A stretch of 64,000 bases of DNA from a candidate division SR1 bacterium (GTDB taxonomy: Bacteria > Patescibacteriota > Gracilibacteria > Absconditabacterales > Absconditicoccaceae). The notes beneath the pieces are model-generated. The model made no database searches, was not told the DNA's origin, and saw nothing but the letters and a program-made list of their open reading frames with translations. The DNA lies in NCBI GenBank assembly GCA_026397475.1, contig JAPLUT010000008.1, positions 1 to 64,000 on the forward strand. Direction: 5' to 3'. Positions within the stretch are counted from its first letter, which is position 1; each line of letters starts with the position of its first letter. Both the position numbers and the translations under genes were made by a program. Shown here in pieces: positions 1 to 64,000 of the stretch.

Positions 1-40
1 ATTTGAGGATATCATGCATCATTTCTTTATAATTTTTCAT
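1..40 (-). CDS. Start of a gene running off the left edge
   Basis: On the minus strand an ATG at 38-40 opens a frame of 13 codons (MKNYKEMMHDILK) that runs out of the window with no stop. A purine-rich AGAAG stretch lies just upstream. Too little is visible to say what it encodes, and it could be a chance ORF. Positions 41-275, between it and asnS, hold only AT-rich sequence with a small CTCC/GGAG inverted repeat near 184-200. Confidence 0.35.
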   Translation of the reverse strand, partial: MKNYKEMMHDILK

Positions 41-275
41 TTTTTTTCTTCTATAACCAGATAAAATTATCTAATTATAGTTGTAAACCTCAAAAAAAGC
101 AAATTTTCACCTACTTTTTTACCGAAGTTGGAAATAGACCCGGTAAATTAAGAATAAGTCACAAGGCGTAAGTTTAAAATTACCTCCTAAAAAAAGGAGA
201 TAAAACGTTGAATTTGCTAGTCCGAATAGTATATTATGTCAGTACTATTATTATTTTTAATATATTAAAATACTT

Positions 276-1667
276 ATGAAACTGACAACTATCGCACACA
301 TCTTTGCAGATCACAAGGCATTTATTGACCACGACATTTCTCTCAATGGACGAGTAAGAAGTGTAAGAGATTCCAAAACATTTGGATTTATCGAGCTTAA
401 TGACTGATCGTATCTCAAAAATATTCAAATAGTTTTTGAAAATAATCTATCAAATTTTGATGATATTTGCAAACTTACAACAGGAAGTTCTATCAGTGTA
501 GAAGGAAAATTAGTCGCTTCGCAGTGAGCTAAACAAGCCTTCGAAGTCAAAGCGACAAAGGTGACTATTGTCGGGACTTGCCCTAGCGATTATCCGCTAC
601 AAAAGAAAGGACATAGTTTCGAATATCTTCGCGAAATCGCTCACCTCAGACCAAGATCAAATACGTTTTCAGCGGTGTTTAGAGTAAGATCATTACTCGC
701 ATTCGCGATTCATCAGTACTTCCGCGAGCAAGGATTTATCTACGTTCATACACCAATTATTACAGGTAGTGACTGTGAATGAGCTGGAGAGATGTTCAGA
801 ATTTCGACGCTCGATATGCTCAATCCTCCAAAAAATGAGGAATGAAAAGTAGATTATAAAAAGGATTTTTTCGGAAAAGAGGCATCATTGACAGTAAGTG
901 GACAGCTCAACGCAGAGACCTTCGCAACTGCCTTTAATAAGGTATATACTTTCGGACCAACCTTCAGAGCAGAAAATTCTAACACTACAAAACATCTTTC
1001 AGAATTTCGAATGATAGAACCAGAAATCGCATTCGCTAATCTCAATGATGATATGAATCTCGCAGAAGGACTAATAAAATACGCATTTAATTATATTCTC
1101 CAACACGCAGACGTAGAGATGGATTTCTTCGCACAATTCATCAACAAAGAAGTAAAAACAAGATTACAAAATCTTGTGAAAGCAGATTTCGGCAGAGTTA
1201 CTTACACGGAGGCCGTTGATATTTTACAAAAATCTGGACAGAAATTCGAGTATCCCGTAAAACGATGAATTGACTTACAAACAGAACACGAAAGATATCT
1301 CGCGGAACACGTATTCAAAGGTCCCGTATTCGTTACTAACTATCCAAAAGAGATCAAAGCATTTTACATGAGACTCAATGAAGACGGAAAAACAGTCGCT
1401 GCGACAGATCTCTTAGTCCCTGGTGTTTGAGAGATCGTCGGAGGAAGTCAAAGAGAAGAAAGACTTGAGGTGCTTGAACAGAAAATGAAAGACGTAGGAT
1501 TATCTCCAGAAGATTATGCTCGATATTTAGATACTAGAAAATACGGAAGCGTTCCTCATGCAGGATTTGGAATCGGTTTCGAAAGGTTGATTATGTACAT
1601 CACCGGTATGGAAAATATCCGCGATGTAATTCCGTTTCCAAGAGCGCCGAAGACGTGCGAGTTTTAA
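276..1667 (+). CDS. asnS: Asparaginyl-tRNA synthetase
   Basis: The gene encodes a 463-aa class IIb aminoacyl-tRNA synthetase that charges tRNA-Asn in the cytoplasm; the family is usually about 460-470 aa. The N-terminal 110 residues are the OB-fold anticodon-binding domain. Class II motif 2 is seen as [21 protein letters not shown] and motif 3 as [12 protein letters not shown] near the C-terminus. The motif 2 sequence and the length favour Asn over Asp specificity. Several in-frame TGA codons must be read as Gly to join the frame, for example in the ECGAGEMFR segment. Stop is TAA. The HIT gene follows after 19 bases, so the two may be cotranscribed. Confidence 0.93.
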
Positions 1668-1686
1668 TAAATAATAAATATTAATT

Positions 1687-2088
1687 ATGGATAAATGTGT
1701 TTTTTGTAGAATACTTCGTAAAGAAATTCCATCTTACGTTGTATATGAAGATGATGATATTCTGGCTATGTTCGCAAAAGATATGGAAGTATATGGTCAT
1801 ACATTGATTATACCAAAACAACACTATCAAGATATATATGATATTCCAGAAGATATATTAGCAAAATTAAGCATAGTAGCAAAAAAATTAGGTAATAGAT
1901 ATAAGGAGAAAATCTGAGCAACATGAATAAATATTCTGCATGCTAGCTGAAAAGATGCACAGCAATCAGTATTTCATTTTCATATTCATTTGTTTCCGAG
2001 ATTCGAAAACGATGGATTGGATACGCGACCAAAATTACCAAAAATAGAGGTAGATAAGGATGATTTATTAAAAAAAATAAAGATTTAA
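1687..2088 (+). CDS. HIT family nucleotide-binding protein
   Basis: A 133-aa protein of the histidine triad superfamily, probably a small nucleotide hydrolase (AMP-lysine or dinucleotide type). The N-terminal CVFCRILRKEIPS matches the zinc-site start of HIT proteins. The catalytic triad is clear as VFHFHIHLFPR near residue 97. Three in-frame TGA codons between 1915 and 1962 are read as Gly; without this the protein would lose its catalytic half. Length is normal for the family. The natural substrate cannot be told from sequence. Confidence 0.88.
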
Positions 2089-2125
2089 ATACCATGAGTT
2101 TTAAAGTATATAAAAAATAGTCGGT

Positions 2126-2578
2126 ATGCAAAATATAACCATCATCATAGGTCTTCCAGGTTCATGAAAAACCACCTATATAAACAACAATTCAGAAGAA
2201 TTTAAGAATGCAGTTATTTGTGATGATTATCACAAATCCTCTTACAATCGTTCACGTAAATTTGAAGATAGTGTTTATTACCAAGACCTGAAGGAAGCGT
2301 TAAAAAATTGAAAAGATGCCGTGATGTGTGATATAGCTTGGTGTAAGATTGAGAGAAGAGAAATTCTTAAACAAAATATACAAAACATATTAGAAGAAGT
2401 CGGAATAGATGCAGAAATTACTTTTATCTGTTTCAAAAATGACCCCGAGTCATGCAAGAAAAATGTTTTGAAACGCAATAGGGAAGGAAGAGTGGAAAGA
2501 GAAATGGAGTTTATTGATGAAGTGAGTGTCCATTATGTTATCCCTGAAAATGCTGTTATCATTCCTGTTGGATTTTAG
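2126..2578 (+). CDS. P-loop NTPase, small kinase-like protein
   Basis: A 150-aa protein beginning with a beta strand and Walker A motif GLPGSGKTT, with one Gly of the loop encoded by TGA. A strand ending VICDDYHKS follows, then DAVMCDIAW, which could be the Walker B-like or substrate Asp region. Size and layout resemble zeta-toxin or nucleoside/polynucleotide kinase-like ATPases, but no specific family signature beyond the P-loop is visible. It lies 37 bases after the HIT gene and 19 bases before the next gene in a same-strand run. Confidence 0.7.
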
Positions 2579-2597
2579 ACATTAATGTTCTTCTTTC

Positions 2598-3311
2598 ATG
2601 CAAAAAAATATTATCATATGATTATCTACCTGAGATTTCTATAGAATAACAGATGCGAGAAATAACGATGAACAGATTTCAAATTATTTCGCCATACCTG
2701 AAGCAAGAGCTTTAGAACTAATGTTCCATGATAAAGAAAATCTTGAACACCAACTCACCAGAGAGATCATAGAAAATAGTTTCTCACATTGTTCGATTCA
2801 TGTTCCGAAATATGCATATAAAAATGATGAAGAATCTCATAGAATACTAAAATTTATAGAAAAGATATGTTCAACATTGCCCATAAAAAACATCGTTGTA
2901 CATCCAGATGATGTAGTCGATCGGTCTCTCTTTGAGCAATACAAACATCTTCCGCTTTCCATAGAAAATATGGATGATAGGAAGAAATCCTGCAAATGAG
3001 TAGAAGATATCAAGAAAATTCTTAACGAAAATCCATATTTATGATTTGTTTTGGACCTGCAGCATTGCTTCGTAAACGACCCGACTATGCAGCTCGCGAG
3101 AGACTTCCACAAAGCATTCTGAGACAGGATCGTCCAATATCATATCAGCTGATATCATCCGGAATACCTCCATTATCCCTTATTCAAAACTCAACAAACC
3201 GAGATAGTCAAAGCGATGGAAAGGACGGATATCCCCATCATAATCGAAAGCACATTTGATGATAAGGATGATTTACAAAAGGAAATAGCTTATATAAAAA
3301 GTTTGATTTAA
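2598..3311 (+). CDS. TIM-barrel protein, sugar isomerase/AP endonuclease-like
   Basis: A 237-aa protein with the pattern of the xylose isomerase-like TIM barrel (AP_endonuc_2) superfamily. Successive beta strands carry candidate metal-binding residues: SIHVPKYAY, NIVVHPDD, LSIENMD, FVLDLQHCF, YHISGYHPEY and PIIIESTFDD. The HPDD, IEN, DLQH and IES segments fit the metal ligands of this fold. TGA is used as Gly at least six times. The substrate is unknown. It sits inside the plus-strand run 276-5165. Confidence 0.65.
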
Positions 3312-3330
3312 TCTATTATAAAACATTTCC

Positions 3331-4041
3331 ATGCAGTCAGTTATAAAACTTATCACATCAGATAAATATAGTGTCTATGCTACATTAGACAAGATTCCTA
3401 TGGCAGATAATTTGATTATCATGGTCCATGGATTAAGTGGAAGTAGTGAAGAACATATTTTTGTTAATGGAGCAAAATTTTTTAATCAGCAGGGCTATGA
3501 TGTAGTTAGGATAGATTTTTATTCTGAAAAAGAATGAGCTAGAAAGCTCTCAGAAACTAATGTCTCTGAACATAGTGATGATCTTATTTTGCTTGTTAAA
3601 TATTTCCAGAATACCTATAAAAAGATATTTCTCATAGGACATAGTTTGTGATGATTGACCATATTACGAAAAGATATTCCGAATATCCAATGAACGATAT
3701 TACGAGATCCTTCGCTTTACCCTTCATCAGAAGGAGAATATACGTTTGATGAAACCAAAAATATGTTTCTTTTGGATCGAGGAGAAAATTTATATATCTC
3801 TCCACATATGATCAAAGAACGGACACAAGATAAAACAGAAATGTTGTCTCAGTATCATCTCCCTACCAAGGTTATCTTTGCTAGTGAAGAATCGCTGAAA
3901 GATCAACGAGTATCAATAAAATCTAGTCTAAAATTTCCTTGAGAGTTTGTAACTATTAATTGAGCGTCGCATTGTTTTGATGAAACAGGAACAGAAGAAA
4001 AGTTGTTTGAAGAGACAATAGAGTGGCTCAAAAAACAATAA
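3331..4041 (+). CDS. Alpha/beta hydrolase
   Basis: A 236-aa serine hydrolase of the alpha/beta fold. The oxyanion region is MVHGLSGSS and the nucleophile elbow is GHSLGG, whose two final Gly codons are TGA. The Asp is probably in a later strand, and the His is in NGASHCFDE close to the C-terminus. Length is typical. Likely an esterase or peptidase acting in the cytoplasm, as no signal peptide is seen. The substrate is unknown. Confidence 0.82.
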
Positions 4042-4060
4042 ATTTAATTTACTCATATCC

Positions 4061-4549
4061 ATGAATCCCGTAGAACAATTCCTCCAATCACACAATATCA
4101 CCTACACTCCCTATTCCCATCCCGCAGTGTTTACCTGTGAACAGGCAGAACACTTTCATGGGGTAGTTCCCGGGATGATAGGGAAAAATCTTTTTCTCAT
4201 CGATAGAAAAAGCGGAAGAATTTTCCTTTTCGTCTTGCCTATCCACAAAAGAGCTGACTTGAAATTTCTCGCGAAAGAATTTGGCGTTGCTAAACTTTCC
4301 TTCTGAAGTCCAGAATTACTTCTAGAGAAAATGTGACTAGAACCTGGATCAGTTTCGCCATTCGGACTCATTAACAACAAAGATAAGGATATAGAATTTT
4401 ATATAGACGCAGAGATTTATAACGCAGAATTAGTAAATTTTCATCCCAATATTAATACCGCATCATTGTCATTAACGCGTGAGATGTTTCATAAGTATTT
4501 GGAAATAATTCCTTATGTGGTGCATGTTGTAGATTTAGATTCTAAATAA
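4061..4549 (+). CDS. YbaK/ProX-type aminoacyl-tRNA deacylase
   Basis: A 162-aa stand-alone editing domain of the YbaK/PrdX type, expected to hydrolyse mischarged aminoacyl-tRNA such as Cys- or Ala-tRNA-Pro. The N-terminal half has HPAVFTCEQAEHF and the family pattern of a Lys in GMIGKNLFL. The C-terminal half has SPFGLINN followed by IDAEIYNAE and FHPNINTASL, which matches PrdX-like proteins. TGA codes Gly before SPELL and in EKMGLEP. It starts 19 bases after the preceding hydrolase. Confidence 0.83.
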
Positions 4550-4556
4550 TTAGTAT

Positions 4557-5165
4557 ATGAAGCAATTGATTTATATAGGTGGATGAGAGGTCTTTCGCAA
4601 CGAAGACGACTATTGTGATGCACTTCAAAATAACTGGACATACGATCCTTTCGGAGAACAAAAAAATCGAAAAAATTGGATTGCGAATAAGCTGAAAGAT
4701 GAGTATCAAGTCTTCTTGCCGGATATGCCCAATAGGTTTAATGCAAAATATAAATTTTGGAAAATACGATTTGAGAAAATCTTTCCATATCTCAATGATG
4801 ACTCATTAATTATGATTGGTCGTTCTTTGTGAGGAATATTTCTCGCTAAATATTTGAGCGAAAACACTTTTTCTTTATCTGGCGGGAAGAAAATCAGTCA
4901 ACTTCATTTAGTAGCAGCATGTTTCGATGAAAAAGACATGTCTTATTTGGGTGATTTCCTTTTTGATCCAACGAACTTAAAAAGATTAGAACAACAAGTA
5001 GAAAAAATATTCCTTTATCATTCAAAGGATGATCCAATTGTGCCATTTTCTCATGTAGAGAAATTCAAAAAATATCTTCCTGATGCAGTCTTAAATGTCT
5101 TTGAGAATAGAGGACACTTTTCACAAGCAGAGTTTTCTGAGTTATTGGAAAGCATTAAAAAATAA
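4557..5165 (+). CDS. RBBP9/YdeN-like serine hydrolase
   Basis: A 202-aa alpha/beta hydrolase of the small RBBP9/YdeN type. It starts MKQLIYIGGGEVF and has the nucleophile motif GRSLGG (the family often has GHSxG), the acidic residue in YHSKDDPIVPFSH and the catalytic His in NRGHFSQ. TGA is Gly at the end of the first strand and in the elbow. It ends the first plus-strand run and faces tex tail to tail across a palindromic repeat. It is a distant relative of the hydrolase at 3331-4041. Confidence 0.75.
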
Positions 5166-5168
5166 AAA

Positions 5169-5255
5169 AAAGTCATTGCGAGCGATAGCGAAGCAATCTA
5201 AGTCTTATTTTAAATAAGATTGCTTCGTCATTTCTCTCCTCGCAATGACAAAAAT
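5169..5255. repeat. Large imperfect palindrome between convergent genes
   Basis: GTCATTGCGAG at the left pairs with CTCGCAATGAC at the right. An inner pair, GAAGCAATCT and AGATTGCTTC, closes a loop of AT-rich sequence. The element lies between two genes that end facing each other, so it could serve as a bidirectional terminator, though its sequence looks like a dispersed palindromic repeat. A short related-looking CGACTCCGCTCAGAATGACA segment lies inside the neighbouring tex gene. Confidence 0.75.
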
Positions 5256-5268
5256 ATTTTTCTACTTT

Positions 5269-7581
5269 CTAGCTAAACGTGATATTTCCTTTCATGGTAG
5301 ACTCTCCAATCGTTTCGTCCTTCTTTTTAATTTCAACTCTTTTTTCACTATTCTTACTTGATTCAACTCTCGGTGCTTGCGTCCCAGAGTCGTCTTTCAT
5401 GCTCAAGGAGACCTTCTCTCTTTCGAGATCAATTGCTATCACTTTGACTTTTACCTGCTGGCCGACTTTTACTACATCGACAGGATTGGCTACAAAATAA
5501 TTTGCTAATTGTGATTTATGTACAAGTCCATCGCTATGCAATCCGATATCTACGAATGCTCAGAAGTCCGTTACGTTTCTCACAATTCAAACCAACTTCG
5601 TTCCTATTTCTAAATCCTTGATGTCCAAAATAGTTGAAGAGAAACACGGCGCTTCGAGTTCATCCCTTGGATCTAAGCCTGGTCTTTGAAGTTCAGCCAA
5701 TACGTCTCTCAAAGTCTCTAATCATATTTTATATTTTTCTGATATTTTTTCTAAGTTACTATTTATATTCTTCGACTCCGCTCAGAATGACATAGGTAAT
5801 TTCAAATCCTTCTTCTTAATTCACAACTCACTTTCTATCAAAGCATAGACTTGTTTATGAATCTCAGGATGGATTCCTGTTTCATCCAAAATCTCTTTTC
5901 CTCACTTGATTCTCAAAAATCCAATCGCTTGTTCATAGGCTTTTGGACCGAGTCCTTTCACTTTTTTTATCTGCGCTTTACTCGTAAACTTTCCATTTTC
6001 ATCTCTATACGCGATGACATTCTTTGCAACCGCTTCGCTCAATCATGCAATATATTGTAACAAGGTATAGCTCGCAGTATTTACGTCGACACCTACGCTA
6101 TTCACGATATCTTCAACTTTTTCTTCAAGTTTTTCTTTCAAATATTTTTGATCAACATCGTGTTGATATTGTCCGACTCCGATAGCTTTCGGATCGATCT
6201 TCGTCAATTCTGCCAAAGGATCTTGTACTCTATGCGCGATACTGATCGCTCCTCTTATTGTTACATCAAGATCAGGATATTCATCCTGAGCGAGTTTAGA
6301 AGCGGAATATACGGAAGCGCCTGATTCAGACGTAATCATATATTTTACCCCGCTAAAGCCGGGGCGGGCCTCCAAATCATATTTTTTAATAAATTCATTA
6401 ACAACTTTTTCTGATTCTCTCGAGGCGGTTCCATTTCCTATCACGATCAAATCTATTTTATACTGGTCGACTAATTTTTTCAAAGTCTCCCAAGCTTCAG
6501 TCACCTTTTTTTGCGGCTCGGTAGGATAAATTACCGTCTTATCCAAAAACTTTCCTGTCTGATCGACGACAGCAAGCTTACATCCTGTCCTAAATGCCGG
6601 ATCAAATCCGAGCACGTTCATTCCCTTAATCGGTGGCGTGAGCAACAAGTTTTTTAAATTCTCACCAAAGACTCTGATCGCAGCTTCGTCAGCCCGCCTC
6701 TTTTTGTCTGATCTAATTTCTCTTTCCAATGATGGCAAAAGGAGTCTATGTAAGCCGTCTTCACACGCTTCTTGAACGTAACAAATACTCGTTCCGTATT
6801 TTCTAGGAAAGAAAAATTTCACAGTCTCTTCCCAGATTTTATCCTGAGAAAATTCTAATTTCACATTCAATTGTTTTTCTGCCTCTGCTCTAGAAACCGC
6901 TAGATATGCATAAGATGGCATCTCAGAAAGTTTCTTACTATACTCAGCATATATTTTATACACTCATTTGTCATCAAAGGTTTTCGTTTTTTTACAAGCA
7001 AGTTTACCCGTAGTTTCTTCTCTTGTCTTGATGTCTTCTCTCAAATCAGCATGGTCTGAAACTGCTTCCGCGACGATGTCTTTTGCTCATTGAATTGCTT
7101 CTTCTTTATCTTTTACGCTTGTTTTCACATCTCAGGTATCTCTTACAAATTTTTCAGCTTCACTCTCAAATTCTTCTTTACTAAGTTCAGCTTTGGCAAG
7201 AATATTCGCCAAAGGCTCAAGTCCTTTTGCTTTCGCGATAGTAGCTTTTGTATTCTTTTTCTCCTTAAACGGTCTATACAAATCTTCAACTCTTGCCAAA
7301 GTTTCCGCTTCCATAATTTGCTTTCTCAGCTCATCCGTCATCAATCATTTTTCTTCTATAAGACGAATTACGTCTGCTTTTCTTGCTTCTAAGTTTCTCG
7401 TATAGCTATAGATCTCATCAAAATCTCTAAGCTGTTCATCAGTCGCTCATTCCGTCAATTCCTTACGATATCTCGCGATAAACGGAACAGTATTTCCTTC
7501 ATCCAAAAGCTGAACGATACTGCGAACTATATTTGGGGATATACCAACTTTTTTACTGATAATTCCTATCAAATCTGCCAT
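5269..7581 (-). CDS. tex: Tex-family S1 RNA-binding transcription accessory protein
   Basis: The gene encodes a 770-aa Tex protein, full length for the family. Visible parts in order are the N-terminal helical region starting MADLIGIISKKVG, the helical core, the YqgF/RNase H-like domain with NVLGFDPAFRTGCKLAVVDQ, a helix-hairpin-helix region near VNTASYTLLQYIAG, and a C-terminal S1 domain with TDFGAFVDIG and SDGLVHKSQL. Tex acts in the cytoplasm on RNA and transcription complexes. I chose ATG 7579-7581 because the longer ORF start adds a poorly conserved leader. An in-frame repeat-derived segment lies near residue 600. Stop is TAG. Confidence 0.93.
5768..5794. repeat. Repeat-like segment inside tex
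   Basis: The plus-strand text CTTCGACTCCGCTCAGAATG followed by ACAT looks like one arm of a dispersed bacterial palindromic repeat and ends in the same AATGACA as the palindrome at 5169-5255. On the minus strand it is read in frame as MSFGAESKN (about residues 597-605 of Tex), with a TGA glycine. It sits in a linker before the S1 domain where insertions should be tolerated. Confidence 0.5.
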
Positions 7582-7675
7582 TAAAAACAATGAAACGATA
7601 AAACGAAAAAACGGTGAATTGAAGCCGAAGTATAAAAAAATCTCACCCGGGTGCAAGGCAAGAAAATGCATGATT

Positions 7676-7800
7676 TCTCTGTCCTCCTTTTTAAAGGAGG
7701 AGGTATCCGCATTTTGCGGATGGAGGATTTAAGAGCAAATTGTCTTACAAATCCCTCTGCCTTCGGCCTCTCCCTTTACAAAGGGAGACAAAATCTTGGT
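7676..7800. repeat. Two opposed copies of a palindromic repeat
   Basis: Copy one (about 7678-7732) reads GTCCTCC, a short loop, AAAGGAGG, then a second stem ATCCGCA/TGCGGAT and the end GGAGGATTT. Copy two (about 7744-7796) is the same design in reverse complement: AAATCCCTC, stem GCCTTCGGC, then CTCCCTTT/AAAGGGAG and GAC. The second stems differ in sequence but keep pairing. The same element occurs twice inside the DGR reverse transcriptase gene (29564-29611 and 30108-30199). The rest of 7582-7841, between tex and nrtR, holds no gene I can see. Confidence 0.8.
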
Positions 7801-7841
7801 GGAAAGTTAAGAGTTATGAATTATGAATAGCACTAGTTAAT

Positions 7842-8501
7842 TTAAAGCACCTCGACTATTTCTATATTTTTATTTACAAAGGTATACAGCTTCGCTGGCC
7901 TATATTGAACGCCTATTTCTTTGTCTCAAGTCGCTTTGACTAATCATATTTTATCAATCTTTTTTCTGAAGTTTCTTACGTCAATAGTTTGATCAAGGAC
8001 GGTTTCATAGACATCTTGGAGTTGTCTTAATGTAAATTTTTTGGGTAAAATATATTGTGCGACATTGGTATATTCTATCTTTCGTTTCAGTCTTTGTATC
8101 GCATAGTCGACGATTTTTTTATGATCAAAAGCAAGTTTTGGAAGTTTTTTTATATCGCAAAATGTTGTTTCTGAAACATCAGATCACGCTTTGGGCGACA
8201 TATTTTCTCTCGACATCAATGCGATGTATGCGCAAGATATTGCCCTTCCTCTCGGATCTCTTTTGACTTCAGAAAAAGTATAGAGTTGCTCGAGGTAGAT
8301 GTTTTTTACATTCGTCTCTTCTGCTAAATCTCTATATGCTGCTTCTTGAAGCGTTTCACTTTCAAGAACAAATCATCCAGGTAAAGACCATTCTCACTTA
8401 AACGGAGCTACTGATCTTTTGATTAAGAGAATTTGCAAACTTCCTTTGCTGATAGTGAAAACGATACTATCAACAGTAACAAGAATACTTTGTTTGATCA
8501 T
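7842..8501 (-). CDS. nrtR: NrtR-family Nudix-domain transcriptional regulator
   Basis: A 219-aa protein with an N-terminal Nudix domain and a C-terminal winged helix. The Nudix box reads [20 protein letters not shown] and then ETNV; the usual REUXEEXGU has become RDLAEETNV, so catalysis may be impaired, as in NrtR regulators. The C-terminal part [28 protein letters not shown] and YRPAKLYTF matches the characteristic NrtR winged helix. NrtR proteins repress NAD genes and respond to ADP-ribose. GGAGA lies just before the ATG. A palindrome shared with the NAD operon lies upstream at 8574-8590. Confidence 0.85.
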
Positions 8502-8524
8502 TCTCCAGAAAAACAAATAAAAAC

Positions 8525-8559
8525 AAAAAGACACACTTTGCCCAGTGTATCTTTTTTTC
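8525..8559. terminator. Hairpin with flanking A and T runs
   Basis: AAAAAGACACACT pairs with AGTGTATCTTTTT around the loop TTGCCC. On the minus strand it follows the coaD-coaE-HD stop and is followed by a T run, so it probably terminates that transcript or acts as an attenuator in the nrtR leader. Confidence 0.65.
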
Positions 8560-8573
8560 TACAAAAATCAATA

Positions 8574-8590
8574 ATTGTTGTAAGTACAAT
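8574..8590. promoter_or_regulatory. Candidate NrtR operator upstream of nrtR
   Basis: The 17-mer ATTGTTGTAAGTACAAT has ATTGT and ACAAT arms separated by seven bases. It lies 73 bases upstream of the nrtR start and touches the stop codon of the CoaD-CoaE-HD gene. Two 17-mers of the same form lie upstream of the NAD operon (11556-11572 and 11704-11720). Binding by NrtR is inferred. Confidence 0.55.
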
Positions 8591-10377
8591 TAGACCATAT
8601 TGTTTAATTCATTGATAATATTTTGTTCTGCTTTATCTTGAAGCTTTTGTGTGAAATATGAGGTATGATAAATGTCTTTTTTATTCAACAATCAATGCAA
8701 GAATGCACTCCTTCATACTTTATATTCTTGGTCAGTATACGTATAATACTCTCTTCTCATGTCTTTTGTATATTGTGTATAGGTGCGAAAATCACTTCAG
8801 AGGATAGAGTTATCTATATCTAGCATGAACTTTGCATCTGGATGTGTAGGCACAATAACATGTTTAGTTGCAATAATGAGCTGTTTAACTCTTTCAATAA
8901 AGTTTTTGGATAATCATCGGAGAGTTAATATTTTTTCAGCAAATTCTGCGCTGTCTTCTTCATTGGTTTTTGATCTGGGATCATAAACGATATCATGAAA
9001 CAAGAACGCACATTCTACAGCATCTGTCTCTTGGAAGAGATGTTTTATTTTATAAAACTTATTTAAACAGTCGACATAGTGAAGTCGTTTGTGATAAGAT
9101 CATTTTATTTTTTTAGAGATATCATCTCGTTCTCATCAAGTATTTCCCTCTTTATCATACATGTTCCTAAACTGAATGAACAGTTTCTTAGGATCTTCTT
9201 GTACTCACAATCTATTTATCAATCCGACAAAACGAAGTTCTCAGAAGGTGTCTACCTGCGCCAAAAGAGAGTTAAAATGTTGTTCTAATTCTTCATCTGA
9301 ATGAGGTCAGATAATGGTATTGAGTGATCATCGCTTATCTTCCTTTATTTGTTTTTCAAAGATATCCGCTTTGGTTTTAGCAGAATGTTGGCTAGATATT
9401 CTTTGTTGTATTTCTTCTGGCGTGGATCATCTTTTTGCTAATCTCTCTGCCTGAAGTTGTTCATGCACATCGAAAAGCAAGATATTATTGTTTGCCACAT
9501 GTGAAGTTCCTGATTCTGCTATAAGTGATGCATTGTAGAGCAAAAGTCATTTTTTATTTGTCATTTCTCTTCTCAATCTTACTTGTATCGGAGTATGCAT
9601 AATCTCATTGAGTTTTTTCAATTTTTCTCAATCAGAAAACACACAAGATCAAAGTTTTTTTCTATCGATGCTTCCATCCGTATTTTGTAAATCCTGTCAG
9701 AATGTTTCAGCAATTATTTTTCTTACTTCTTGATACCTAGGTTCAGGCAGCGTTCATATGATGTCGTGGCCTATTTTATCCAAGTCTAAATTATGTACCG
9801 ATATACCGTTCTTTTTCCCTATTTCCAAAAACCTATCTGTTGCGTATGATTTTCATGAGCAAATACTTCCCGTAATTCATCAAATATATTGGTCATGAAT
9901 TCTTCATTCAAGAGCCTGTTTTATATTGAGCGGAACGTATTCTCTTATCTTGTCTCACTGTTCTTTAAGTATTGCTTTTGCGGCACTAGAGCTAACGTCT
10001 TGGAGATCCTTGTTGGTATTGAAATTAATGAAATCCAATCACAAACCCTGTCTCATAATTGCTCTTTGCAAATCTTGTTCGACATCAAAATCTCTACTAT
10101 TTCTGATCCCTCTTACGATAGGGTTATATTTATTTTCATAAGCGAACTGAGGAAGCATACCTCTAAATGCGATAACATCAACATTTAGAACATCTATCAA
10201 TGCCTGGCGGGCGAGCTGCATTCTTTCCTGGAGAGAAAACATGTTTTTCCCTTCTTTATCAGGATTTGAACCTACGGCAAGCGTCACGGTATCAAATCGG
10301 TTCAAGGCCCTTTTGACAATATCTATATGTCCATAAGTAAGCGGATCCAGTGATCACGGGTAGAGTGCGTTTTTCAT
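8590..10377 (-). CDS. CoaD-CoaE-HD fusion: coenzyme A synthesis plus HD hydrolase
   Basis: One 595-aa open frame joins three domains. Residues 1 to about 160 are phosphopantetheine adenylyltransferase: YPGSLDP, TYGHIDI (HxGH-type site) and NPIVRGIRNSRDFDVE. Residues about 166-385 are dephospho-CoA kinase: Walker A GSICSGKS at 170-177, LDLDKIGHDI, IDRKKLGSCVF and an AERLAKRG lid. Residues about 400-595 are an HD-superfamily domain with YHKRLHYVDCLNKF and FHDIVYDP (H461-D462). The first two catalyse the last two steps to CoA; the order matches animal CoA synthase. The HD role is unknown. TGA encodes the G of YPGS and of the Walker A GKS, so the joined frame is well supported. Stop is TAA. Confidence 0.88.
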
Positions 10378-10402
10378 TATGCCTATAAAAAAAGGTAAAA
10401 TA

Positions 10403-11416
10403 TTATTTTTTTAGTGAAAGATTATATGCAGAAACTCTAAATTTATTTTCTTGTCCTATGTTGGTTTTTGGAATTTGTGAGAGGATGGTCATGCTTCCGT
10501 TTTCTGGTATCCAAAGATTATTTAGTTTATAAAAGGTTTGAAAGCTTCCTCCAAAAACAGAAAGCAATGCTCAGAGTTCAGTGAGATGATGAGAGAATAT
10601 TTGAGTATTTTTTGGCTTATCTTCTTTATAGTTTCTGAGCAAAAATTCCTTAGATCTTGCATTAGTTTGTACTTGCGACTCTCCTCATGTAGGCGAAGTG
10701 TAATAGTATATTTTTTCCTTTTGCTCTTGAGAAAGTTTGTCGTGAAATCATTCTGTTCCGCTTCGGAAGTTTCTAATAAAGTTTGGCGCAATATTGGATC
10801 CATGATCTCTTTCTCTGATTCTTTCATCTATTTTAATTGCCACTTCTTTCCCTTGGAATGATCAAACGATGAGGTCTTCAAGCTTCGTTTCATCTATAAG
10901 TTTTTCAAAGTCGATATCCAGTCATGCAATATTTTTGAGAAAATAATGTGCGGTAAGTTTTGTCCTGACATAGGGAGAGATGTAAATAACGTCGGGGAAT
11001 AATTCAGGATTATTTTTTATAAATTCTGCGTAGAGTTTAGAAATTTCTTCTCACTCTTTTTTTCATGCTTCAGAAAGTCAGGTTTCATAATCTATCCCTA
11101 CCTGTTTGAGAAAGTCATTTAATAGGCTTTCAGCTAATAATTTTTTCTTTGGAATATCTTGAGTAGACATAAATTCAATATAATCAGAATTTTTTTTCAC
11201 ACTTTCCTTGTATTCATTATAGGTACTTTCAAGATGTCTGATGAAAGTGATATGTTTGGTATCAGGAATCTTATCCAAGATAATCTGTCCCGGAAGTTGT
11301 TTAAATTTTTCCATATCTAAAATATCTAATAGGGGCTTTTGAAGTGCTCCCACATAGAATTTGATGTTCGGTCATGCGACGAATCATTCTTTAGGAAAAT
11401 TCGGGACAAGCTGCAT
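10403..11416 (-). CDS. Histidine phosphatase (phosphoglycerate mutase-like)
   Basis: A 337-aa member of the histidine phosphatase superfamily. The catalytic motif is TFIRHLESTYNEYKE (RHxES with the phosphate-accepting His). LSEAGKKEGEEI and YISPYVRTKLTA give the conserved second Arg, TGGESQVQ fits the GES region, and IFSHHLTELGALL has the second catalytic His. The protein is longer than simple PGMs, with an N-terminal region of about 60 residues. Only one frame (stop TAA at 10403-10405) keeps both halves together; it uses many TGA glycines. The substrate is unknown. Confidence 0.83.
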
Positions 11417-11555
11417 ATAAGATAGGACATTAATAAAATTATATAAAAGACTATACATATTCTAAGGATAAAGTCAATCTATCTTTTTGGCTAATACTCG
11501 CCTCATTTTATCGACTTATTGTCATTGTTACATTTTCTCTTGCAATTGAAAAGAA

Positions 11556-11572
11556 ATTGTATAAGATACAAT
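11556..11572. promoter_or_regulatory. Candidate NrtR operator 1 upstream of the NAD operon
   Basis: ATTGTATAAGATACAAT is a perfect palindrome with 7-bp arms and a 3-bp centre. It lies in the 340-base gap between the divergent phosphatase and pncA genes and resembles the 17-mers at 11704-11720 and 8574-8590. The rest of the gap (11417-11756) holds the structured repeat at 11610-11697 and a likely -10 element TATAGT. Confidence 0.6.
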
Positions 11573-11609
11573 TACTAAAGAAAAACACAAATAAAATATT
11601 TACTATTTT

Positions 11610-11697
11610 TTTACCATATAGGAACCTCAAAATATTCCTATAGATAAAAACGACGTTAAAGTTCCTTGTTAGAACTTTCGGCGTCTTATTTTACCCT
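11610..11697. repeat. Two-stem palindromic element, intergenic copy
   Basis: The element starts TTTTTACCATA and folds into stem 1 ATAGGAA/TTCCTAT, a linker ATAGATAAAAAC, and stem 2 GACG..AAAGTTC/GAACTTT..CGTC. The copy at 18856-18941 has the same linker and both stems. Three paired positions differ in a compensatory way (A-T to G-C in each stem, and G-C to C-G in stem 2). The conserved fold is visible directly; its role is unknown. Confidence 0.75.
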
Positions 11698-11703
11698 CTA
11701 CTT

Positions 11704-11720
11704 ATTGTATATAGTACACT
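11704..11720. promoter_or_regulatory. Candidate NrtR operator 2 overlapping the pncA promoter
   Basis: ATTGTATATAGTACACT keeps the ATTGTAT left arm of operator 1 and a TAC-A-T right arm. It contains TATAGT, a plausible -10 element, 42 bases before the pncA ATG. A repressor bound here would block transcription of the operon. Confidence 0.5.
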
Positions 11721-11756
11721 TACAAATCTTATTTTATTATTTTACCCAACACAACC

Positions 11757-12515
11757 ATGAACAAGTTTTCCATAAAAAACAGTGCATTCATAAGCATAGA
11801 CAATACAAGAACGTTTGAAGACAAGAGCCTTAACGAACTCTACGTTCCTGAGTGAGAACAAGCTGCAATTATTAGCAAAAAAGTTGCTGATATCTGCAGA
11901 TCCGCTGGCATGCTTACCGTCAACGTCTTTGACAAACACACGAGAGGACATATTTCCTTCGCTTCGAGTTATACGAATAAAAAACCCTACGATTCTATCA
12001 CTTACGAAGAAGTGAGATATTGGACACAAGAGCGCAATGGACTTTCTGCTCAAGCAAAATTCACCGTTAAACAACTCCAAGAGTATTTACTAAATTCACC
12101 TGATCAAAAAAATAAAGTACGACCTGACCATGCAAAAGGATGGACGGAAAGTTCCGACCTTATGCCTCCCTTATTGCCCAACGATTTCATCATTCATCTT
12201 CCCAAGTGAGACAAGGTAAATGAACATCCTTACGGGGGATTTATAGGAACGGTATTGGATAGAGAACTCAAGAAAAGAAGCATTGATACGATATTTATCT
12301 GATGAGTAGCTACGGATTATTGTTCATGAGAAACAGGAGTACAGTGATTAGATCTCAATTATAATGTATATATGATTACGGACGCCATTAGAGGAATTAA
12401 ACAAGAAACAGTAGATGAAATGATGGATCTCCTTCTGTCAAAAAATGTTAATTTTATAGATAGCGAATGATTTAAAAAACTCATCAAATCTCCCAACAGT
12501 GTTTTAGCTTCCTAA
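11757..12515 (+). CDS. pncA: Nicotinamidase
   Basis: A 252-aa isochorismatase-fold protein, first gene of the NAD operon. It converts nicotinamide to nicotinate. The catalytic Asp is in FISIDNTRTFE near the N-terminus, and the Cys is in IGGVATDYCSGETGVQLG, which has the cis-peptide VAT and the DYC signature of PncA. A metal-site region may lie in RPDHAKGWTESSD. It is somewhat longer than E. coli PncA, with extra residues in the middle. TGA encodes Gly in the catalytic segment (IGGVATDYCSGE). pncB follows after 33 bases. Confidence 0.88.
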
Positions 12516-12548
12516 TATTCCAATCTTTTATTTTTTAATCTCTTAATT

Positions 12549-14030
12549 ATGTCTTTCAATCAAGCTTCATATAAAAGTCATCTTCAAGAATTTCCAGAAA
12601 TTACTTTTGAAGAGTACCAACAAATTACTGATCTTCAGATCAGAAGAGATATCGCAAAGAAAAACAAAATTATCCAAACAGATGCTTATAACAGAACAAT
12701 GAATTTTCTTAAGTGAAAAAAATCCAAAGAACGGGAAACCTATACGCTTTCATTTAGAAGGTCACCAAACAAAAAATACGTGGTTGTCGATGGAATAAGA
12801 AGCGCACTCAAAGATATTTTAGGAATCAAAATCTCACAAAGGGAACTCGATTTTGCAAAAGCATTTTACGCAGATCAAAAATCAAAAGGAGGAAACTGAT
12901 ATTTCGATGAACAGATGTGGCAAGACGTAGTAAACAATTGATGATTGGTCCCTCTCACAATCTCTGCGTTAGACGATGGTACGATTATAAAACCCAAAGA
13001 ACCAGTAATGGTTGTTTCTTGACCGGGTGAATTATGAGCAGTCTATGAGCCATTATTTCTTAGAACGTTTTTCAAAAGCATTGTGGCCACAGACGCACGT
13101 TACTTAGATGAAATTATTTGAGAAGGCAGAGTAGCTGAATTTGGGAAAAGAGCGGCACCCAATGAAGACTTTCATTTAGACGCTGTAGAATGAAATATCG
13201 TCGGAGGCGGACTCAAGATTACTTCAAACGATATCGCTGCGTTAGTATACCCACAAGTTCTTTCATGAGGGACAACGGCACATAGATATCTTGCATGTTA
13301 TCCTAGTGAAGACGAAGCATTTTATAACGCTATCGAAAAAGTAGATAAGATTGCTTTGCTTGTAGACCTTGTAGATTCTTACCAATGAATAGACAAGGTT
13401 GTCGCCCTCAAAAAGAAGTATAGAGATTCATGAAAAGTCATTGCCATGAGATTGGATAGTTGAAATCTTGCTGATCAAGCGGTATATGCGCTTAGGAAAT
13501 TACAAGAACACAATATGCTTGATCCTAAAATTGATAAGATAGTAGTGGCAGATATCTCTACGATAGACGACGTAAGGCGTGTAGAAGAAGCAGTAACTGA
13601 GGCGGGATTCAATCCAAAAGACTTCATTCAGTATGGGCTTGGATGATTATTAGTCGCTAGAAATAAAACAAGAGACGCACTTTCAGCAGGATATAAACTA
13701 ACAGAAACAGAAAATGGACCGACAGGAAAACTTTCTAATGACATAGATAAAAAGCCAACTCCCGGTACGCCAAATATAGAAATCAGGCATGACGGATATA
13801 GGGTTATTGTACAAGAAAGTGAATCAGTTGATTGAAAAAGATTATTAAAAAAAGTATGTGAAAATTGAGTATTAACATATGACGATAACGATATCCAGGC
13901 AGTAACTGATGCAAGAAATAATCTCTTAGAGACATTACAACGAATCGAATATCCTACCATGGATAGCTTTACAACTATGAGATATCGTGTCGAGTTTGAA
14001 AAAAGGGTAACAGGAAAAGATTCTATTTAA
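12549..14030 (+). CDS. pncB: Nicotinate phosphoribosyltransferase
   Basis: A 493-aa type II phosphoribosyltransferase that makes nicotinate mononucleotide from nicotinate and PRPP. Features seen are the N-terminal TDAYNRTMNFL, the TTAHRYLACYP segment, LLVDLVDSYQGIDKVVALKK with VIAMRLDSGNLADQAVYALR, and the phosphate-binding FIQYGLGGLLVARNKTRDAL. TGA is Gly in many places, including VVSGPGELGAVYEP and the GLGG loop. It is the second gene of the NAD operon and its product feeds the adenylyltransferase at 16713. Confidence 0.92.
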
Positions 14031-14080
14031 ACAAGAAGAAACCCCAGAGAAAAAAGTTTTATACTTTATTGCACATTATA

Positions 14081-15721
14081 ATGAAGATAGGAATAGCACA
14101 GATAAATACAAAAGTTGGGGACATTGCCTACAACCAAAGAAAGATTGAAGGAGTAATCCAAAAACTTGGCAAAGATGCTGATGTTATTGTTTTTCCAGAA
14201 ATGAGTCTTTCTGGATATCCCCTCAATGATCTGATTGACGACAAATCTTTCGTCATTGAGCAAAAGGAAGTGTTGTACAAAATTAGAGATCTTGTTTCTC
14301 AGACTAATGGAAATTTAAAGATCATTCTCTGATGTATCGATTATAGTGAATCTGAAAAACTTCCTTCCGGTGAGATGAAAAAGTACAATGCTGCTGCCGT
14401 GATTGGCAAAGATATTCAGATCTATCACAAAAGATTGTTGCCAAATTACGACGTATTTTTTGAGCAGAGATATTTTTCTCCTGGTAAAGATTGACTCACC
14501 TTCAATATCGCAAAGGATTTGACATGAGCATTGACTATATGTGAAGATATTCGAGATGATACTTATGAAGTAAAGCCTATTCAATCATATAAAGACAAAG
14601 ACGTTGATGTGATTTTCAATATTTCAAGCTCTCCGTATACGACAAAAAAATTACAAAAAAGAATGTCAATCCTTTCAAAACACGCAAGAGATTTGCAAGC
14701 GCACATGGTCTATGTCAACCAAGTAGGAGGACAAGATGAATTAGTCTTTGATGGCGGAAGTATGGTCATGAATGCAGATTGATCTTTGGTACATCTCAGC
14801 AAAAGATTTGAAGAAGAGATAATAATTGTAGATACGAATAAAAAATCCGATGGTGAACATGCTGGTTATGATGTGAGTTTTGAAAATCAATGTCCTCAGT
14901 GATCTATGCTGGATGCGATGAAGCTTTGACTTAAGGATTATTTAGCCAAGACATGAATCCAAGATGTCGTGATAGGGGTTTCATGAGGAATAGATTCTGC
15001 ATTAAGTCTTTATATTTTATCTCAAGTTTTAAGTCCAGAACGCATTCATGCAATCTATATGCCTACTAAATTCAATAGTGATGAGTCATATTCCCTTTCT
15101 CAAGAAATTGCAGACAATGTAGGTGTAAAACTACAAGTCTGAGAAATAAATGATCTTCTCAGAGGATTCGAAAAATTTGGAGAAGAAAAATTATGAAAAA
15201 AACCTGAAGGCATCACGCACGAAAACATCCAAGCAAGAATCAGAGGAATGATACTTATGAATATCGCCAATGATACTCACGGCATGGTAATTAATAATTC
15301 AAATAAGACTGAGCTCGCGATGGGATATGGAACTTTGTACGGTGACTTAATCGGCGGACTTTCTTTGATCGGGGATCTTAACAAAAGAGAAGTGTATGAT
15401 TTAGCAAAACATATTAATGCTCACAATCACAAAGAGATAATTCCAAACAAAATAATCACCAGAAAGGCTTCAGCAGAACTTGCTCCAGGACAGGTAGATC
15501 CTTTTGACTACACAAGAGTTCCTGATGCGATAGAAGAATTACAATTCGGCGCATCTATACAGGAGACAGCAAAAAAATATTCACTCGATATCGAAGAAGT
15601 TGCTGCACTAAGAAAAAGAATCAAACTCAATGAATTTAAAATCAGACAAGCTCCACCCGTCATCAAGCTCAAAGAAAGATCAGTTTGAATAGGGAGGTTG
15701 TATCCTGTTGTAGAAAGTTAA
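14081..15721 (+). CDS. nadE: NAD synthetase, glutamine-hydrolysing
   Basis: A 546-aa two-domain enzyme that amidates nicotinate adenine dinucleotide to NAD. The N-terminal half is a nitrilase-fold glutaminase with Glu in FPEMSLSGYP, Lys in YHKRLLPNYDVF and Cys154 in TICEDIRDD. The C-terminal half is the synthetase with the ATP pyrophosphatase loop VSGGIDSA (Ser301-Ser306, Gly302 from TGA), NKTELAMGYGTLYGD and a PPVIKLKERS tail. Length is normal for the fused form. An in-frame ATT 12 bases upstream gives a less likely start. Confidence 0.94.
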
Positions 15722-15753
15722 TTAACAAAACGATAAATGATTGACAAATGTTC

Positions 15754-15771
15754 CCCCGCAGTACTGCGGGG
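15754..15771. repeat. Short GC-rich palindrome
   Basis: CCCCGCAGTACTGCGGGG is a perfect palindrome in an otherwise AT-rich gap between nadE and nadK (15722-15870). Related palindromes occur at 28802-28819 and 36183-36201. It could stall or terminate transcription within the operon or be a mobile REP-like unit. No tract of T follows it. Confidence 0.6.
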
Positions 15772-15870
15772 CCGTGACAAAAATTAGCCTGCAAAACAGC
15801 AACCTTTCATCAAATTTTCGTCCATCCTTCGTCATCCATTTCAATGGATATTTAGTTTTTAAAAGTTCCC

Positions 15871-16692
15871 ATGAAAAATAACGAAATTATTTACTATCCT
15901 ATCATTGATGACAACAATTTCATTCGTCCCAAAATTAGACAACGAACAGAAAATGTTAAGGTAGCTTTAGGTAAATCATTGATGAACATCTCACTTGATA
16001 TCAATAAAGCAAACGCTTTTCTTGTCGCGGGGTGAGATGGGTTTATGCTGGACACGATGAAGAAATATTATGATTTCAAAAAGTCTCCTGAGGAAAATAA
16101 ATTATTTCTTGGCGTAAACTGTGGAACTCTCGGATTCCTTTTAAATGATGTTAATCAATGGGGAGAATTACCAAAAACAACAGAAGAAATCGATATCATC
16201 AAGTGATATATTATGAAAGTAGAAATTCTAAAAAAGGATAATCAAAAGGAAATAAAATATGCAATTAATGATGTAGTGGTGGGAGGAAATGTTCTAGATT
16301 ATTTCAAATTCTTTGTCAATTGACCTACTACAAAAGAAGAATTTTACGGGACAGGGGTGATGGTTTCTAGTGCATTAGGGAGTACCGCTTATTGGCTCAA
16401 TAACTGAGGTCCTATGATGTCATCAGGAAGTGATGTCCGATGAATAAGTGGAATAGCCGCATTACCATTTCGTCCCAAAGGGATCAGACCAGAAGAAATA
16501 ACTATCAAAATAAAATGAAGAAGTCCAGCAATGGTGGGCGTTGATGGCTATCAATGAAGAGTAGACGACATCGAAGAACTTACGATTAGCCCAACAGCAC
16601 ATTACACGAGCATAGCTTTTCTTAAAGACGAACATTTCAATACCAAAAGAATGCTTCTTTCACAAAAGAAAGTACTCTGAGAACACATTTAG
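15871..16692 (+). CDS. nadK: NAD kinase
   Basis: A 273-aa ATP-NAD kinase that makes NADP. The diagnostic loop GGDGFML (family GGDGT) is encoded with a TGA. GVNCGTLGFLLND corresponds to the second conserved block, ALGSTAYWLNNGGPMM to the NAD-binding TAY block, and VGVDGY to the C-terminal sheet. Length fits the family. It is fourth in the NAD operon, 149 bases after nadE and 20 bases before the next gene. Confidence 0.92.
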
Positions 16693-16712
16693 CCATTTAC
16701 AAAATTTGAACC

Positions 16713-17633
16713 ATGGAAAACAAAACATGACTCTTCATAACTCGCGCACAGCCAGGATTACACTTCGGACAACTAGATGGGATCCAACAAGCTATCGACC
16801 AATGAATCAATAAATTGCTCATCTGAGTTGGGTCTGCAAACAAGGAGTTTACAAGTGAAAATCCATTCACTTACAGCGAGAGGAAACAGATGATAGAGCT
16901 TAGCGCAAAAGACCTTTTACAAAATATTGAAGTAGAGGTTTTTCCTATACCTGATTTATGAGATAATGAAATGTGGAGAAACTATATTTTACAAAACATC
17001 CCTTCATTCAAATATATTGTAACCGGAAATGCACGGGTCCAAGAGGTGTTCAAAGACTCAGACAAAACTATTGTTCCGATTGAGATAAGAACTTTCATCA
17101 AGTGATCAACGATCAGATGATGGCTAGTAAACAATGATATTGATGAAGTTAAAAAGGTAGTATCTCCCAAGACAGTAGAATATTTACAACACATACATGC
17201 TCCTGAGAGATTGAGAGAAATATTTAATAAAGAAAGAAAAACCCCAAGTTTGGTCGTAGATGTTGTTTTGATTGATGAGGAATGAAAATTGATTTTAATC
17301 CAGAGAAATAATTTTCCAGAAGGCATAGCCTTGCCAGGCGGATTTAATGATTATGGAGAAACTTCAAGAATAGCAGGAAAAAGAGAAGTTAAAGAGGAAA
17401 CAGGATTGGTCATAGAGATAGAAAAGGATTTAGGTACATGGGATGATCCCAAGAGAGATCCTCGTGCACACAACGTTAGTCGTGCATTCAAAGGCAAGAT
17501 TATTGGAGGGAAATTAAGGTCATTTGGTGATGAGGAAATCAAAAGGATAGTAAGGGTAGATCCTAAAGATTTAAATCAGATTATTTTCGCTTTTCCTGAT
17601 CATAAAGAGATGATTTTGGCCGCTTTGGTATAA
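16713..17633 (+). CDS. Nicotinamide/nicotinate-nucleotide adenylyltransferase with Nudix domain
   Basis: A 306-aa fusion. Residues 1 to about 165 are a nucleotidyltransferase of the NadM type, with LFITRAQPGLHFGQLDGIQQ (the ATP site normally HxGH reads HFGQ here), ANKEFTS and the C-terminal TFIKGSTIRGWL block with the ISTxxR-like segment. Residues about 175-306 are a Nudix hydrolase with the intact box GGFNDYGETS..REVKEETGL. The arrangement matches known NMN adenylyltransferase-Nudix proteins. It supplies the dinucleotide step between PncB and NadE; the Nudix part may clear ADP-ribose. It ends the operon, followed at once by a terminator. Confidence 0.88.
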
Positions 17634-17636
17634 ATA

Positions 17637-17671
17637 AAAAAATCGGTCTAGAAAGGACCGATTTTTTTTTT
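17637..17671 (+). terminator. Rho-independent terminator of the NAD operon
   Basis: AAAATCGGTC, loop TAGAAA, GGACCGATTTTTTTTTT. It starts four bases after the stop codon of the last NAD gene and touches the end of the convergent O-antigen ligase-like gene. Confidence 0.9.
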
Positions 17672-17672
17672 C

Positions 17673-19142
17673 TTAGCGTATTTCTTCTTTATGTATTGAT
17701 TGTTTATGGGAGAGAGATTCTTTCACATACAGTCCATATGCGATAGCAAAAAGCGCCATGAACGGATAGACAATCATCCTATCGACAAAACTCTGGAGAA
17801 CAAGTCATTCGATACTGAGTCCCAATATTCCGACACCAAATGCGAATACAATCGCGCCATACATTTTTTTCTTTTTAGTGATTTTATTGTCCGTATTCTT
17901 TTCTTCTTCATATGCCTTATATGCTATTTGATGGAGGTATCCATAAAGGAACAATCGTCCTATAAATCATAAGAAGCCATATTCCAATCGTATCTGTAAG
18001 TACTGATTTTCTGGATTGTACGCTTTTATTCATTCAATCTGATGAGAAGCGGGTCATGCCGTTCATGCGCCTTGTCCCCAGAGAGGTCTTTCTCAGATTT
18101 TTTGTAAGGCCTCTACGACAAGCCTAAAATGTCCTGTATTTGAAAACTCTCTCGTGATGATTTGCTTCTGTCCAAAATAAGTCACCCCACCAAAAACCAC
18201 CAGCAGAGGAATAAATCATCGCAGGGCCATCTTCCAATATTTTCTTGGGAACTGTAAGAGCACAAGGATGATGGTTTGAATAATCCACACCCCCCAAGCA
18301 GCTCTAGAAAACGTAGACATGATAGCAACTCCATATAAACTTCCTCGAAGTATCTTATCTTTTAACGATCTATTTTTAAAACATAGCATAAAAAATAATG
18401 GCCAAAACGCAATCAGGAAGAATCATCGACTGATAGGTCTTTCAAAGAGAAATTGGTTACGTGCATATCCACTATCGAACTGGGTGTAATATGCAGCCGG
18501 AGGAGCAATACCTACATCTCATTCATAGTTGTATTGGTTATATCAAGCAAATTTTAATGCATTGGGTATCAACCAAAGTATTCCTCGCCAGATCAAACTT
18601 CATACCAATAGGGTTTTCATAAGTCTACTATATCGTTTGACTAAGTTAATCTCTCTTGCCCCAAAAAACAGAATCGTGACGGTAAAAAATACAATAAAAA
18701 TCAGGAAGCCTATCATACTATATCTGATCGACATGATCCATGTTTCTATTCACGTATGGTTAATAAATACAGAGACTAAGAAGCTCACAACAATGGTAGC
18801 CAAAAATACTCGTACAAAGTTTTTGAGTGGAAATTTTTCGAAAAATTCTTTTAGATTTTTACCATATGGGAAATTTAAATTATTCCCATAGATAGAAATC
18901 GGCGTTAAACTTCATTCGGAAGTTTGAGCGCCTATTCTATTTTTCCAAAAATATCGTCCCAAGAATCCAATGAGTCAGATTATTATAATCTCTTTTCGCA
19001 TCCAGAAAACTTTCCAAAAAGCTCAAGTAAGTCCTAGTCTGTAGGTAACCAATGTTTGGAAAAAGAACTGAAGCAAAAGTCCGATAAAAAATATTTTTGC
19101 TACAAGGGTAAGTGTTTTGATAAGTTTATTTGATGCTTCCAT
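17673..19142 (-). CDS. O-antigen ligase/polymerase-like membrane protein
   Basis: A 489-aa polytopic membrane protein with about ten hydrophobic segments. The periplasmic loop and C-terminal half fit the Wzy_C/O-antigen ligase family: STFSRAAWGVW, then a long loop with REFSNTGHFRLVVEALQKIG and GQGAGTAGPASHQ and YNPENQYLQIRLEYGFLG. It probably joins or polymerises surface glycans at the membrane. Residues about 68-96 come from a palindromic repeat read in frame (18856-18941). The ATG overlaps no other gene; mraY ends 26 bases upstream on the same strand. Stop is TAA. Confidence 0.8.
18856..18941. repeat. Two-stem palindromic element inside the O-antigen ligase-like gene
   Basis: This is the second copy of the element at 11610-11697: TTTTTACCATA, stem 1 ATGGGAA/TTCCCAT, linker ATAGATAGAAAT, stem 2 GGCG..AAACTTC/GAAGTTT..CGCC. 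On the minus strand it is translated in frame as GAQTSEGSLTPISIYGNNL and NFPYGKN in a hydrophilic loop of a membrane protein. Both flanks match the host family in character, so the element looks inserted without breaking the frame. Confidence 0.7.
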
Positions 19143-19168
19143 GTTCAAAAAGAGAGTGCGATAAAGTT

Positions 19169-20233
19169 TTATATAAACGTTTTATTAAATTGATAGAAGA
19201 GGAGTATAATGGTAATAGCCGCAAGAATTCACTGGATAAACCAAGCTTTCATAACAATAGTTGTCTCGTTAAATCCCTTTTTTTCAAAAAGATGATGAAG
19301 CGGCGCAACCAAAAAAAGTTTTTTTTTGAAATATTTTTTCCAAAATATTTGTAAAAAGCTAGATCCTAAGTCTATGATAAAGAGTCAGAAGAGAAGAATG
19401 AAGGGTATAAATATACCCGTTCTCATATTCAAAAAATACAAAAGTGAGGCGATAAGTCATCATAAGGCAAATGCTCAACTGTCGCCCATAAAGATCTTTG
19501 CGGGATGGATGTTATAAAACATAAATGCTACTACGATAGCAATCATGATAACGATGACGGTAGTTGCAATATAGGTTTGATTAAAGAACAAGATAACAGC
19601 AAGAACAAAAAGGATAACGGTCATTAGCCCTCAGGCTAATCCATCAAGTCCATCTGTGATATTGATGGCATTGACGATAGCTATTGTAGTAAAAAAAGTA
19701 AGTATCGGATACAGTAATCATAATGATATTTTTCATGCAATAGGCCATAAATTGATATAGTCTATGCCCAATCTGCTATAAAATCGTCGGCTAATAAACG
19801 CAGAGAAAATAACCATGCCAATAAGTTTTGCTTTCGCACTAAGTCATTTTACTGCACCATGTCATTTGATATTTAAAAAGTCATCGAGAAGTCAGAGAAG
19901 TCACATACTGAAGAAACCAAAGAGGAGAACGTAAGTTTCTTGTCTATTAAATAATGTATTTTTTATAAATCCCTGATCTTTTAAAATATAAGAGAGCCCT
20001 ATCATCAGCGCCATCACTATCAAAAAAACACCTCCTCACATGGTTGGCGTTCATTGTTTATGCTCATGAAGTTTAGAGAATATCGTTGATTTTTCTCAGG
20101 TAACTGCTGCTTCGCGAATGGTCTTTCAGAGTTTGTATTTTCTGAGTACATTTATGTATATAGGAAAGATAATCCAAGAAATGAAAAATGCAATCAAACC
20201 AAACATGATGATGTTATTCAATTTTACTAACAT
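19169..20233 (-). CDS. mraY: Phospho-N-acetylmuramoyl-pentapeptide transferase
   Basis: A 354-aa integral membrane enzyme that makes lipid I for peptidoglycan. It has about ten membrane segments and the catalytic motifs GLLGLLDDFLNIKGHGAVKG (two Asp), AINITDGLDGLAGGL, FMGDSGAFALGG (third Asp) and the PLHHLFEKKGLNE cytoplasmic loop. TPTMGGGVFL follows a TGA glycine near residue 60. Length is normal. It shows that the cell builds its own wall, with murB nearby at 22139. Confidence 0.93.
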
Positions 20234-20404
20234 AATATCTCTAACACAACATAAAAGAATTCGCGTAGGGACAAAAGTGTAGTCAAATTTGTAGTGTATT
20301 TCAAGTATAAATACGAAAAAGCTATTGTCAACTATATTTTTGACATATCAAATATGCTAATTAGGTATTGCAATATAGTAATATATCTTTATACTAAAAA
20401 AGAG
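20234..20404 (+). promoter_or_regulatory. Divergent promoter region between mraY and dprA
   Basis: The 171-base gap is strongly AT-rich. TTGCAA and TATACT with a 16-base spacer end about ten bases before the chosen dprA ATG. If used, the dprA mRNA would have almost no leader. A TTGACA hexamer occurs a little earlier without a clear -10 partner. The upstream ORF extension of dprA to 20294 overlaps this region and is not favoured. Confidence 0.35.
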
Positions 20405-21418
20405 ATGTTTTATCCAAAACAATCAATCATGCAGCCCCAAGCATTGCTTTATTCTTTGGATCCCAAAAGCACATTTACACAAATGTCAGATCAAGAAAAT
20501 CTATTATATGATACCAACAAATACAAAAAGCTTGATGATTGGGTATCGGAAAATAATATCAAAGCAATGATGTTCTCAGAGGAGGAGTTTCATTACAAAT
20601 TTTTTGCTATCAGACCAAAAGTAAAAATAATATATTATTGTGGAGATATTTCTCTGCTCAATAATAAAATTCTCGGGATTGTCGGTCCAAGAAGCATGTC
20701 TGATTATGCAAAAAGAGTTTTAGAGTCCTTATTTGCTGAAGCAAATGGACATGATCTAGTTACCATTTCAGGAATGGCTGAGGGAGTAGATCAGCTTTGT
20801 CATAAGCTTTCTCATGACTACAAGATTCCCACGATAGCCGTCTTGTGATGATGACTTGGTCGGTATTTTAGGAGACAAGAACGCGCAATAATTGAGCAAA
20901 TTGTTGCTAATGGCGGACTCGTCATCTCCGAATATAAGCTCTGAGAAAAACCTACAAAGTATACATTTCCCCAAAGAAATCGTTTGATTGCTTGATTGTC
21001 TGATGTCTTGTTTCTCCCAGAAGCAGGAGAAAAATCATGAAGCCTAGTTACAGTAAGTTGTGCTATAGAGATGCAAAAGCCCGTCTATGCGACACCGAGT
21101 TCCATCTTTTCCCCCACAAGCGCAGGTATTTTACAGCTGATAGAAAACGGCTACGTAAAACCAATTTTCAATCTCCCAAAATTTCTCTCTAACTATTTCC
21201 CTTCCAAAAATAATTTTTCTAGACCATCTTCTATGGTTCTCCTGACGGACAAAGAGCAATTACTTTTGGCTGCTCTTTCCTGCTCCGAATCAACGGGAAT
21301 ACAATCAATTCTTATGGGTATAGGTGGTGAGATTCAAGAACTTGTAGAACTTCTTAGTATGTTAGAAATCAAAGGATTGATTTTACAAGATTGTCCAGGA
21401 AAATATATGTTGGCATAA
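20405..21418 (+). CDS. dprA: DNA processing protein DprA
   Basis: A 337-aa protein of the DprA/Smf family, which loads RecA on incoming single-stranded DNA during transformation. The Rossmann-like core is clear: LGIVGPRSMSDYAK, TISGMAEGVDQLCHK, PTIAVLGGGLGRYF, GGLVISEY, FPQRNRLIAGLSDVLFLPEA and SGSLVTVSCAIEMQKPVYA. A C-terminal winged-helix region of about 70 residues follows. TGA codes several Gly of the nucleotide-fold loops. The start at 20405 was chosen over 20294 because family similarity begins after it. The pilin gene next door fits a DNA-uptake role. Confidence 0.9.
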
Positions 21419-21502
21419 CAGCAACTTCATATTGAAATTTATAAGATATTGCGTATCTATACAGTATACAACAATGCATTTTTTATTGTTTTTTGTTATC
21501 TG

Positions 21503-22093
21503 ATGTTTTCCAAAAAAAACAAGAAGAAAGGTCTCGTTCTTTTCACCAGAAAAGGATTTACGTTAATAGAAATGCTTATCGTAATAGTTATTATAGGTAT
21601 CCTTGCAGCAGCGCTTATTCCAAGACTTTCCAGCGCAAGAGGAAGGGCAAACGATGTCGCTCGTAAAGCTGACGTTGCTCAAGTAGCAGCAGCATTGGTA
21701 TCTTATCAAATAGATAGAGGATCATTTCCTTCATCAGCAGGAGCTTTGACTTTGATTTCTGGAAATTTAATTTCTGCAGGGATGTCAGCTATACCAGAAG
21801 ACCCAAATACGAGTAGAGTATTTGATGGAATTGCATGATGATCGACAGGACAATATAGTTATACGCCTATAACCAAATCATGAATACCCGCAAATGGATT
21901 TATATTGATGGCAGGATCAGAAACAGAATGATGATCAAATTGGATATCTACAGGAAACAATATTTCAAGTAGTACAGACTATGTAAATATAAAGTTATGT
22001 AAGATTTTCACAAAATGAACCGCCTCAAACGACGGAAATGGAAATTGTGGATATGTAAATCTTAGTCAGCTCAGATACATCTACTTGTATTAG
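21503..22093 (+). CDS. Type IV pilin-like protein
   Basis: A 196-aa prepilin. The type III signal is plain: RKG|FTLIEMLIVIVIIGILAA, with the peptidase site between G and F and Glu at position 5 of the mature protein. The membrane helix continues as an amphipathic alpha helix (NDVARKADVAQVAAAL), then a globular C-terminal domain with many Ser, Gly and Thr. Two Cys near the end (LCKIF and GNCGY) could form a disulfide. TGA glycines carry the frame through the C-terminal half. The pilus may serve attachment or DNA uptake with DprA. An in-frame start 54 bases upstream looks less likely. Confidence 0.85.
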
Positions 22094-22138
22094 TACAGAA
22101 TACAAAGTACAAAACTAAGTTCTAAATTCTAAGTTCTT

Positions 22139-23188
22139 TTATAAAATTATCACCTCAGGTTCTAGACTTACTTCAAAAAGTTCTAGAACTTTTTTTTGTA
22201 TCGCCTGAGCAAAGGTTTGTATGTCTTTTCCAGTAGCCCCTCCATTGTTTACAAGGACGAGCGCATGTTTTGTATAAGTTCCTACCGCTCATTCAGTCTT
22301 TCATTTAAAGCCAGCGAGCTCGATCAGTTGCCCAGCAGATAACTTGAATGCAGAATGCAGAATTCATAATTTAGAATTATGCACCTCATTCCCCTTGAGT
22401 TGTGGATAGCTCAACAATAACTTTTCAAATACATCTTTTCCGACGATGGGATTTTTGAAAAAACTTCATGCCGTTCATATTTTTTCTGGATCAGGCAATT
22501 TATTTTGTCTGATAGCGATGATGATATTTGCTAATTCTTGAGCGGATATTTTGGCAGGATCAATTCATTGTATTCAGATGCTTTCTTGGATATCACCATA
22601 TTGGATATTTGGAATATATTCAGCAGATTGTTTTTCAAACACAAAAGTAACTGCAGTTATTATTATTTTATCTTTCAGTTGGTTTTTGAAAATACTATCA
22701 CGATAGGCAAACACACATTCACTGGTGCTTCGTATTTTTTTTTCTTTTGTTTCAATGTCTATTCCTTCTACTTGATAGATAATGTCTTTAGCTTCTTTTC
22801 CATATGCACCAATATTTCCTACGGGAGCAGCACCTACTTCTCCTGGGATAAGCACCAAATTTTCTCCTCAGACATATCAGTGTCCCAGAGCTCGCATCAT
22901 AGTTTCATGCCGATTTTCTCCTGCACCAACCCTAACATATGCTTTAGTATCTTCCTCTTTTATAACGGTTCTCCCAGACAAAGAAATTTTTATTATGAGT
23001 CCTTTATAGTTTTTCGTGAAGAGGATATTCGCTCATCATCAAAGAATAAAGTGAGGGTATGTAGAAAAAACATCGCTAGAAATCAGATCAAAAATATATT
23101 GTTCATTATATATTTCTACAAAAAAATCTGCCTGAACGTCTACGGCAAAAGTATTGTAAGGTTTAAGTGATATATTTTGTCTAAGCAT
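22139..23188 (-). CDS. murB: UDP-N-acetylenolpyruvoylglucosamine reductase
   Basis: A 349-aa FAD enzyme of peptidoglycan precursor synthesis. It begins NISLKPYNTFAVD (the family's NTF motif). The FAD-binding part is VLIPGEVGAAPVGNIGAYG, with YRDSIFK later and catalytic Ser in GTAGSFFKNPIV. KLSAGQLIELAGFKGKTEGAVG and HALVLVNNGGATGKDI complete the C-terminal domain. AAGGAG directly abuts the ATG. Stop is TAA. Confidence 0.92.
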
Positions 23189-23270
23189 CTCCTTCCATTA
23201 TAGATGGACTGTGAAATAAATTTGCTCGAGGATATCTTTTTGGAGTTTTTTTTCAATCTTTTATCTCAAT

Positions 23271-23765
23271 CTAGATTGCTCGCCTCAGCTGATCAAATTC
23301 ATATACAAGGTCATGTATTTCTGCATCTATCGCCATAAATAAGGTACAAAAAGCGCTGATTTTAGTATTATGTTCTTTTTTATCTTCTTTATCAATAAGG
23401 CTATTTGCTATGCTTCTAAGGGCATTACGAGTTTTATCTTGTCTCTTCTCTAGGCGCATTCTAGTGTCTTCTATACTTTGGATATGGAGATCTATGTCTA
23501 TGGTTTTGAGGGTATTTTCTACAATTCTATGTTTGTATTCACTAAGTTTTCTCTTTTCTTCAATAGATAAAAAATCAATAGCATCAATAATTTGATCGGC
23601 ACTTTCATAGTAAACGCCCAAAGATTTTGCTTGTACATGATAGTTCCCTATACATTCTGCAATTTGATTTGTATAGGTAGCATTAAGTATTTTTCTTTGC
23701 TCTGGAGTTTCAGGAACTAATTTTCATTGAATGTCGTTATTTTTATTATTGTTCTTCTTGCCCAT
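23271..23765 (-). CDS. Hypothetical coiled-coil protein, paralogue A
   Basis: A 164-aa, charged, largely helical protein beginning MGKKNNNKNNDIQG. No family recognised. Its middle and C-terminal parts resemble the neighbour at 23901: IDIDLHIQSIEDTRMRLEKR here against ITDIDMCIKNIENKMSRLEK there, and both end in a Tyr-Glu-Phe segment followed by a short Leu-rich helix. No signal peptide or membrane segment. Probably a recent tandem duplication. Confidence 0.65.
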
Positions 23766-23900
23766 ACTAAAACAAATACTAGCTAAAATATGAAATTTAA
23801 TATACACAAAAAAGGCATTATGTCAAGACACAAATATATTCAATAGACTAGGCCTTAGAAAACATGTTCAGGATATGGGGGGTCTAGTTAGAGGCTGCGT

Positions 23901-24428
23901 TTAGCTCTTTATCTGTTTTTCTACGAGTCCTTTAAGTATTTTAAACTCGTATTCGGTCTGATAAATATCCTCACTTGTTATTGCAAATTTAGTAATAAAT
24001 TCACTGATTCTGTTTTGGTGTTTGATTTTATCTTCACCATCAAAACTATTTGCGGCGCGTCTAAATCCATTATGAATATGCTCCCATTTCTTTTCAAGGC
24101 GACTCATTTTATTTTCTATGTTTTTTATACACATATCTATATCTGTTATTTTGAGCTCATGCGTACTAAGTCTTTTTGCAAACTTCTGAATAGTTGCTTT
24201 TTGAGTATCAAGAAAACAAGTAATATACTCCATAGCGAGTTCTGTCTGTTTATAATGTTTCTCCATGTTTCTGGATTTTGTATGGTAGGATTCTATAGTG
24301 TCTAAAATATCTCTGGTGAACACTTCATTCAATTCTGCCCTTCTCAATTGTATCTGTTTTTGTCACAGAAGGCCAATGATTTCTCCAATGCGAGTATATC
24401 TATCATCAGTATTTACTTCCTTATTCAT
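23901..24428 (-). CDS. Hypothetical coiled-coil protein, paralogue B
   Basis: A 175-aa helical protein starting MNKEVNTDDRYTRIGEIIGLL, with one TGA glycine in its N-terminal part. It shares the layout and short sequence blocks of the 23271 gene: an N-terminal helix, IDMCIKNIENKMSRLEKKW, an RRAANS segment against RSIANS, and YEFKILKGLVEK at the end. The function is unknown. The 135-base gap between the two genes holds nothing recognisable. Confidence 0.65.
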
Positions 24429-24475
24429 CTTTGAATATTAGCAAATAAATGTGACTATAAGAGAAGATGATTGTA

Positions 24476-26086
24476 TTATGTTAGCACTCAAATGCATTCA
24501 ATATGATGAGTTTGAGGAAACATATCCACAGGCTGGATTTCCTTGATACTAAATCATCATTCAATCAGCAATTCAATATCTCTTACCATAGTAACGGGAT
24601 TACAAGATATATATAACAACTTAAAATCTGATTCTTTTTTGAGATCACAAATCATTTGAACGACATTTTTATGGAGACCATCTCTTGGCGGATCGATGAT
24701 GACGAGACCAAGATTATTTAGTTTATCTTTTATTTCTGGTGTTTTCGTAAAGGCTTTTTCTGCTGGATTAGCAAGAAAAACTACCTTACTTTCTAGTCCA
24801 TTTATTTTTGCATTGTACCATGCATCTTGAATTGCTTCCTCGACAATTTCTATTCCGACAAGCTTAGAACCTTTACCAGTTTTGAGAAAACTAATTCCAA
24901 TAGTTCCTGTTCCACAGTAAAGATCGAGTATCATTCCTTCGATATGTCCGACCATCTTCATTGCCTGACCAAAAAGTTGTTGTGCTCAGAGGGTATTCGT
25001 TTGGAAAAAAGAAAAAGGAGAAACTCTAAAAGACACAGCCTCATCAGCCGCCTTTTGTCCTTCGCCAAAGATAAGTTTCTCGTAAATAAATCCATCTCCT
25101 CGCAAAGTTTCTGTCTTACAGTCTTGCGACCTCACGACATCAGCTAGACTGTTATTATACGTTATAACAAAGCTCGTTACCTTCTCTTTCAAGAGAGTAT
25201 CATTTTTAAATATTTCAAGAAGGTCTTTTCGTTGTTGAACTTTCCTCTCTTTCAAATCATGATCGGAAACAGAAAGATTAACCAAAAATTGTTTGGTATT
25301 TGTTCCTTCTCTAATCACTAAATGCCTAAAAAACCCCTGATGCGTCATCTGGTCATGGACGGGGAGTTCAGATGTTCTGCAGAGTTCTTTGATATGATCA
25401 AATATCTCATTTGCTCCATCAGAAATAAGCCCACAGCTATCGATATCTATAATCTTGCTAAACTCACCCTGCTTATGAAAGCCTACGCTCCAGTCTGAAA
25501 GGACTAGATTGGACCCAGGAACTTGGGACTTGGGACTAGGACTCTCTATATTTGTACTAGTTTTATTCTCCTTGTTCCTCGTCCCTTGTTCCTCGTCCCT
25601 TGTCCCTCATCCCTTCGTGATGTATTTTCCAAAGCTAAATTCTATTTTATTTCTATAATTCTTTTCACTAGGAGATCAGATCATAGACAATATTGTGAGC
25701 TCGGGGAGCTTCCTTTTTATCTTGGTAAATGCATCGTTAACAATATCTTCCTTGAGTTGCATCTGATTTTTGTAACTTAACATCTGCCATTTACACCCAC
25801 CACATCCGATCTTTCGGGGTTGCTTATTTTCATCATTGGACGAAAGCAAAGAAAAAAAATGCGGACAAAAAACCTTCCCATCGACAATCTTGGGATCGAG
25901 TTCTTGGATACGAGTAATATGTGCTTCTACATAATCTTTCTTTTGTTTCACTATTCTCAAATCTACAATACTTCCCGGAAGAGCGCCTCATTTAATCAAT
26001 ATTCTTTTTCCATCGCTCATCCTTGCGAGTCCTACTCATCCGTATCCTATTTTATCTATTTTGATTCTGCTAAGTATTTTTGCCAT
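24476..26086 (-). CDS. RNA (uracil-5-)-methyltransferase, RlmD/TrmA family
   Basis: A 536-aa SAM-dependent methyltransferase of the TrmA/RlmC/RlmD family. It starts with a TRAM-like domain (IKIDKIGYGVVGLARM). Cys residues in CPHF and IGCGGCKWQ could form the iron-sulfur site. The SAM motif is LDLYCGTGTIGISFL, followed by VGIEIVEEAIQDA, VIIDPPRDGLH and the catalytic Cys in LLYISCNPVTMVRD. Residues about 155-192 are a low-complexity insert. TGA joins four segments. It lies 16 bases after adenylate kinase. Confidence 0.88.
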
Positions 26087-26102
26087 CAAGAAAGGAGAAT
26101 AA

Positions 26103-26669
26103 TTAAAGACCTAAATGCGTTCTAATTTTCTTTTCAATGTCGTCGATAGAACCGTTAGCATCTATAGTAATTGCTTTTCATAATTCTTCAAAGTGGTGTA
26201 TCACATTCACGGTTTCATTCATAAAAATATCTATTCTTTGCTGCATAGCTTCTGGGGTATCATCTTTGCGTCATTCAATGCTAGCTCTTTTCATCATCCT
26301 TTCAAGTGCTTGTTCTTTTGACAATTCCAAATGAATCACGACATAGTCCCTATTCATTTCTTTCATTTTTTTACTAAAAAACTCTGCCTGAGTTTTTAGT
26401 CTAGGGAAGCCATCTATAATGAGACTTTTGTTGTTAGTCTGAGCTATTTTGATTCCTGTATGGAAAAGATCATGCGTAATAAAATCATCTATCATCTTTC
26501 AGCTATTTACAACATCTTTTATGTATTCACCTATCATATTTTCATTCAACATCAACGCTCTGATGGTTTGTCCCATCTCAAAATACCAATAATTAGGCAG
26601 ATCTTTCAAAAGTATTTTTGCTTGCGTTCCTTTTCCACATCCTTGGATGCCGAGAAATACTATATCCAT
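26103..26669 (-). CDS. adk: Adenylate kinase
   Basis: A 188-aa nucleoside monophosphate kinase. The Walker A loop is FLGIQGCGKGTQAK, the AMP region includes FEMGQTIRALM, SLIIDGFPRLKTQAEF is the conserved DGFPR block and EGRKDDTPEAMQQR the final R-rich block. It is the short form with little or no lid domain. I chose ATG 26667-26669; an in-frame ATG at 26694-26696 would add nine residues (MKKSLPAVG) unlike the family. Confidence 0.87.
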
Positions 26670-26776
26670 GCCTACGGCAGGTAAACTTTTCTTCATATAT
26701 ACAATAATTAAATAATATAAATAATATCCTTAGAGGATACTAAGGATGTCGCTGGTACTTTCAACATTTATTGGTT

Positions 26777-27364
26777 TTAGGTTCATTGTTGTGGGTTTCC
26801 TTTAATCTCTGTTAATGTACCACTTTCATAGTTTATAAGGAATATATTTGTTTCTCTAATAAGTTTCGCAGGAATATCTTGATCTACATGGACGTTATCT
26901 CCCACTCCATATACATCAATACCATAGCGTTTGAAGAGAGATGCGGGGATTTGAAAGATTATGGAAAGATTTTCTCCACCCTCTCCTGCATGTCAGATAA
27001 CAGCTTTGTTATAATACTCCGTTGACGTAAAATATGTTTTCTCATCTTCTGTTTTATTTATTTTTAATCCCTCCTTAAAAATTATCTTTTTTAACGTTTC
27101 CAAGCTTATTGCGATTCCTCTATAGAAATAAAAATCCCCCTTCTCAAGCGATTCTGGCAACCTACTTGCCAATCGATTTTTGTCGACTCGATGCCTATGT
27201 TCATAGTCGTCTCTATGCTCTTCGATATCTTTGAATGCAGTCTCTCGTGCTTCTCTATATAAGGTACTTTTTTTAATAAATATCAAAATACATTCATTGA
27301 TTTTAGCCGACGAAATTTTTGATTTTGAAGGGGAGATATACTTATTTTCTCATACAGGTTCCAT
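26777..27364 (-). CDS. Unknown protein, weak ADP-ribosyltransferase-like pattern
   Basis: A 195-aa protein starting MEPVGENKYISPSKSK. No family recognised with confidence. An Arg-bearing strand (DFYFYRGIAIS), a Ser-Thr-Ser-like strand (TYFTSTEYYNKAVIG) about 45 residues later and a late Glu (KLIRETNIFL) are spaced as in R-S-E ADP-ribosyltransferase folds, but this is only a pattern. There is no signal peptide. TGA encodes Gly at least three times. Stop is TAA. It is divergent from the DGR target gene. Confidence 0.55.
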
Positions 27365-27434
27365 ATTCTCGTTAGAAATAAAAACATATATAAATTATAT
27401 CCAGAATTGTTGATTTTGCAAATTTCAAAATGAC

Positions 27435-27462
27435 TTGACAAATCATATAAAATATGTATAAT
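27435..27462 (+). promoter_or_regulatory. Promoter of the DGR target gene
   Basis: TTGACA and TATAAT are both consensus, with a 16-base spacer. The ATG of the target gene follows 33 bases after the -10 element. This is among the best promoter matches in the window. Confidence 0.8.
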
Positions 27463-27495
27463 GGAAAGGTAATTTTACTTTATCGCTCTACAATA

Positions 27496-28521
27496 ATGAC
27501 AAAAGCACAACAAACCGCTGACCAATACAATACTATAAGATTAGAACTAGTAAAAAAAGGTTCTGTCTTCGGAGAAGAGGCAAAAAACAAGAAGAAATTA
27601 GTTCTTGAGGCTTTGTCATGAGTTGAAGAAGCGGGTAAGTCAAAAGAGACCTCACACAAAGCAAAGGTAACGCTTACAAAGAAATTTAGAGAAGAAAATA
27701 AAAATCTTATAGCTGAGCACAAAAAGCTCGGGACAGAACATAGAAAAAACGAAGCAGTTTTTCAAGAACTTTTTGCAAAAGCAAAAGAATGAGGATTTAC
27801 TGATTTGGATGAAGAAACATTTAAAAATGCTATTTCATGAGACAGAGAATCGCTTTCGTGATTAGAAAATAGACTTCTCAAAAAAGAAAATATGGATGCT
27901 ATAGATAAAGCCAATATGAAAAAAACCTTGGATGACCTCAAAAGAAACGATATGCTCACGCTAGAAAACCTTCAGAAACTAGATAATAATCTTTCTTATA
28001 CTCCGACAGAAAGAATTATCAATGGAGTATATTTTTCTAGAACAAAATTTGTTCCTGATACTAAGTTCAATGATAAACCAAACAGTTATGGTGTGTTTGA
28101 GTGTGAATCAAGAGGCATATTAAAAGGTAAAGAAAAAGGAATATATAAGGCTATGTATAATGGTAATCCAGAGTACTATCTTAGCACAGATAAATATATA
28201 GAGCAAGCAGAGAAGCAATGAAAAAAAGCAATAAAGGACAGCGATATCAGGAAGGCGTTGCAATGAATGCCAGGAGATTTTTCAGACAATACACGATATA
28301 TTTGATGAAATATATTAGGTAATATTTTGGGTTTGTCAATGTCTGGCTGTGTAGATTCAGACGGTCAGCTCTATTACGGAGATGGATATGGATCTCTGAG
28401 TTCTGCTTCCCCAGTCCATAGCTACAATACGCGAGCGTTCACATTCAATGAGGATAAAGGTAAACTCTACAATAGCTACAGTAGATACGACGCTCGTCCG
28501 TGTCTGTTCCTGACAAAGTAA
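27496..28521 (+). CDS. DGR target protein with C-terminal variable domain
   Basis: A 341-aa protein diversified by the retroelement that follows. Residues 1 to about 170 are charged and helical, probably coiled coil. The C-terminal domain is likely of the C-type lectin/FGE-like fold used by DGR targets: GVYFSRTKFVPD, then the variable repeat at residues 284-341 (SSASPV, TRAF.FN, then DARPCLFLTK at the end). Sixteen codons of the repeat differ from the template. No signal peptide or membrane segment is seen, so display would need another route, or the target acts inside the cell. Stop is TAA directly after the repeat. Confidence 0.9.
28345..28518 (+). repeat. DGR variable repeat (VR)
   Basis: A 174-bp segment forming the 3' end of the target gene. 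It aligns without gaps to the template at 28877-29050. I count 19 differences, every one at a position where the template has A (A to G, C or T). The last 27 bases are identical, as expected of the initiation-of-homing region. Resulting changes include Asn to Tyr, His, Ser or Asp. Confidence 0.97.
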
Positions 28522-28876
28522 CTCCTGTCCCGCGAAGCGGGCTTGTCCGCCATTTTGGCGGAATTCGACTACCGAGCCGTAAGGCGAGGTCCTGCTTTTT
28601 AGCAGGGTTTGACTATTTCTTCAAAAAAATATCGATGAACAAAATGCAAAGCATTTTGTTCATTTTTTCTTATAGGTGTTTTGCCAGAGTCTGGTATCTT
28701 AACTCGACCACCAAAAAAGTATTCATTTTTTTGGATGTGAGAGGTACATTGCAGAGCAATGTACGGGATAACAGAGCGTGCATACAGGAGTTCAGTTGTA
28801 CTCCCGCAGTATTGCGGGAAGTCAAAGATTATATTATCGGTTACGATAGTATGACAAAGTGAGCTACAACATAATA
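28522..28876 (+). other. Hairpin-rich spacer between VR and TR
   Basis: No gene is apparent. Hairpins in order: CCCGC/GCGGG at 28529-28541, only ten bases after VR; TCCGCC/GGCGGA at 28546-28562; CCTGC/GCAGG at 28591-28606; a perfect 13-bp stem at 28635-28663 followed by T6, which looks like a terminator for the target gene; GTACATTGC/GCAATGTAC at 28744-28764; and TCCCGCA/TGCGGGA at 28802-28819. The first is placed like the VR-adjacent DNA hairpin needed for retrohoming in phage BPP-1. Confidence 0.75.
28635..28670 (+). terminator. Terminator of the DGR target gene
   Basis: ATGAACAAAATGC, loop AAA, GCATTTTGTTCAT, then TTTTT. It is a perfect 13-bp stem with a U-tract 114 bases after the target stop codon. 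It would separate target transcription from the template RNA. Confidence 0.75.
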
Positions 28877-29050
28877 GGCTATGTAGATTCAGACGGTAAA
28901 CTCTATAACAAAGATGAATATGGATATCTGAGTTCTGCTTCCCCAGTCAATAACAACAATACGCGAGCGTTCAAATTCAATAAGGATAAAGGTAAACTCA
29001 ACAATAAATACAATAGAAACAACGCTCGTCCGTGTCTGTTCCTGACAAAG
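28877..29050 (+). ncRNA. DGR template repeat (TR)
   Basis: A 174-bp non-coding copy of the VR, rich in AAC, AAT and AAA codons when read in the VR frame (KLYNKDEYGYL, VNNNNTRAFK, NNKYNRNNARP). It is transcribed and copied by the reverse transcriptase with adenine-specific errors. A GC-rich hairpin begins nine bases downstream and the RT gene 45 bases downstream. No long functional ORF covers it. Confidence 0.95.
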
Positions 29051-29058
29051 CACTCCTT

Positions 29059-29083
29059 CCCCCGCTTAGGCGGGGGTTTATTT
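29059..29083 (+). terminator. Hairpin with U-tract between TR and RT
   Basis: CCCCCGC, loop TTAG-like, GCGGGGG, then TTTATTTTTA. It looks like a rho-independent terminator or a 3' boundary of the template RNA. If it terminates, RT would be made only by read-through or from another promoter. Confidence 0.7.
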
Positions 29084-29095
29084 TTATACACTATT

Positions 29096-30427
29096 ATGTT
29101 AGACACAGATAAACTTTTAACTGACCTCTTCCAAGCATACTACGACACTCGTCAGCATAAAAGAAACACAAAAAGCGCTGTAGATTTTGAGATGAATTAC
29201 GAATCAAAGATAATTGACTTACGAAATGATTTGGTAAATTGAACCTACGTTATCAGTCCAAGTATTTGTTTCATTATCCAAGATCCCGTGCAAAGAGAAG
29301 TCTTTGCTGCTGATTTTCGTGACAGAATAGTTCATCACTTAATCTATAATTATATCTACGAGATATTCGATCGTCATTTCATTTACGATAGTTATAGTTG
29401 CAGATTAGAAAAATGAACGCATTTTGGAATCAAAAGAGTAGATCATTTCATTCGTTCATGTACGCAAAACTATACTCGTGATGCCTATATTCTCAAGCTC
29501 GACATCAAGTGATTTTTTATGCACATCGACAAACATATCTTGTTTGAAAAAATTAAATTTTTTTTGTCCTCCTTTTCCAAAGGAGGAGTACCACGAAGTG
29601 GGGGAGGATTTAAAAACAAACTTACTATTGATTGCGATTTCCTCATCAATCTTATTCATCAAGTTATTTTTCACGACTCAACCAAGAACTGCATCATAAA
29701 ATGAAAAAAGACTGATCGAGATTGATTGCCTGATGATAAAAGTTTGTTTCACTCTTCAAAAGATACGGGGCTTGCTATCGGCAACTTAACAAGTCAGTTA
29801 TTCGCGAATGTTTACTTGGATAGTTTGGACAAATACATCAAGTATGAACTTGGATTTTCGTACTATGGTAGATACGTAGATGATTTTATATTCATCGATA
29901 CCGATAAACAAAAATTACTTTCTGTTATCACAAAAATCAAAGATTTTCTCAGTGATAAGCTGCATCTTACGCTTCACCCCAAGAAGATATACTTCCAACA
30001 GTATTCGAAGTGAGTGCAATTTCTATGAGCATATATCAAACCCCACCGCACATATATTCGCAAAAGAACGATAGGAAATTTTTATAAAAGAATCCAGATA
30101 GTAAATAAATCCCTCTGCCTTCGGCATCTCCCTTCACAAAGGGAGAAAAATTTGTCCTCCTTTTGTAAAGGAGGGGAACCACGAAGTGGTGGAGGATTTG
30201 ATAAAGAACTAATTCAATCAGTGATAAATTCTTATCTATGAATTCTCAATCATTACAAAACCTTTAAAATTAGAAAAAAGGTGATTGGTAATTTTTTCAA
30301 TAAGTTTTGAAATAATTTCCACTTCACAAAAGCTTATACAAAAGCAATTCCCAATATCAGAAAGCTAAAAGAATCAGAAGTAAGAAAACTTTATTCTCAA
30401 TGATATTATAGTCGGCTACACAAATAA
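29096..30427 (+). CDS. DGR reverse transcriptase
   Basis: A 443-aa reverse transcriptase of the diversity-generating retroelement type. Motifs in order: RIVHHLIYNYI and FIYDSYSCRLEKGTHFG near the N-terminus, catalytic Asp136 in LKLDIKGFF, the DGR-type motif LAIGNLTSQ at 226-234 (SQ in place of the usual retroviral spacing), YVDD at 260-263, and LTLHPKKIYFQ with FLGAYI in the thumb-side region. Many TGA glycines join the frame. Two in-frame inserts derived from a palindromic repeat lie at residues 157-172 and about 338-368. It is followed by avd. Stop is TAA. Confidence 0.95.
29564..29611. repeat. Palindromic repeat inside the RT gene, copy 1
   Basis: 48 bases with stem CCTCCTTT/AAAGGAGG and a second small stem CCACGAAGTGG, ending GGAGGATTT. 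It is read in frame as LSSFSKGGVPRSGGGF (residues 157-172), between the catalytic Asp and the SQ motif. It is one of four related units; see 7676-7800 and 30108-30199. Confidence 0.85.
30108..30199. repeat. Palindromic repeat inside the RT gene, opposed pair
   Basis: The first part (30108-30147) is the element in reverse orientation: AAATCCCTC, stem GCCTTCGGC, CTCCCTT/AAGGGAG. The second (30152-30199) is forward and nearly identical to the copy at 29564: it encodes LSSFCKGGEPRSGGGF (residues 353-368). The whole pair is read in frame within the C-terminal half of the RT, in the same head-to-head layout seen between genes at 7676-7800. Confidence 0.85.
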
Positions 30428-30511
30428 ATCCGAAATATAATGAGGAATTATTGATGTAGCGACTACATAGTTTTCAATAAAAAAGTTATTTATCTTTTAA
30501 AAAACTATGCA

Positions 30512-30856
30512 ATGGCAACCTACGATAATCTGCCTGTTTACAAAGTTGCTTATGATTTGCTTCAGAAGTTGTTTTTAGTGGTGAGTGATTTTAAAAGAGA
30601 TTACAAATATACGCTCTGAGAAACAATAAAAAAAGAGGTTATCGACTTGATTATCTCTATTTACCCTGCAAATTCTCACAAAGAGAAAAAAGTATATCTC
30701 GAACAAGCGAGAGGTCATATTGAAGTTGTAAGGTTGTTGATGAGATTGTGTAAGGATCTCAGAGAAATTGACTTGAAAGAGTTTGTTCTTATCAATCAAA
30801 TGATTGAATCTATAAGTAAACAACTGACAGCTTGGGAAAGGGTAATGGTAAAATAG
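30512..30856 (+). CDS. avd: Avd-like DGR accessory protein
   Basis: A 114-aa, basic, all-helical protein in the position of accessory variability determinant. The pattern DNLPVYKVAYDLLQKLF, FKRDYKYTLGETIKKEVIDL, LEQARGHIEVVRLLMRLCKD and a final amphipathic helix fits the four-helix-bundle S23/Avd family. Avd binds the reverse transcriptase and template RNA and is needed for cDNA synthesis in studied DGRs. The start MATYDN was preferred to an ATG seven bases upstream in another frame. TGA encodes the Gly of TLGET. Confidence 0.9.
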
Positions 30857-30870
30857 AAACTCGTACCAAC

Positions 30871-30905
30871 AAAAAAACTCCTTTTCCAAGGAGCTTTCTT
30901 TTATA
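30871..30905. terminator. Bidirectional terminator between avd and rpsI
   Basis: AAACTCCTT, loop TTCC, AAGGAGCTTTCTTTT, preceded by a run of seven A. It can end both the DGR transcript and the minus-strand ribosomal transcript. The gap contains nothing else. Confidence 0.75.
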
Positions 30906-30973
30906 TGTCATAGGCGATTGATATTCGCCCCTACAAATCGTTCTATATTCCCATCGTTCAATCGTTCCAAAGT

Positions 30974-31396
30974 TTATCTCTTTGACCATGTAGGTCCTTT
31001 TCTCGCTTTTTTCAAACCTGGTTTCTTTCTTTCCTTGATTCTAGGATCTCTTTTGAGTAATCCATAAGGTTTCAAAGTAAGTCTAAGTTCAGCGTTCCAT
31101 TCGATCAATGCTCTTGCGATTCCTAGCTTGATAGCATCTGCTTGCCCTGATATTCCTCCACCATTGATAACAATCTCTGCGTCAAACTTTTTCAAGTAGT
31201 CGGCACCTAGGGTATTGAGGGGTGAAAGAGCGTTTTCGAGAAGATAAAGATTACCACCAAAATAGTCTGCTAATGGTTTTTTAGATCCATTAGAACTTTT
31301 GATGATGAAGCTTCCTGTTCCTTGTCCAAAAAGTTTAACAACAGCAGTTGTTTCTTTTCTTCTTCCTATAGCATAAGTATATTCTTTGTTAGCCAT
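30974..31396 (-). CDS. rpsI: Ribosomal protein S9
   Basis: A 140-aa uS9 protein of the small ribosomal subunit. It starts YTYAIGRRKETTAVVKL, has IVINGGGISGQADAIKLGIARAL and the basic tail KKARKGPTWSKR, which reaches the tRNA anticodon loop in known ribosomes. No TGA codon is used for its Gly residues. It is the last gene of the minus-strand ribosomal run, 28 bases after rplM. Confidence 0.96.
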   Translation of the reverse strand: MANKEYTYAIGRRKETTAVVKLFGQGTGSFIIKSSNGSKKPLADYFGGNLYLLENALSPLNTLGADYLKKFDAEIVINGGGISGQADAIKLGIARALIEWNAELRLTLKPYGLLKRDPRIKERKKPGLKKARKGPTWSKR

Positions 31397-31424
31397 TATT
31401 TATAGATAAGGTATAATAAAATAT

Positions 31425-31889
31425 TTATTTGATTTTAGTAAGTACGGTAGGTTTGAAATGATCGAATTCAGTTGTAGTTCCCGTTACCATCTTAAATCTC
31501 TTTAATCTTTTGTCTCTGAGTTTGTTCTTAGAAAGCATTCCTCTTACAACAAAGGTAAGTAATTTAGAAGGATTGTTTTTCATAAGCAAATCTCGAGTTA
31601 CTTGTTTGAGATTACCTTTATATCCACTGTAAGCATACATAACATTATCCGCAAGTTTTTTTCCTGTTACTTTGATCTTGTCGATATTTTCTACAAGAAC
31701 AAAATCTCCAGCATCCCAGAAGTCAGAATAATATGCTTTGTGCTTTCCTAAAAGCAATTTAGCAATATCAACAGCCAATCTTCCAAGCACTTTCCCACTT
31801 GCATCGATTCTCCATCGTGTTCTATTTTTCTCCATATCACCTGGTTTTACTCGGAGAGTTTTATTAAGATCTTTTTTTGTGAATTCCAT
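31425..31889 (-). CDS. rplM: Ribosomal protein L13
   Basis: A 154-aa uL13 protein of the large subunit. Seen are RWRIDASGKVLGRLAVDIAK, LLGKHKAYYSDFWDAGDFV, VENIDKIKVTGKK and a C-terminal VRGMLSKNKLRDKRLKRFK. It carries an N-terminal extension of about 20 residues relative to E. coli L13. It pairs with rpsI as in most bacteria. Confidence 0.96.
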   Translation of the reverse strand: MEFTKKDLNKTLRVKPGDMEKNRTRWRIDASGKVLGRLAVDIAKLLLGKHKAYYSDFWDAGDFVLVENIDKIKVTGKKLADNVMYAYSGYKGNLKQVTRDLLMKNNPSKLLTFVVRGMLSKNKLRDKRLKRFKMVTGTTTEFDHFKPTVLTKIK

Positions 31890-31934
31890 GACTAAAATGC
31901 TAAATTGTTAAAATATTTTACTAAATTATACGTT

Positions 31935-32321
31935 CTAAATTAGTTTAAGTAATATCTTCTGCACACCATCACCTACTCTAAATCCTAGCTTATAATCAGC
32001 TACGAAACTTGATGTAGATCATGATTGTATGTATTTTGGTAAGAGTACGTTCAATACTTTTTTACCTTCAGCCTCACCAAAGATTACAGACTTGATATAT
32101 CTGATAGACTCTCTTCTTGCATTTTTTTCATCAAGCTTTTTATTCATTTTTACAAGGTTAGCAAAAAATGAATCAATTTCAGACTTGAGTACTTTAGCTC
32201 TTTTCGGAGTAGTTGTAGTCTTCCCGTTTTTCACGAGATTACTTAACAATTGTCTTACAAATACATCTCTCTTTTTAGCTCCTGTATGAAGTTCGAGAAG
32301 CTTATTCTTCTTATGTCTCAT
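31935..32321 (-). CDS. rplQ: Ribosomal protein L17
   Basis: A 128-aa bL17 protein. It begins MRHKKNKLLELHTGAKKRDV and has the typical KTTTTPKRAKVLKSEIDSF region. The C-terminal 28 residues (after GSTSS, ending KILLKLI) lie beyond a TGA that must be read as Gly. Stop is TAG. It sits directly after rpoA, the usual neighbour. Confidence 0.95.
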
Positions 32322-32348
32322 AATACCAGCATTAATATAATTAAAATA

Positions 32349-33344
32349 TTATCCTATCAAAGCTTTGTCTATATTTGCCAATGCGCTATTGATTTCATCA
32401 ATTGCTTTTCTTCCTACTCATTTCATAAGTAAGAGCTCTCCTTTCTTTTTCTTTTCGAGATCTTCTACATACAATATGTTATTCTTGATCAAAGCGTTTC
32501 TTGTTCTTTCGCTAAGAGGAAGAGCATCAATTGGCATTGTTTTGATATTAGCTTCTTCATGGAATTTGTCTTGTACTCTATCAAGATCTTCAAGATCAAC
32601 AAGAAACGATCTATCGATATACACATTATCAAAGATGAATAATTTAGCATATGAAGCTAATACTTCACCAGCAAACATTACAATCTCTTTTGGTGCAACC
32701 CCTTTGAACCATGATCTAACTTCAATCACGAGAAGGTCTTTTGTTGCTCCTGTAAAGTCTTCAATAACTTCTTCTACCTCATATTTTGCGTAATCAATAA
32801 CCTTAAATTCATTGTCTATCAATAATATATTTGCATCAATATCTTCATCTTTTCTATCGCGAGATCTAAGGTAATCTACGCTGTAATATCCATATCATTT
32901 TTCTATTCTCATTTCAACATTGAGCTCGAGTGATGGATCAGTGATTTCAAAAAGTTCTACATCTTCATTCAATACCTCTATTCCAGCAGGAAGTTTAAGA
33001 TTGTTTGAAGTATAAATACCTATTCCTGAAAATCTTTGAGAAATCCATTGTACATTATCTGCTTTTTCATCAACCTTGAAACGAAGTGTTTTAAAGTTAA
33101 GCATCATATCGATTACACTTTCTTTTATTCCATCTATAACATGATATTCGTGATTTACTCATTTTATTTTCAATCCTGTGATAGCTCATCAAACGCTATA
33201 TCACAAAATGATTCTTCTTAATGCATTTCCAAGTGTTTGTCCAAATCCTCTAGGCAAAAACTTTACTTCAAATTTTGTGGTTCTGTCGTCTACATTTGAG
33301 ACAATAATTTTTGGGGCTCAGATGAATTTTTGTATATCCAACAT
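32349..33344 (-). CDS. rpoA: RNA polymerase alpha subunit
   Basis: A 331-aa alpha subunit. The N-terminal dimerisation domain includes KFEVKFLPRGFGQTLGNALRR and an ILGYSVGGAITG-like segment coded with TGA glycines. The C-terminal domain has LPLSERTRNALIKNNILYVE and LLLMKGVGRKAIDEI, the DNA-binding helices. Between them lies a long acidic linker and the YAKYEVEEVIEDF strand. The frame is contiguous from ATG 33342-33344 to TAA 32349-32351. Confidence 0.95.
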
Positions 33345-33437
33345 ACAGAATAATAAAGAGTAAAAGTTTTTTGTTTTATATATCAATTTTATGTTTATGG
33401 AAGCCACGGGATTATGATTAGATAACCCACTAGTGAA

Positions 33438-34058
33438 CTACGCTCTCGCATAAAATTCGATAACTTTCAATAAATCTGCAGGTATCCCTAATTCTCCAAC
33501 CTGAGGATCATTAAGCATTTCTGCGATATTAGCAGCCTTGTCTAATTTTACCCATGAAGGCGTCTTTCCTTTAACTTCTACAGAATTTTGGCTATAAAGT
33601 GCAGAGTTCTTTAATTTATCTTTGAGGCTGATTTTGTCTCCTATAGCAACAAATGATGATGGGATATTATGTTTTTTACCGTTTAACAAGAAGTGCCCAT
33701 GATTAACCATTTGTCTTGCTTGCATAATAGTTTTTGCAAGTCCTGATCTATAAACCACAGAATCCATTCTTCTCTCCAAAAATTGAAAAAGAGCAGTATC
33801 ATGAGTGATATTTTTGTTTTTTGCATATTTAGCAGCTATCTCTTTAACAATTCTTACGAATTGTCTTTCTGACAACATGTACATTCTTTTAAGTACTTGT
33901 TTGTTTCTCAAAAGTTTTCCATATTCAGAAGATCTTTGCATATTAGCCCCATGTTGTCATGGCAAGCTTCTATTTTTTTTCACATTATATTTTTTTGATC
34001 AAAATAGATCTACTTGTTCTCTTCTGCATAGTTTGAACTTAGGTCCAGTATACTTCAT
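33438..34058 (-). CDS. rpsD: Ribosomal protein S4
   Basis: A 206-aa uS4 protein, first to bind 16S rRNA in assembly. It starts MKYTGPKFKLCRREQVDLFG, then LPGQHG with a TGA glycine. The S4 RNA-binding domain is LERRMDSVVYRSGLAKTIMQ and ARQMVNHGHFLLNGKKHNIPS. ELGIPADLLKVIEFYAR is the usual C-terminus. Stop is TAG. Confidence 0.95.
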
Positions 34059-34145
34059 TCAATGAATAATGAATAATTAAAAATGAATAATGTCGGTATT
34101 TCTTTTATTAAATTCTGAATTCTGAATTGTAATTTCTGCATTAGA

Positions 34146-34559
34146 TTAAATTCTCTTTTGTCTCTTTCCTTTACATCCTCCGAATTGTATAGCAGTATTT
34201 TCTTTGATATATTTGATGTCGATAAGTCCAATTTCGTTGATAGCCTTGAAAACACCATCTCTTGCTAATCCACATCCTCTGAAAATAACTCCGATTTCTT
34301 TGAGTCAAAGGGTTTGAGCTTCTTTCAATAATTGTTTCGTCAAAAGTTCAGCAGCATAAGGCGTGCTTTTTTTGCTTCATTTATATCAGAGTTTCCCTGT
34401 TCATCATCAAAGTACTCTATTTCCATTTTCATCTACTAATGCAAGAATAGTATTGTTATCAGTAGTTTGTATGTGAAGAGTTCAACTTTCCAACTTAATA
34501 TCTCTCTTCTTTTTAGGAGTAGTTGGTTTTGCTTTTGCAGCAACAGCAGGTGTAGCCAT
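34146..34559 (-). CDS. rpsK: Ribosomal protein S11
   Basis: A 137-aa uS11 protein. The N-terminus is a basic Ala/Pro/Lys extension (MATPAVAAKAKPTTPKKKRD). HIQTTDNNTILALVDENGN, SKKSTPYAAELLTKQLLKEA and VIFRGCGLARDGVFKAI are the family blocks. Several Gly are TGA, notably in the VL-G-W-G-TGKLGYKG segment. It lies between rpsM and rpsD as in the classical alpha operon. Confidence 0.94.
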
Positions 34560-34611
34560 AAATAATGAATAATGAATAATTAAAAATGAATAGTGTTAGA
34601 ATTTAACATTG

Positions 34612-34986
34612 TTATTTCTTAAGTACTGGTCTTACTTTAGATCTTCCCATAAGTTTTTTTGCAGTTTTTGCATTCTTTCTAGTTACTTGTCCTCTAACAG
34701 GCAATCAGAGATTATGTCTCATCCCTCTATAACATTTGATTTCCTTAAGTCTCTTAATAGCAAAAGCTATTTCTCTTTTGAGATCATTTTCAAGAACATA
34801 TTTTAGAATTTGTTCAAGAATCTTTTTTTGTTCGTCTTCTGAAATATCTTTTACCTTCTTGAGGTAATCTATTTTAGCGTTTGCAAGAATGGTCTTAGAC
34901 CTTTTGAGTCCTATACCATACACTGAAGTAAGTCAGATCCAAATAGATTTATTTTCCGGTAAAACGTGTCCTGATAATCTAAACAT
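34612..34986 (-). CDS. rpsM: Ribosomal protein S13
   Basis: A 124-aa uS13 protein starting MFRLSGHVLPENKSIW. The helix-hairpin-helix part is SVYGIGLKRSKTILANAKID and the conserved RNA-binding end is IKCYRGMRHNLGLPVRGQVT with RKNAKTAKK. The Gly after MRHNL is a TGA. Stop is TAA. Confidence 0.95.
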
Positions 34987-35031
34987 GAGCTTAAAAACAA
35001 ATAAATAAATATATTAAACATGTATCGACAA

Positions 35032-35148
35032 TTATCATTGTCTTGCTTTGTGTCTAGGGTTTTTTTTACAAACCACATAGAGTATTCCCTTTCTTTTTAC
35101 TATCTGGCAATACATACATCTTTTTTTGAGAGAAGCCTTGACTTTCAT
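35032..35148 (-). CDS. rpmJ: Ribosomal protein L36
   Basis: A 38-aa bL36 protein, [20 protein letters not shown] and then [18 protein letters not shown]. The zinc ligands are Cys, Cys, Cys and His in the standard spacing. The final Gly is a TGA followed by TAA, so under the standard code it would end one residue earlier. Confidence 0.95.
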
Positions 35149-35177
35149 CTTAAGCAATTGCTACTAAATAAAGCTAA

Positions 35178-35411
35178 TTATTTTTTATAATCATTATATC
35201 TAAATATAATACGTCATTGAGCCATATCATACTGATTGATTTCTAGTTTTACTCGATCTCAAGTAATAATTGAGATGTTGGATTGACTCATTCTTCATGA
35301 TTTCTTACAACGAACAAGAGTGTCTACTTCTTTGAGTTTTACCTTAAAAAATCATGCCGGCAATACCTCTAGAACTTCTCAATCTCGCTCCAACACTCAT
35401 TCTTTACCCAT
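35178..35411 (-). CDS. infA: Translation initiation factor IF-1
   Basis: A 77-aa S1/OB-fold protein. It reads MGKEGVLERDGEVLEVLPAG, later FFKVKLKE, SGRMSQSNISIITGDRV and QGRIIFRYNDYKK. Six of its Gly codons are TGA, so no fragment longer than a few dozen codons is visible under the standard code. Its first eight bases overlap the end of rplU, suggesting coupled translation. Confidence 0.95.
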
Positions 35412-35727
35412 TAATATCGATTTTTTTAATTTCTAAAAACGACTCATGTGGTCTAAATCCTATTGTTCTCTGATATCTATTTTTTCTTTTAAACTTGATA
35501 ACTCTAATTTTTTCTCCTTTTTGATTTTTGCTTACAACACACTCAACTTTTGCTTTTGCAATATATGGAGCACCTACGATTACCTTGTCTCCCTTGTCAT
35601 CAAATGCCAAAAGAACATTATCGATAGTTGTTTTTGCTCCTTCGTCCAAACCGACATTATCAACAACGATAGTGTCTCCTTCTTGTACGATATATTGATG
35701 TCCTTTGATTTCTACAACAGCATACAT
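35404..35727 (-). CDS. rplU: Ribosomal protein L21
   Basis: A 107-aa bL21 protein: MYAVVEIKGHQYIVQEGDTI, then VLLAFDDKGDKVIVGAPYI and FKRKNRYQRTIGFRPHESFL. It contains no TGA. rpmA (L27), its usual neighbour, is not next to it; infA overlaps its end and an S21-like gene precedes it. Confidence 0.95.
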   Translation of the reverse strand: MYAVVEIKGHQYIVQEGDTIVVDNVGLDEGAKTTIDNVLLAFDDKGDKVIVGAPYIAKAKVECVVSKNQKGEKIRVIKFKRKNRYQRTIGFRPHESFLEIKKIDING

Positions 35728-35767
35728 AACTAATTAACAATTAATAATTAAAAATGAACAATTCAAG

Positions 35768-36031
35768 CTACACAATCTTTCCAAGTTGAGCAAGAGTATT
35801 GTATTTTTTCTTGTTGGTTCTATATGCGTTAGAAATGATAGCCTTAAGTCTTACATATCTTCTTGCGCTAGGAAACTTAAACGAAACAAACTTTCTGTAT
35901 CGTTTAGTATTATAGTGCTTTTGCTTTTTAGCTTTATCTAAGATGTGAGACGCCCAAAGTTCTTTCTTGTAGAAAGAAATCATCCTTTCATTGGTGTTGA
36001 GATCTCAGGTTCTTCGTATAGTAAATCCCAT
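35768..36031 (-). CDS. Small basic protein, probably ribosomal protein bS21-like
   Basis: An 87-aa, strongly basic protein: MGFTIRRTGDLNTNERMISF, then YKKELWASHILDKAKKQKHY and NTKRYRKF. The pattern of an N-terminal strand, a helix ending in ILxxxKKxxxY and a basic C-terminal helix resembles bS21, but identity is low and I am not certain. Location among ribosomal genes supports a ribosomal role. One TGA is used, for the Gly of RRTGD. Stop is TAG. Confidence 0.6.
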
Positions 36032-36283
36032 TGAACAAAAAATTGATAAATAAAAAAAATTTTTTAGCCGTGTGAATATATCATTATTCCATCAAAATGC
36101 AAGACTTTATTACGTTTTTTATCACGTCTTACTCAGCATTCATTTCGACGTCTAAAGGAGGTGGCTCAGAGCTTGAATACAACCCTCGCAATACTGCGGG
36201 GCAGGCCGTCACATAGTCGCCTAGACAACTGGGTGGGTTCATTATTGGCTATGAGTTTTTTAGTTTGTGATATTATTTATATA
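36032..36283. other. Intergenic stretch without a recognised gene
   Basis: This gap has GC-rich blocks unusual for the window, including an AAAGGAGGTGGCTCAGAGC segment, the imperfect palindrome at 36183-36201 and GGCCGTCACATAGTCGCC. I looked for tmRNA, SRP RNA, 6S and RNase P RNA signatures and recognised none. It may hold the leader or promoter of the minus-strand rplU operon. Confidence 0.4.
36183..36201. repeat. Short GC-rich palindrome, third copy
   Basis: CCCTCGCAATACTGCGGGG is an imperfect version of the palindrome at 15754-15771, and both are followed by GCC/GGCC and CGT-AC. A further copy lies in the DGR spacer at 28802-28819. Confidence 0.5.
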
Positions 36284-36364
36284 TACCCGGAGCCGGACTC
36301 GAACCGGCACGACTTGCGTCGAGGGATTTTAAGTCCCTTGTGTCTACCATTCCACCACCCGGGC
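36284..36364 (-). tRNA. tRNA-Leu (UAA anticodon)
   Basis: The minus strand folds as an 81-nt class II tRNA. The acceptor GCCCGGG pairs with TCCGGGT, the anticodon loop is CTTAAAA (anticodon TAA) in the stem GGGA/TCCC, a long variable arm CGACGCAAGTCG follows, and the T arm is CCGG-TTCGAGT-CCGG. Discriminator is A. No CCA is encoded. ACCCC/GGGGT forms a small hairpin just upstream. Confidence 0.92.
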
Positions 36365-36511
36365 AAAACCCCCTTTGGGGTTGTACACGACTGCTTTCGA
36401 AATCTTTAATCACTTCATTTTATTGGTGCTTAAAGTTTCTCAAGTCGTCGGTATATTTCAATCATCCAAAAAAACTTCGTTTCACTGATTTTTTTGGCGG
36501 TTGATTATGTT

Positions 36512-36859
36512 TTATTTTACTACTTCTGCGTATACTTTGTCGAAAACAAGTGGAAACGCAACAGCGATATTAGAAAGAACCTTTCTATTTACAGCTATAT
36601 GTTTTTTATTCATGCTTCCCATAAAGGTACTATATTTGTTTCCCTTTGCTTGGACAGCAGCAGACAATCTTTCGATTCGAAGTCTTCTGAAGTCTCTCTT
36701 TTTCTCTTTTCTGCTTTTATAAGCATGTTGTCATTGTTTAACCAATGCCAATCTTACTTGTTTATATACCTTGCTTCTTCCAAGTCTAAACCCTTTTGCA
36801 AGTTTAAGAAACTTTTTATGTCTTCTTTGTCTTTGAAGCCCGTTCGTTACTCTTACCAT
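36512..36859 (-). CDS. rplT: Ribosomal protein L20
   Basis: A 115-aa bL20 protein: VRVTNGLQRQRRHKKFLKLA, KGFRLGRSKVYKQV, HAYKSRKEKKRDFRRLRIER and NKKHIAVNRKVLSNIAV. One TGA glycine precedes QHAYKSR. It starts five bases after the rpmI stop on the minus strand, forming the standard infC-rpmI-rplT operon. Confidence 0.95.
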
Positions 36860-36864
36860 TTGAA

Positions 36865-37065
36865 CTATTGGTTATAAGGAAATAAAGTTTTTACTTTTTT
36901 TTCATATGTTTTAGATAACAATTTTCCATAAGGATTGCTTTTGTTGTTGCTTCCCTTGTTGGTTAAAAGATGGTTGTTACAAGCTTTTTTGAACAACACC
37001 TTTTTGCTTTTAGTGATTTTAAATCTTTTTTTTGCTCACGAATGAGTTTTTAAACCTTTTCCCAT
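36865..37065 (-). CDS. rpmI: Ribosomal protein L35
   Basis: A 66-aa bL35 protein: MGKGLKTHSGAKKRFKITKS, then KKACNNHLLTNKG and a basic tail ending LFPYNQ. The Gly of HSGAKKR is a TGA. Stop is TAG. It lies between infC and rplT with short gaps. Confidence 0.93.
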
Positions 37066-37069
37066 GATA

Positions 37070-37621
37070 TTATTTACTGAATAAAATGATACTATATCCT
37101 TGCGCTTCTTGTTTTGGGGTTTCAAATTGAGATTTCCCGTATTCCGATAAGTCGCCTTTTATTTTTACAAGCTTTTCAATGGCCCTATTAGCATATATTT
37201 TTTCTCTTCCTTTGAGCTTGATAAAAAACTTTACATTGTATCTCTCTTTCAAAAACTCTATTGCTTTTTTTATTTTCATTTGAAGATCGTTCTCTCAAAT
37301 AGCATAATTTATTTTTAGCTCTTTAAGTACGGTTGGTTTTTGAGTTTTTCTTTTTTCTTTATCGTCCTTTCATTTCTGATACATGTATTTTCCATAATCC
37401 ACTATTTTAACCGTAGAAGTCATGGTCTCTGCATCATATCTCATCTGTACCAAGTCCTTACCTTGTTCTTCTGCTATTTCCAGCGCCCTTTTTCTAGGAA
37501 ATGTTCCTAAATTAGTTCACGCTTCATCGAGAATAATTATGTTGGGGGCCTTAATTTGCTCATTAAGGTATACCATAAATACTCTGTCTTTATTAAAGGT
37601 ATTCGTTGGTTTTATCGCCAT
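37070..37621 (-). CDS. infC: Translation initiation factor IF-3
   Basis: A 183-aa IF-3. The N-terminal domain has VYLNEQIKAPNIIILDEAGT and KRALEIAEEQGKDLVQM. The linker is basic. The C-terminal domain has LKELKINYAIGENDLQMKIK, the AIEFLKERYNVKFFIKLKGR block and a GYSIILFSK end. TGA glycines occur at DEAGTN and at two more sites. It heads the infC-rpmI-rplT operon. Confidence 0.95.
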
Positions 37622-37650
37622 ATACTGGTACAAAGATAAAAGTAAGTAAT

Positions 37651-37723
37651 TACTCCCGGCGGGATTTGAACCCGCGATCTTCACCGTGAGAGGGTGACGT
37701 CCTAACCACTAGACTACGAGAGC
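37651..37723 (-). tRNA. tRNA-Glu (CUC anticodon)
   Basis: A 73-nt tRNA. The acceptor GCTCTCG pairs with CGGGAGT with two wobble pairs, the anticodon stem is TCACC/GGTGA around loop CTCTCAC (anticodon CTC), and the T arm is GCGGG-TTCAAAT-CCCGC. Discriminator is A. A UUC-anticodon isoacceptor, needed for GAA, is not in this window. No CCA is encoded. Confidence 0.9.
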
Positions 37724-37800
37724 ATAGTAATTGTAGATCGCAATATAAAGCCTGGAGCATTGTCTATATGTTATCTAGATATGTCGGGCAATATGTAATT

Positions 37801-37872
37801 TACCCTTGCCAAGAATCGAACTTGGATCCACAGCTTAGAAGGCTGTTGTTCTATCCATTGAACTACAAGAGC
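37801..37872 (-). tRNA. tRNA-Arg (UCU anticodon)
   Basis: A short 72-nt tRNA with acceptor GCTCTTG/CAAGGGT, anticodon stem ACAGC/GCTGT with loop CTTCTAA (anticodon TCT), and T arm CCAAG-TTCGATT-CTTGG. It reads AGA/AGG codons, which are common here. No CCA is encoded. Confidence 0.9.
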
Positions 37873-37914
37873 ACAAACCCTAAACCACGTGGATGTTTAG
37901 AATAGTTGTTTACT

Positions 37915-37997
37915 TGGGGAGAGTAGGATTTGAACCTACGTAGCCGTGAGGCGTTTGATTTACAGTCAAATGCAATTGACCACTCTGCCATCTCCCC
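37915..37997 (-). tRNA. tRNA-Tyr (GUA anticodon)
   Basis: An 83-nt class II tRNA: acceptor GGGGAGA/TCTCCCC, anticodon stem TTTGA/TCAAA with loop CTGTAAA (anticodon GTA), a variable arm GCCTCACGGC and T arm GTAGG-TTCAAAT-CCTAC. Discriminator is A. Confidence 0.93.
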
Positions 37998-38096
37998 ACA
38001 AAAATAATTCAGAATGTGAAATTCAGAATTTAGAATGATGGAGCATTATTTCTTTAAAATTTAAAATTTCAAATTCAAAATTTCAAATTATTTTAA

Positions 38097-38173
38097 TGGT
38101 GGACCCTAAGGGAGTCGAACCCTTCGCCTCCTGCGTGCAAGGCAGGCGCTCTAGCCAAATGAGCTAAGGGCCC
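38097..38173 (-). tRNA. tRNA-Ala (UGC anticodon)
   Basis: Acceptor GGGCCCT/AGGGTCC, anticodon stem CCTGC/GCAGG with loop CTTGCAC (anticodon TGC), and T arm AAGGG-TTCGACT-CCCTT. The 3' CCA is encoded, unlike the other tRNAs in this cluster. The first arm lacks the G3-U70 pair at the usual place only by my reading of the acceptor, so the Ala call rests mainly on the anticodon. Confidence 0.9.
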
Positions 38174-38195
38174 ATATGCAAGATATGCGCTTTTT

Positions 38196-38465
38196 TTATT
38201 GTGTCGCGGGACTAGATTGATTTGTCGGTGTAGGCAATGAAGGAAGGTTCTGTGTAGGCGAACCGGTAGGTATCATTCCAAATAAAACCAAAAATCAAAT
38301 AATCATAATAATAAAACCAGAGAGAACAAATCCGCTTCTTGTTCCTCATAAGTTTCTATCGAACCAAGCAATATTCCCAAACATATCTGCTATATATCCA
38401 GAAAAATATATGACAGCTCATCCTATTCATGCAACCAACAATCCGATGATAATTTGTCTTGCCAT
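38196..38465 (-). CDS. Small membrane protein
   Basis: An 89-aa protein with two hydrophobic segments: IIIGLLVAGIGGAVIYFSGY near the N-terminus and GFVLSGFIIMIIGFLVLFGM in the middle, then a Pro/Thr/Ser-rich tail (PTGSPTQNLPSLPTPTNQ). Four or more Gly are TGA. It lies between tRNA-Ala and tRNA-Gly(UCA) on the same strand. No family recognised. Confidence 0.75.
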
Positions 38466-38489
38466 ACTCTTTTTGTTGAGGAAGTAAGT

Positions 38490-38563
38490 AGCGGATAACG
38501 GGACTCGAACCCGTACGAACAGAGCTGAAGTCTGCTATGCTACACCAATTACATCATATCCGC
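38490..38563 (-). tRNA. tRNA-Gly (UCA anticodon), reads UGA as glycine
   Basis: A 74-nt tRNA whose anticodon loop CTTCAGC, in the stem GCAGA/TCTGT, gives anticodon TCA and so reads UGA. Acceptor is GCGGATA/TATCCGC and the T arm ACGGG-TTCGAGT-CCCGT. The first pairs G1-C72, C2-G71, G3-C70 and the U73 discriminator match bacterial tRNA-Gly identity elements. The fold lacks the long variable arm of tRNA-Sec. This is the decoding partner of the in-frame TGA codons seen across the window. No CCA is encoded. Confidence 0.93.
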
Positions 38564-38672
38564 ATATCTGCAATTGAAACAACAACAAAAAAAACTTCGT
38601 GGGATACATATATAGATATTTGACACAAAATCAAGCGCTTTTTATTACATTGGGGATTATTTTGATTCTTGT

Positions 38673-39344
38673 CTAAAATTTTTCTGTATATACGAGTTTA
38701 TATCACAAGATGTTGAGTTTTTTTATTATATCATCAACAATTTCTGGTTTTCAAGAGACATAAAACTCAGTGTTTAGGTCGAAATGTTCTTTGATAAAAT
38801 CAATTCTTCAGGACATATATCTTTTTTCATCACCAGACAATGCTTCCCTCGAAACATGTATTTTACAATCAAGACCATGGATTTTTTTAATTTTCTCTTC
38901 ATAGAAAACGTCTTTTTTATAGGGAACGGAAAAAAACATTGTCTTTTCGGTAGCGCAGTATTTAGCCATATTTATAAGAGGTAGGATGCCAATCCCTATT
39001 CATACAAATACTTTTGCTACTGGTGTATCTTGAAGAATAAAATGTCAAAAAATTCATTTAAGATGTATCTCATTTCCTATACGAGTTTTTCTTATAGCAG
39101 TATATCATCTATCATCACCAATAAGTTTGATAGCAAAAATAATCATAGTTTTTTCATTATCCGTATCTTGATCTACAATAGAGTAGGCCCTCTCGAAAGG
39201 TCATTTTTCATCTTCAAAGAGAAATAATCCCCATTGTCAGGGGGTTATTTTTGCTTCTTTATATGTTTCAATGGTAATCTCTATGATGTCGTCTGTCAAC
39301 ATCTGACGATTGATTATCTTGGCTTTTATCCATTCTTGATCCAT
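38673..39344 (-). CDS. FNR-type FAD-binding oxidoreductase
   Basis: A 223-aa flavoprotein of the ferredoxin-NADP reductase superfamily. The FAD motif is ERAYSIVDQD (RxYS). RIGNEIHLKGIFGHFIL is the following barrel strand, VFVGIGIGILPLINMAKY the nucleotide-binding start, and EFYVSGKPEIVDDIIKKL the C-terminal block. No iron-sulfur domain is fused. Nine or so Gly codons are TGA. Its electron partner is unknown; a thioredoxin-like lipoprotein lies just upstream. Confidence 0.82.
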
Positions 39345-39365
39345 AGATTAAGAGAAAATAAATAC

Positions 39366-39701
39366 CTACTCAAGTGGACAGCTAGTGGCTTTTGCTAAAG
39401 CAGCAAGAGATTGCTCTCACTCCAAATATACTCCACTAGAAATTTCCCATGTAGGGACTCACTTAAGATTTGAACAACGAGCAAAGTCTTTTGTACATTC
39501 TACGTAAGTAATATATTGAAAGCTTTTACCAAAAGTAGCCTTTTGATTTAGACAATGTGTACAGGTTACACTACCATACATGATGGATCATTTACTAGTT
39601 AGACATTGAGCAAAAGTATCTAGGTTTTTTACGGGGGTTTGTTGGGCGCATCAAGCAAAAAATAACATACTAAATATCCCTATCAAGGCAATTTTTTTCA
39701 T
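39366..39701 (-). CDS. Thioredoxin-like lipoprotein
   Basis: A 111-aa protein with a lipoprotein signal, MKKIALIGIFSMLFFAGCAQ, whose lipobox Gly is a TGA. The mature part has MYGSVTCTHCLNQKATFG (CxxC redox site), ITYVECTKD, a second Cys pair, and GVPTWEI with the cis-Pro region. This resembles the thioredoxin-like domain linked to VKOR proteins. Probably anchored on the outer face of the membrane and active in disulfide exchange. Confidence 0.8.
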
Positions 39702-39800
39702 ACTACTATATATAAAGGATAAAAAATCATCCCAATATAGTAGTTTTTTGTCTCAAGGATTCAACCAAATAAAATTGATGCATATAAAATAGATTAAGAT

Positions 39801-39829
39801 TTGACAAAGCGCCTGATTTGCAATATAAT
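39801..39829 (+). promoter_or_regulatory. Consensus promoter of the P-type ATPase gene
   Basis: TTGACA, 17 bases, TATAAT: an exact match to the housekeeping consensus. The ATG follows 75 bases downstream of the -10 element. The remaining gap (39702-39903) shows nothing else. Confidence 0.85.
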
Positions 39830-39903
39830 TAAATATATCTGAATATATCCAGATATAGGAAGTTTCGCATTTCAATGTTTCATCTCCTTAGTCGTATAAA
39901 AAC

Positions 39904-42693
39904 ATGACAAAAAACATCCCTTATTATCAATTAGAAGTTTCAGAAATTTTTGAAAAATTAAAAACTTCTCAAGAATGAATATCTACTGAAGAAGTAAAAT
40001 TAAGAAGAGGGATTTACGGTAAAAATACCCTTGCTGAGCTTCATCACGAATCAAATTTTCATAAATTTCTTAAGCAGTTTAAAGATGCCCTGATTATTTT
40101 ATTGATTATAGCCACATTGATTTCAGTATATTTGCAGGATTATAGAGGAGCGATGATTTTAGGTATACTTCTTTTTATTAACGCATGTATAGGATATATT
40201 CAAGAAGCGAAAGCAGAAAGGATAATGCAGGCACTCAAAAAAATGCTTCATCCTGTAGCAAAAGTAAAAAGAGATGGAAAACTTATTGAAATAAATGTAT
40301 CGGAACTTGTGCCTGGCGATGTCGTGTTTTTAGACGAGGGAGATAGTGTTCCTGCGGATCTGAGAGTTATCGAAGAAATGAATCTACAAACCAACGATTT
40401 TTCTTTGACAGGAGAATCTAGTCCTGTAAATAAATATATGCATGCTATTAAATGAGATGCGGATGTTGGACAAAGACATAATCTACTTTATATGTGAACA
40501 ACAGTATCAACCGGAAGTTGATATGGTGTGGTATTTTCAACAGGAATGGAAACAGAGTTGTGAAGAATTGCTTCACTTTCGCATGAGACAATTCCAGGAA
40601 CTACTACATTACAAAATGAAATGCAAAACATTTCCAAAAAAGTAATTATAGGAACAATTATAATATGTATTATTTTAGTTATTGTCGCATTATTATTGCA
40701 CTTTTCTGTAAGAGATGCTTTTATGTTTGCAGTAGGTATTGCGGCCGCAATGATTCCTGAGGGATTGCCTGCTGAGGTAAGTATTGCGTTGAGTTTAGCT
40801 TCGTGAAGATTAGCAAAAAATAATGCCTTAGTAAAACAATTAGGATCCGTTGAAACGTTAGGATGTATAAATGTGATTTGTAGTGATAAGACATGAACCT
40901 TGACCAAAAATGAGATGACCGTCAGAAAAATTTTTGTTTGATGAAATGTTTATGGAGTTACCGGAAGTTGATATGATGGACAAGGAAATGTGTCGCTTGA
41001 TGATATTAAGGATATAGATGCATGATTTAAAAAAGAATGGAATCATTTTTTTCTTGGATGTTTTCTTAATGCGCATGCAAAAATTAATCCACCCGATGCA
41101 GAGCATCCATTGTGGTATGCTCTTGGAGATCCTACTGAGGCAGCATTAATTGTTCTCGCTAAAAAAGTAGGATATGATATAGAGCATGAAGATGTACAAT
41201 ACCCTGAGGTATATGAGTTTGGATTTGATTCCGTGAGAAAAATGATGTCGAGTATCCGTAAGGTTGGTGATGAAACTATCGCATACGTTAAATGAAGTCC
41301 TATAGAAGTTCTTGAAAAGTGTTCTTTGTATTATGACGGGAAGACGATTAGAAAAATAACACAAAAAGATAAAGATAAAATACTAGAATCTGTGAATGCT
41401 TTGGCAAGTCAGGCAATGAGAAACCTTGCTATTGCATATAAACCGATGATAAATGCTGAAAGTAAGTATACCATGGAAGGTGTGGAAAGTGATTTAATAT
41501 TTTTATGAGTTGCAAGTATTATTGATCCTCCAAGAGAAGAAGTTGCCGCAGCTATTGTTGCTGCTCATGCCGCGCATATCAAAGTAGTTATGATTACCTG
41601 AGATTCTGATTTAACAGCTGAAGCTGTCGGAAAAACTATAGGGATCATAAAAGAAGGTACAGATCTCTGTGTGATTTCCTGAGATAACATCAGACAACAA
41701 TCAGACATCCAGCTTCTCAAAGATATGCAACACGAGTGTGTGATATTTTGTAGAACCTCACCAGAAGATAAATTAAGAATCGTTGTCCTTCTCAAAACAA
41801 ACGGAAATATCGTTGCAGTAACGGGAGATGGAATCAATGATGCACCAGCACTTAAACTAGCAAATATCGGCGTAGCTATGGGAAAGATAGGAAGTGATGT
41901 TGCAAAGGAAGCGTCTGAAATTATCTTGCTCGATGATAGTTTTGCTACGTTAGTATATGCAATTAGAGAGTGAAGAATTATCTTTCAGAACATAAGAAAA
42001 TCAGCTATTCTGGCTGTGGCTTCAAACGGTTGAGAGCTTTTCGTTGTACTATTTAGTTTGTTTGTGGGAATGAGTTTTGGCGTTCCTCTTGCAATCAGTG
42101 CAGTCCAAATTTTAATGATTGATCTGATGGCAGAACTGATACCGATTACTGCGTTGACTTGGGACCCTCCAGCGAAATGACTCATGGAAGCGGAACCTAG
42201 AGATGTAGAACAACATATTTTCAATAAACCAATTATTATAGATTGGTTGTGGTTTGGATTGCTTATGTGAGGAGTGTGATTTATAAATTATATCTTATAC
42301 TTTATATTTCACGGATTGTCTCTGCATGGGATAAATACCGCATCAGCAGCGTATGCTACTGCTAATGCAGTTACGTATACAAGTATTATGGCATGTCAGT
42401 ATGTAAATATTTTCTCACTGAGAACAGCATCAAATGAATCTATATTTACTTCTTATTTGTGGTCAAATAAAAAATTATTACGAGCATTTTTAATAAGTTT
42501 ATGATGAATTTTAATCCTTTTATATGTTCCTGTAATTCGTGATTATTTAGCATTTGGGTCTATGACGCTTAGTGATTGGTTGTTGCCTATTTGTTGAGGA
42601 ATTTTTTTCTTGCTTATACGTGAGGCGCAAAAATATTTTAAAAGAAGAAGTAGTAAAAAGATTGTTTTAGAATCAGAGGTTGAGGTGATATAA
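39904..42693 (+). CDS. P2-type cation-transporting ATPase
   Basis: A 929-aa ion pump of the P-type family. Motifs in order: [11 protein letters not shown] (actuator TGES), [15 protein letters not shown] in membrane segment 4, phosphorylated Asp328 in CSDKTGTLTKNEM (its Gly is TGA), [55 protein letters not shown] and [20 protein letters not shown]. Ten membrane segments are likely. Segment 6 reads [12 protein letters not shown], nearer to the IDLGTD form of Na/K-type pumps than to the NLVTD of calcium pumps. The ion is not certain. Confidence 0.92.
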
Positions 42694-42797
42694 TTTCATT
42701 TGATGCGTACTGAATAAAACAAAAGTAAGTACCCTATCAATCAATAAAAAAAAGGGTATATACCAGATGATGATTTTATTTTTTTATCAAAACAACG

Positions 42798-43382
42798 ATG
42801 AGAAAAACACTAGAAAATCTTACTAAAGCATTCGTAGGAGAATCGCAAGCAAGAAATCGCTATGCGATTTATGCAAGCGTAGCAAGAAAAGAATGATACT
42901 TACAAATAGCTGAAGTGTTTGAAGAAACTGCTGAACAAGAAAAAGAACATGCGTCACGATTTTTTAAAATGATCCAGTCCGTCAAAGCAAAGCTTGGTGA
43001 AGATATGGGTGAGATACTTGTAGATACGGCAGTATTTGTAAAGATCGGAACGACATTAGAAAACCTTCAATATGCTATCGATGGAGAAACACATGAACAT
43101 ACTATGATGTATCCCGAAATTGCTAAGATAGCTCAAGAAGAATGACTTCCAGAAATAGCTGCAAGAGTCCTTGCTATATCTCATGCAGAAGAACATCATG
43201 CAGAAAGATATCAAGCAATACGTGAGCAATTGTCCGCAGGTACTTTAGCTTCAAAAGCTGAAGACATCGAACGAACATGCACTAAATGTGGATATGTACA
43301 TAAGTGAAAATTTCCTCCAGAAAAATGTCCTTCCTGTGATCATGAAAAAAACTATTACATAGTTAAATCTGAAAAGTATTAA
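42798..43382 (+). CDS. Rubrerythrin
   Basis: A 194-aa rubrerythrin, a peroxide-reducing di-iron protein. The ferritin-like part has FVGESQARNRYAIYASVARK, FEETAEQEKEHASRFF, GETHEHTMMYPEIAK and LAISHAEEHHAERYQAIRE, giving the Glu/His iron ligands. The C-terminal rubredoxin domain has CTKCGYVHKGKFPPEKCPSC with two CxxC pairs. Length is typical. It suggests a cell exposed to oxidants but adapted to low oxygen. Confidence 0.93.
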
Positions 43383-43392
43383 AGCATTATAG

Positions 43393-43427
43393 AAAAAATC
43401 TCCTACATGAGTGTAGGAGATTTTTTT
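43393..43427. terminator. Bidirectional terminator after rubrerythrin
   Basis: AAAATCTCCTACA, loop TGAG, TGTAGGAGATTTTTTT. It lies between the convergent rubrerythrin and SLH-like genes and has A and T runs on both sides. Confidence 0.88.
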
Positions 43428-43445
43428 AATTCATACATAATATGA

Positions 43446-45248
43446 TTATCTAAATTCAGTATATACTCTTCGCATGGTGAGCATTACTCGTCCTCTTACT
43501 TCTAACATAAACGGTGTAGAGATGTTGTTCATAAGCCCTGCAAGTTTGAGTGCCTGCAAATGCTTCACGTAGTAAAGTTTTCCATTTGTTGTCCCATATG
43601 CTGTTTTCCATAAGAACCTAGATATAACAGTACCAAACTGTGCTCTAGGAACTCTTTGATAAGGATTGAAGACGTCCTGTGGAATGGTTCCTTCGGGCTC
43701 TAGTCCCATAAATCCATATTCACATGCCTTTTTAATATAATTTTTTGTTTCTGCTGTCTCGTTTGTAATGTCACTAAATGTAGCACATTTTGAATTATTG
43801 ACCATGATTCATGTTCTAACAAATACGTTTTCTGCAAAGTTTACCATCATCTTTGCAAGATCTTTTCTAAGCAAGGTACCATACATATCTACATTTACAC
43901 AATCAGGTATCGTTGTGATGTGGAAGTAGTATGCAAAGTCATACGCTCGGTTAAACTCTGTTGTATATGTTGTACATCATCAGGTTATTATAGGGAGATT
44001 ATGCTGTCCTCCTTCACAAGTATCATCATAATAACTTGGAGAGTAATCTATGCCGGAAGGGTTTGCGCCTGGGAGATTGTTGTTTGACCCTGTGATATAT
44101 AAACAATTGTCAGGTGGTAATGTTGTTCATCAACCTCATCATCAACCTCATCATCCTGGATTTGTAATGGCTGCTCCAGAAGATACTCCTGCAAAGTATC
44201 ATAAATAATTTACACTAAACTGACAACGTCTCTCTGCATTCAAAGTACATGTTGTAGAAGGAGAGTTTCATTGTCGTGTCGTACCATCTTGTGATCTATA
44301 GAGATAAATAATGTTTCCAGATTGTCCAAGAGAGACAAAAATATCTACAACAAACATTCATCAACTCGTCACTAAAGTTGTGCCTGTCGCTCCTGCTTGT
44401 AGAGAAAAATAAATAGATCAGCTAGCAGGTAATCCCACTTCTCAAATATTTGCGACTCATGTTCATGAGGCAGGTGTCGGAGGAAGAACGCTGCCATTCC
44501 AACTATCTCAAGAAGAGGTAAACTGTCTTCCAGAAAACAATACATAGTCATTGGATCATGATGCAAAAACAAAGGTATAATTATTTGCCAATGTTGTTGC
44601 ATTGCCAAGATGTATTGCACCAGAGATGGCCGATATTCATTCATAAATAATATTATCAATGATGTGTCCAATGCTTCCATTTGCATCCCAGACATAGTGG
44701 CTGAGGATGTAATGAGTGCCGACGCTTGCAAATAATGAAGTCCCTGAGTAAGTTCCCAAAGGCAGTCCTCACGTAAAATTGTAGGCTACTCCTGCCAATA
44801 AAGTATATGTTGTTCCTCTCCAGTTATGGGTAATTTGTCCATGTACCACTCTCGTAAAGTCTCATTCACAACGAGTAAAAAATCATCAACTTAGCGCCAA
44901 TCCATTATATGATGCATCAAGATTTCTCAATATAATTAAACTGGATTCATCCAAGGGTCGGACTCTATTTCCTCTTTGGGAGTTAAAATAATATCCTCAT
45001 AGCTGACCCGAACATATTTTTTGTTGTCAATTATTAAGTGTTATTGTTTCTCAGGTGGTAAGTAGTGTTTCGTGGTTGATTAAAAATACTCATTGAAAAT
45101 CATTGCCTCTAGTGTTGAAATGTACCGTAGAGAATTCATCAGTCATAATTGATGATTCAAGAGGGAAAGTGTCTGCCTTGATAGATGATACGGCTATCGT
45201 GGTCAGTACGGCAAGTACTATAATAAATGATACTATCTTTTTTTCCAT
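43446..45248 (-). CDS. Secreted protein with C-terminal SLH-like region
   Basis: A 600-aa exported protein. The signal peptide is MEKKIVSFIIVLAVLTTIAV followed by SSIKA. The body is rich in Gly, Ser, Thr and aromatic residues, with a run of ten Gly codons (44127-44156), seven of them TGA. The last 190 residues fit S-layer homology repeats: YGTLLRKDLAKMMVNFAENV, CATFSDITNETAETKNYIKK with ACEYGFMG, and QRVPRAQFGTVISRFLW. SLH repeats anchor proteins to cell-wall polymers. It starts 48 bases after the adhesin stop, so the two probably form an operon. Confidence 0.82.
44127..44156 (-). repeat. Poly-glycine tract coded mainly by TGA
   Basis: Ten consecutive Gly codons: GGA, TGA, TGA, GGT, TGA, TGA, TGA, GGT, TGA, TGA. 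It lies in frame in the middle of the SLH-like protein, probably as a flexible linker. Confidence 0.9.
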
Positions 45249-45296
45249 AGAGCGGAATATATTTTATGATAAACGCATTAAATTCATTATTGTTTA

Positions 45297-48200
45297 TTAA
45301 TGACATGTTGCTAAGTGATCGTCCATTCTCATTCAAACACTTCAACTTCCTGCACTATTACAGAAACAATATTGTTGGTTTGCTGAGTCATAATATAATG
45401 TTCCTTCGGGATAATCAGTTGTATTACTACATACATTCACAGCAGTAGAAACGGCTTTAATACCACCAGCTACGGTAAGCATTGCTCATGGAGCAGTTGA
45501 TCCTGTTCCTATTCCAACTTTTCAATTTGTTAAAACAGTCATTGCATTTTCTCTATTTCATCCTGTTCCTATTCCTATTTCAAATATACTCGTATAAAGT
45601 CAGACATTATATCTTCCTATTGCCATAGAATAATCTCCGCTTGTTGTTCCATAAAACCCCATTGCTGTAGAATAGTTTCCTTCGGCATAAGCAGAATATC
45701 CGATTGCTGTAGAATTATATCAAACTGAGTAGGATTCATATCCTATTGCTGTAGAGAAGTCTGCAACCGCATGTGCTTTATATCCCATGGTGGTAGAATA
45801 TGATCATTCTGCTGTTGTATCACTTCCCATAGCTGTAGAGTAATTTCCGATTGCACTTGTGTTTGTTCCCATCGCCATAGATTCTTGTCCATTCGCTGTA
45901 GTGCTATTTCCCATAGTGGTTGATCCACTTCCATTCGCTGTTGTATTATTTCCCATCGCTAGAGAAAATTGTCCATTCGCCGTAGTAGCATTTCCTATCG
46001 CCATAGAATTAGTCCCGACTGCTGTAGTGTTGTTTCCCAATGTTGTGGAGTATCCTCCAAACGCAAGTGTTCCGATTCCCATTGCCATAGCATACGTTCA
46101 AAGGGATTGGTTATTATATCCCATCGCCATAGAAAACTTGACGCCATTCGCTAAAGAAAACTTTCCAATCGCTATAGCATCAGAAGCAATTGCTTGTGTC
46201 CTAGTACCCATTGCTATTGCATCATCTCCTGTAGCTTGTGCGCTAGCGCCCATTGCTATTGAGTCATTCCCATTTGCATGTGCACCATTACCCATCGCTG
46301 TAGAAGAAACTCCATTTGCATGTGATGAGTATCCCATCGCCGTGGAGTAATCTCAGAATGCTATAGTGTCATAACCCATCGCTGTAGCGACGGTTCAGCT
46401 AGCTATAGTGCCAGATCCCATCGCGGTAGATCCCCATCAATGTGTTGTCGTATTAACTCCTATTGCTGTGGAGTAATCTCCATATGTTGTAGCGCCATTT
46501 CCTATTGCTAGAGAATACAGTCAGTTTGTTGTCGTATCGTTCCCCATCGCTAGAGAATAGCCTTGTTTTGCAGATGCTTTATATCCCATTGCTGTTGAAA
46601 ATATTCCATTTGCGTTTACACCGTTTCCTTTGGAAATAACTCCATTGCTGTGGATACTTCCACTTACTTCAAGGGCATATCCTGCTGATATGCTATTCGT
46701 TCAAATAGCTACCGCTCCAGAGTTATAATAAATACTAGGCCCAGCTCACACTAGTAATCGTAGCGAAGTTCATGTACTCGCAGAACCGCCTGTAGGCCAA
46801 GTTGTTCTACAATCGCCCAACATACAAAGTGTATTAAAGTTACCTGTTCCATTTACTTCAAATGTATATCATGGAGCTGCTGTTGCGATACCAATTCTTC
46901 AGTTGTTTAAAACGGTCATTGCATTTGCTTCATTTCAAAATCAACTTCCTATTCCTATTTCAAATACGCTTCCGGTAAGTCAAATATTATGTGCACCTAT
47001 CGCTAGAGAATAATCGCCATTACTTATGGTGTCACTTCCCATTGTCATAGATGCAACCCCATTTGCTTGCGTATTGTATCCCATTGCAATAGATGCGACA
47101 CCATTTGCGATTGTGCCATTTCCCATCGCTAGAGAATTTCTTCCACTTGCGCTTGTGGCTTCTCCTATTGCTGTAGAATAATCTCCTCACGCTATTGCTC
47201 CTTTTCCTATTGCCATAGAGCTATCTCCATTTGCTTGTGAGCTAGATCATCATGCGATAGCATATGATCAATTCGCCTGAGTACTTCATCCCATCGCTGT
47301 AGAAACATATCATATTGCGCTTGATCCTATTCCCATAGCTACAGATGCTTGTCCATTTGCTTGTGTCCAGTTTCCCATAGCCGTAGAGTACGCTCCACTT
47401 GCGCTTGTATTGTATCCCATCGCTGTAGAAAAATTTCCACTTGCTATTGTATATTCTCCCATGGCTGTTGAAGAGCCGCCACTTGCAGTTGTGTTATTTC
47501 CCATAGCTGTTGAATAATCTCCCTGTGCAGTTGTATTATTTCCCATGGCTGTTGAAGAGCCGCCACTTGCAGTTGTGCTATTTCCCATAGCTGTTGAAAA
47601 AACTCCATTCGCATGGGTATTGTATCCCATAGCTGTTGATTGATTCCCATTAGCTATTGAATCATATCCGATCGCTATAGAAGAGTCTCCATTTGCAGTT
47701 GTATGATATCCCATTGTTATAGAGTAAGATCATCTTGCATAGGTATTGCTTCCCATTGCTGTAGATCGATTTCCTCATCATGTCGTATTGTTTCCCATCG
47801 CTGTTGAAAAAAATCCTTGTGCATAAGTATTGTTTCCCATTGCCGTAGAAGAGTCTCCATACGCCATAGTGCCAGATCCCATTGCTGTAGATCCCCATCC
47901 ATTTGCAGTTGTATTGTTTCCCATCGCAGTAGAATAATATCCCTGTGCTATAGTGCGATTACCGATTGCTGTAGAGTAGTCTCCATTTGCTTGTGTATCT
48001 TTCCCCATCGCTGTTGAAAATATTCCATTTGCGATTGCGCCATCTCCTTTGGAAACAAATCCATTACTGTGAATGCTTCCACTTACTTCAAGAGCGAATC
48101 CTGCAGTTACACCACTTGTTCCGATAGCGACAGCTCCAGATTTATAATAGATATTCGCGCCTGCTCACAATAACCATAGTGATGTTCATGTGCTTGCAGC

Positions 48201-49424
48201 ACTTCCTGTAGGCCAAGTTGTTCTACATACCCCCAACATACAAAGTACATTAAAATTACCGGTTCCATTTACTTCAAAGGTATATCATGGAGCTGTTGTT
48301 GCGATGCCCACTCTTCAGTTATTTAAAACCGTCATTGCATTTATTTGTCCAAAATCAGGATTTCCAATACCTATTTCAAAGATACTATTAGTGACTCCTA
48401 TGTTGTAGTTTCCTATGGCAAGAGATCATGTCCCTATTGCCACTGTTGTATCTCCCATCGCTGTGGAATAATTTCCCTGCGCGCTTGTGTTGTTTCCCAT
48501 AGCAGTAGAATAATTTCCTAATGCATTACTAGTACCCATTGCTGTAGAGTAGATTCAACTTGAATATGCTGCTCCTATGGCTGTGGAATAATCGCCAACT
48601 GCAGAACTTTGTCCGATTGCTGTAGAATAAATTCCATATGCCCAACTTTGTCCCATGGCAGTAGAATAAGACCCTATCGCCGTAGAATATTGTCCCATCG
48701 CTGTGGAGTAATCTCCCATTGCTTCCGTGTTTTCTCCCATTGCTGTAGCGCTTACTCATGTGGCTTGAGAGCCATTACCCATGGCAGTAGAATAATTCCC
48801 GTTTGCTCTTGTTGCATTACCCATTGCCGTAGACGTATCGCCATTTGCTTTTGTGCCATTACCCATTGCCGTAGAGTACGCTCCACTTGCTATGGTATTT
48901 GTTCCGATTGCTGTAGAATTATATCATTTCGCTTGTGTTGAATTTCCGATTGCTGTAGAGTAGTCTCAATTTGCATGTGCACTATTACCCATCGCTAAAG
49001 AATTACTTCAAAAGGAAATATCTCCATATCCGATTGTTGTAGAAAAATCTCAATATGCCGCACTCCAGTTTCCTATGGCTATAGAATATGTTCCTCATAC
49101 CCATGTTCCATTTCCCATCGCTGTAGAGTAGTCTCCCATTGCCGTGGTACCATTTCCTATTGCTGTTGTATTTACTCCTGATATAGCTGCTCCAACGCCT
49201 TTGGTGATAAGTCAGTTGCTATATATGCTTCCATCAGTTCATTCCAAGATGATCCCAGTAATCCCACTCGCTGATCAGTCATCAGAAAGTACGATACGTT
49301 GGATGTATTGGACAGAGTTTAACAATGTCGTATCTATGTTTGTGGTGCTTGCGTATACGCCAAAAGTGCTGACAAGAAGTCCTCCAGCAAATAGAGCAAG
49401 GTATTTTAATTTATTCGTCTTCAT
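45297..49424 (-). CDS. Giant adhesin with YadA-type head repeats
   Basis: A 1375-aa surface protein. It starts MKTNKLKYLALFAGGLLVST and FGVYAS (signal peptide). Most of the length is a 14-residue repeat of the form STAMGNNTTANGGY, the head motif of trimeric adhesins such as YadA and Hia (A-x-G-x-x-S/T-x-A-x-G). Three non-repeat cassettes interrupt it, each with NAMTVL.NG.VGI and YTFEVNGTGNFNVLCMLG, near 48400, 46980 and 45600. The C-terminus has YPEGTLYYDSANQQYCFC and ends without a membrane beta-barrel. The partner SLH-like protein may anchor it. TGA glycines run throughout. Stop is TAA at 45297. Confidence 0.85.
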
Positions 49425-49596
49425 CGTTTTCGTACGATAAGCAATAAAAATTGTAATAGTTTCTAATCTCTTATATAGTATACCCAGAAAGTATTTTGTG
49501 TCAAAATGCAGGTAGTTTGAGAACTGTTTTTTGTTGACTTCTTGTTTTAAATATGTAAGATATCCGTCTATATTTTTCATTTTTTGTTGCTTTCTT

Positions 49597-50502
49597 ATGA
49601 AAATATCAAATACACCTCTTGTATCTGTCATCATGCCTAGTTATAATGGGGCTAGATTCATAGAGGAGGCCCTATTTTCCGCACTTAATCAGAAATACCC
49701 AAATATGGAATTTATCGTGGTAAATGATGCTTCCACGGATGCTACTTCAGAAATTATTATGGCTCTCCAAGAAAAAGATGAGAGAATTACTCTGCTCAAT
49801 AATCCATCAAATCAAGGAATAGCAAAATCACGCAACAGATGAGCGTCTGTAGCAAAAGGAGAATATATTGCAGTTTTAGACTGTGATGATATATGGATTG
49901 ATCCGTATAAAACGGACAAACAAGTTTCTTTTCTAAAAAAAAATCCAGACACGGGGTTCGTAGGGACAAACAGCATTACCAAAATGTTACGCCAGGGGAA
50001 TCCTATATATTACAAATCTAATCGTGATAAATCAGATAAAAAGATAAGAGAGAATATTCTGTCGATCTGCCCCTTTCTTCATTCATCAGTAGTATATAAA
50101 AATATGTACGATACTATTGGCTGATACCCAGAAGATATTCTTTATGCTGATGATTACGGATATTGGCTCAAGGCAGGAAAATATACAAAATTTGCCAATA
50201 TCCCAGATTATACAACGCTCTATCATTCGCGTCATGACAATACTAGCCAGACTCATCATTGGCATCAGTTAAAGGAAAGCATCAAGTTGTCATGGAAACA
50301 TAGAAATGATTATTCAAATACCATTAAATATCTGGCTCAGACACCCTACTACGTTTCCCGTTCTTTGTTAGCCAAACACCTGGAAAAACATTTTCCTTGT
50401 TTAAAAGATGAAATTAGTAAAATGATAGGAAGGCCAGCATATAATTCATTTCAGGACAATGATGAAATTTCTCGTCTTATGATTAATGTGCAGAAGGGGT
50501 AA
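49597..50502 (+). CDS. Family 2 glycosyltransferase
   Basis: A 301-aa GT-A fold transferase. It starts LVSVIMPSYNGARFIEEALF, then MEFIVVNDASTDATSE, NQGIAKSRNRGASVAKGEYI, and the metal-binding VLDCDDIW (DxD). The acceptor-side YADDYGYWLKAGKY fits family 2. It probably adds a sugar to a surface polysaccharide or glycoprotein; the adjacent adhesin is a possible substrate. I chose ATG 49597 because the upstream extension is unlike the family. Confidence 0.88.
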
Positions 50503-50505
50503 GCT

Positions 50506-50620
50506 TCCTCACCTTCTGCTCTCTGGCGAACAACCTCACCCCACCTCTCCTATCAGAGAGGGGTGCTATAATAACTAGTAACCTCTTTGATAGGAGAGGA
50601 ACCGAAGGTGAGGTTGAAAA
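50506..50620. repeat. Long inverted repeat between the glycosyltransferase and dnaK
   Basis: CCTCTCCTATCAGAGAGG on the left pairs with CCTCTTTGATAGGAGAGG on the right with one mismatch, and CCTCACCTTC pairs with GAAGGTGAGG. Each arm (an 18-base hairpin unit, AACC, then GAAGGTGAGGTT) has the same plan as the palindromic repeat at 7676-7800. The 314-base gap holds this repeat, then the dnaK promoter. Confidence 0.75.
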
Positions 50621-50720
50621 GAAAAAAAAGAAAAAATAAATTAAAATAAAAATTATATAGCAATTCACAAGCAGGAAAAACTCTCCATAGCACCCAAGTA
50701 AAAATACTGCTCAAAATCTC

Positions 50721-50748
50721 TTGCATTTTTTCGTAGCATGATTATAAT
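50721..50748 (+). promoter_or_regulatory. Promoter of dnaK
   Basis: TTGCAT, 16 bases, TATAAT. The start codon lies about 68 bases after the -10 element. No CIRCE element is present in the leader. Confidence 0.65.
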
Positions 50749-50816
50749 ATACGTGCTATCCTTTTTTTAGCATACAAAATTTACTAACCTTTTTTACATA
50801 TTTATCATTACAAACA

Positions 50817-52712
<1,896 letters not shown>

Positions 52713-52730
52713 ATATTTTTACTAAAATAA

Positions 52731-52757
52731 AAAAACCACCTTCGGGTGGTTTTTTTA
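52731..52757 (+). terminator. Terminator of dnaK
   Basis: AAAAACCACC, loop TTCG, GGTGGTTTTTTT. It starts 19 bases after the stop codon and may also serve the convergent gene. Confidence 0.9.
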
Positions 52758-52774
52758 GCACATATTTTTTTAGA

Positions 52775-53308
52775 TTATTTTTCTAATGTTTCTTTCAGCT
52801 CATTTCCAGTATCTCCAACTATCTTATCTTTATATCTTAGAAGTAGAGCTTGATTAACTTTTTCGTACAGGTCCTCATAGTTAGGAATCTTGAATCTATT
52901 TGAAAATTCTTTAACGGTGAATCTTTTTATTTCAGGTAGTAATACAGTAATCCCCGCAGTAGTGGTTATCAAAAAAACACTTTCACCTTCATTTCTTCTA
53001 AATGTCGCATAAAAACATAAAGGACGACTTGGTCCGAGACTTCATATGTACAATCAATAAGATTCTGATTTATGAAAGTCAGTATTCAGGGCCTGGCATT
53101 CAGCTACGAGTAAGGGAGTGTTAGCTTCTTTAGTTATCAGGGCTATTTTTGGATCAAGCAATATATTCTCGAATCCTCTACAAAGGTCGGTCAATAATTT
53201 TTCTTGTTCCGATTTTTCATCGACGGGAGTAGTATCGGGAGGCAATAATTTATCTAGCTCTAATAATTTATCTACTTCTTCTGGAATTACATAATTTTTT
53301 ACTGCCAT
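52775..53308 (-). CDS. Hypothetical protein
   Basis: A 177-aa protein: MAVKNYVIPEEVDKLLELDK, then PPDTTPVDEKSEQEKLL. The central part (SRPLCFYATFRRNEGESVFL) and ITTTAGITVLLPEIKRF look like a compact beta-rich domain. The C-terminus is helical. No signal peptide, membrane segment or known family was recognised. One TGA glycine at 53054-53056 joins the two halves, and one more lies nearby. Confidence 0.65.
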
Positions 53309-53434
53309 AATTAAAATATAAGATATAAATTATTATAATAAATAATTGTATTGTTTTCAAAAAATTTGTCAAATCTTTTGACAAGAGAGCGCATAAAGAT
53401 ATTACTAATGAAATTTTATTTCATCTAGTTTCTT

Positions 53435-53974
53435 ATGGATTTTCAAATACTTACATTGATAAATAATTTCTGACATGGGACACGATTGGATACTTTTTCA
53501 CAAATAATTTCTCGAAATCGATGTATGATTTTGATTCGAGGTATAGCTATTACTGTTGCAATTATTCTCAAAAAAAAGTCTTGGAAATTTGTGCTATTTA
53601 GTTTCATTCTCGCAGGGACATTATTTTATACGATATCTGAAATAGGCTTCAAGACTATTCTTGTTCAAGAAGTCGGAGTCAGGCCGAGACCCTATGTAGC
53701 CCATGCGACGATAATCAAACCGATAGGAAAAAATTATTCAGATTCATCTTTTCCTTCAAGTCATATGGTCCTTACGGTGGCGATGATTACGGTATTCATT
53801 ATATTATTTCCCGCAGTTCGACCCTATGCGATTCTCTATGCTTTGCTTATGGCGTGGAGTAGAATGTATAATGGGATGCATTATCCGAGCGATGTGATTG
53901 TAGGAACGATGATAGGAATTTTATGTGGACGATGAGCTGTAGTTTTAAGTAAGAGGGTTTTTCTTTCAGAATAA
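53435..53974 (+). CDS. PAP2-family phosphatase
   Basis: A 179-aa integral membrane phosphatase of the PAP2 superfamily. The three active-site blocks are GVRPRPYV (end of KxxxxxxRP), SFPSSHMVL (PSGH-like) and SRMYNGMHYPSDVIVG (SRxxxxxHxxxD). About five membrane helices are likely. It may recycle undecaprenyl diphosphate or act on phosphatidic acid. TGA codes Gly near residue 13 and at the C-terminus. Confidence 0.88.
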
Positions 53975-53979
53975 AAAAA

Positions 53980-54000
53980 GCTTCGGTAAATAACCGAAGC
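53980..54000. terminator. Bidirectional terminator
   Basis: GCTTCGGT, loop AAATA, ACCGAAGC preceded by a run of seven A. It lies between the convergent PAP2 and FabH-like genes. Confidence 0.75.
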
Positions 54001-54026
54001 CCAATAGTAAATTCGAATTTTGGAAA

Positions 54027-55103
54027 CTATGGCATGCGATACACCATGACATTGATATTCATGCCTGCGCCTACTGATGCGAAGACAATAACATCACCAC
54101 TTTTAATTTCATGTCCTGGTAAGTTATTCTTTACCAGAAGATCAAGAAGTGTCGGGATTGTGGCAACTGATGAGTTACCAAGATCCTGTATTGTCATAGG
54201 CATTATACCATAAGGAACCTCTTTTATCCCATATAACTTAGTGAGGTTCTCCAGAATAGCCGCATCCATCTTGCCGTTGGCTTGGTGGATTAATAGTTTG
54301 GTAACATCACCAAGAAATAATCCAGCTTTTTCCAGCGCCTCTTGTACAACAAGAGGAACAGCCTTTAATGCATACTTATAGACTCCCTGCCCATTCATTT
54401 TGATAAACAAGTCGTCATTATGATAGAAGGGGTTATAAGATTTGCCCATAGTGAGCATATTTGCATAGTCTGCATCTGTTCTTGCTGCTGTTGACAAGAT
54501 GCCAACATTTTTGCTGGTGTTGGCGGCTGCTTGAATTATAGTAGCTCCAGCTCCGTCACTAAAAATCATCGAGTCACGATCATGCGGATCACAGACCCTT
54601 GAGAGAGTTTCTGTTCCGACAACCAGTACCGTTTTTGCATTTTCTGACTGAATTAATGCGTCTGCAACAATCATTCCTTGTAACCATCCTGGGCATCCGA
54701 AGATAAGATCGAATGCGACCATGCTCGGATTTTTAATCCCAAGTTTGTTTTTGATTCTAGCCGCTATTGACGGCACAAAATCTGGATTGGTATTGTTAAA
54801 AGCAACGTCTCCAAAGTTAGTCGCTACAATAATATAATCAATGCTTTCTAGGTTTATCCCAGAAGATTCGATAGCTATTTTTGCAGCAAAGTAGCCGATG
54901 TCAGAAGCAACTTCATTCTCATCAACATATCTTCTTTCATTGATTTCAGTTATTTTCTGAAATGTTGTGATTATTTCTTCTATGGGTTTATTTGATAAAA
55001 CACCATTAGATTCATAAAAACTATGCCCCAGAAAATAGCTGTTTGGAATGATTTTTTTAGGTAGGTATGATCCTGTCCCTACAATAATTGTGTTTTTTTC
55101 CAT
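54027..55103 (-). CDS. FabH-like 3-oxoacyl-ACP synthase III family protein
   Basis: A 358-aa thiolase-fold enzyme (366 aa if ATG 55125-55127 is used). The catalytic triad is complete: Cys in FGCPGWLQG, His in LLIHQANGKM and Asn in LGNSSVATIP. FSDGAGATII is the usual block before it. It condenses an acyl or acetyl thioester with a malonyl-type unit in lipid or secondary-metabolite synthesis. No in-frame TGA occurs among 28 Gly codons, unlike neighbouring genes, so it may be a recent acquisition from a standard-code bacterium. No other fatty acid gene is in the window. Confidence 0.88.
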   Translation of the reverse strand: MEKNTIIVGTGSYLPKKIIPNSYFLGHSFYESNGVLSNKPIEEIITTFQKITEINERRYVDENEVASDIGYFAAKIAIESSGINLESIDYIIVATNFGDVAFNNTNPDFVPSIAARIKNKLGIKNPSMVAFDLIFGCPGWLQGMIVADALIQSENAKTVLVVGTETLSRVCDPHDRDSMIFSDGAGATIIQAAANTSKNVGILSTAARTDADYANMLTMGKSYNPFYHNDDLFIKMNGQGVYKYALKAVPLVVQEALEKAGLFLGDVTKLLIHQANGKMDAAILENLTKLYGIKEVPYGIMPMTIQDLGNSSVATIPTLLDLLVKNNLPGHEIKSGDVIVFASVGAGMNINVMVYRMP

Positions 55104-55316
55104 AATATATCTTTTTGTTTGAAACATTAGTATAGATGTTACAAGACAAAAGTCAAGTAAGATTTTTCCATAGAAATCATCAAGGAAATCCTTATAAAAT
55201 TAATGAATAATTAATGATGACTAATGAATAATCCCTCGGGACAAGTGTTGATATTTATTTTTATACATATATTTCCTACATTCTTCGTTTTTCGCTTTTC
55301 ATTTCTCATTACATTC

Positions 55317-56432
55317 ATGAATTTTTCAATCACCTGCGCTGCAGGGCTAGAATCTATACTCAAAAAAGAAATAGAAATCGCTGGATACAAGGTGCTTGGT
55401 TCTTGACCAACACGCGTACGTTTCCAGGGAGAACTTTCTGCGATCGCCAAAATGAATCTCCGAAGTAGAGTCTGAAATAAAATATTTATTGAACTTGAAC
55501 AACATACAGCCTCAGACTTCAACCAGCTTTTTGATCTCGTACAAAAGATAGATTGGAAATTATATGTTCAAGGAAATCCCATTATCGTCAATGCTATTAC
55601 AAAACAATCTCTCCTTACAAGCACGCCTACCATCCAAAGTATTACGAAAAAATCTATCGTTAAAAAACTTCTTGACGGCAAAGAATGACAATTGCCGGAA
55701 GATCATAGCAAGCAAACGATAGAGGTTCTTGTCTATATAGAACGCGATATGTGTTGGATACTTCTCAATACTACCGGAGAATCGCTTCACAAAAGAGGAT
55801 ACAAAAAAGCTACCGGAGAAGCACCAATAAATGAATCATTGGCTGCAGGATTATTGCTTTTATCAGGTTGGAAATTTAGTGAACCGCTCTACGATTTTTT
55901 TTGCGGAAGTGGAACTATAGCTATCGAGGCTGCATTACTTGCCAAAAATATCGCGCCAGGGATGTTCCGTAGATTTGCTTTTGAAAACTTTCCTCGATAT
56001 GATGAAGAGCTCTTATATCTAGAAATCGAGGCTGCAAAAAATAAGGTGATAATCAATAAGTGACATACCATTATCGCATCAGATATTGATCCAAGAATGA
56101 TTGCTATGGCAAAAGAAAATGCTAAAAACGCAGGAGTAGAAGAATATATTACCTTCATAGAAAAAGATATTTCTGAGTATATCAATGATTCGGAATTAGT
56201 CTGAACGATGGTCTCCAACCCACCATATGGACTCAGAATGAATGCTTATGATTTAGAAAAACTCTATCATACCATTACAGAATTATTTATAAAACATCCA
56301 AAATTACACGGAGGAATAATTACTTCTTACGAAAAATTCAATCCTGAAAATGGAGAATGAACGCGAAAAAAATCAGTATTTTTTAATGGAGGGGAAAGGT
56401 GTTTGTTTTATAAGAAGACCTTGTTGAAATAG
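55317..56432 (+). CDS. THUMP-domain RNA guanine-N2-methyltransferase, RlmL/Trm14-like
   Basis: A 371-aa class I methyltransferase. The N-terminal part is a ferredoxin-like/THUMP region (NFSITCAAGLESILKKEIEI). The catalytic domain has LYDFFCGSGTIAIEAALLAK (SAM motif I), SDIDPRMIAMAKENAKNAG and MVSNPPYGLRM (NPPY, for an exocyclic amino group). It most resembles the UPF0020 half of RlmL. It acts on rRNA or tRNA. TGA glycines join five ORF fragments. An upstream ORF extension to 55224 is hydrophobic and not conserved. Confidence 0.87.
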
Positions 56433-56435
56433 GCA

Positions 56436-56480
56436 AAACCACCCCAACCCTCGGTTGATAAAGGGAGGTATGGAGCGATT
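56436..56480. repeat. Short repeat-like segment before rlmN
   Basis: AAAACCACCCCAACCCTCGG and TTGATAAAGGGAGGTATGG contain CCCTC/GAGGG-like arms of the style of the palindromic repeats at 7676 and 50506, probably a degenerate copy. The 93-base gap has no gene. Confidence 0.4.
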
Positions 56481-56525
56481 TGCTAAAATAAATTAAAATT
56501 ATTTACCATTCAATATTCAAATCAA

Positions 56526-57638
56526 ATGACAAAAACATCAATTCTCGATACGGGAAAATTGCAAGATTTCGCAAAGGAACGTAAGCTTCAGCCCTTCAGA
56601 GTCAAACAAATTTATCAAGAAATATTCAAAAATCAGAATATAGATTTTGCTGATATGACGACATTATCAAAAGATCTAAGAGATGATTTAGAAAAAGATT
56701 TTTCTGTCGTTACGCTCAAAGCAGATAAAATAATAGAAGATAAATTTACTACAAAAATCTGATTTCAAACTCAGGATGGTTGTATGATTGAGGCGGTTAT
56801 CATTTATCACTGGCAGAATGAAAAACACAATATAAATGATCAGGAAAAACTTAATAGAATAACTCTCTGTATTTCATCACAAGTCGGATGTGCTATGGGA
56901 TGTATATTTTGTGTAACCGGAAAACTAGGTTTCAAGAGGAATCTTACGCGAGACGAAATGGTTTCTCAAATATTGTTCGCCAATAATTTCATCAAAAAAA
57001 AACTTTGAAAACAAGAAGACGGAAGTTTGCATGGTGTGAGAAACATCGTTTTTATGTGAATGGGTGAGCCTTTACTCAATTACGACAATGTAAAAAAATC
57101 TATAGAAATTATGCTCAGACAGGAAGCTGGATTTTCTCTATCTAAAAGACATATAACGATATCGACCTGTGGAATTGTTCCAGGAATAAGAAAACTTATC
57201 AAGGATGGAATTACTGTAAAACTTGCTATTTCGCTTCATGCGCCTAATCAAGTCTTGCGTGATAAACTTATGCCCATTGCTAAGGCATACCCTCTTGATG
57301 AACTTACAAAGGTCATCGGAGAATATGTAAAAGCTACAGACAATAGAGTGTTCTACGAGTATATTATGATCAGAAATATGACAGATACGCCAGAGGTAGC
57401 TAGACAATTAGTTACGCTATTAAGAAAAAAACTTGCCCACGTAAATTTGATTCCTTACAATACAAATCCTGCTATCCAGTTAGAGGAAAGCGATGTTAAA
57501 ACAATACAGAATTTCAAAAGAATATTAGAAGAAGGTGGGCTTACCGTAACCGTAAGAGATAATATGGGAAGGAAAATGAAATGAGCCTGTGGTCAGCTGG
57601 GATATGAGAAGATAATGAAAGATAAAGAAGAAGAATAA
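56526..57638 (+). CDS. rlmN: Dual-specificity RNA methyltransferase RlmN
   Basis: A 370-aa radical SAM enzyme that makes 2-methyladenosine in 23S rRNA and tRNA. The cluster-binding motif is SQVGCAMGCIFCVTGKLGF (CxxxCxFC). IVFMGMGEPLLNYDNV is the SAM-binding loop with a TGA glycine, and HITISTCGIVPGIRKL and KLAISLHAPN follow. The C-terminal Cys is in MKGACGQLGYE. Length is normal. Confidence 0.94.
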
Positions 57639-57643
57639 TTTAC

Positions 57644-57671
57644 TTGCTTTTTGTTAGGATTTAGGTATAGT
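57644..57671 (+). promoter_or_regulatory. Promoter of the putative small RNA
   Basis: TTGCTT, 16 bases, TATAGT. It starts six bases after the rlmN stop and precedes a highly structured, non-coding segment. Confidence 0.6.
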
Positions 57672-57676
57672 ATATG

Positions 57677-57779
57677 GGCTAACCTGTTTTCAGGTGAGGG
57701 AGAGAGCACTTTGCATCTTAATAAACATTTTGCCATGGATATTAAAGCATACAAAGCAAAGGGCTTCTCTCCCTTTTTT
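57677..57779 (+). ncRNA. Putative structured small RNA with its own promoter and terminator
   Basis: About 103 nt. A 5' hairpin ACCTG-TTTT-CAGGT is followed by one long interrupted stem: GGGAGAGA with TCTCTCCC, then GC with GC, CTTTGC with GCAAAG, and TTAATA with TATTAA around a 16-base loop. T6 follows the closing arm, as in a terminator. No ORF with a plausible start fills it. The overall shape is 6S-like, but I see no proof of identity. Confidence 0.6.
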
Positions 57780-57799
57780 CGTAATAAAAAAATTTTTCT

Positions 57800-59119
57800 C
57801 TATATCTTTTTGTCCCAATTATTTGATTTCTTATTTCTTTTAAATCAGTGCTTTAGGGCAAAGGTATCATAAATTTGTTTCGCAATATCCAAGGGTAAAT
57901 GTACCTTGTCCGTATAAATTTCTTCTTGTTTCTGTTCTTCTTCATTATAAGTAAGTTCTTTTTGTTTTTCTCTAGTCCATTTATTATTTTCTCAGCTTTG
58001 GAGGATGATCTTTTTACATTGATATTTTTTTGCCAGGAGGCTGAGAATCCCATACAAGGTTTCTTGTCGAGGAAGGGGTTGAAGTATCGGGTTTGTTTTT
58101 TGGTGAAGCATTCTTCCGTAGGTATCAAAATGTCCTATGTTAATAGCCTGTATTTGATGGATAAATATTGTATGAACATCTTGTAATGAAAAAGAAATAA
58201 CTGCTACGGGTTCTTTGTTATGAAACAATCCTATAGCTACCGGTCCATCCAAATAGACATCATAGTAACTTCCTGACCAGTCTTTGCTGAGGTCTGGACT
58301 CTTACGATCAACAACTTCCATACTTTTTTCTTTATGGTTGATAGTGTAGGTCTTTCTGGTAAAAGTACTCATGAAGCTTTCTCTTGATATATCGTTTCAT
58401 AGAGCATTAAGTTCTTTTCAATATCGAATTTCTTCTTTTCCTAGTTTATTATCATTGCGAGGGTAAAGGGCGCATAAGGTAAATCATTCTCCCATCTTGT
58501 GTTTCAGATAATTTTGTATTTCTTCAGATAAAATATCTTGGCCTAAGTTTTTCATCATCTCAAAAAACAGAAGTACGGCATCTATGGTTCCAGAGGTTTG
58601 ATGGAGTTGCCACTGCATAAGATCGCATTTTTTAAGAAGTTGAATGTTTTTTTCTGAACCGACAAATGAGCTATTCTTTAAAAAATCTAGAAGATCTTCT
58701 TTGCGTTTATCAGAGTAATGGTATCCGTGATTCCATATTCGAAACAGCATAGCGGTTCACAATTTTTTTTGGATAAAATCAAAGGAAAAAAGATTTAAAA
58801 ACATGTCCGCAATACATCTTTTCATGTGCTTAGAAAAAGATTCCAAGAAGCTGATGTTCGATTCTTTGGGAGGATTTTCTATAAAATAATTACAAATGTC
58901 TTCGGGATCCATAATGTTGTAATTGTATTCAGAAAGTTTTCCATATTTTTCTTTTTTTGCAACAATAAGGTCTTTGATTTGTTTAAAATCAATACGCGCA
59001 TTCGGTTTGTATTCTTGCTTAAATACTCTAGTTCGTAGTGCTTCCATAGACGAATTTCTTTTGTATCTGTTGGGAAGTTCTAAAAGACTATGGACGTCTT
59101 TATCTGCTGTATTCTTCAT
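57800..59119 (-). CDS. Unknown protein with GNAT-like C-terminal region
   Basis: A 439-aa protein. Two TGA glycines join what appear as three separate ORFs in one frame. The N-terminal 270 residues are helical and charged with no family recognised (MKNTADKDVHSLLELPNRYK at the start). Residues about 290-425 have a GNAT-like pattern: VAIGLFHNKEPVAVISFSLQ, QAINIGHFDTYGRMLHQ, LLAKKYQCKKIILQS and IYDTFALKHGFKRN. The start was set at ATG 59117-59119 because a terminator-like hairpin lies directly upstream; a GTG at 59191 is the alternative. Stop is TAG. Confidence 0.6.
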
Positions 59120-59123
59120 ATAA

Positions 59124-59176
59124 AAAAAGCCGATATAAATATACTCTACAAGTATATCCACATCAGCCGATTTTTG
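59124..59176 (-). terminator. Hairpin with U-tract directly before a start codon
   Basis: On the minus strand AAAAATCGGCTG.. pairs with ..ATATCGGCTTTTTTTAT around AGTATAT/ATATACT inner arms. It ends four bases before the ATG at 59117-59119. It could end an upstream transcript or act as an attenuator. Confidence 0.6.
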
Positions 59177-59223
59177 CAAATATTTATTCACTGTCCGTTA
59201 TTAGCTGTTCACTGTTAATTGAT

Positions 59224-59859
59224 CTATATCGTCCAAGATCAATGGACAATTCCGATAAGCTGTCGTTGTTTGTCTACTTCTTCAAATACTAGGGTAAGAC
59301 TTTTCCAGTCCATTCAACTGTACTTAGGGTCGAACCCTGAAAAATAAAACTCTACCCATTGTTTGTGAACATATACTTGAGCAAGATTGTTCAAAGTATT
59401 TCCTCTTTGTATTGTTTGATTATACAAGATCTCTGGAGCATGCATATAGTCTGCATCACGTACAAATTTTTGAAAGTATTGTCCTATTCATAGGTCGATA
59501 GGCTTGCCTGATCCATCATAACTTCCCCAGAGATAAGACCTAGAGATTGTTGCTGCATTCATTACTTCAGCGGTACTTAGAACAATATCTGTTCATGTAT
59601 TTACGTGTTCATAGGGAGAAAAACGGAGTCACTGCTCTCATACAAATTGTGCAAGAGTCGTGAAGTCTTCATTTTTTAATGCTAGCAGAACACTATGTAT
59701 AGCCCCACTAAGATCGCTGTGATCTCCTACTCATGAACTTGTTCAGCAGACAACACCTCATGAAGTAATAGGACAAATATTTGATGGTGTTTGCTTGCTG
59801 CAGCCGGATATTAAAAATAATGCTCCCAACAAGGCAGCTATTCCATAGAGTTTTTTCAT
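59224..59859 (-). CDS. Lipoprotein of unknown function
   Basis: A 211-aa exported lipoprotein: MKKLYGIAALLGALFLISGC with the lipobox ISGC. The mature protein includes a SGAIHSVLLALKNEDFTTLA helix, a YEHVNTGTDIVLSTAEVM segment and a C-terminal VEFYFSGFDPKYSGMDW and LTLVFEEVDKQRQLIGIVH. The layout resembles small periplasmic domains with NTF2-like or DUF-type folds, but no family is certain. Several TGA glycines. Stop is TAG. Confidence 0.75.
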
Positions 59860-59881
59860 AAGCTATTAGAGATAAATAAAA

Positions 59882-60145
59882 TTATTTCATATTGTTTTTA
59901 AAATACCCTGTCAATCGTGTAATAACAAATCAGGCCACGAAACCATCAATAAATCCTCGTAAAATTCATACAATCGCACCAAAGAAATTTGCTTTATATC
60001 AGATATAAAACGTACTCATGAAGCTGACAAAAATTTTACAATATCAGAACCATGATGCTACAAGAGCACATAAGAACAACGCAATTCCGAAATAAATTCC
60101 CACTGCTAAACCTACTGCTACGGGAGCTTTGAGATCTGTTTTCAT
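59882..60145 (-). CDS. Small Gly-rich membrane protein
   Basis: An 87-aa protein with two hydrophobic segments: VAVGLAVGIYFGIALFLCAL and FFGAIVGILRGFIDGFVAGF, rich in spaced Gly, four of them TGA. It overlaps the start region of a plus-strand ORF that I do not accept as coding. It resembles small holin-like proteins in size only. Stop is TAA. Confidence 0.7.
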
Positions 60146-60287
60146 GGAAAGAAATACGTTAAAGTATAAAATAACTTACGAGTTGGTTATATCCATTATA
60201 TCACGTATTACAAAAGATATTGTTGGATTGAAAGTGATGAGATATTTGCTATATATACATTGTTTTTATACACTTACCAATCATAGA

Positions 60288-60815
60288 ATGGCACAAGGTA
60301 TATCAGGACTTCTTTCTCCACAAAGAATTTTATGACTGCGTATAAGTACAACCATTCAAACAATTTTTTTTCTGATTCTTCTTTTCTTCATTCCCTTTCT
60401 TCTTGGCGGACCACAACTTTTGGTAGGGAGTCTGGTTAATCTTTTGCTTATTATTATCGCTTTAAAATATAAAAACTATCTTGCAATAGTCCCGATGCTT
60501 ATGCTTCCGAGTATCGCGACATCACTCAGAGGAATGGTATTCTGACCCTTCACGATATTCATCGTCTACATGATGCCAGCGATTTGGATAGGAAATTTTA
60601 TCCTCATATATGCTATTCAGCACATCAAAAATCAACGAATATCAATGCTTGTTTGATGAGTACTCAAAACTATATTTCTTTTTATCGTCGCGTATATTCT
60701 TGTTCAGCTATGAATTTTGCCAACGATATTTCTCAAGGCAATGGGCATATTTCAGCTTGTTACCGTTATGATCGCAGGAGTAGTCGCGCTTGGTTTTATT
60801 AAGGTATCTAAATAA
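60288..60815 (+). CDS. Integral membrane protein
   Basis: A 175-aa protein with about five membrane segments, starting MAQGISGLLSPQRILGLRIS. The Gly/Pro-rich loops LLGGPQLLVGSLVNLLLIII and SIATSLRGMVFGPFTIF resemble small S-component-like transporters of ECF systems, but I cannot assign a substrate. The start at 60288 was chosen over upstream in-frame ATGs because TTGAAA and TATATA with a 16-base gap lie just before it. Its TAA overlaps the ATG of the next gene. Confidence 0.7.
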
Positions 60816-61237
60816 TGGGACAAAAAACGTATAGGTTTCTTTTTTGGTTTCCGAGGATAGTCGGGATTATTTTCATTGCATGTATTAGTATATTCGCCCT
60901 AGATATTTTTTGACAATGATATACATTTCGACAAACCGTAGTCGGATTATTTATGCATCTGATTCCTTCATGGATTCTAATAATAATTATGATTCTTAGC
61001 TGGAGAAAATATCCTCTAGTCTGAGCTATCGCATTTACAGCATTCTGATTGTGGTACGCCACAATCAATATCGCGAATTTCTTTCTCGCTCTTAGGGCTG
61101 GAGAAGTTGCTCCTTATCACTACCTTACTTGGCCTATGATTATCACGGTTCCCTCATTGGGTATCGGCCTCATGTTCTTTTTATGTCGACGCGTGAAGAA
61201 GAATCCTGCTTATAATATATTTTATAAAAATAAATAA
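60815..61237 (+). CDS. Four-helix membrane protein
   Basis: A 140-aa protein whose ATG overlaps the TAA of the preceding gene, so translation is probably coupled. It has four hydrophobic segments with a PRIVGIIFIACISIFALDIF first helix, a Trp-rich LIPSWILIIIMILSWRKYPL region and a basic end RRVKKNPAYNIFYKNK. The pattern is common in hypothetical bacterial membrane proteins. Function unknown. Confidence 0.75.
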
Positions 61238-61257
61238 TTTTCTTAAAAAAATAGGTA

Positions 61258-61285
61258 TTGACATTTATATTTAAAAAGATATAGT
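61258..61285 (+). promoter_or_regulatory. Promoter of the lipoprotein gene at 61325
   Basis: TTGACA, 16 bases, TATAGT. The ATG lies 40 bases after the -10 element. Confidence 0.75.
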
Positions 61286-61324
61286 ATTGTCTGAAAAAAC
61301 AGATTTTATACTATAGAAAAACAT

Positions 61325-62619
61325 ATGAGATCAAAATATCTACAATGAATAGATAGCTTTCCTGCAGTAAAGGGGACTGTCGCAACTGCGATGCTTTTTT
61401 TCGCATTATCAAGTTGTTCTCCAGAAAAAAAAGATGACCTACAAGAGTATATAGATAGTCTTAATGTGTCATCACAACAAGATAGTATAAAAATTTTTAA
61501 AGAAATAGAAAAAGATAATGCATACCGAAAAAAAAGTATGGCATGGCGAGATTCAATAAGTAAAAAACATACTGAAGAAAGACATAATGATCGAATAGAA
61601 AAAAGTAGAAAAGTTTCTGATTTAAGATTCCCTACATTTAAAGATCCCAAGATTGCTCAAGTAGAAAAGCACGAGTATATAGAAAATTGAACGATTATAT
61701 CACTTACGAATTTCATTGGAAAGTTACAAAAAGAGGTGTCGATGTGAAAAAAGTTCTTACTTGAGGGTTCTCCTGAGCATTTATTATTCAAAGACTCTCT
61801 CTTTTTATTCTCAGTATTTAGTGAGAAAGATGGCCGATGAAGTAGGGTAAATAAAAATATGGATAAAAATCATTTTGATCATTGAACGCCACCTTTAGAT
61901 GCAACAGAAGAAAAAAAATTATATAATTATTTTTTGACGTATATAGAAGAAGGGGTAAAGGGAAAGAAAAATAAACGAGAATCAGATATTCGAAACATGG
62001 TTATCAAAAAGGAAGAAAGGGGGGGGTAACCTTATACTACACCGATATAGACAAAAGGGAACCAGGCGTTTTTGCTAAGCATCCTTCTATTCAACCAACA
62101 GGATATCGATATATTTGGATGCGAATTGCGCCCTACCAAACTGCAGATATGTATAAATTAGACTATAAACAGCCTTTGCAAAATATTACCACAATTTCTC
62201 AAGAAACCTTTTCTGACTACTGAATATGTGAGCCTAAAGACATGTCTTATATATTGAAAACCATCAACACAGGAATTCCATTTTCTGAAGACAGTATTTC
62301 CGTTGATAATCAGAAATCGATAGATACTTTAAAATATACACAATATTATAAAATCAAAAAAAATGGCGAAACTCTTTTGCAGATCCAAGATTATAGTACG
62401 CCAGATAATGATCAGGTAAAGATAAATGGCGAAGGATATACAATTTCCAATACTCCAATACATATTGATCTTAGTACTCTTGTCTGAAATAAAGTAATAG
62501 TTGAAATAATAAATGAAGGGACTATGCCACCAAACACACTTCTTCTTAGGCTTTGAACATACAAGAAAAGGCTTGAAGGAAAAAAATGAGAAATCATCGT
62601 CTTAGAATTTGAAGAATAA
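61325..62619 (+). CDS. Lipoprotein gene interrupted at a G8 tract
   Basis: The first frame runs from ATG 61325 to TAA 62027-62029 (234 aa), beginning MRSKYLQGIDSFPAVKGTVA and TAMLFFALSSCSPEKK with a lipobox-like ALSSC. A second open frame continues from the end of the G tract (GTA ACC TTA) to TAA 62617-62619, with about 197 more codons including TIDL-type strands and RLGTYKKRLEGKKGEIIVLE. One extra G (nine instead of eight) would join them into one protein of about 431 aa. I cannot tell if this is phase variation, a real frameshift or an assembly error. Function unknown. Confidence 0.7.
62019..62026 (+). repeat. Homopolymer of eight G
   Basis: GGGGGGGG directly before the stop TAA in an AT-rich gene. 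Insertion or loss of single G residues switches between a 234-aa product and a longer one. It is a typical slippage-prone tract. Confidence 0.9.
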
Positions 62620-62716
62620 CAATAAATAATCAGATATTGCTAATATAATATTTAGTTGATTTTAGAAGATAAGAAATGTACATATAGGCGTATATTTTAT
62701 CTTCTATTTTTTATTT

Positions 62717-63568
62717 ATGAAAAAAGTTTCTAAAAAAAAAGTAGTAATCAAGAAAGCGGTAGCTACAAAAAAAACTGTTACCAAGACTAATAGTTCATGG
62801 CTTGGGTTGTTGTCTGTAGGGAATGTTTTATGACTTATCGCTGTACTTGTAGTCAACTACCTAGCGGTATCGATACCTATTGGAGGTATCAGTACATGAG
62901 CATTGTCTGATTTATATCCAAATCTTTTCGTTCCAGCAGCGCTTACATTTTCAATATGGGGACTTATTTATCTTTTATTAATTGCATTTGTAATACGACA
63001 ACTGGTTGATTTTTACAAAAGAAAAAGTACGGGCATCACAAAGAAAATAGGCATCTGGTTCTTGCTTTCTTGTGCGGCTAACGTCTGACGAATGTTCGCA
63101 TGGCAGTATCAACAATTAGTGCTATCTTTGCTTGTTATTGTTTTCTTTTTGATAACATTGATCGTTATAGCAAAGAGGATAGAAATAGGAAAAAAAATAT
63201 GAAGTTTGTGAGATAAATATCTTGTGCAAGTGCCTTTCAGTATCTATCTTGGACGACTTTGTGTGGCAACAATAGCAAACGCTACGGCCTTATTGGTTCA
63301 TTTCTGATGGGGTATGTGGGGTATGTCTGATATTTTTTGGACAAACCTTATGATTGTTATCGCTGCAGTATTGGCACTTCTAAGCATAAAGAAAACATAT
63401 AATATTATGTTTGCTCTAGTCGTAGTTTGGGCATTCATAGGTATAATTATAAAGAGAGTGGCTGTTGATCCTGTATATGCACATAGCATTATTTGGACAT
63501 TATGAAGTTGTATCACAATCATCGCTTACAGTATATGAGCCAACTTTGAGCAACGAAAAAAAAACTAA
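62717..63568 (+). CDS. TspO/MBR-like membrane protein
   Basis: A 283-aa protein with a Lys-rich leader (MKKVSKKKVVIKKAVATKKT) and about eight hydrophobic segments. LVVNYLAVSIPIGGISTG, then ALSDLYPNLFVPAALTFSIW and GLIYLLL, match the N-terminal block of TspO-related tryptophan-rich sensory proteins. It is longer than TspO itself. Many Gly codons are TGA. Ligand and role are unknown. Positions 62620-62716 hold no feature I can name. Confidence 0.6.
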
Positions 63569-63628
63569 ATAGAGTATTAAAATAAAATTAACATTTCTAG
63601 AGTTCGAGATTATCTTCTTATTGTTTTG

Positions 63629-63656
63629 TTGATTTTGCTCTCTTGATAGATATAAT
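63629..63656 (+). promoter_or_regulatory. Promoter of the last lipoprotein gene
   Basis: TTGATT, 16 bases, TATAAT. The ATG at 63709 follows 53 bases later. Confidence 0.6.
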
Positions 63657-63708
63657 CAACATCCTTTGAAAAAAAGGAAAAAGATCTTTATATTATTAAT
63701 AGTTACTT

Positions 63709-64000
63709 ATGAGCAAAAAAAATTTTATGCCTATTGCTGTACTTGGTATAGCTTTAGTTGCTGTTACGCTAACAGGATGTGGTAGAGAACATCAAGAAGA
63801 AAATGCTTGAGCAAATACATGAGCTGCTGAAGAGATGACTACAGGAACTGCTGATGCAGTACCTATGAATACAGACGAAGTAGTAAGTACAGGAAAAGAA
63901 GACACAAAGGTTCAAGCAAAAGAATTTACAATGACATCTTTTGTAGAGATGTCTGGTGATAAGTATTTCCCACAATACTCAATGAAAGAAATCACTGTAA
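63709..64000 (+). CDS. Lipoprotein, truncated by the window end
   Basis: At least 97 codons are present. It starts MSKKNFMPIAVLGIALVAVT with LTGCGREH, a clear lipoprotein signal with the Cys at residue 24. The mature part is acidic and rich in Thr, Gly and Glu (ENAGANTGAAEEMTTGTADA), a likely linker, then the start of a folded domain (KEFTMTSFVEMSGDKYFPQY). The acidic linker followed by a strand could precede a cupredoxin-like domain, but too little is visible. Confidence 0.8.

Follow-up and report, generated by a model that had tools for sequence, protein, structure and literature searches.

The 64,000-nucleotide stretch of a candidate division SR1 bacterium analysed here (the window) carries, almost certainly, a chromosomal diversity-generating retroelement (DGR) of a bacterium in which TGA encodes glycine, and the element is apparently complete and working. 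Within the family to which this bacterium belongs such elements appear, from genome comparison, to turn over: cassettes move or vanish, and target genes persist and exchange their variable domains.

Organisation of the locus

A target gene ending in a variable repeat (VR), a template repeat (TR), a DGR-type reverse transcriptase (RT) and Avd follow one another from 27496 to 30856, all on the + strand, as the first-pass annotation had described (Table 1). An ungapped comparison of VR and TR, at an offset of 532, also gave the 19 mismatches counted there between repeats of 174 nt each, every one at a TR adenine (10 A>G, five A>C and four A>T) and together altering 16 codons. Of the remaining positions, 47 TR adenines are unchanged in VR, as are all 108 non-adenines. 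The identical 3' tail of the two repeats, previously put at 27 bases, is in fact 29 bases long. Since there is no non-adenine drift between VR and TR, it is reasonable to suppose that the element has been active recently. A point against the reading as a working DGR is that adenine mutagenesis could make TAA or TAG from eight of the TR codons, more than in the TRs of relatives. No second VR matching this TR was found in the genome, which is 99.6% complete.

Table 1. Features of the retroelement in the window and of related target genes in other genomes
Feature	Position	Strand	Remarks
Stretch between adk and rpsI	approx 26697..30866	.	absent from six readable congeners (congener comparison)
DGR target gene	27496..28521	+	341 aa, code 25; helical/coiled-coil N-terminus and C-terminal lectin-like domain in the model
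VR	28345..28518	+	174 nt; finishes on the target's last codon; 19/174 mismatches to TR, all at TR adenines
Identical VR 3' end, candidate IMH	28490..28518	+	29 nt; VR/TR identity, role inferred from BPP-1
Two small GC-rich hairpins 3' of VR, candidate homing hairpin/cruciform	28529..28562	+	CCCGC-GAA-GCGGG and TCCGCCA-TTT-TGGCGGA; 7-bp stem, p=0.009 vs random 70-nt stretches
TR	28877..29050	+	174 nt; 66 adenines
Terminator-like hairpin 3' of TR	29059..29085	+	CCCCCGC-TTAG-GCGGGGG, then TTTATTTTT; p=0.007
DGR reverse transcriptase	29096..30427	+	443 aa, code 25; LAIGNLTSQ, YVDD; sequence, fold, tree
Palindromic repeat copy 1, in frame in RT	29563..29611	+	encodes LSSFSKGGVPRSGGGF; region modelled as disordered
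RT in-frame insertion 2	30104..30199	+	repeat-like stretch plus palindromic repeat copy 2 (LSSFCKGGEPRSGGGF); modelled as disordered
Avd, 3' of RT	30509..30856	+	115 aa; ORF open from 30440; three profile libraries
DGR targets directly after pilC, three congeners	L171:4604-5374, L176:4086-4853, L051:5336-6112		
G018 DGR target	L057:5647-8649		1000-aa AAA+ (MoxR-like), beside a vWA protein

The RT, an open frame under code 25 with the motifs that had been reported for it, carries the invariant residues SQ and YxDD. Its top PDB match by sequence is the BPP-1 DGR RT (E 2e-34, the next match being at 4e-6), and the same enzyme is the best match by fold to its model (pLDDT 85), for which the top five rows are all DGR RTs. 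The identity of Avd likewise held up, with matches to Pfam bAvd (E 2.7e-13, over its cut-off), to the PHROG Avd family (3e-20) and to NCBIfam DivGenRetAVD (5e-15, under that model's own cut-off). Among nine genomes of the genus, Avd and RT co-occur solely in G000 and G004. Avd lies 3' of RT in most loci of the family, and 5' of it in most relatives from Bacteroidota and Pseudomonadota, in the family loci L055 and L059 and in the class locus L063. The adenine-only differences, the position of VR at the 3' end of an ORF, the DGR RT and Avd all support the reading of the locus as a DGR.

The target gave no match in Pfam, NCBIfam or a PDB sequence search. In its model N-terminal helices are followed by a C-terminal domain (residues 167-341; pLDDT mostly 75-95 in the C-terminal part), whose best structural matches by VIA-align are almost all C-type-lectin domains, with Z up to 6.7; the best Foldseek E-value is 0.84. 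This is suggestive, though not decisive, of a C-type-lectin-like variable domain at the C-terminus. No signal peptide is visible in the target, and the protein is probably cytoplasmic.

A hairpin after VR is required for homing in BPP-1, where the published loop is a GRNA tetraloop (PMC3240598). The hairpins after VR in the window, with stems of 5-7 bp, have loops of 3 nt, in contrast to phage DGRs, whose GRNA loops measure 4 nt. Similar GC hairpins lie 3' of VR in several relatives, not in all.

That the genome is recoded, as had been claimed, is confirmed by in-frame TGA codons (the target has eight, the RT 10), of which several occupy Gly positions of code-11 relatives, together with a tRNA with a UCA anticodon at 38490-38563. 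From these sequence features we conclude that TGA is read as Gly in this genome, in the manner of Gracilibacteria/Absconditabacteria. Across the window, L051, L054, L056 and L057, TGA accounts for about a quarter of upstream Gly codons (26/106), for 0/19 in TRs (p=0.012) and for 0/31 in VRs (p=0.001), a post hoc observation on a small sample and on a codon that has a mutable A. The idea that recoding reshapes the template was set aside, the counts being small and post hoc and TGA itself containing a mutable A.

Distribution and insertion site

Of the family's 49 genomes, 10 have an RT of this kind, a count that includes the genome of the window, and adenine-restricted VR-TR-RT arrays were found again in relatives. 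When the RT was clustered with DGR RT lineages, a check that the first-pass annotation had proposed, the family's RTs joined the cellular DGR RTs of Bacteroidota, Pseudomonadota and a few others with a support of 100/99, and they grouped together with a support (85/71) that falls short of firm. In the tree they are also separate from the RTs that represent two further families of the same class, a point of difference from the CPR DGRs of the global survey. The nearest RTs outside the family belong to cellular DGRs and are about 45-51% identical. A single-sequence query retrieved no viral relatives of the RT, the nearest viral RTs found with the RT alignment as query are at most 45% identical, and the VR tail had no match in viral contigs.

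In the window, the DGR and one divergent ORF lie between adk and rpsI. The same two genes are only 0.1-1.7 kb apart, with homologous edges and no cassette, in G001, G003, G005, G006, G007 and G008, the six same-genus genomes that the comparison covered (G002 and G004 being unreadable across the site). Insertion of a cassette between adk and rpsI would be a simpler explanation than six losses. The additional ORF (26777-27364, - strand, 195 aa), divergent from the target and within the stretch missing from congeners, resembles RNA 2'-phosphotransferase weakly and below threshold (E 0.037).

Elsewhere in the family, the DGR of G026 (L053) and a target without an element in G033 (L170) have neighbouring genes in common, adk among them, and therefore probably mark one ancestral site. 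The RT on contig C3 of G026 is not counted as a pseudogene, because what looks like a break in it is a string of Ns in the assembled sequence. On contig C9 of the same genome (L052, about 2950-3170 of the reverse complement) the target continues into the RT, the ending resembles a TR and a separate one is lacking; the arrangement reflects either a VR/TR pair that collapsed or an artefact of assembly.

Target genes at pilC and without a reverse transcriptase

Three congeners have a target gene in the type IV pilus cluster, starting 3' of pilC on the same strand, at a distance of 186 nt in G004, 82 nt in G001 and 4 nt in G005 (pilC was assigned by Pfam T2SSF, 1e-44). This slot holds a full DGR in G004 and orphan targets in G001 and G005, in both of which pilin-like genes come next. 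The two orphans have common N-termini (none of 5000 shuffles was as good) and end in differing types of variable domain, which points to variable domains having been exchanged at a single site, directly after pilC. No target was found directly after pilC in G000, G002, G003, G006, G007 and G008, the contig of G002 stopping soon after.

The C-terminal family of the target occurs in 12 of 49 genomes; the genome that holds the window contributes four genes, all of them unlinked. Some members bear an adenine signature in genomes where no RT was found. In G001, which gave no match to RT or Avd, 22/51 A and 14/79 non-A positions of the window TR are changed in the gene (p=0.0024), an excess seen solely in the stretch equivalent to VR (odds ratio 1.86, compared with 0.56 upstream, p=0.004). 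A gene of G033, a genome in one contig and 97% complete in which no RT was found, differs from the G041 TR at 19/68 A vs 8/116 non-A positions (p=1.7e-4). A second gene of G018, on another contig (L172:4570-5508), differs from that genome's own TR at 15/43 A vs 16/133 non-A (p=0.002) and is a probable remote target of the same TR. Nine such comparisons were made; the G033 result survives correction for nine, and those for G001 and G018 then stand near 0.02. In G001 and G033 the target genes seem to have persisted after the element itself was lost. A non-DGR homologue in G041 had no adenine signature against the window TR (14/54 vs 19/72, p=1), and for this reason not every target homologue can be taken as a former target.

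Possible roles of the target

An intracellular role in sensing, for instance, phage has been put forward for the DGRs that multicellular bacteria carry (PMC10907252), and such a role for the targets described here is a real possibility, if somewhat short of probable. The target of the window, although consistent with it in having no signal peptide, has no effector or ATPase domain either; no defence genes were seen among its neighbours, and PADLOC found nothing in the window. The G018 target, in contrast, is an AAA+ protein encoded beside a vWA protein, and AAA+ (MoxR-like) plus vWA is a known conflict-system pair (PMC7159879); the G018 pair resembles the conflict systems of PMC7159879 and PMC10907252. 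One may also consider that the targets bind host or prey cells at the surface or in connection with the pilus, which we regard as rather doubtful. The 4-186 nt that separate pilC from the targets of three congeners speak for it, yet the targets have no visible signal peptide or membrane segment, and the other loci of the family, that of the window included, are away from pilus genes. Because the proteins lack an export signal, adjacency to pilC is no proof of a function in the pilus, and because the G018 pair resembles conflict systems, a role as sensor is as plausible as one at the surface.

Is the element still active?

The first-pass annotation also called the locus intact. This holds for the reading frame and the catalytic residues of the RT, but the enzyme contains two in-frame repeat copies, the second (30151-30199) within a longer insertion. 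It might be that VR was diversified at an earlier time and that the RT is now impaired by these repeats. Both insertions are missing from the RTs of all aligned relatives, and the palindromic repeat is dispersed over the genome in about 30 matches, mostly outside genes and long ORFs. However, they correspond to residues 166-173 and 348-366, which the model places, with pLDDT <50, as disordered loops between well-modelled elements, and because both fall at such low-confidence positions the enzyme may tolerate them. Together with the retained frame and catalytic residues, and with the absence of drift at non-adenine positions, this makes an inactive element unlikely. That VR and TR are merely a duplicated coding segment diverged under selection is hardly credible: duplicated segments do occur, but 19 of 19 differences would fall on adenines by chance with a probability of 1.6e-9 (66 A among 174 TR positions), and the repeats adjoin a DGR RT and Avd.

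In a working DGR, a complex of RT and Avd would copy TR RNA with errors at adenines, and the mutated cDNA would replace VR, leaving TR unaltered; because VR would be replaced in this way, the lectin-like end of the target would differ from cell to cell. The locus is presumably transcribed, with homing taking place, the hairpins after VR playing a part and the target binding a ligand. Taken over the family, a possible though rather speculative picture is that DGRs act as transient engines, in which a cassette installs itself beside a target, diversifies it and disappears. The lectin-like genes left behind, once diversified and now fixed, would swap variable domains at set sites such as the position 3' of pilC, and genomes would build up a collection of frozen binders.

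Relation to known systems

The BPP-1 DGR (mtd, avd, TR, brt) resembles that of the window in having a VR that closes the target gene, differences directed to adenines, a DGR RT, Avd and a GC-rich hairpin 3' of VR; the lectin fold of its target has a possible counterpart in the predicted lectin-like domain of the window target. In contrast, the window element is chromosomal rather than phage-borne, its target is different, its RT is about 28% identical to that of BPP-1, and its Avd comes after the RT, whereas in BPP-1 Avd lies between target and TR. The cellular DGRs of Bacteroidota and Pseudomonadota, with which the family's RTs are joined, have the same VR-TR-RT layout, but unlike the window they mostly carry Avd between VR and TR, often have secreted targets and use the standard code. 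CPR DGRs with targets lacking membrane domains are already documented (PMC8144416), and CLec-AAA targets of CPR bacteria are known, as cited in PMC10907252; the CPR host, a window target without recognisable membrane domain and the AAA fusion of G018 are all in line with these. One of the few open papers that mention both DGRs and Gracilibacteria contains no description of such a locus, and two papers on Gracilibacteria genomes make no mention of DGRs. The element of the window is a further, ordinary member of the known DGR class.

What deserves to be followed is how elements turn over while their targets persist and swap modules. Many CPR DGR targets have no recognised function. Complete elements, an empty site, apparent orphan targets and a slot linked to type IV pili are all available within a single genus, where comparison can thereby test how elements are gained and lost and what the targets do. 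The orphans also carry a warning, namely that a lectin-like gene in a genome without a DGR may still bear the signature of one.

Follow-up and report, generated by a model that had tools for sequence, protein, structure and literature searches.

In-frame palindromic inserts in a retroelement reverse transcriptase of an SR1 bacterium and their probable relationship to DUF559 nuclease elements

Two loops in the reverse transcriptase (RT) of a diversity-generating retroelement (DGR) from an uncultured candidate division SR1 bacterium are likely to be copies of a small mobile element of palindromic build that were inserted in frame, a reading given a probability of about 0.78. The wider explanation, in which elements encoding a DUF559 protein are the parent of these palindromes, is held overall with the same confidence; no movement has been observed. 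The source genome is 1.17 Mb in size, and the stretch of DNA analysed here, referred to as the window, comprises 64,000 nt (positions 1-64000 of its contig).

The DGR lies at 27.4-30.9 kb of the window and consists of a variable repeat (VR), a template repeat (TR), the RT and an Avd-like protein, all on the plus strand. The VR (28345-28518, repeat family D5) forms the 3' end of the target gene at 27454-28521, and the TR (28877-29050) was identified by repeat search and TR/VR comparison. The RT, which is host to both insertions, occupies 29096-30427 and is 443 amino acids long under translation table 25, reading from ATG at 29096 to a stop codon at 30425-30427, with a match to RVT_1 (PF00078, E 5.5e-14). 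It is followed by the Avd-like accessory protein at 30440-30856 (PF22296, bAvd, E 4.6e-13). The RT and its neighbouring genes are open over their full length only if TGA is read as glycine (code 25). The locus satisfies the criteria for a DGR, namely adenine-specific changes from TR to VR, a bAvd protein and the DGR RT fold; the five best Foldseek matches to a model of the RT are DGR RT structures (8ub7-8ubf). In the first 174 positions of the TR/VR alignment all 19 of 19 mismatches fall at TR adenines, and the DGR therefore appears to be in use. The limit of 174 positions was set after it had been noticed that, of the 189 positions aligned, the final 15 contain the remaining seven mismatches. 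Comparison with the nearest relative shows purifying selection on the RT outside the inserts (dN/dS about 0.07 over 385 codons, with dS about 2 and thus near saturation), and this selection gives no date for the insertions.

The first insertion is a single palindromic unit, unit A, at 29564-29611 on the plus strand, identified by match to the unit pattern and translated as residues 157-172 (LSSFSKGGVPRSGGGF). The second is an opposed pair spanning 30107-30199, composed of a unit B on the minus strand at 30107-30146 (residues about 338-351, found by pattern and unit extraction) and a unit A on the plus strand at 30152-30199, again a match to the unit pattern (residues 353-368, LSSFCKGGEPRSGGGF). 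All three units are translated in frame, and the two insertion sites share 85% DNA identity over 60 nt. The opposed unit B in the RT is without the TTGTC end that is possessed by the intergenic copies. Neither insert is present in any of the nine other full-length RT ORFs obtained from a search of 49 genomes, and both are likewise absent at the DNA level from the nearest of these, L018, a same-genus sequence whose genome (G008) has no unit match. Compared by eye with L018, the RT has gained a net 36 and 78 nt, or 12 and 26 residues, at the two sites, where about six and about five ancestral codons, respectively, have been replaced. Both positions are variable in length among RTs, and longer, unrelated loops are found in L025 at the first site and in L021 at the second. 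An AlphaFold model of the RT built with ten sequences has a mean pLDDT of 73.5, with values below 50 at 165-174 and 341-367, in the insert regions, and in five other stretches.

Most of what had been predicted from the letters of the window alone was borne out. The coordinates, frame and two peptides held under table 25, as did the opposed unit before the second peptide and the presence of the same design between genes at 7676-7800, where a composite has unit A at 7682-7730 on the plus strand (found by unit extraction) and an opposed unit B at 7749-7791 on the minus strand, its TTGTC end outward (pattern and unit extraction). The reading of the RT segments as repeat-derived loops held as well, since related RTs lack the inserts and 29 copies occur in the source genome; the presence of the same residues in related RTs, or a lack of other genomic copies, had been set beforehand as refuting it, and neither condition applied. 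The claim that unit lengths keep the frame failed as stated, since a multiple of three is seen only in the net gain relative to L018. The description of the RT as an essential polymerase held in part: within the DGR the RT has a central place, and there is no evidence that it is essential to the cell. The proposed check on surface loops by modelling placed the inserts in low-confidence stretches, of which the model has five others.

The palindromic unit is about 43-60 bp long, with distinct units differing in length, and is made up of two hairpins and a tail: the first hairpin reads YYCCTTT-loop-AAAGGRR, the second varies in sequence, and the tail is GRRGGATTT. From 73 stretches fetched around unit matches, 80 distinct units were taken; the second stem reaches 4 bp or more in 70 of these, whereas only 12.6% of shuffles do so. 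Open frames number 375 of 480 under table 25 and 348 of 480 under table 11, while shuffled units give 59% under table 25. Copies are dispersed through the source genome, with 29 exact matches (15 forward and 14 reverse), and these are not due to chance because the pattern read backwards has no match there; it has none in all 49 genomes of the order either. The unit pattern is matched in 16 of these 49 genomes, and across the whole genome collection in 78 stretches, chiefly from SR1/Gracilibacteria-type records with some scattered in other phyla. Most unit clusters are intergenic. A phage origin of the units was rejected, the pattern matching no stretch in viral contigs, and so was a known RNA family: Rfam gave five matches within 28500-31000, all below the gathering score (E 0.0012 to 0.39) and none covering the units, and no match at the gathering score in five loci. 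A probe, GGTGGGGTTCCCCG, which was a mistaken guess at the unit sequence, returned no matches.

Units in frame are not confined to the RT. ComF of the source genome contains a composite and RsmH a unit, both in frame, and alignments show this unit to be absent from 13 other ComF and 14 other RsmH proteins. Among the related ComF rows only the row of the source genome spans the insert; an extra row returned by this search from G007 (C6:38045-38245) is a composite located elsewhere in that genome. The RsmH rows of relatives are interrupted at the insert, with the exception of one row from G009, which bridges it and is 17 residues shorter. Eight further ORFs with in-frame units were found in other genomes, seven of which belong to a Pfam host family (UPF0489, pyruvate formate lyase, RsmI-like TP_methylase, ABC-F, GatB, methyltransferase and RsmB/F), and the eighth, L204, has no Pfam match. 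In total, 10 of the 73 fetched stretches, the RT, ComF and RsmH included, have a host that is recognised by Pfam and extends for 40 residues or more on either side of the unit. Left out of this count are L095 and L178, whose unit-bearing ORFs look spurious, and L209, which contains Ns and has no family scan. The loop of ComF that carries the composite may possibly be a preferred spot for insertion. By eye, three of the 13 other ComF proteins, L303 (G005), L310 (G036) and L305 (G044), have different repeat-like peptides at approximately the same loop. DUF559 genes adjoin comF in two sibling species (G005:C39 and G009:C38), and the comF of the source genome holds an ORF-less composite inside.

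The original prediction gave no origin for the units; the evidence now points to DUF559 elements. Two elements of about 0.5 kb in the source genome, L062 and L063, have the structure unit B, DUF559 ORF and opposed unit A, which is also the geometry of the ORF-less composites. Their boundaries are exact, the two being alike from TTGTC to GACAA and unrelated beyond. The site of the L062 element, downstream of dnaG (identified by eye from its translation), is empty in G006 and G009, where the flanks resume within about 15 nt. The element is also missing from the 330 nt displayed for three more sibling loci, but these have no alignable close right flank. DUF559 is represented in the order by 61 matches in 28 of the 49 genomes, corresponding to 60 genes after the second piece of a split gene in G008:C61 had been merged. 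It is present in all 16 unit-positive genomes versus 12 of the 33 unit-negative ones (Fisher p 9.5e-6, uncorrected for phylogeny).

Units matching the strict pattern are located within 200 bp and point outward at 16 of the 60 DUF559 genes, on both sides in seven of them, against 0 of 384 random windows. A second test used no unit sequence except the pyrimidine-rich first arm and was accompanied by orientation and ORF controls. Outward pyrimidine-first hairpins were found on both sides of 26 of the 60 DUF559 genes of the order and on at least one side of 47, whereas both-sided outward hairpins occur in only 3 of 591 random windows and at 2 of 188 other ORFs. None of the 60 genes has wrongly oriented hairpins on each of its two sides. 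Outward hairpins are missing on one or both sides in 34 of the 60 genes, 13 of which have none. In a phylum sample of 286 genomes, which returned 30 DUF559 loci, 23 of the 30 have outward hairpins on both sides versus 0 of 449 random windows. Direct comparison of left with right flanks placed none of the 60 DUF559 genes above the 99th percentile of mismatched flanks, the medians being 11 versus 9 for the mismatched set, which shares repeat families. A model of the DUF559 protein (pLDDT 85) matched by Foldseek 3hrl (E 1.5e-7), the catalytic domain of I-Bth0305I (3r3p, E 2.4e-4) and, weakly, Vsr (1vsr, E 0.067). DUF559 thereby satisfies, by structural model match, the fold criterion for an EDxHD/Vsr-type homing endonuclease; cutting and homing are inferred. 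In a Geobacter MAG (L109:5280-6428), a linker of unit-like peptides connects a DUF559 domain in frame with a Cas4 protein.

DUF559 itself is found within host enzymes. In 14 of the 60 genes the domain is embedded in frame in a longer host ORF, of which 128 residues or more precede it. Thirteen of these hosts were scanned for families and comprise RimO, LeuRS (three), LepA, MnmA (three), MurC, TGT, Elp3, Fmt and PrmC, while the fourteenth, L240, was recognised by reading, outside the family scan, as a second LepA. Stretches of the host family are present on both sides of DUF559, and for some hosts coordinates are available for the best stretch only. No intein-splicing family was detected at E<=0.001 in the 13 nested proteins scanned, L240 being left out. 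The fmt gene of the source genome carries a nested DUF559, and in seven of eight same-genus genomes an fmt without DUF559 was located. The DUF559 segment of this fmt shares 77-79% DNA identity over about 480-510 bp with lepA segments of G007, and related elements therefore occupy different genes in sibling species. At the place of DUF559, the fmt of G006 (L358) has by eye a different, alpha/beta-hydrolase-like segment. Other domains nested in frame were observed in two LeuRS proteins, L213 having a NUDIX domain and L226 an Abhydrolase_6 match.

The proposed mechanism starts from a full element of about 0.5 kb with TTGTC and GACAA as its tips, in which a short ORF encoding a DUF559 nuclease would lie between unit B and an inverted unit A. 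The composites of about 110-130 bp (B-linker-A) would be the full element minus its ORF, and the single or paired units of the RT may be still shorter remnants or solo ends. The DUF559 protein, as a putative Vsr/EDxHD-type nuclease, would recognise the folded end units and cut DNA at or near them, repair would copy the element into the break, and ORF-less forms would be served in trans. With no intron or intein, insertions within genes would persist only where they are in frame and the loop tolerates them. Stop codons are scarce in the unit, and the reading of TGA as glycine may be a slight help. That DUF559 moves the units and does the cutting, that the ends are its substrate, that copying proceeds by repair and that the host proteins stay active are all inferred and have not been shown. 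No target-site duplication could be recognised by eye in the flanks, which are A+T-rich, in the junctions or in the empty sites, and the junctions hold extra or replaced bases; the chemistry of insertion is for these reasons unknown. The mechanism does not account for the failure to recognise a target-site duplication, for the replacement of bases where the inserts join the RT or for the origin of its inside-out B-A pair.

Three rival explanations were considered. The one that survives best, itself unlikely, regards the units as REP/MITE-like sequences moved by a Y1/RAYT-like tyrosine transposase, with the DUF559 genes as passengers that landed between units. In its favour, the source genome has one PF01797 match (L016), and REPs linked to RAYTs occur inside ORFs (PMC3733652). 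Against it, the Y1 locus L016 carries repeats of another kind and none of the units within the 3.35 kb examined, paired outward hairpins accompany DUF559 genes in both the order and the phylum samples, and DUF559 together with both units forms a single dispersed repeat with exact tips. The criterion for a REPtron, units flanking a Y1 transposase, is accordingly not fulfilled at L016. Just upstream of this transposase gene there is a short duplicated sequence of its own, which does not resemble the units. The second rival, very unlikely, takes the units as RNA- or terminator-like regulatory elements between genes, their copies inside genes being rare recombination accidents rather than transposition. 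The mostly intergenic position of the unit clusters and the retention of the second hairpin despite its varied sequence speak for it, while the empty sites after dnaG, the in-frame copies in ten Pfam-recognised host loci and the lack of any Rfam match at the gathering score speak against it. Finally, the view that the two segments reflect nothing more than the usual loop variation among DGR RTs and resemble the repeat by chance, which the length variation at both positions and the long loops of L025 and L021 would allow, is all but excluded by the DNA identity between the two RT sites, by the recurrence of the stem sequence outside the RT in DNA-level copies and by the absence of the peptides from every other RT.

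The mobile-element reading, with DUF559 elements as parent, may be compared with four known systems. The nearest known kind is provisionally that of the Rickettsia palindromic elements (RPEs), which are also short palindromes found in frame in unrelated, presumably working proteins as well as between genes (PMC10969869, PMC3733652). The RPE-type criterion of a palindrome in frame in unrelated genes is fulfilled by the RT, ComF, RsmH and others, no RPE sequence having been compared. RPEs differ in being about 150 bp long according to review, against units of about 43-60 bp plus composites here, and the present elements belong to another phylum with another genetic code and have a nuclease-coding parent with the same ends. 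REPtrons likewise have palindromes around an enzyme gene, paired inverted units and many enzyme-less copies, some inside ORFs (PMC3733652), and REPs inside ORFs are known from several bacteria (PMC3733652). They differ in that a DUF559 nuclease here replaces the Y1 transposase, the ends are TTGTC and ATTT instead of GTAG/CGTC tags (PMC3733652), and the enzyme itself can sit in frame within host proteins. With I-Bth0305I, other EDxHD homing endonucleases and inteins the elements share the nuclease fold and the location of mobile nuclease genes in conserved genes, but they differ in having palindromic ends and numerous copies devoid of an ORF, and in lacking an intron or intein, with no splicing domain in the 13 nested proteins scanned. 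Similarities to bacterial MITEs are the shortness, inverted ends, longer ORF-bearing relative and many dispersed copies; the MITE criterion of non-coding inverted ends plus a same-ended relative is fulfilled by the composites and L062/L063, the autonomy of the relative being inferred. In contrast to MITEs, the ends consist of hairpin units and the parent has no known transposase family; nor could a target-site duplication be recognised by eye in the A+T-rich flanks.

A DUF559 gene has been assigned to the EDxHD homing family (PMC9403480). Of other papers on DUF559, one reports repeated segments in which it accompanies a transposase, one calls the domain Vsr-like and one notes that it can be fused with a SPOUT methyltransferase. 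None of these accounts mentions palindromic ends or copies that have lost the ORF, and searches of the open-access literature returned no description of such elements. The link to a nuclease thus seems new, and its novelty is provisional because subscription papers and most preprints lay outside the search. In-frame palindromic inserts are known mainly from Rickettsia, with no mobilising enzyme named (PMC10969869, PMC3733652), and their occurrence here, in a recoded lineage far from Rickettsia and alongside a nuclease that is a candidate for mobilising them, makes the mover of protein-coding palindromes directly testable. It would give a role to DUF559, a common family of unknown function, and suggests that LeuRS, MnmA, LepA and the DGR RT can bear mobile DNA as translated loops. 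A bolder reading, which could equally well prove right or wrong, is that DUF559 elements constitute a widespread, undescribed class of mobile elements. These would consist of a Vsr/EDxHD-type nuclease bounded by palindromic units, enter genes in frame and persist unspliced, either as a nested nuclease domain in essential enzymes or, once the ORF is lost, as palindrome-coded loops. Their offspring would include many of the C-rich palindromic repeats seen in Patescibacteria and in other phyla, among them the two loops of the DGR RT.

Two further repeat-like features were observed in the window. A methyltransferase-like protein encoded on the minus strand at 24476-26089 has a repeat-like segment (TRDEEQGTRNKE...), and peptides similar to this segment are also found near the RsmH insertion site in siblings. 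At about 45500-49200 there is a long array of 42-nt repeats, each coding for 14 residues, with 47 copies in one family, which probably represents a repetitive surface protein.
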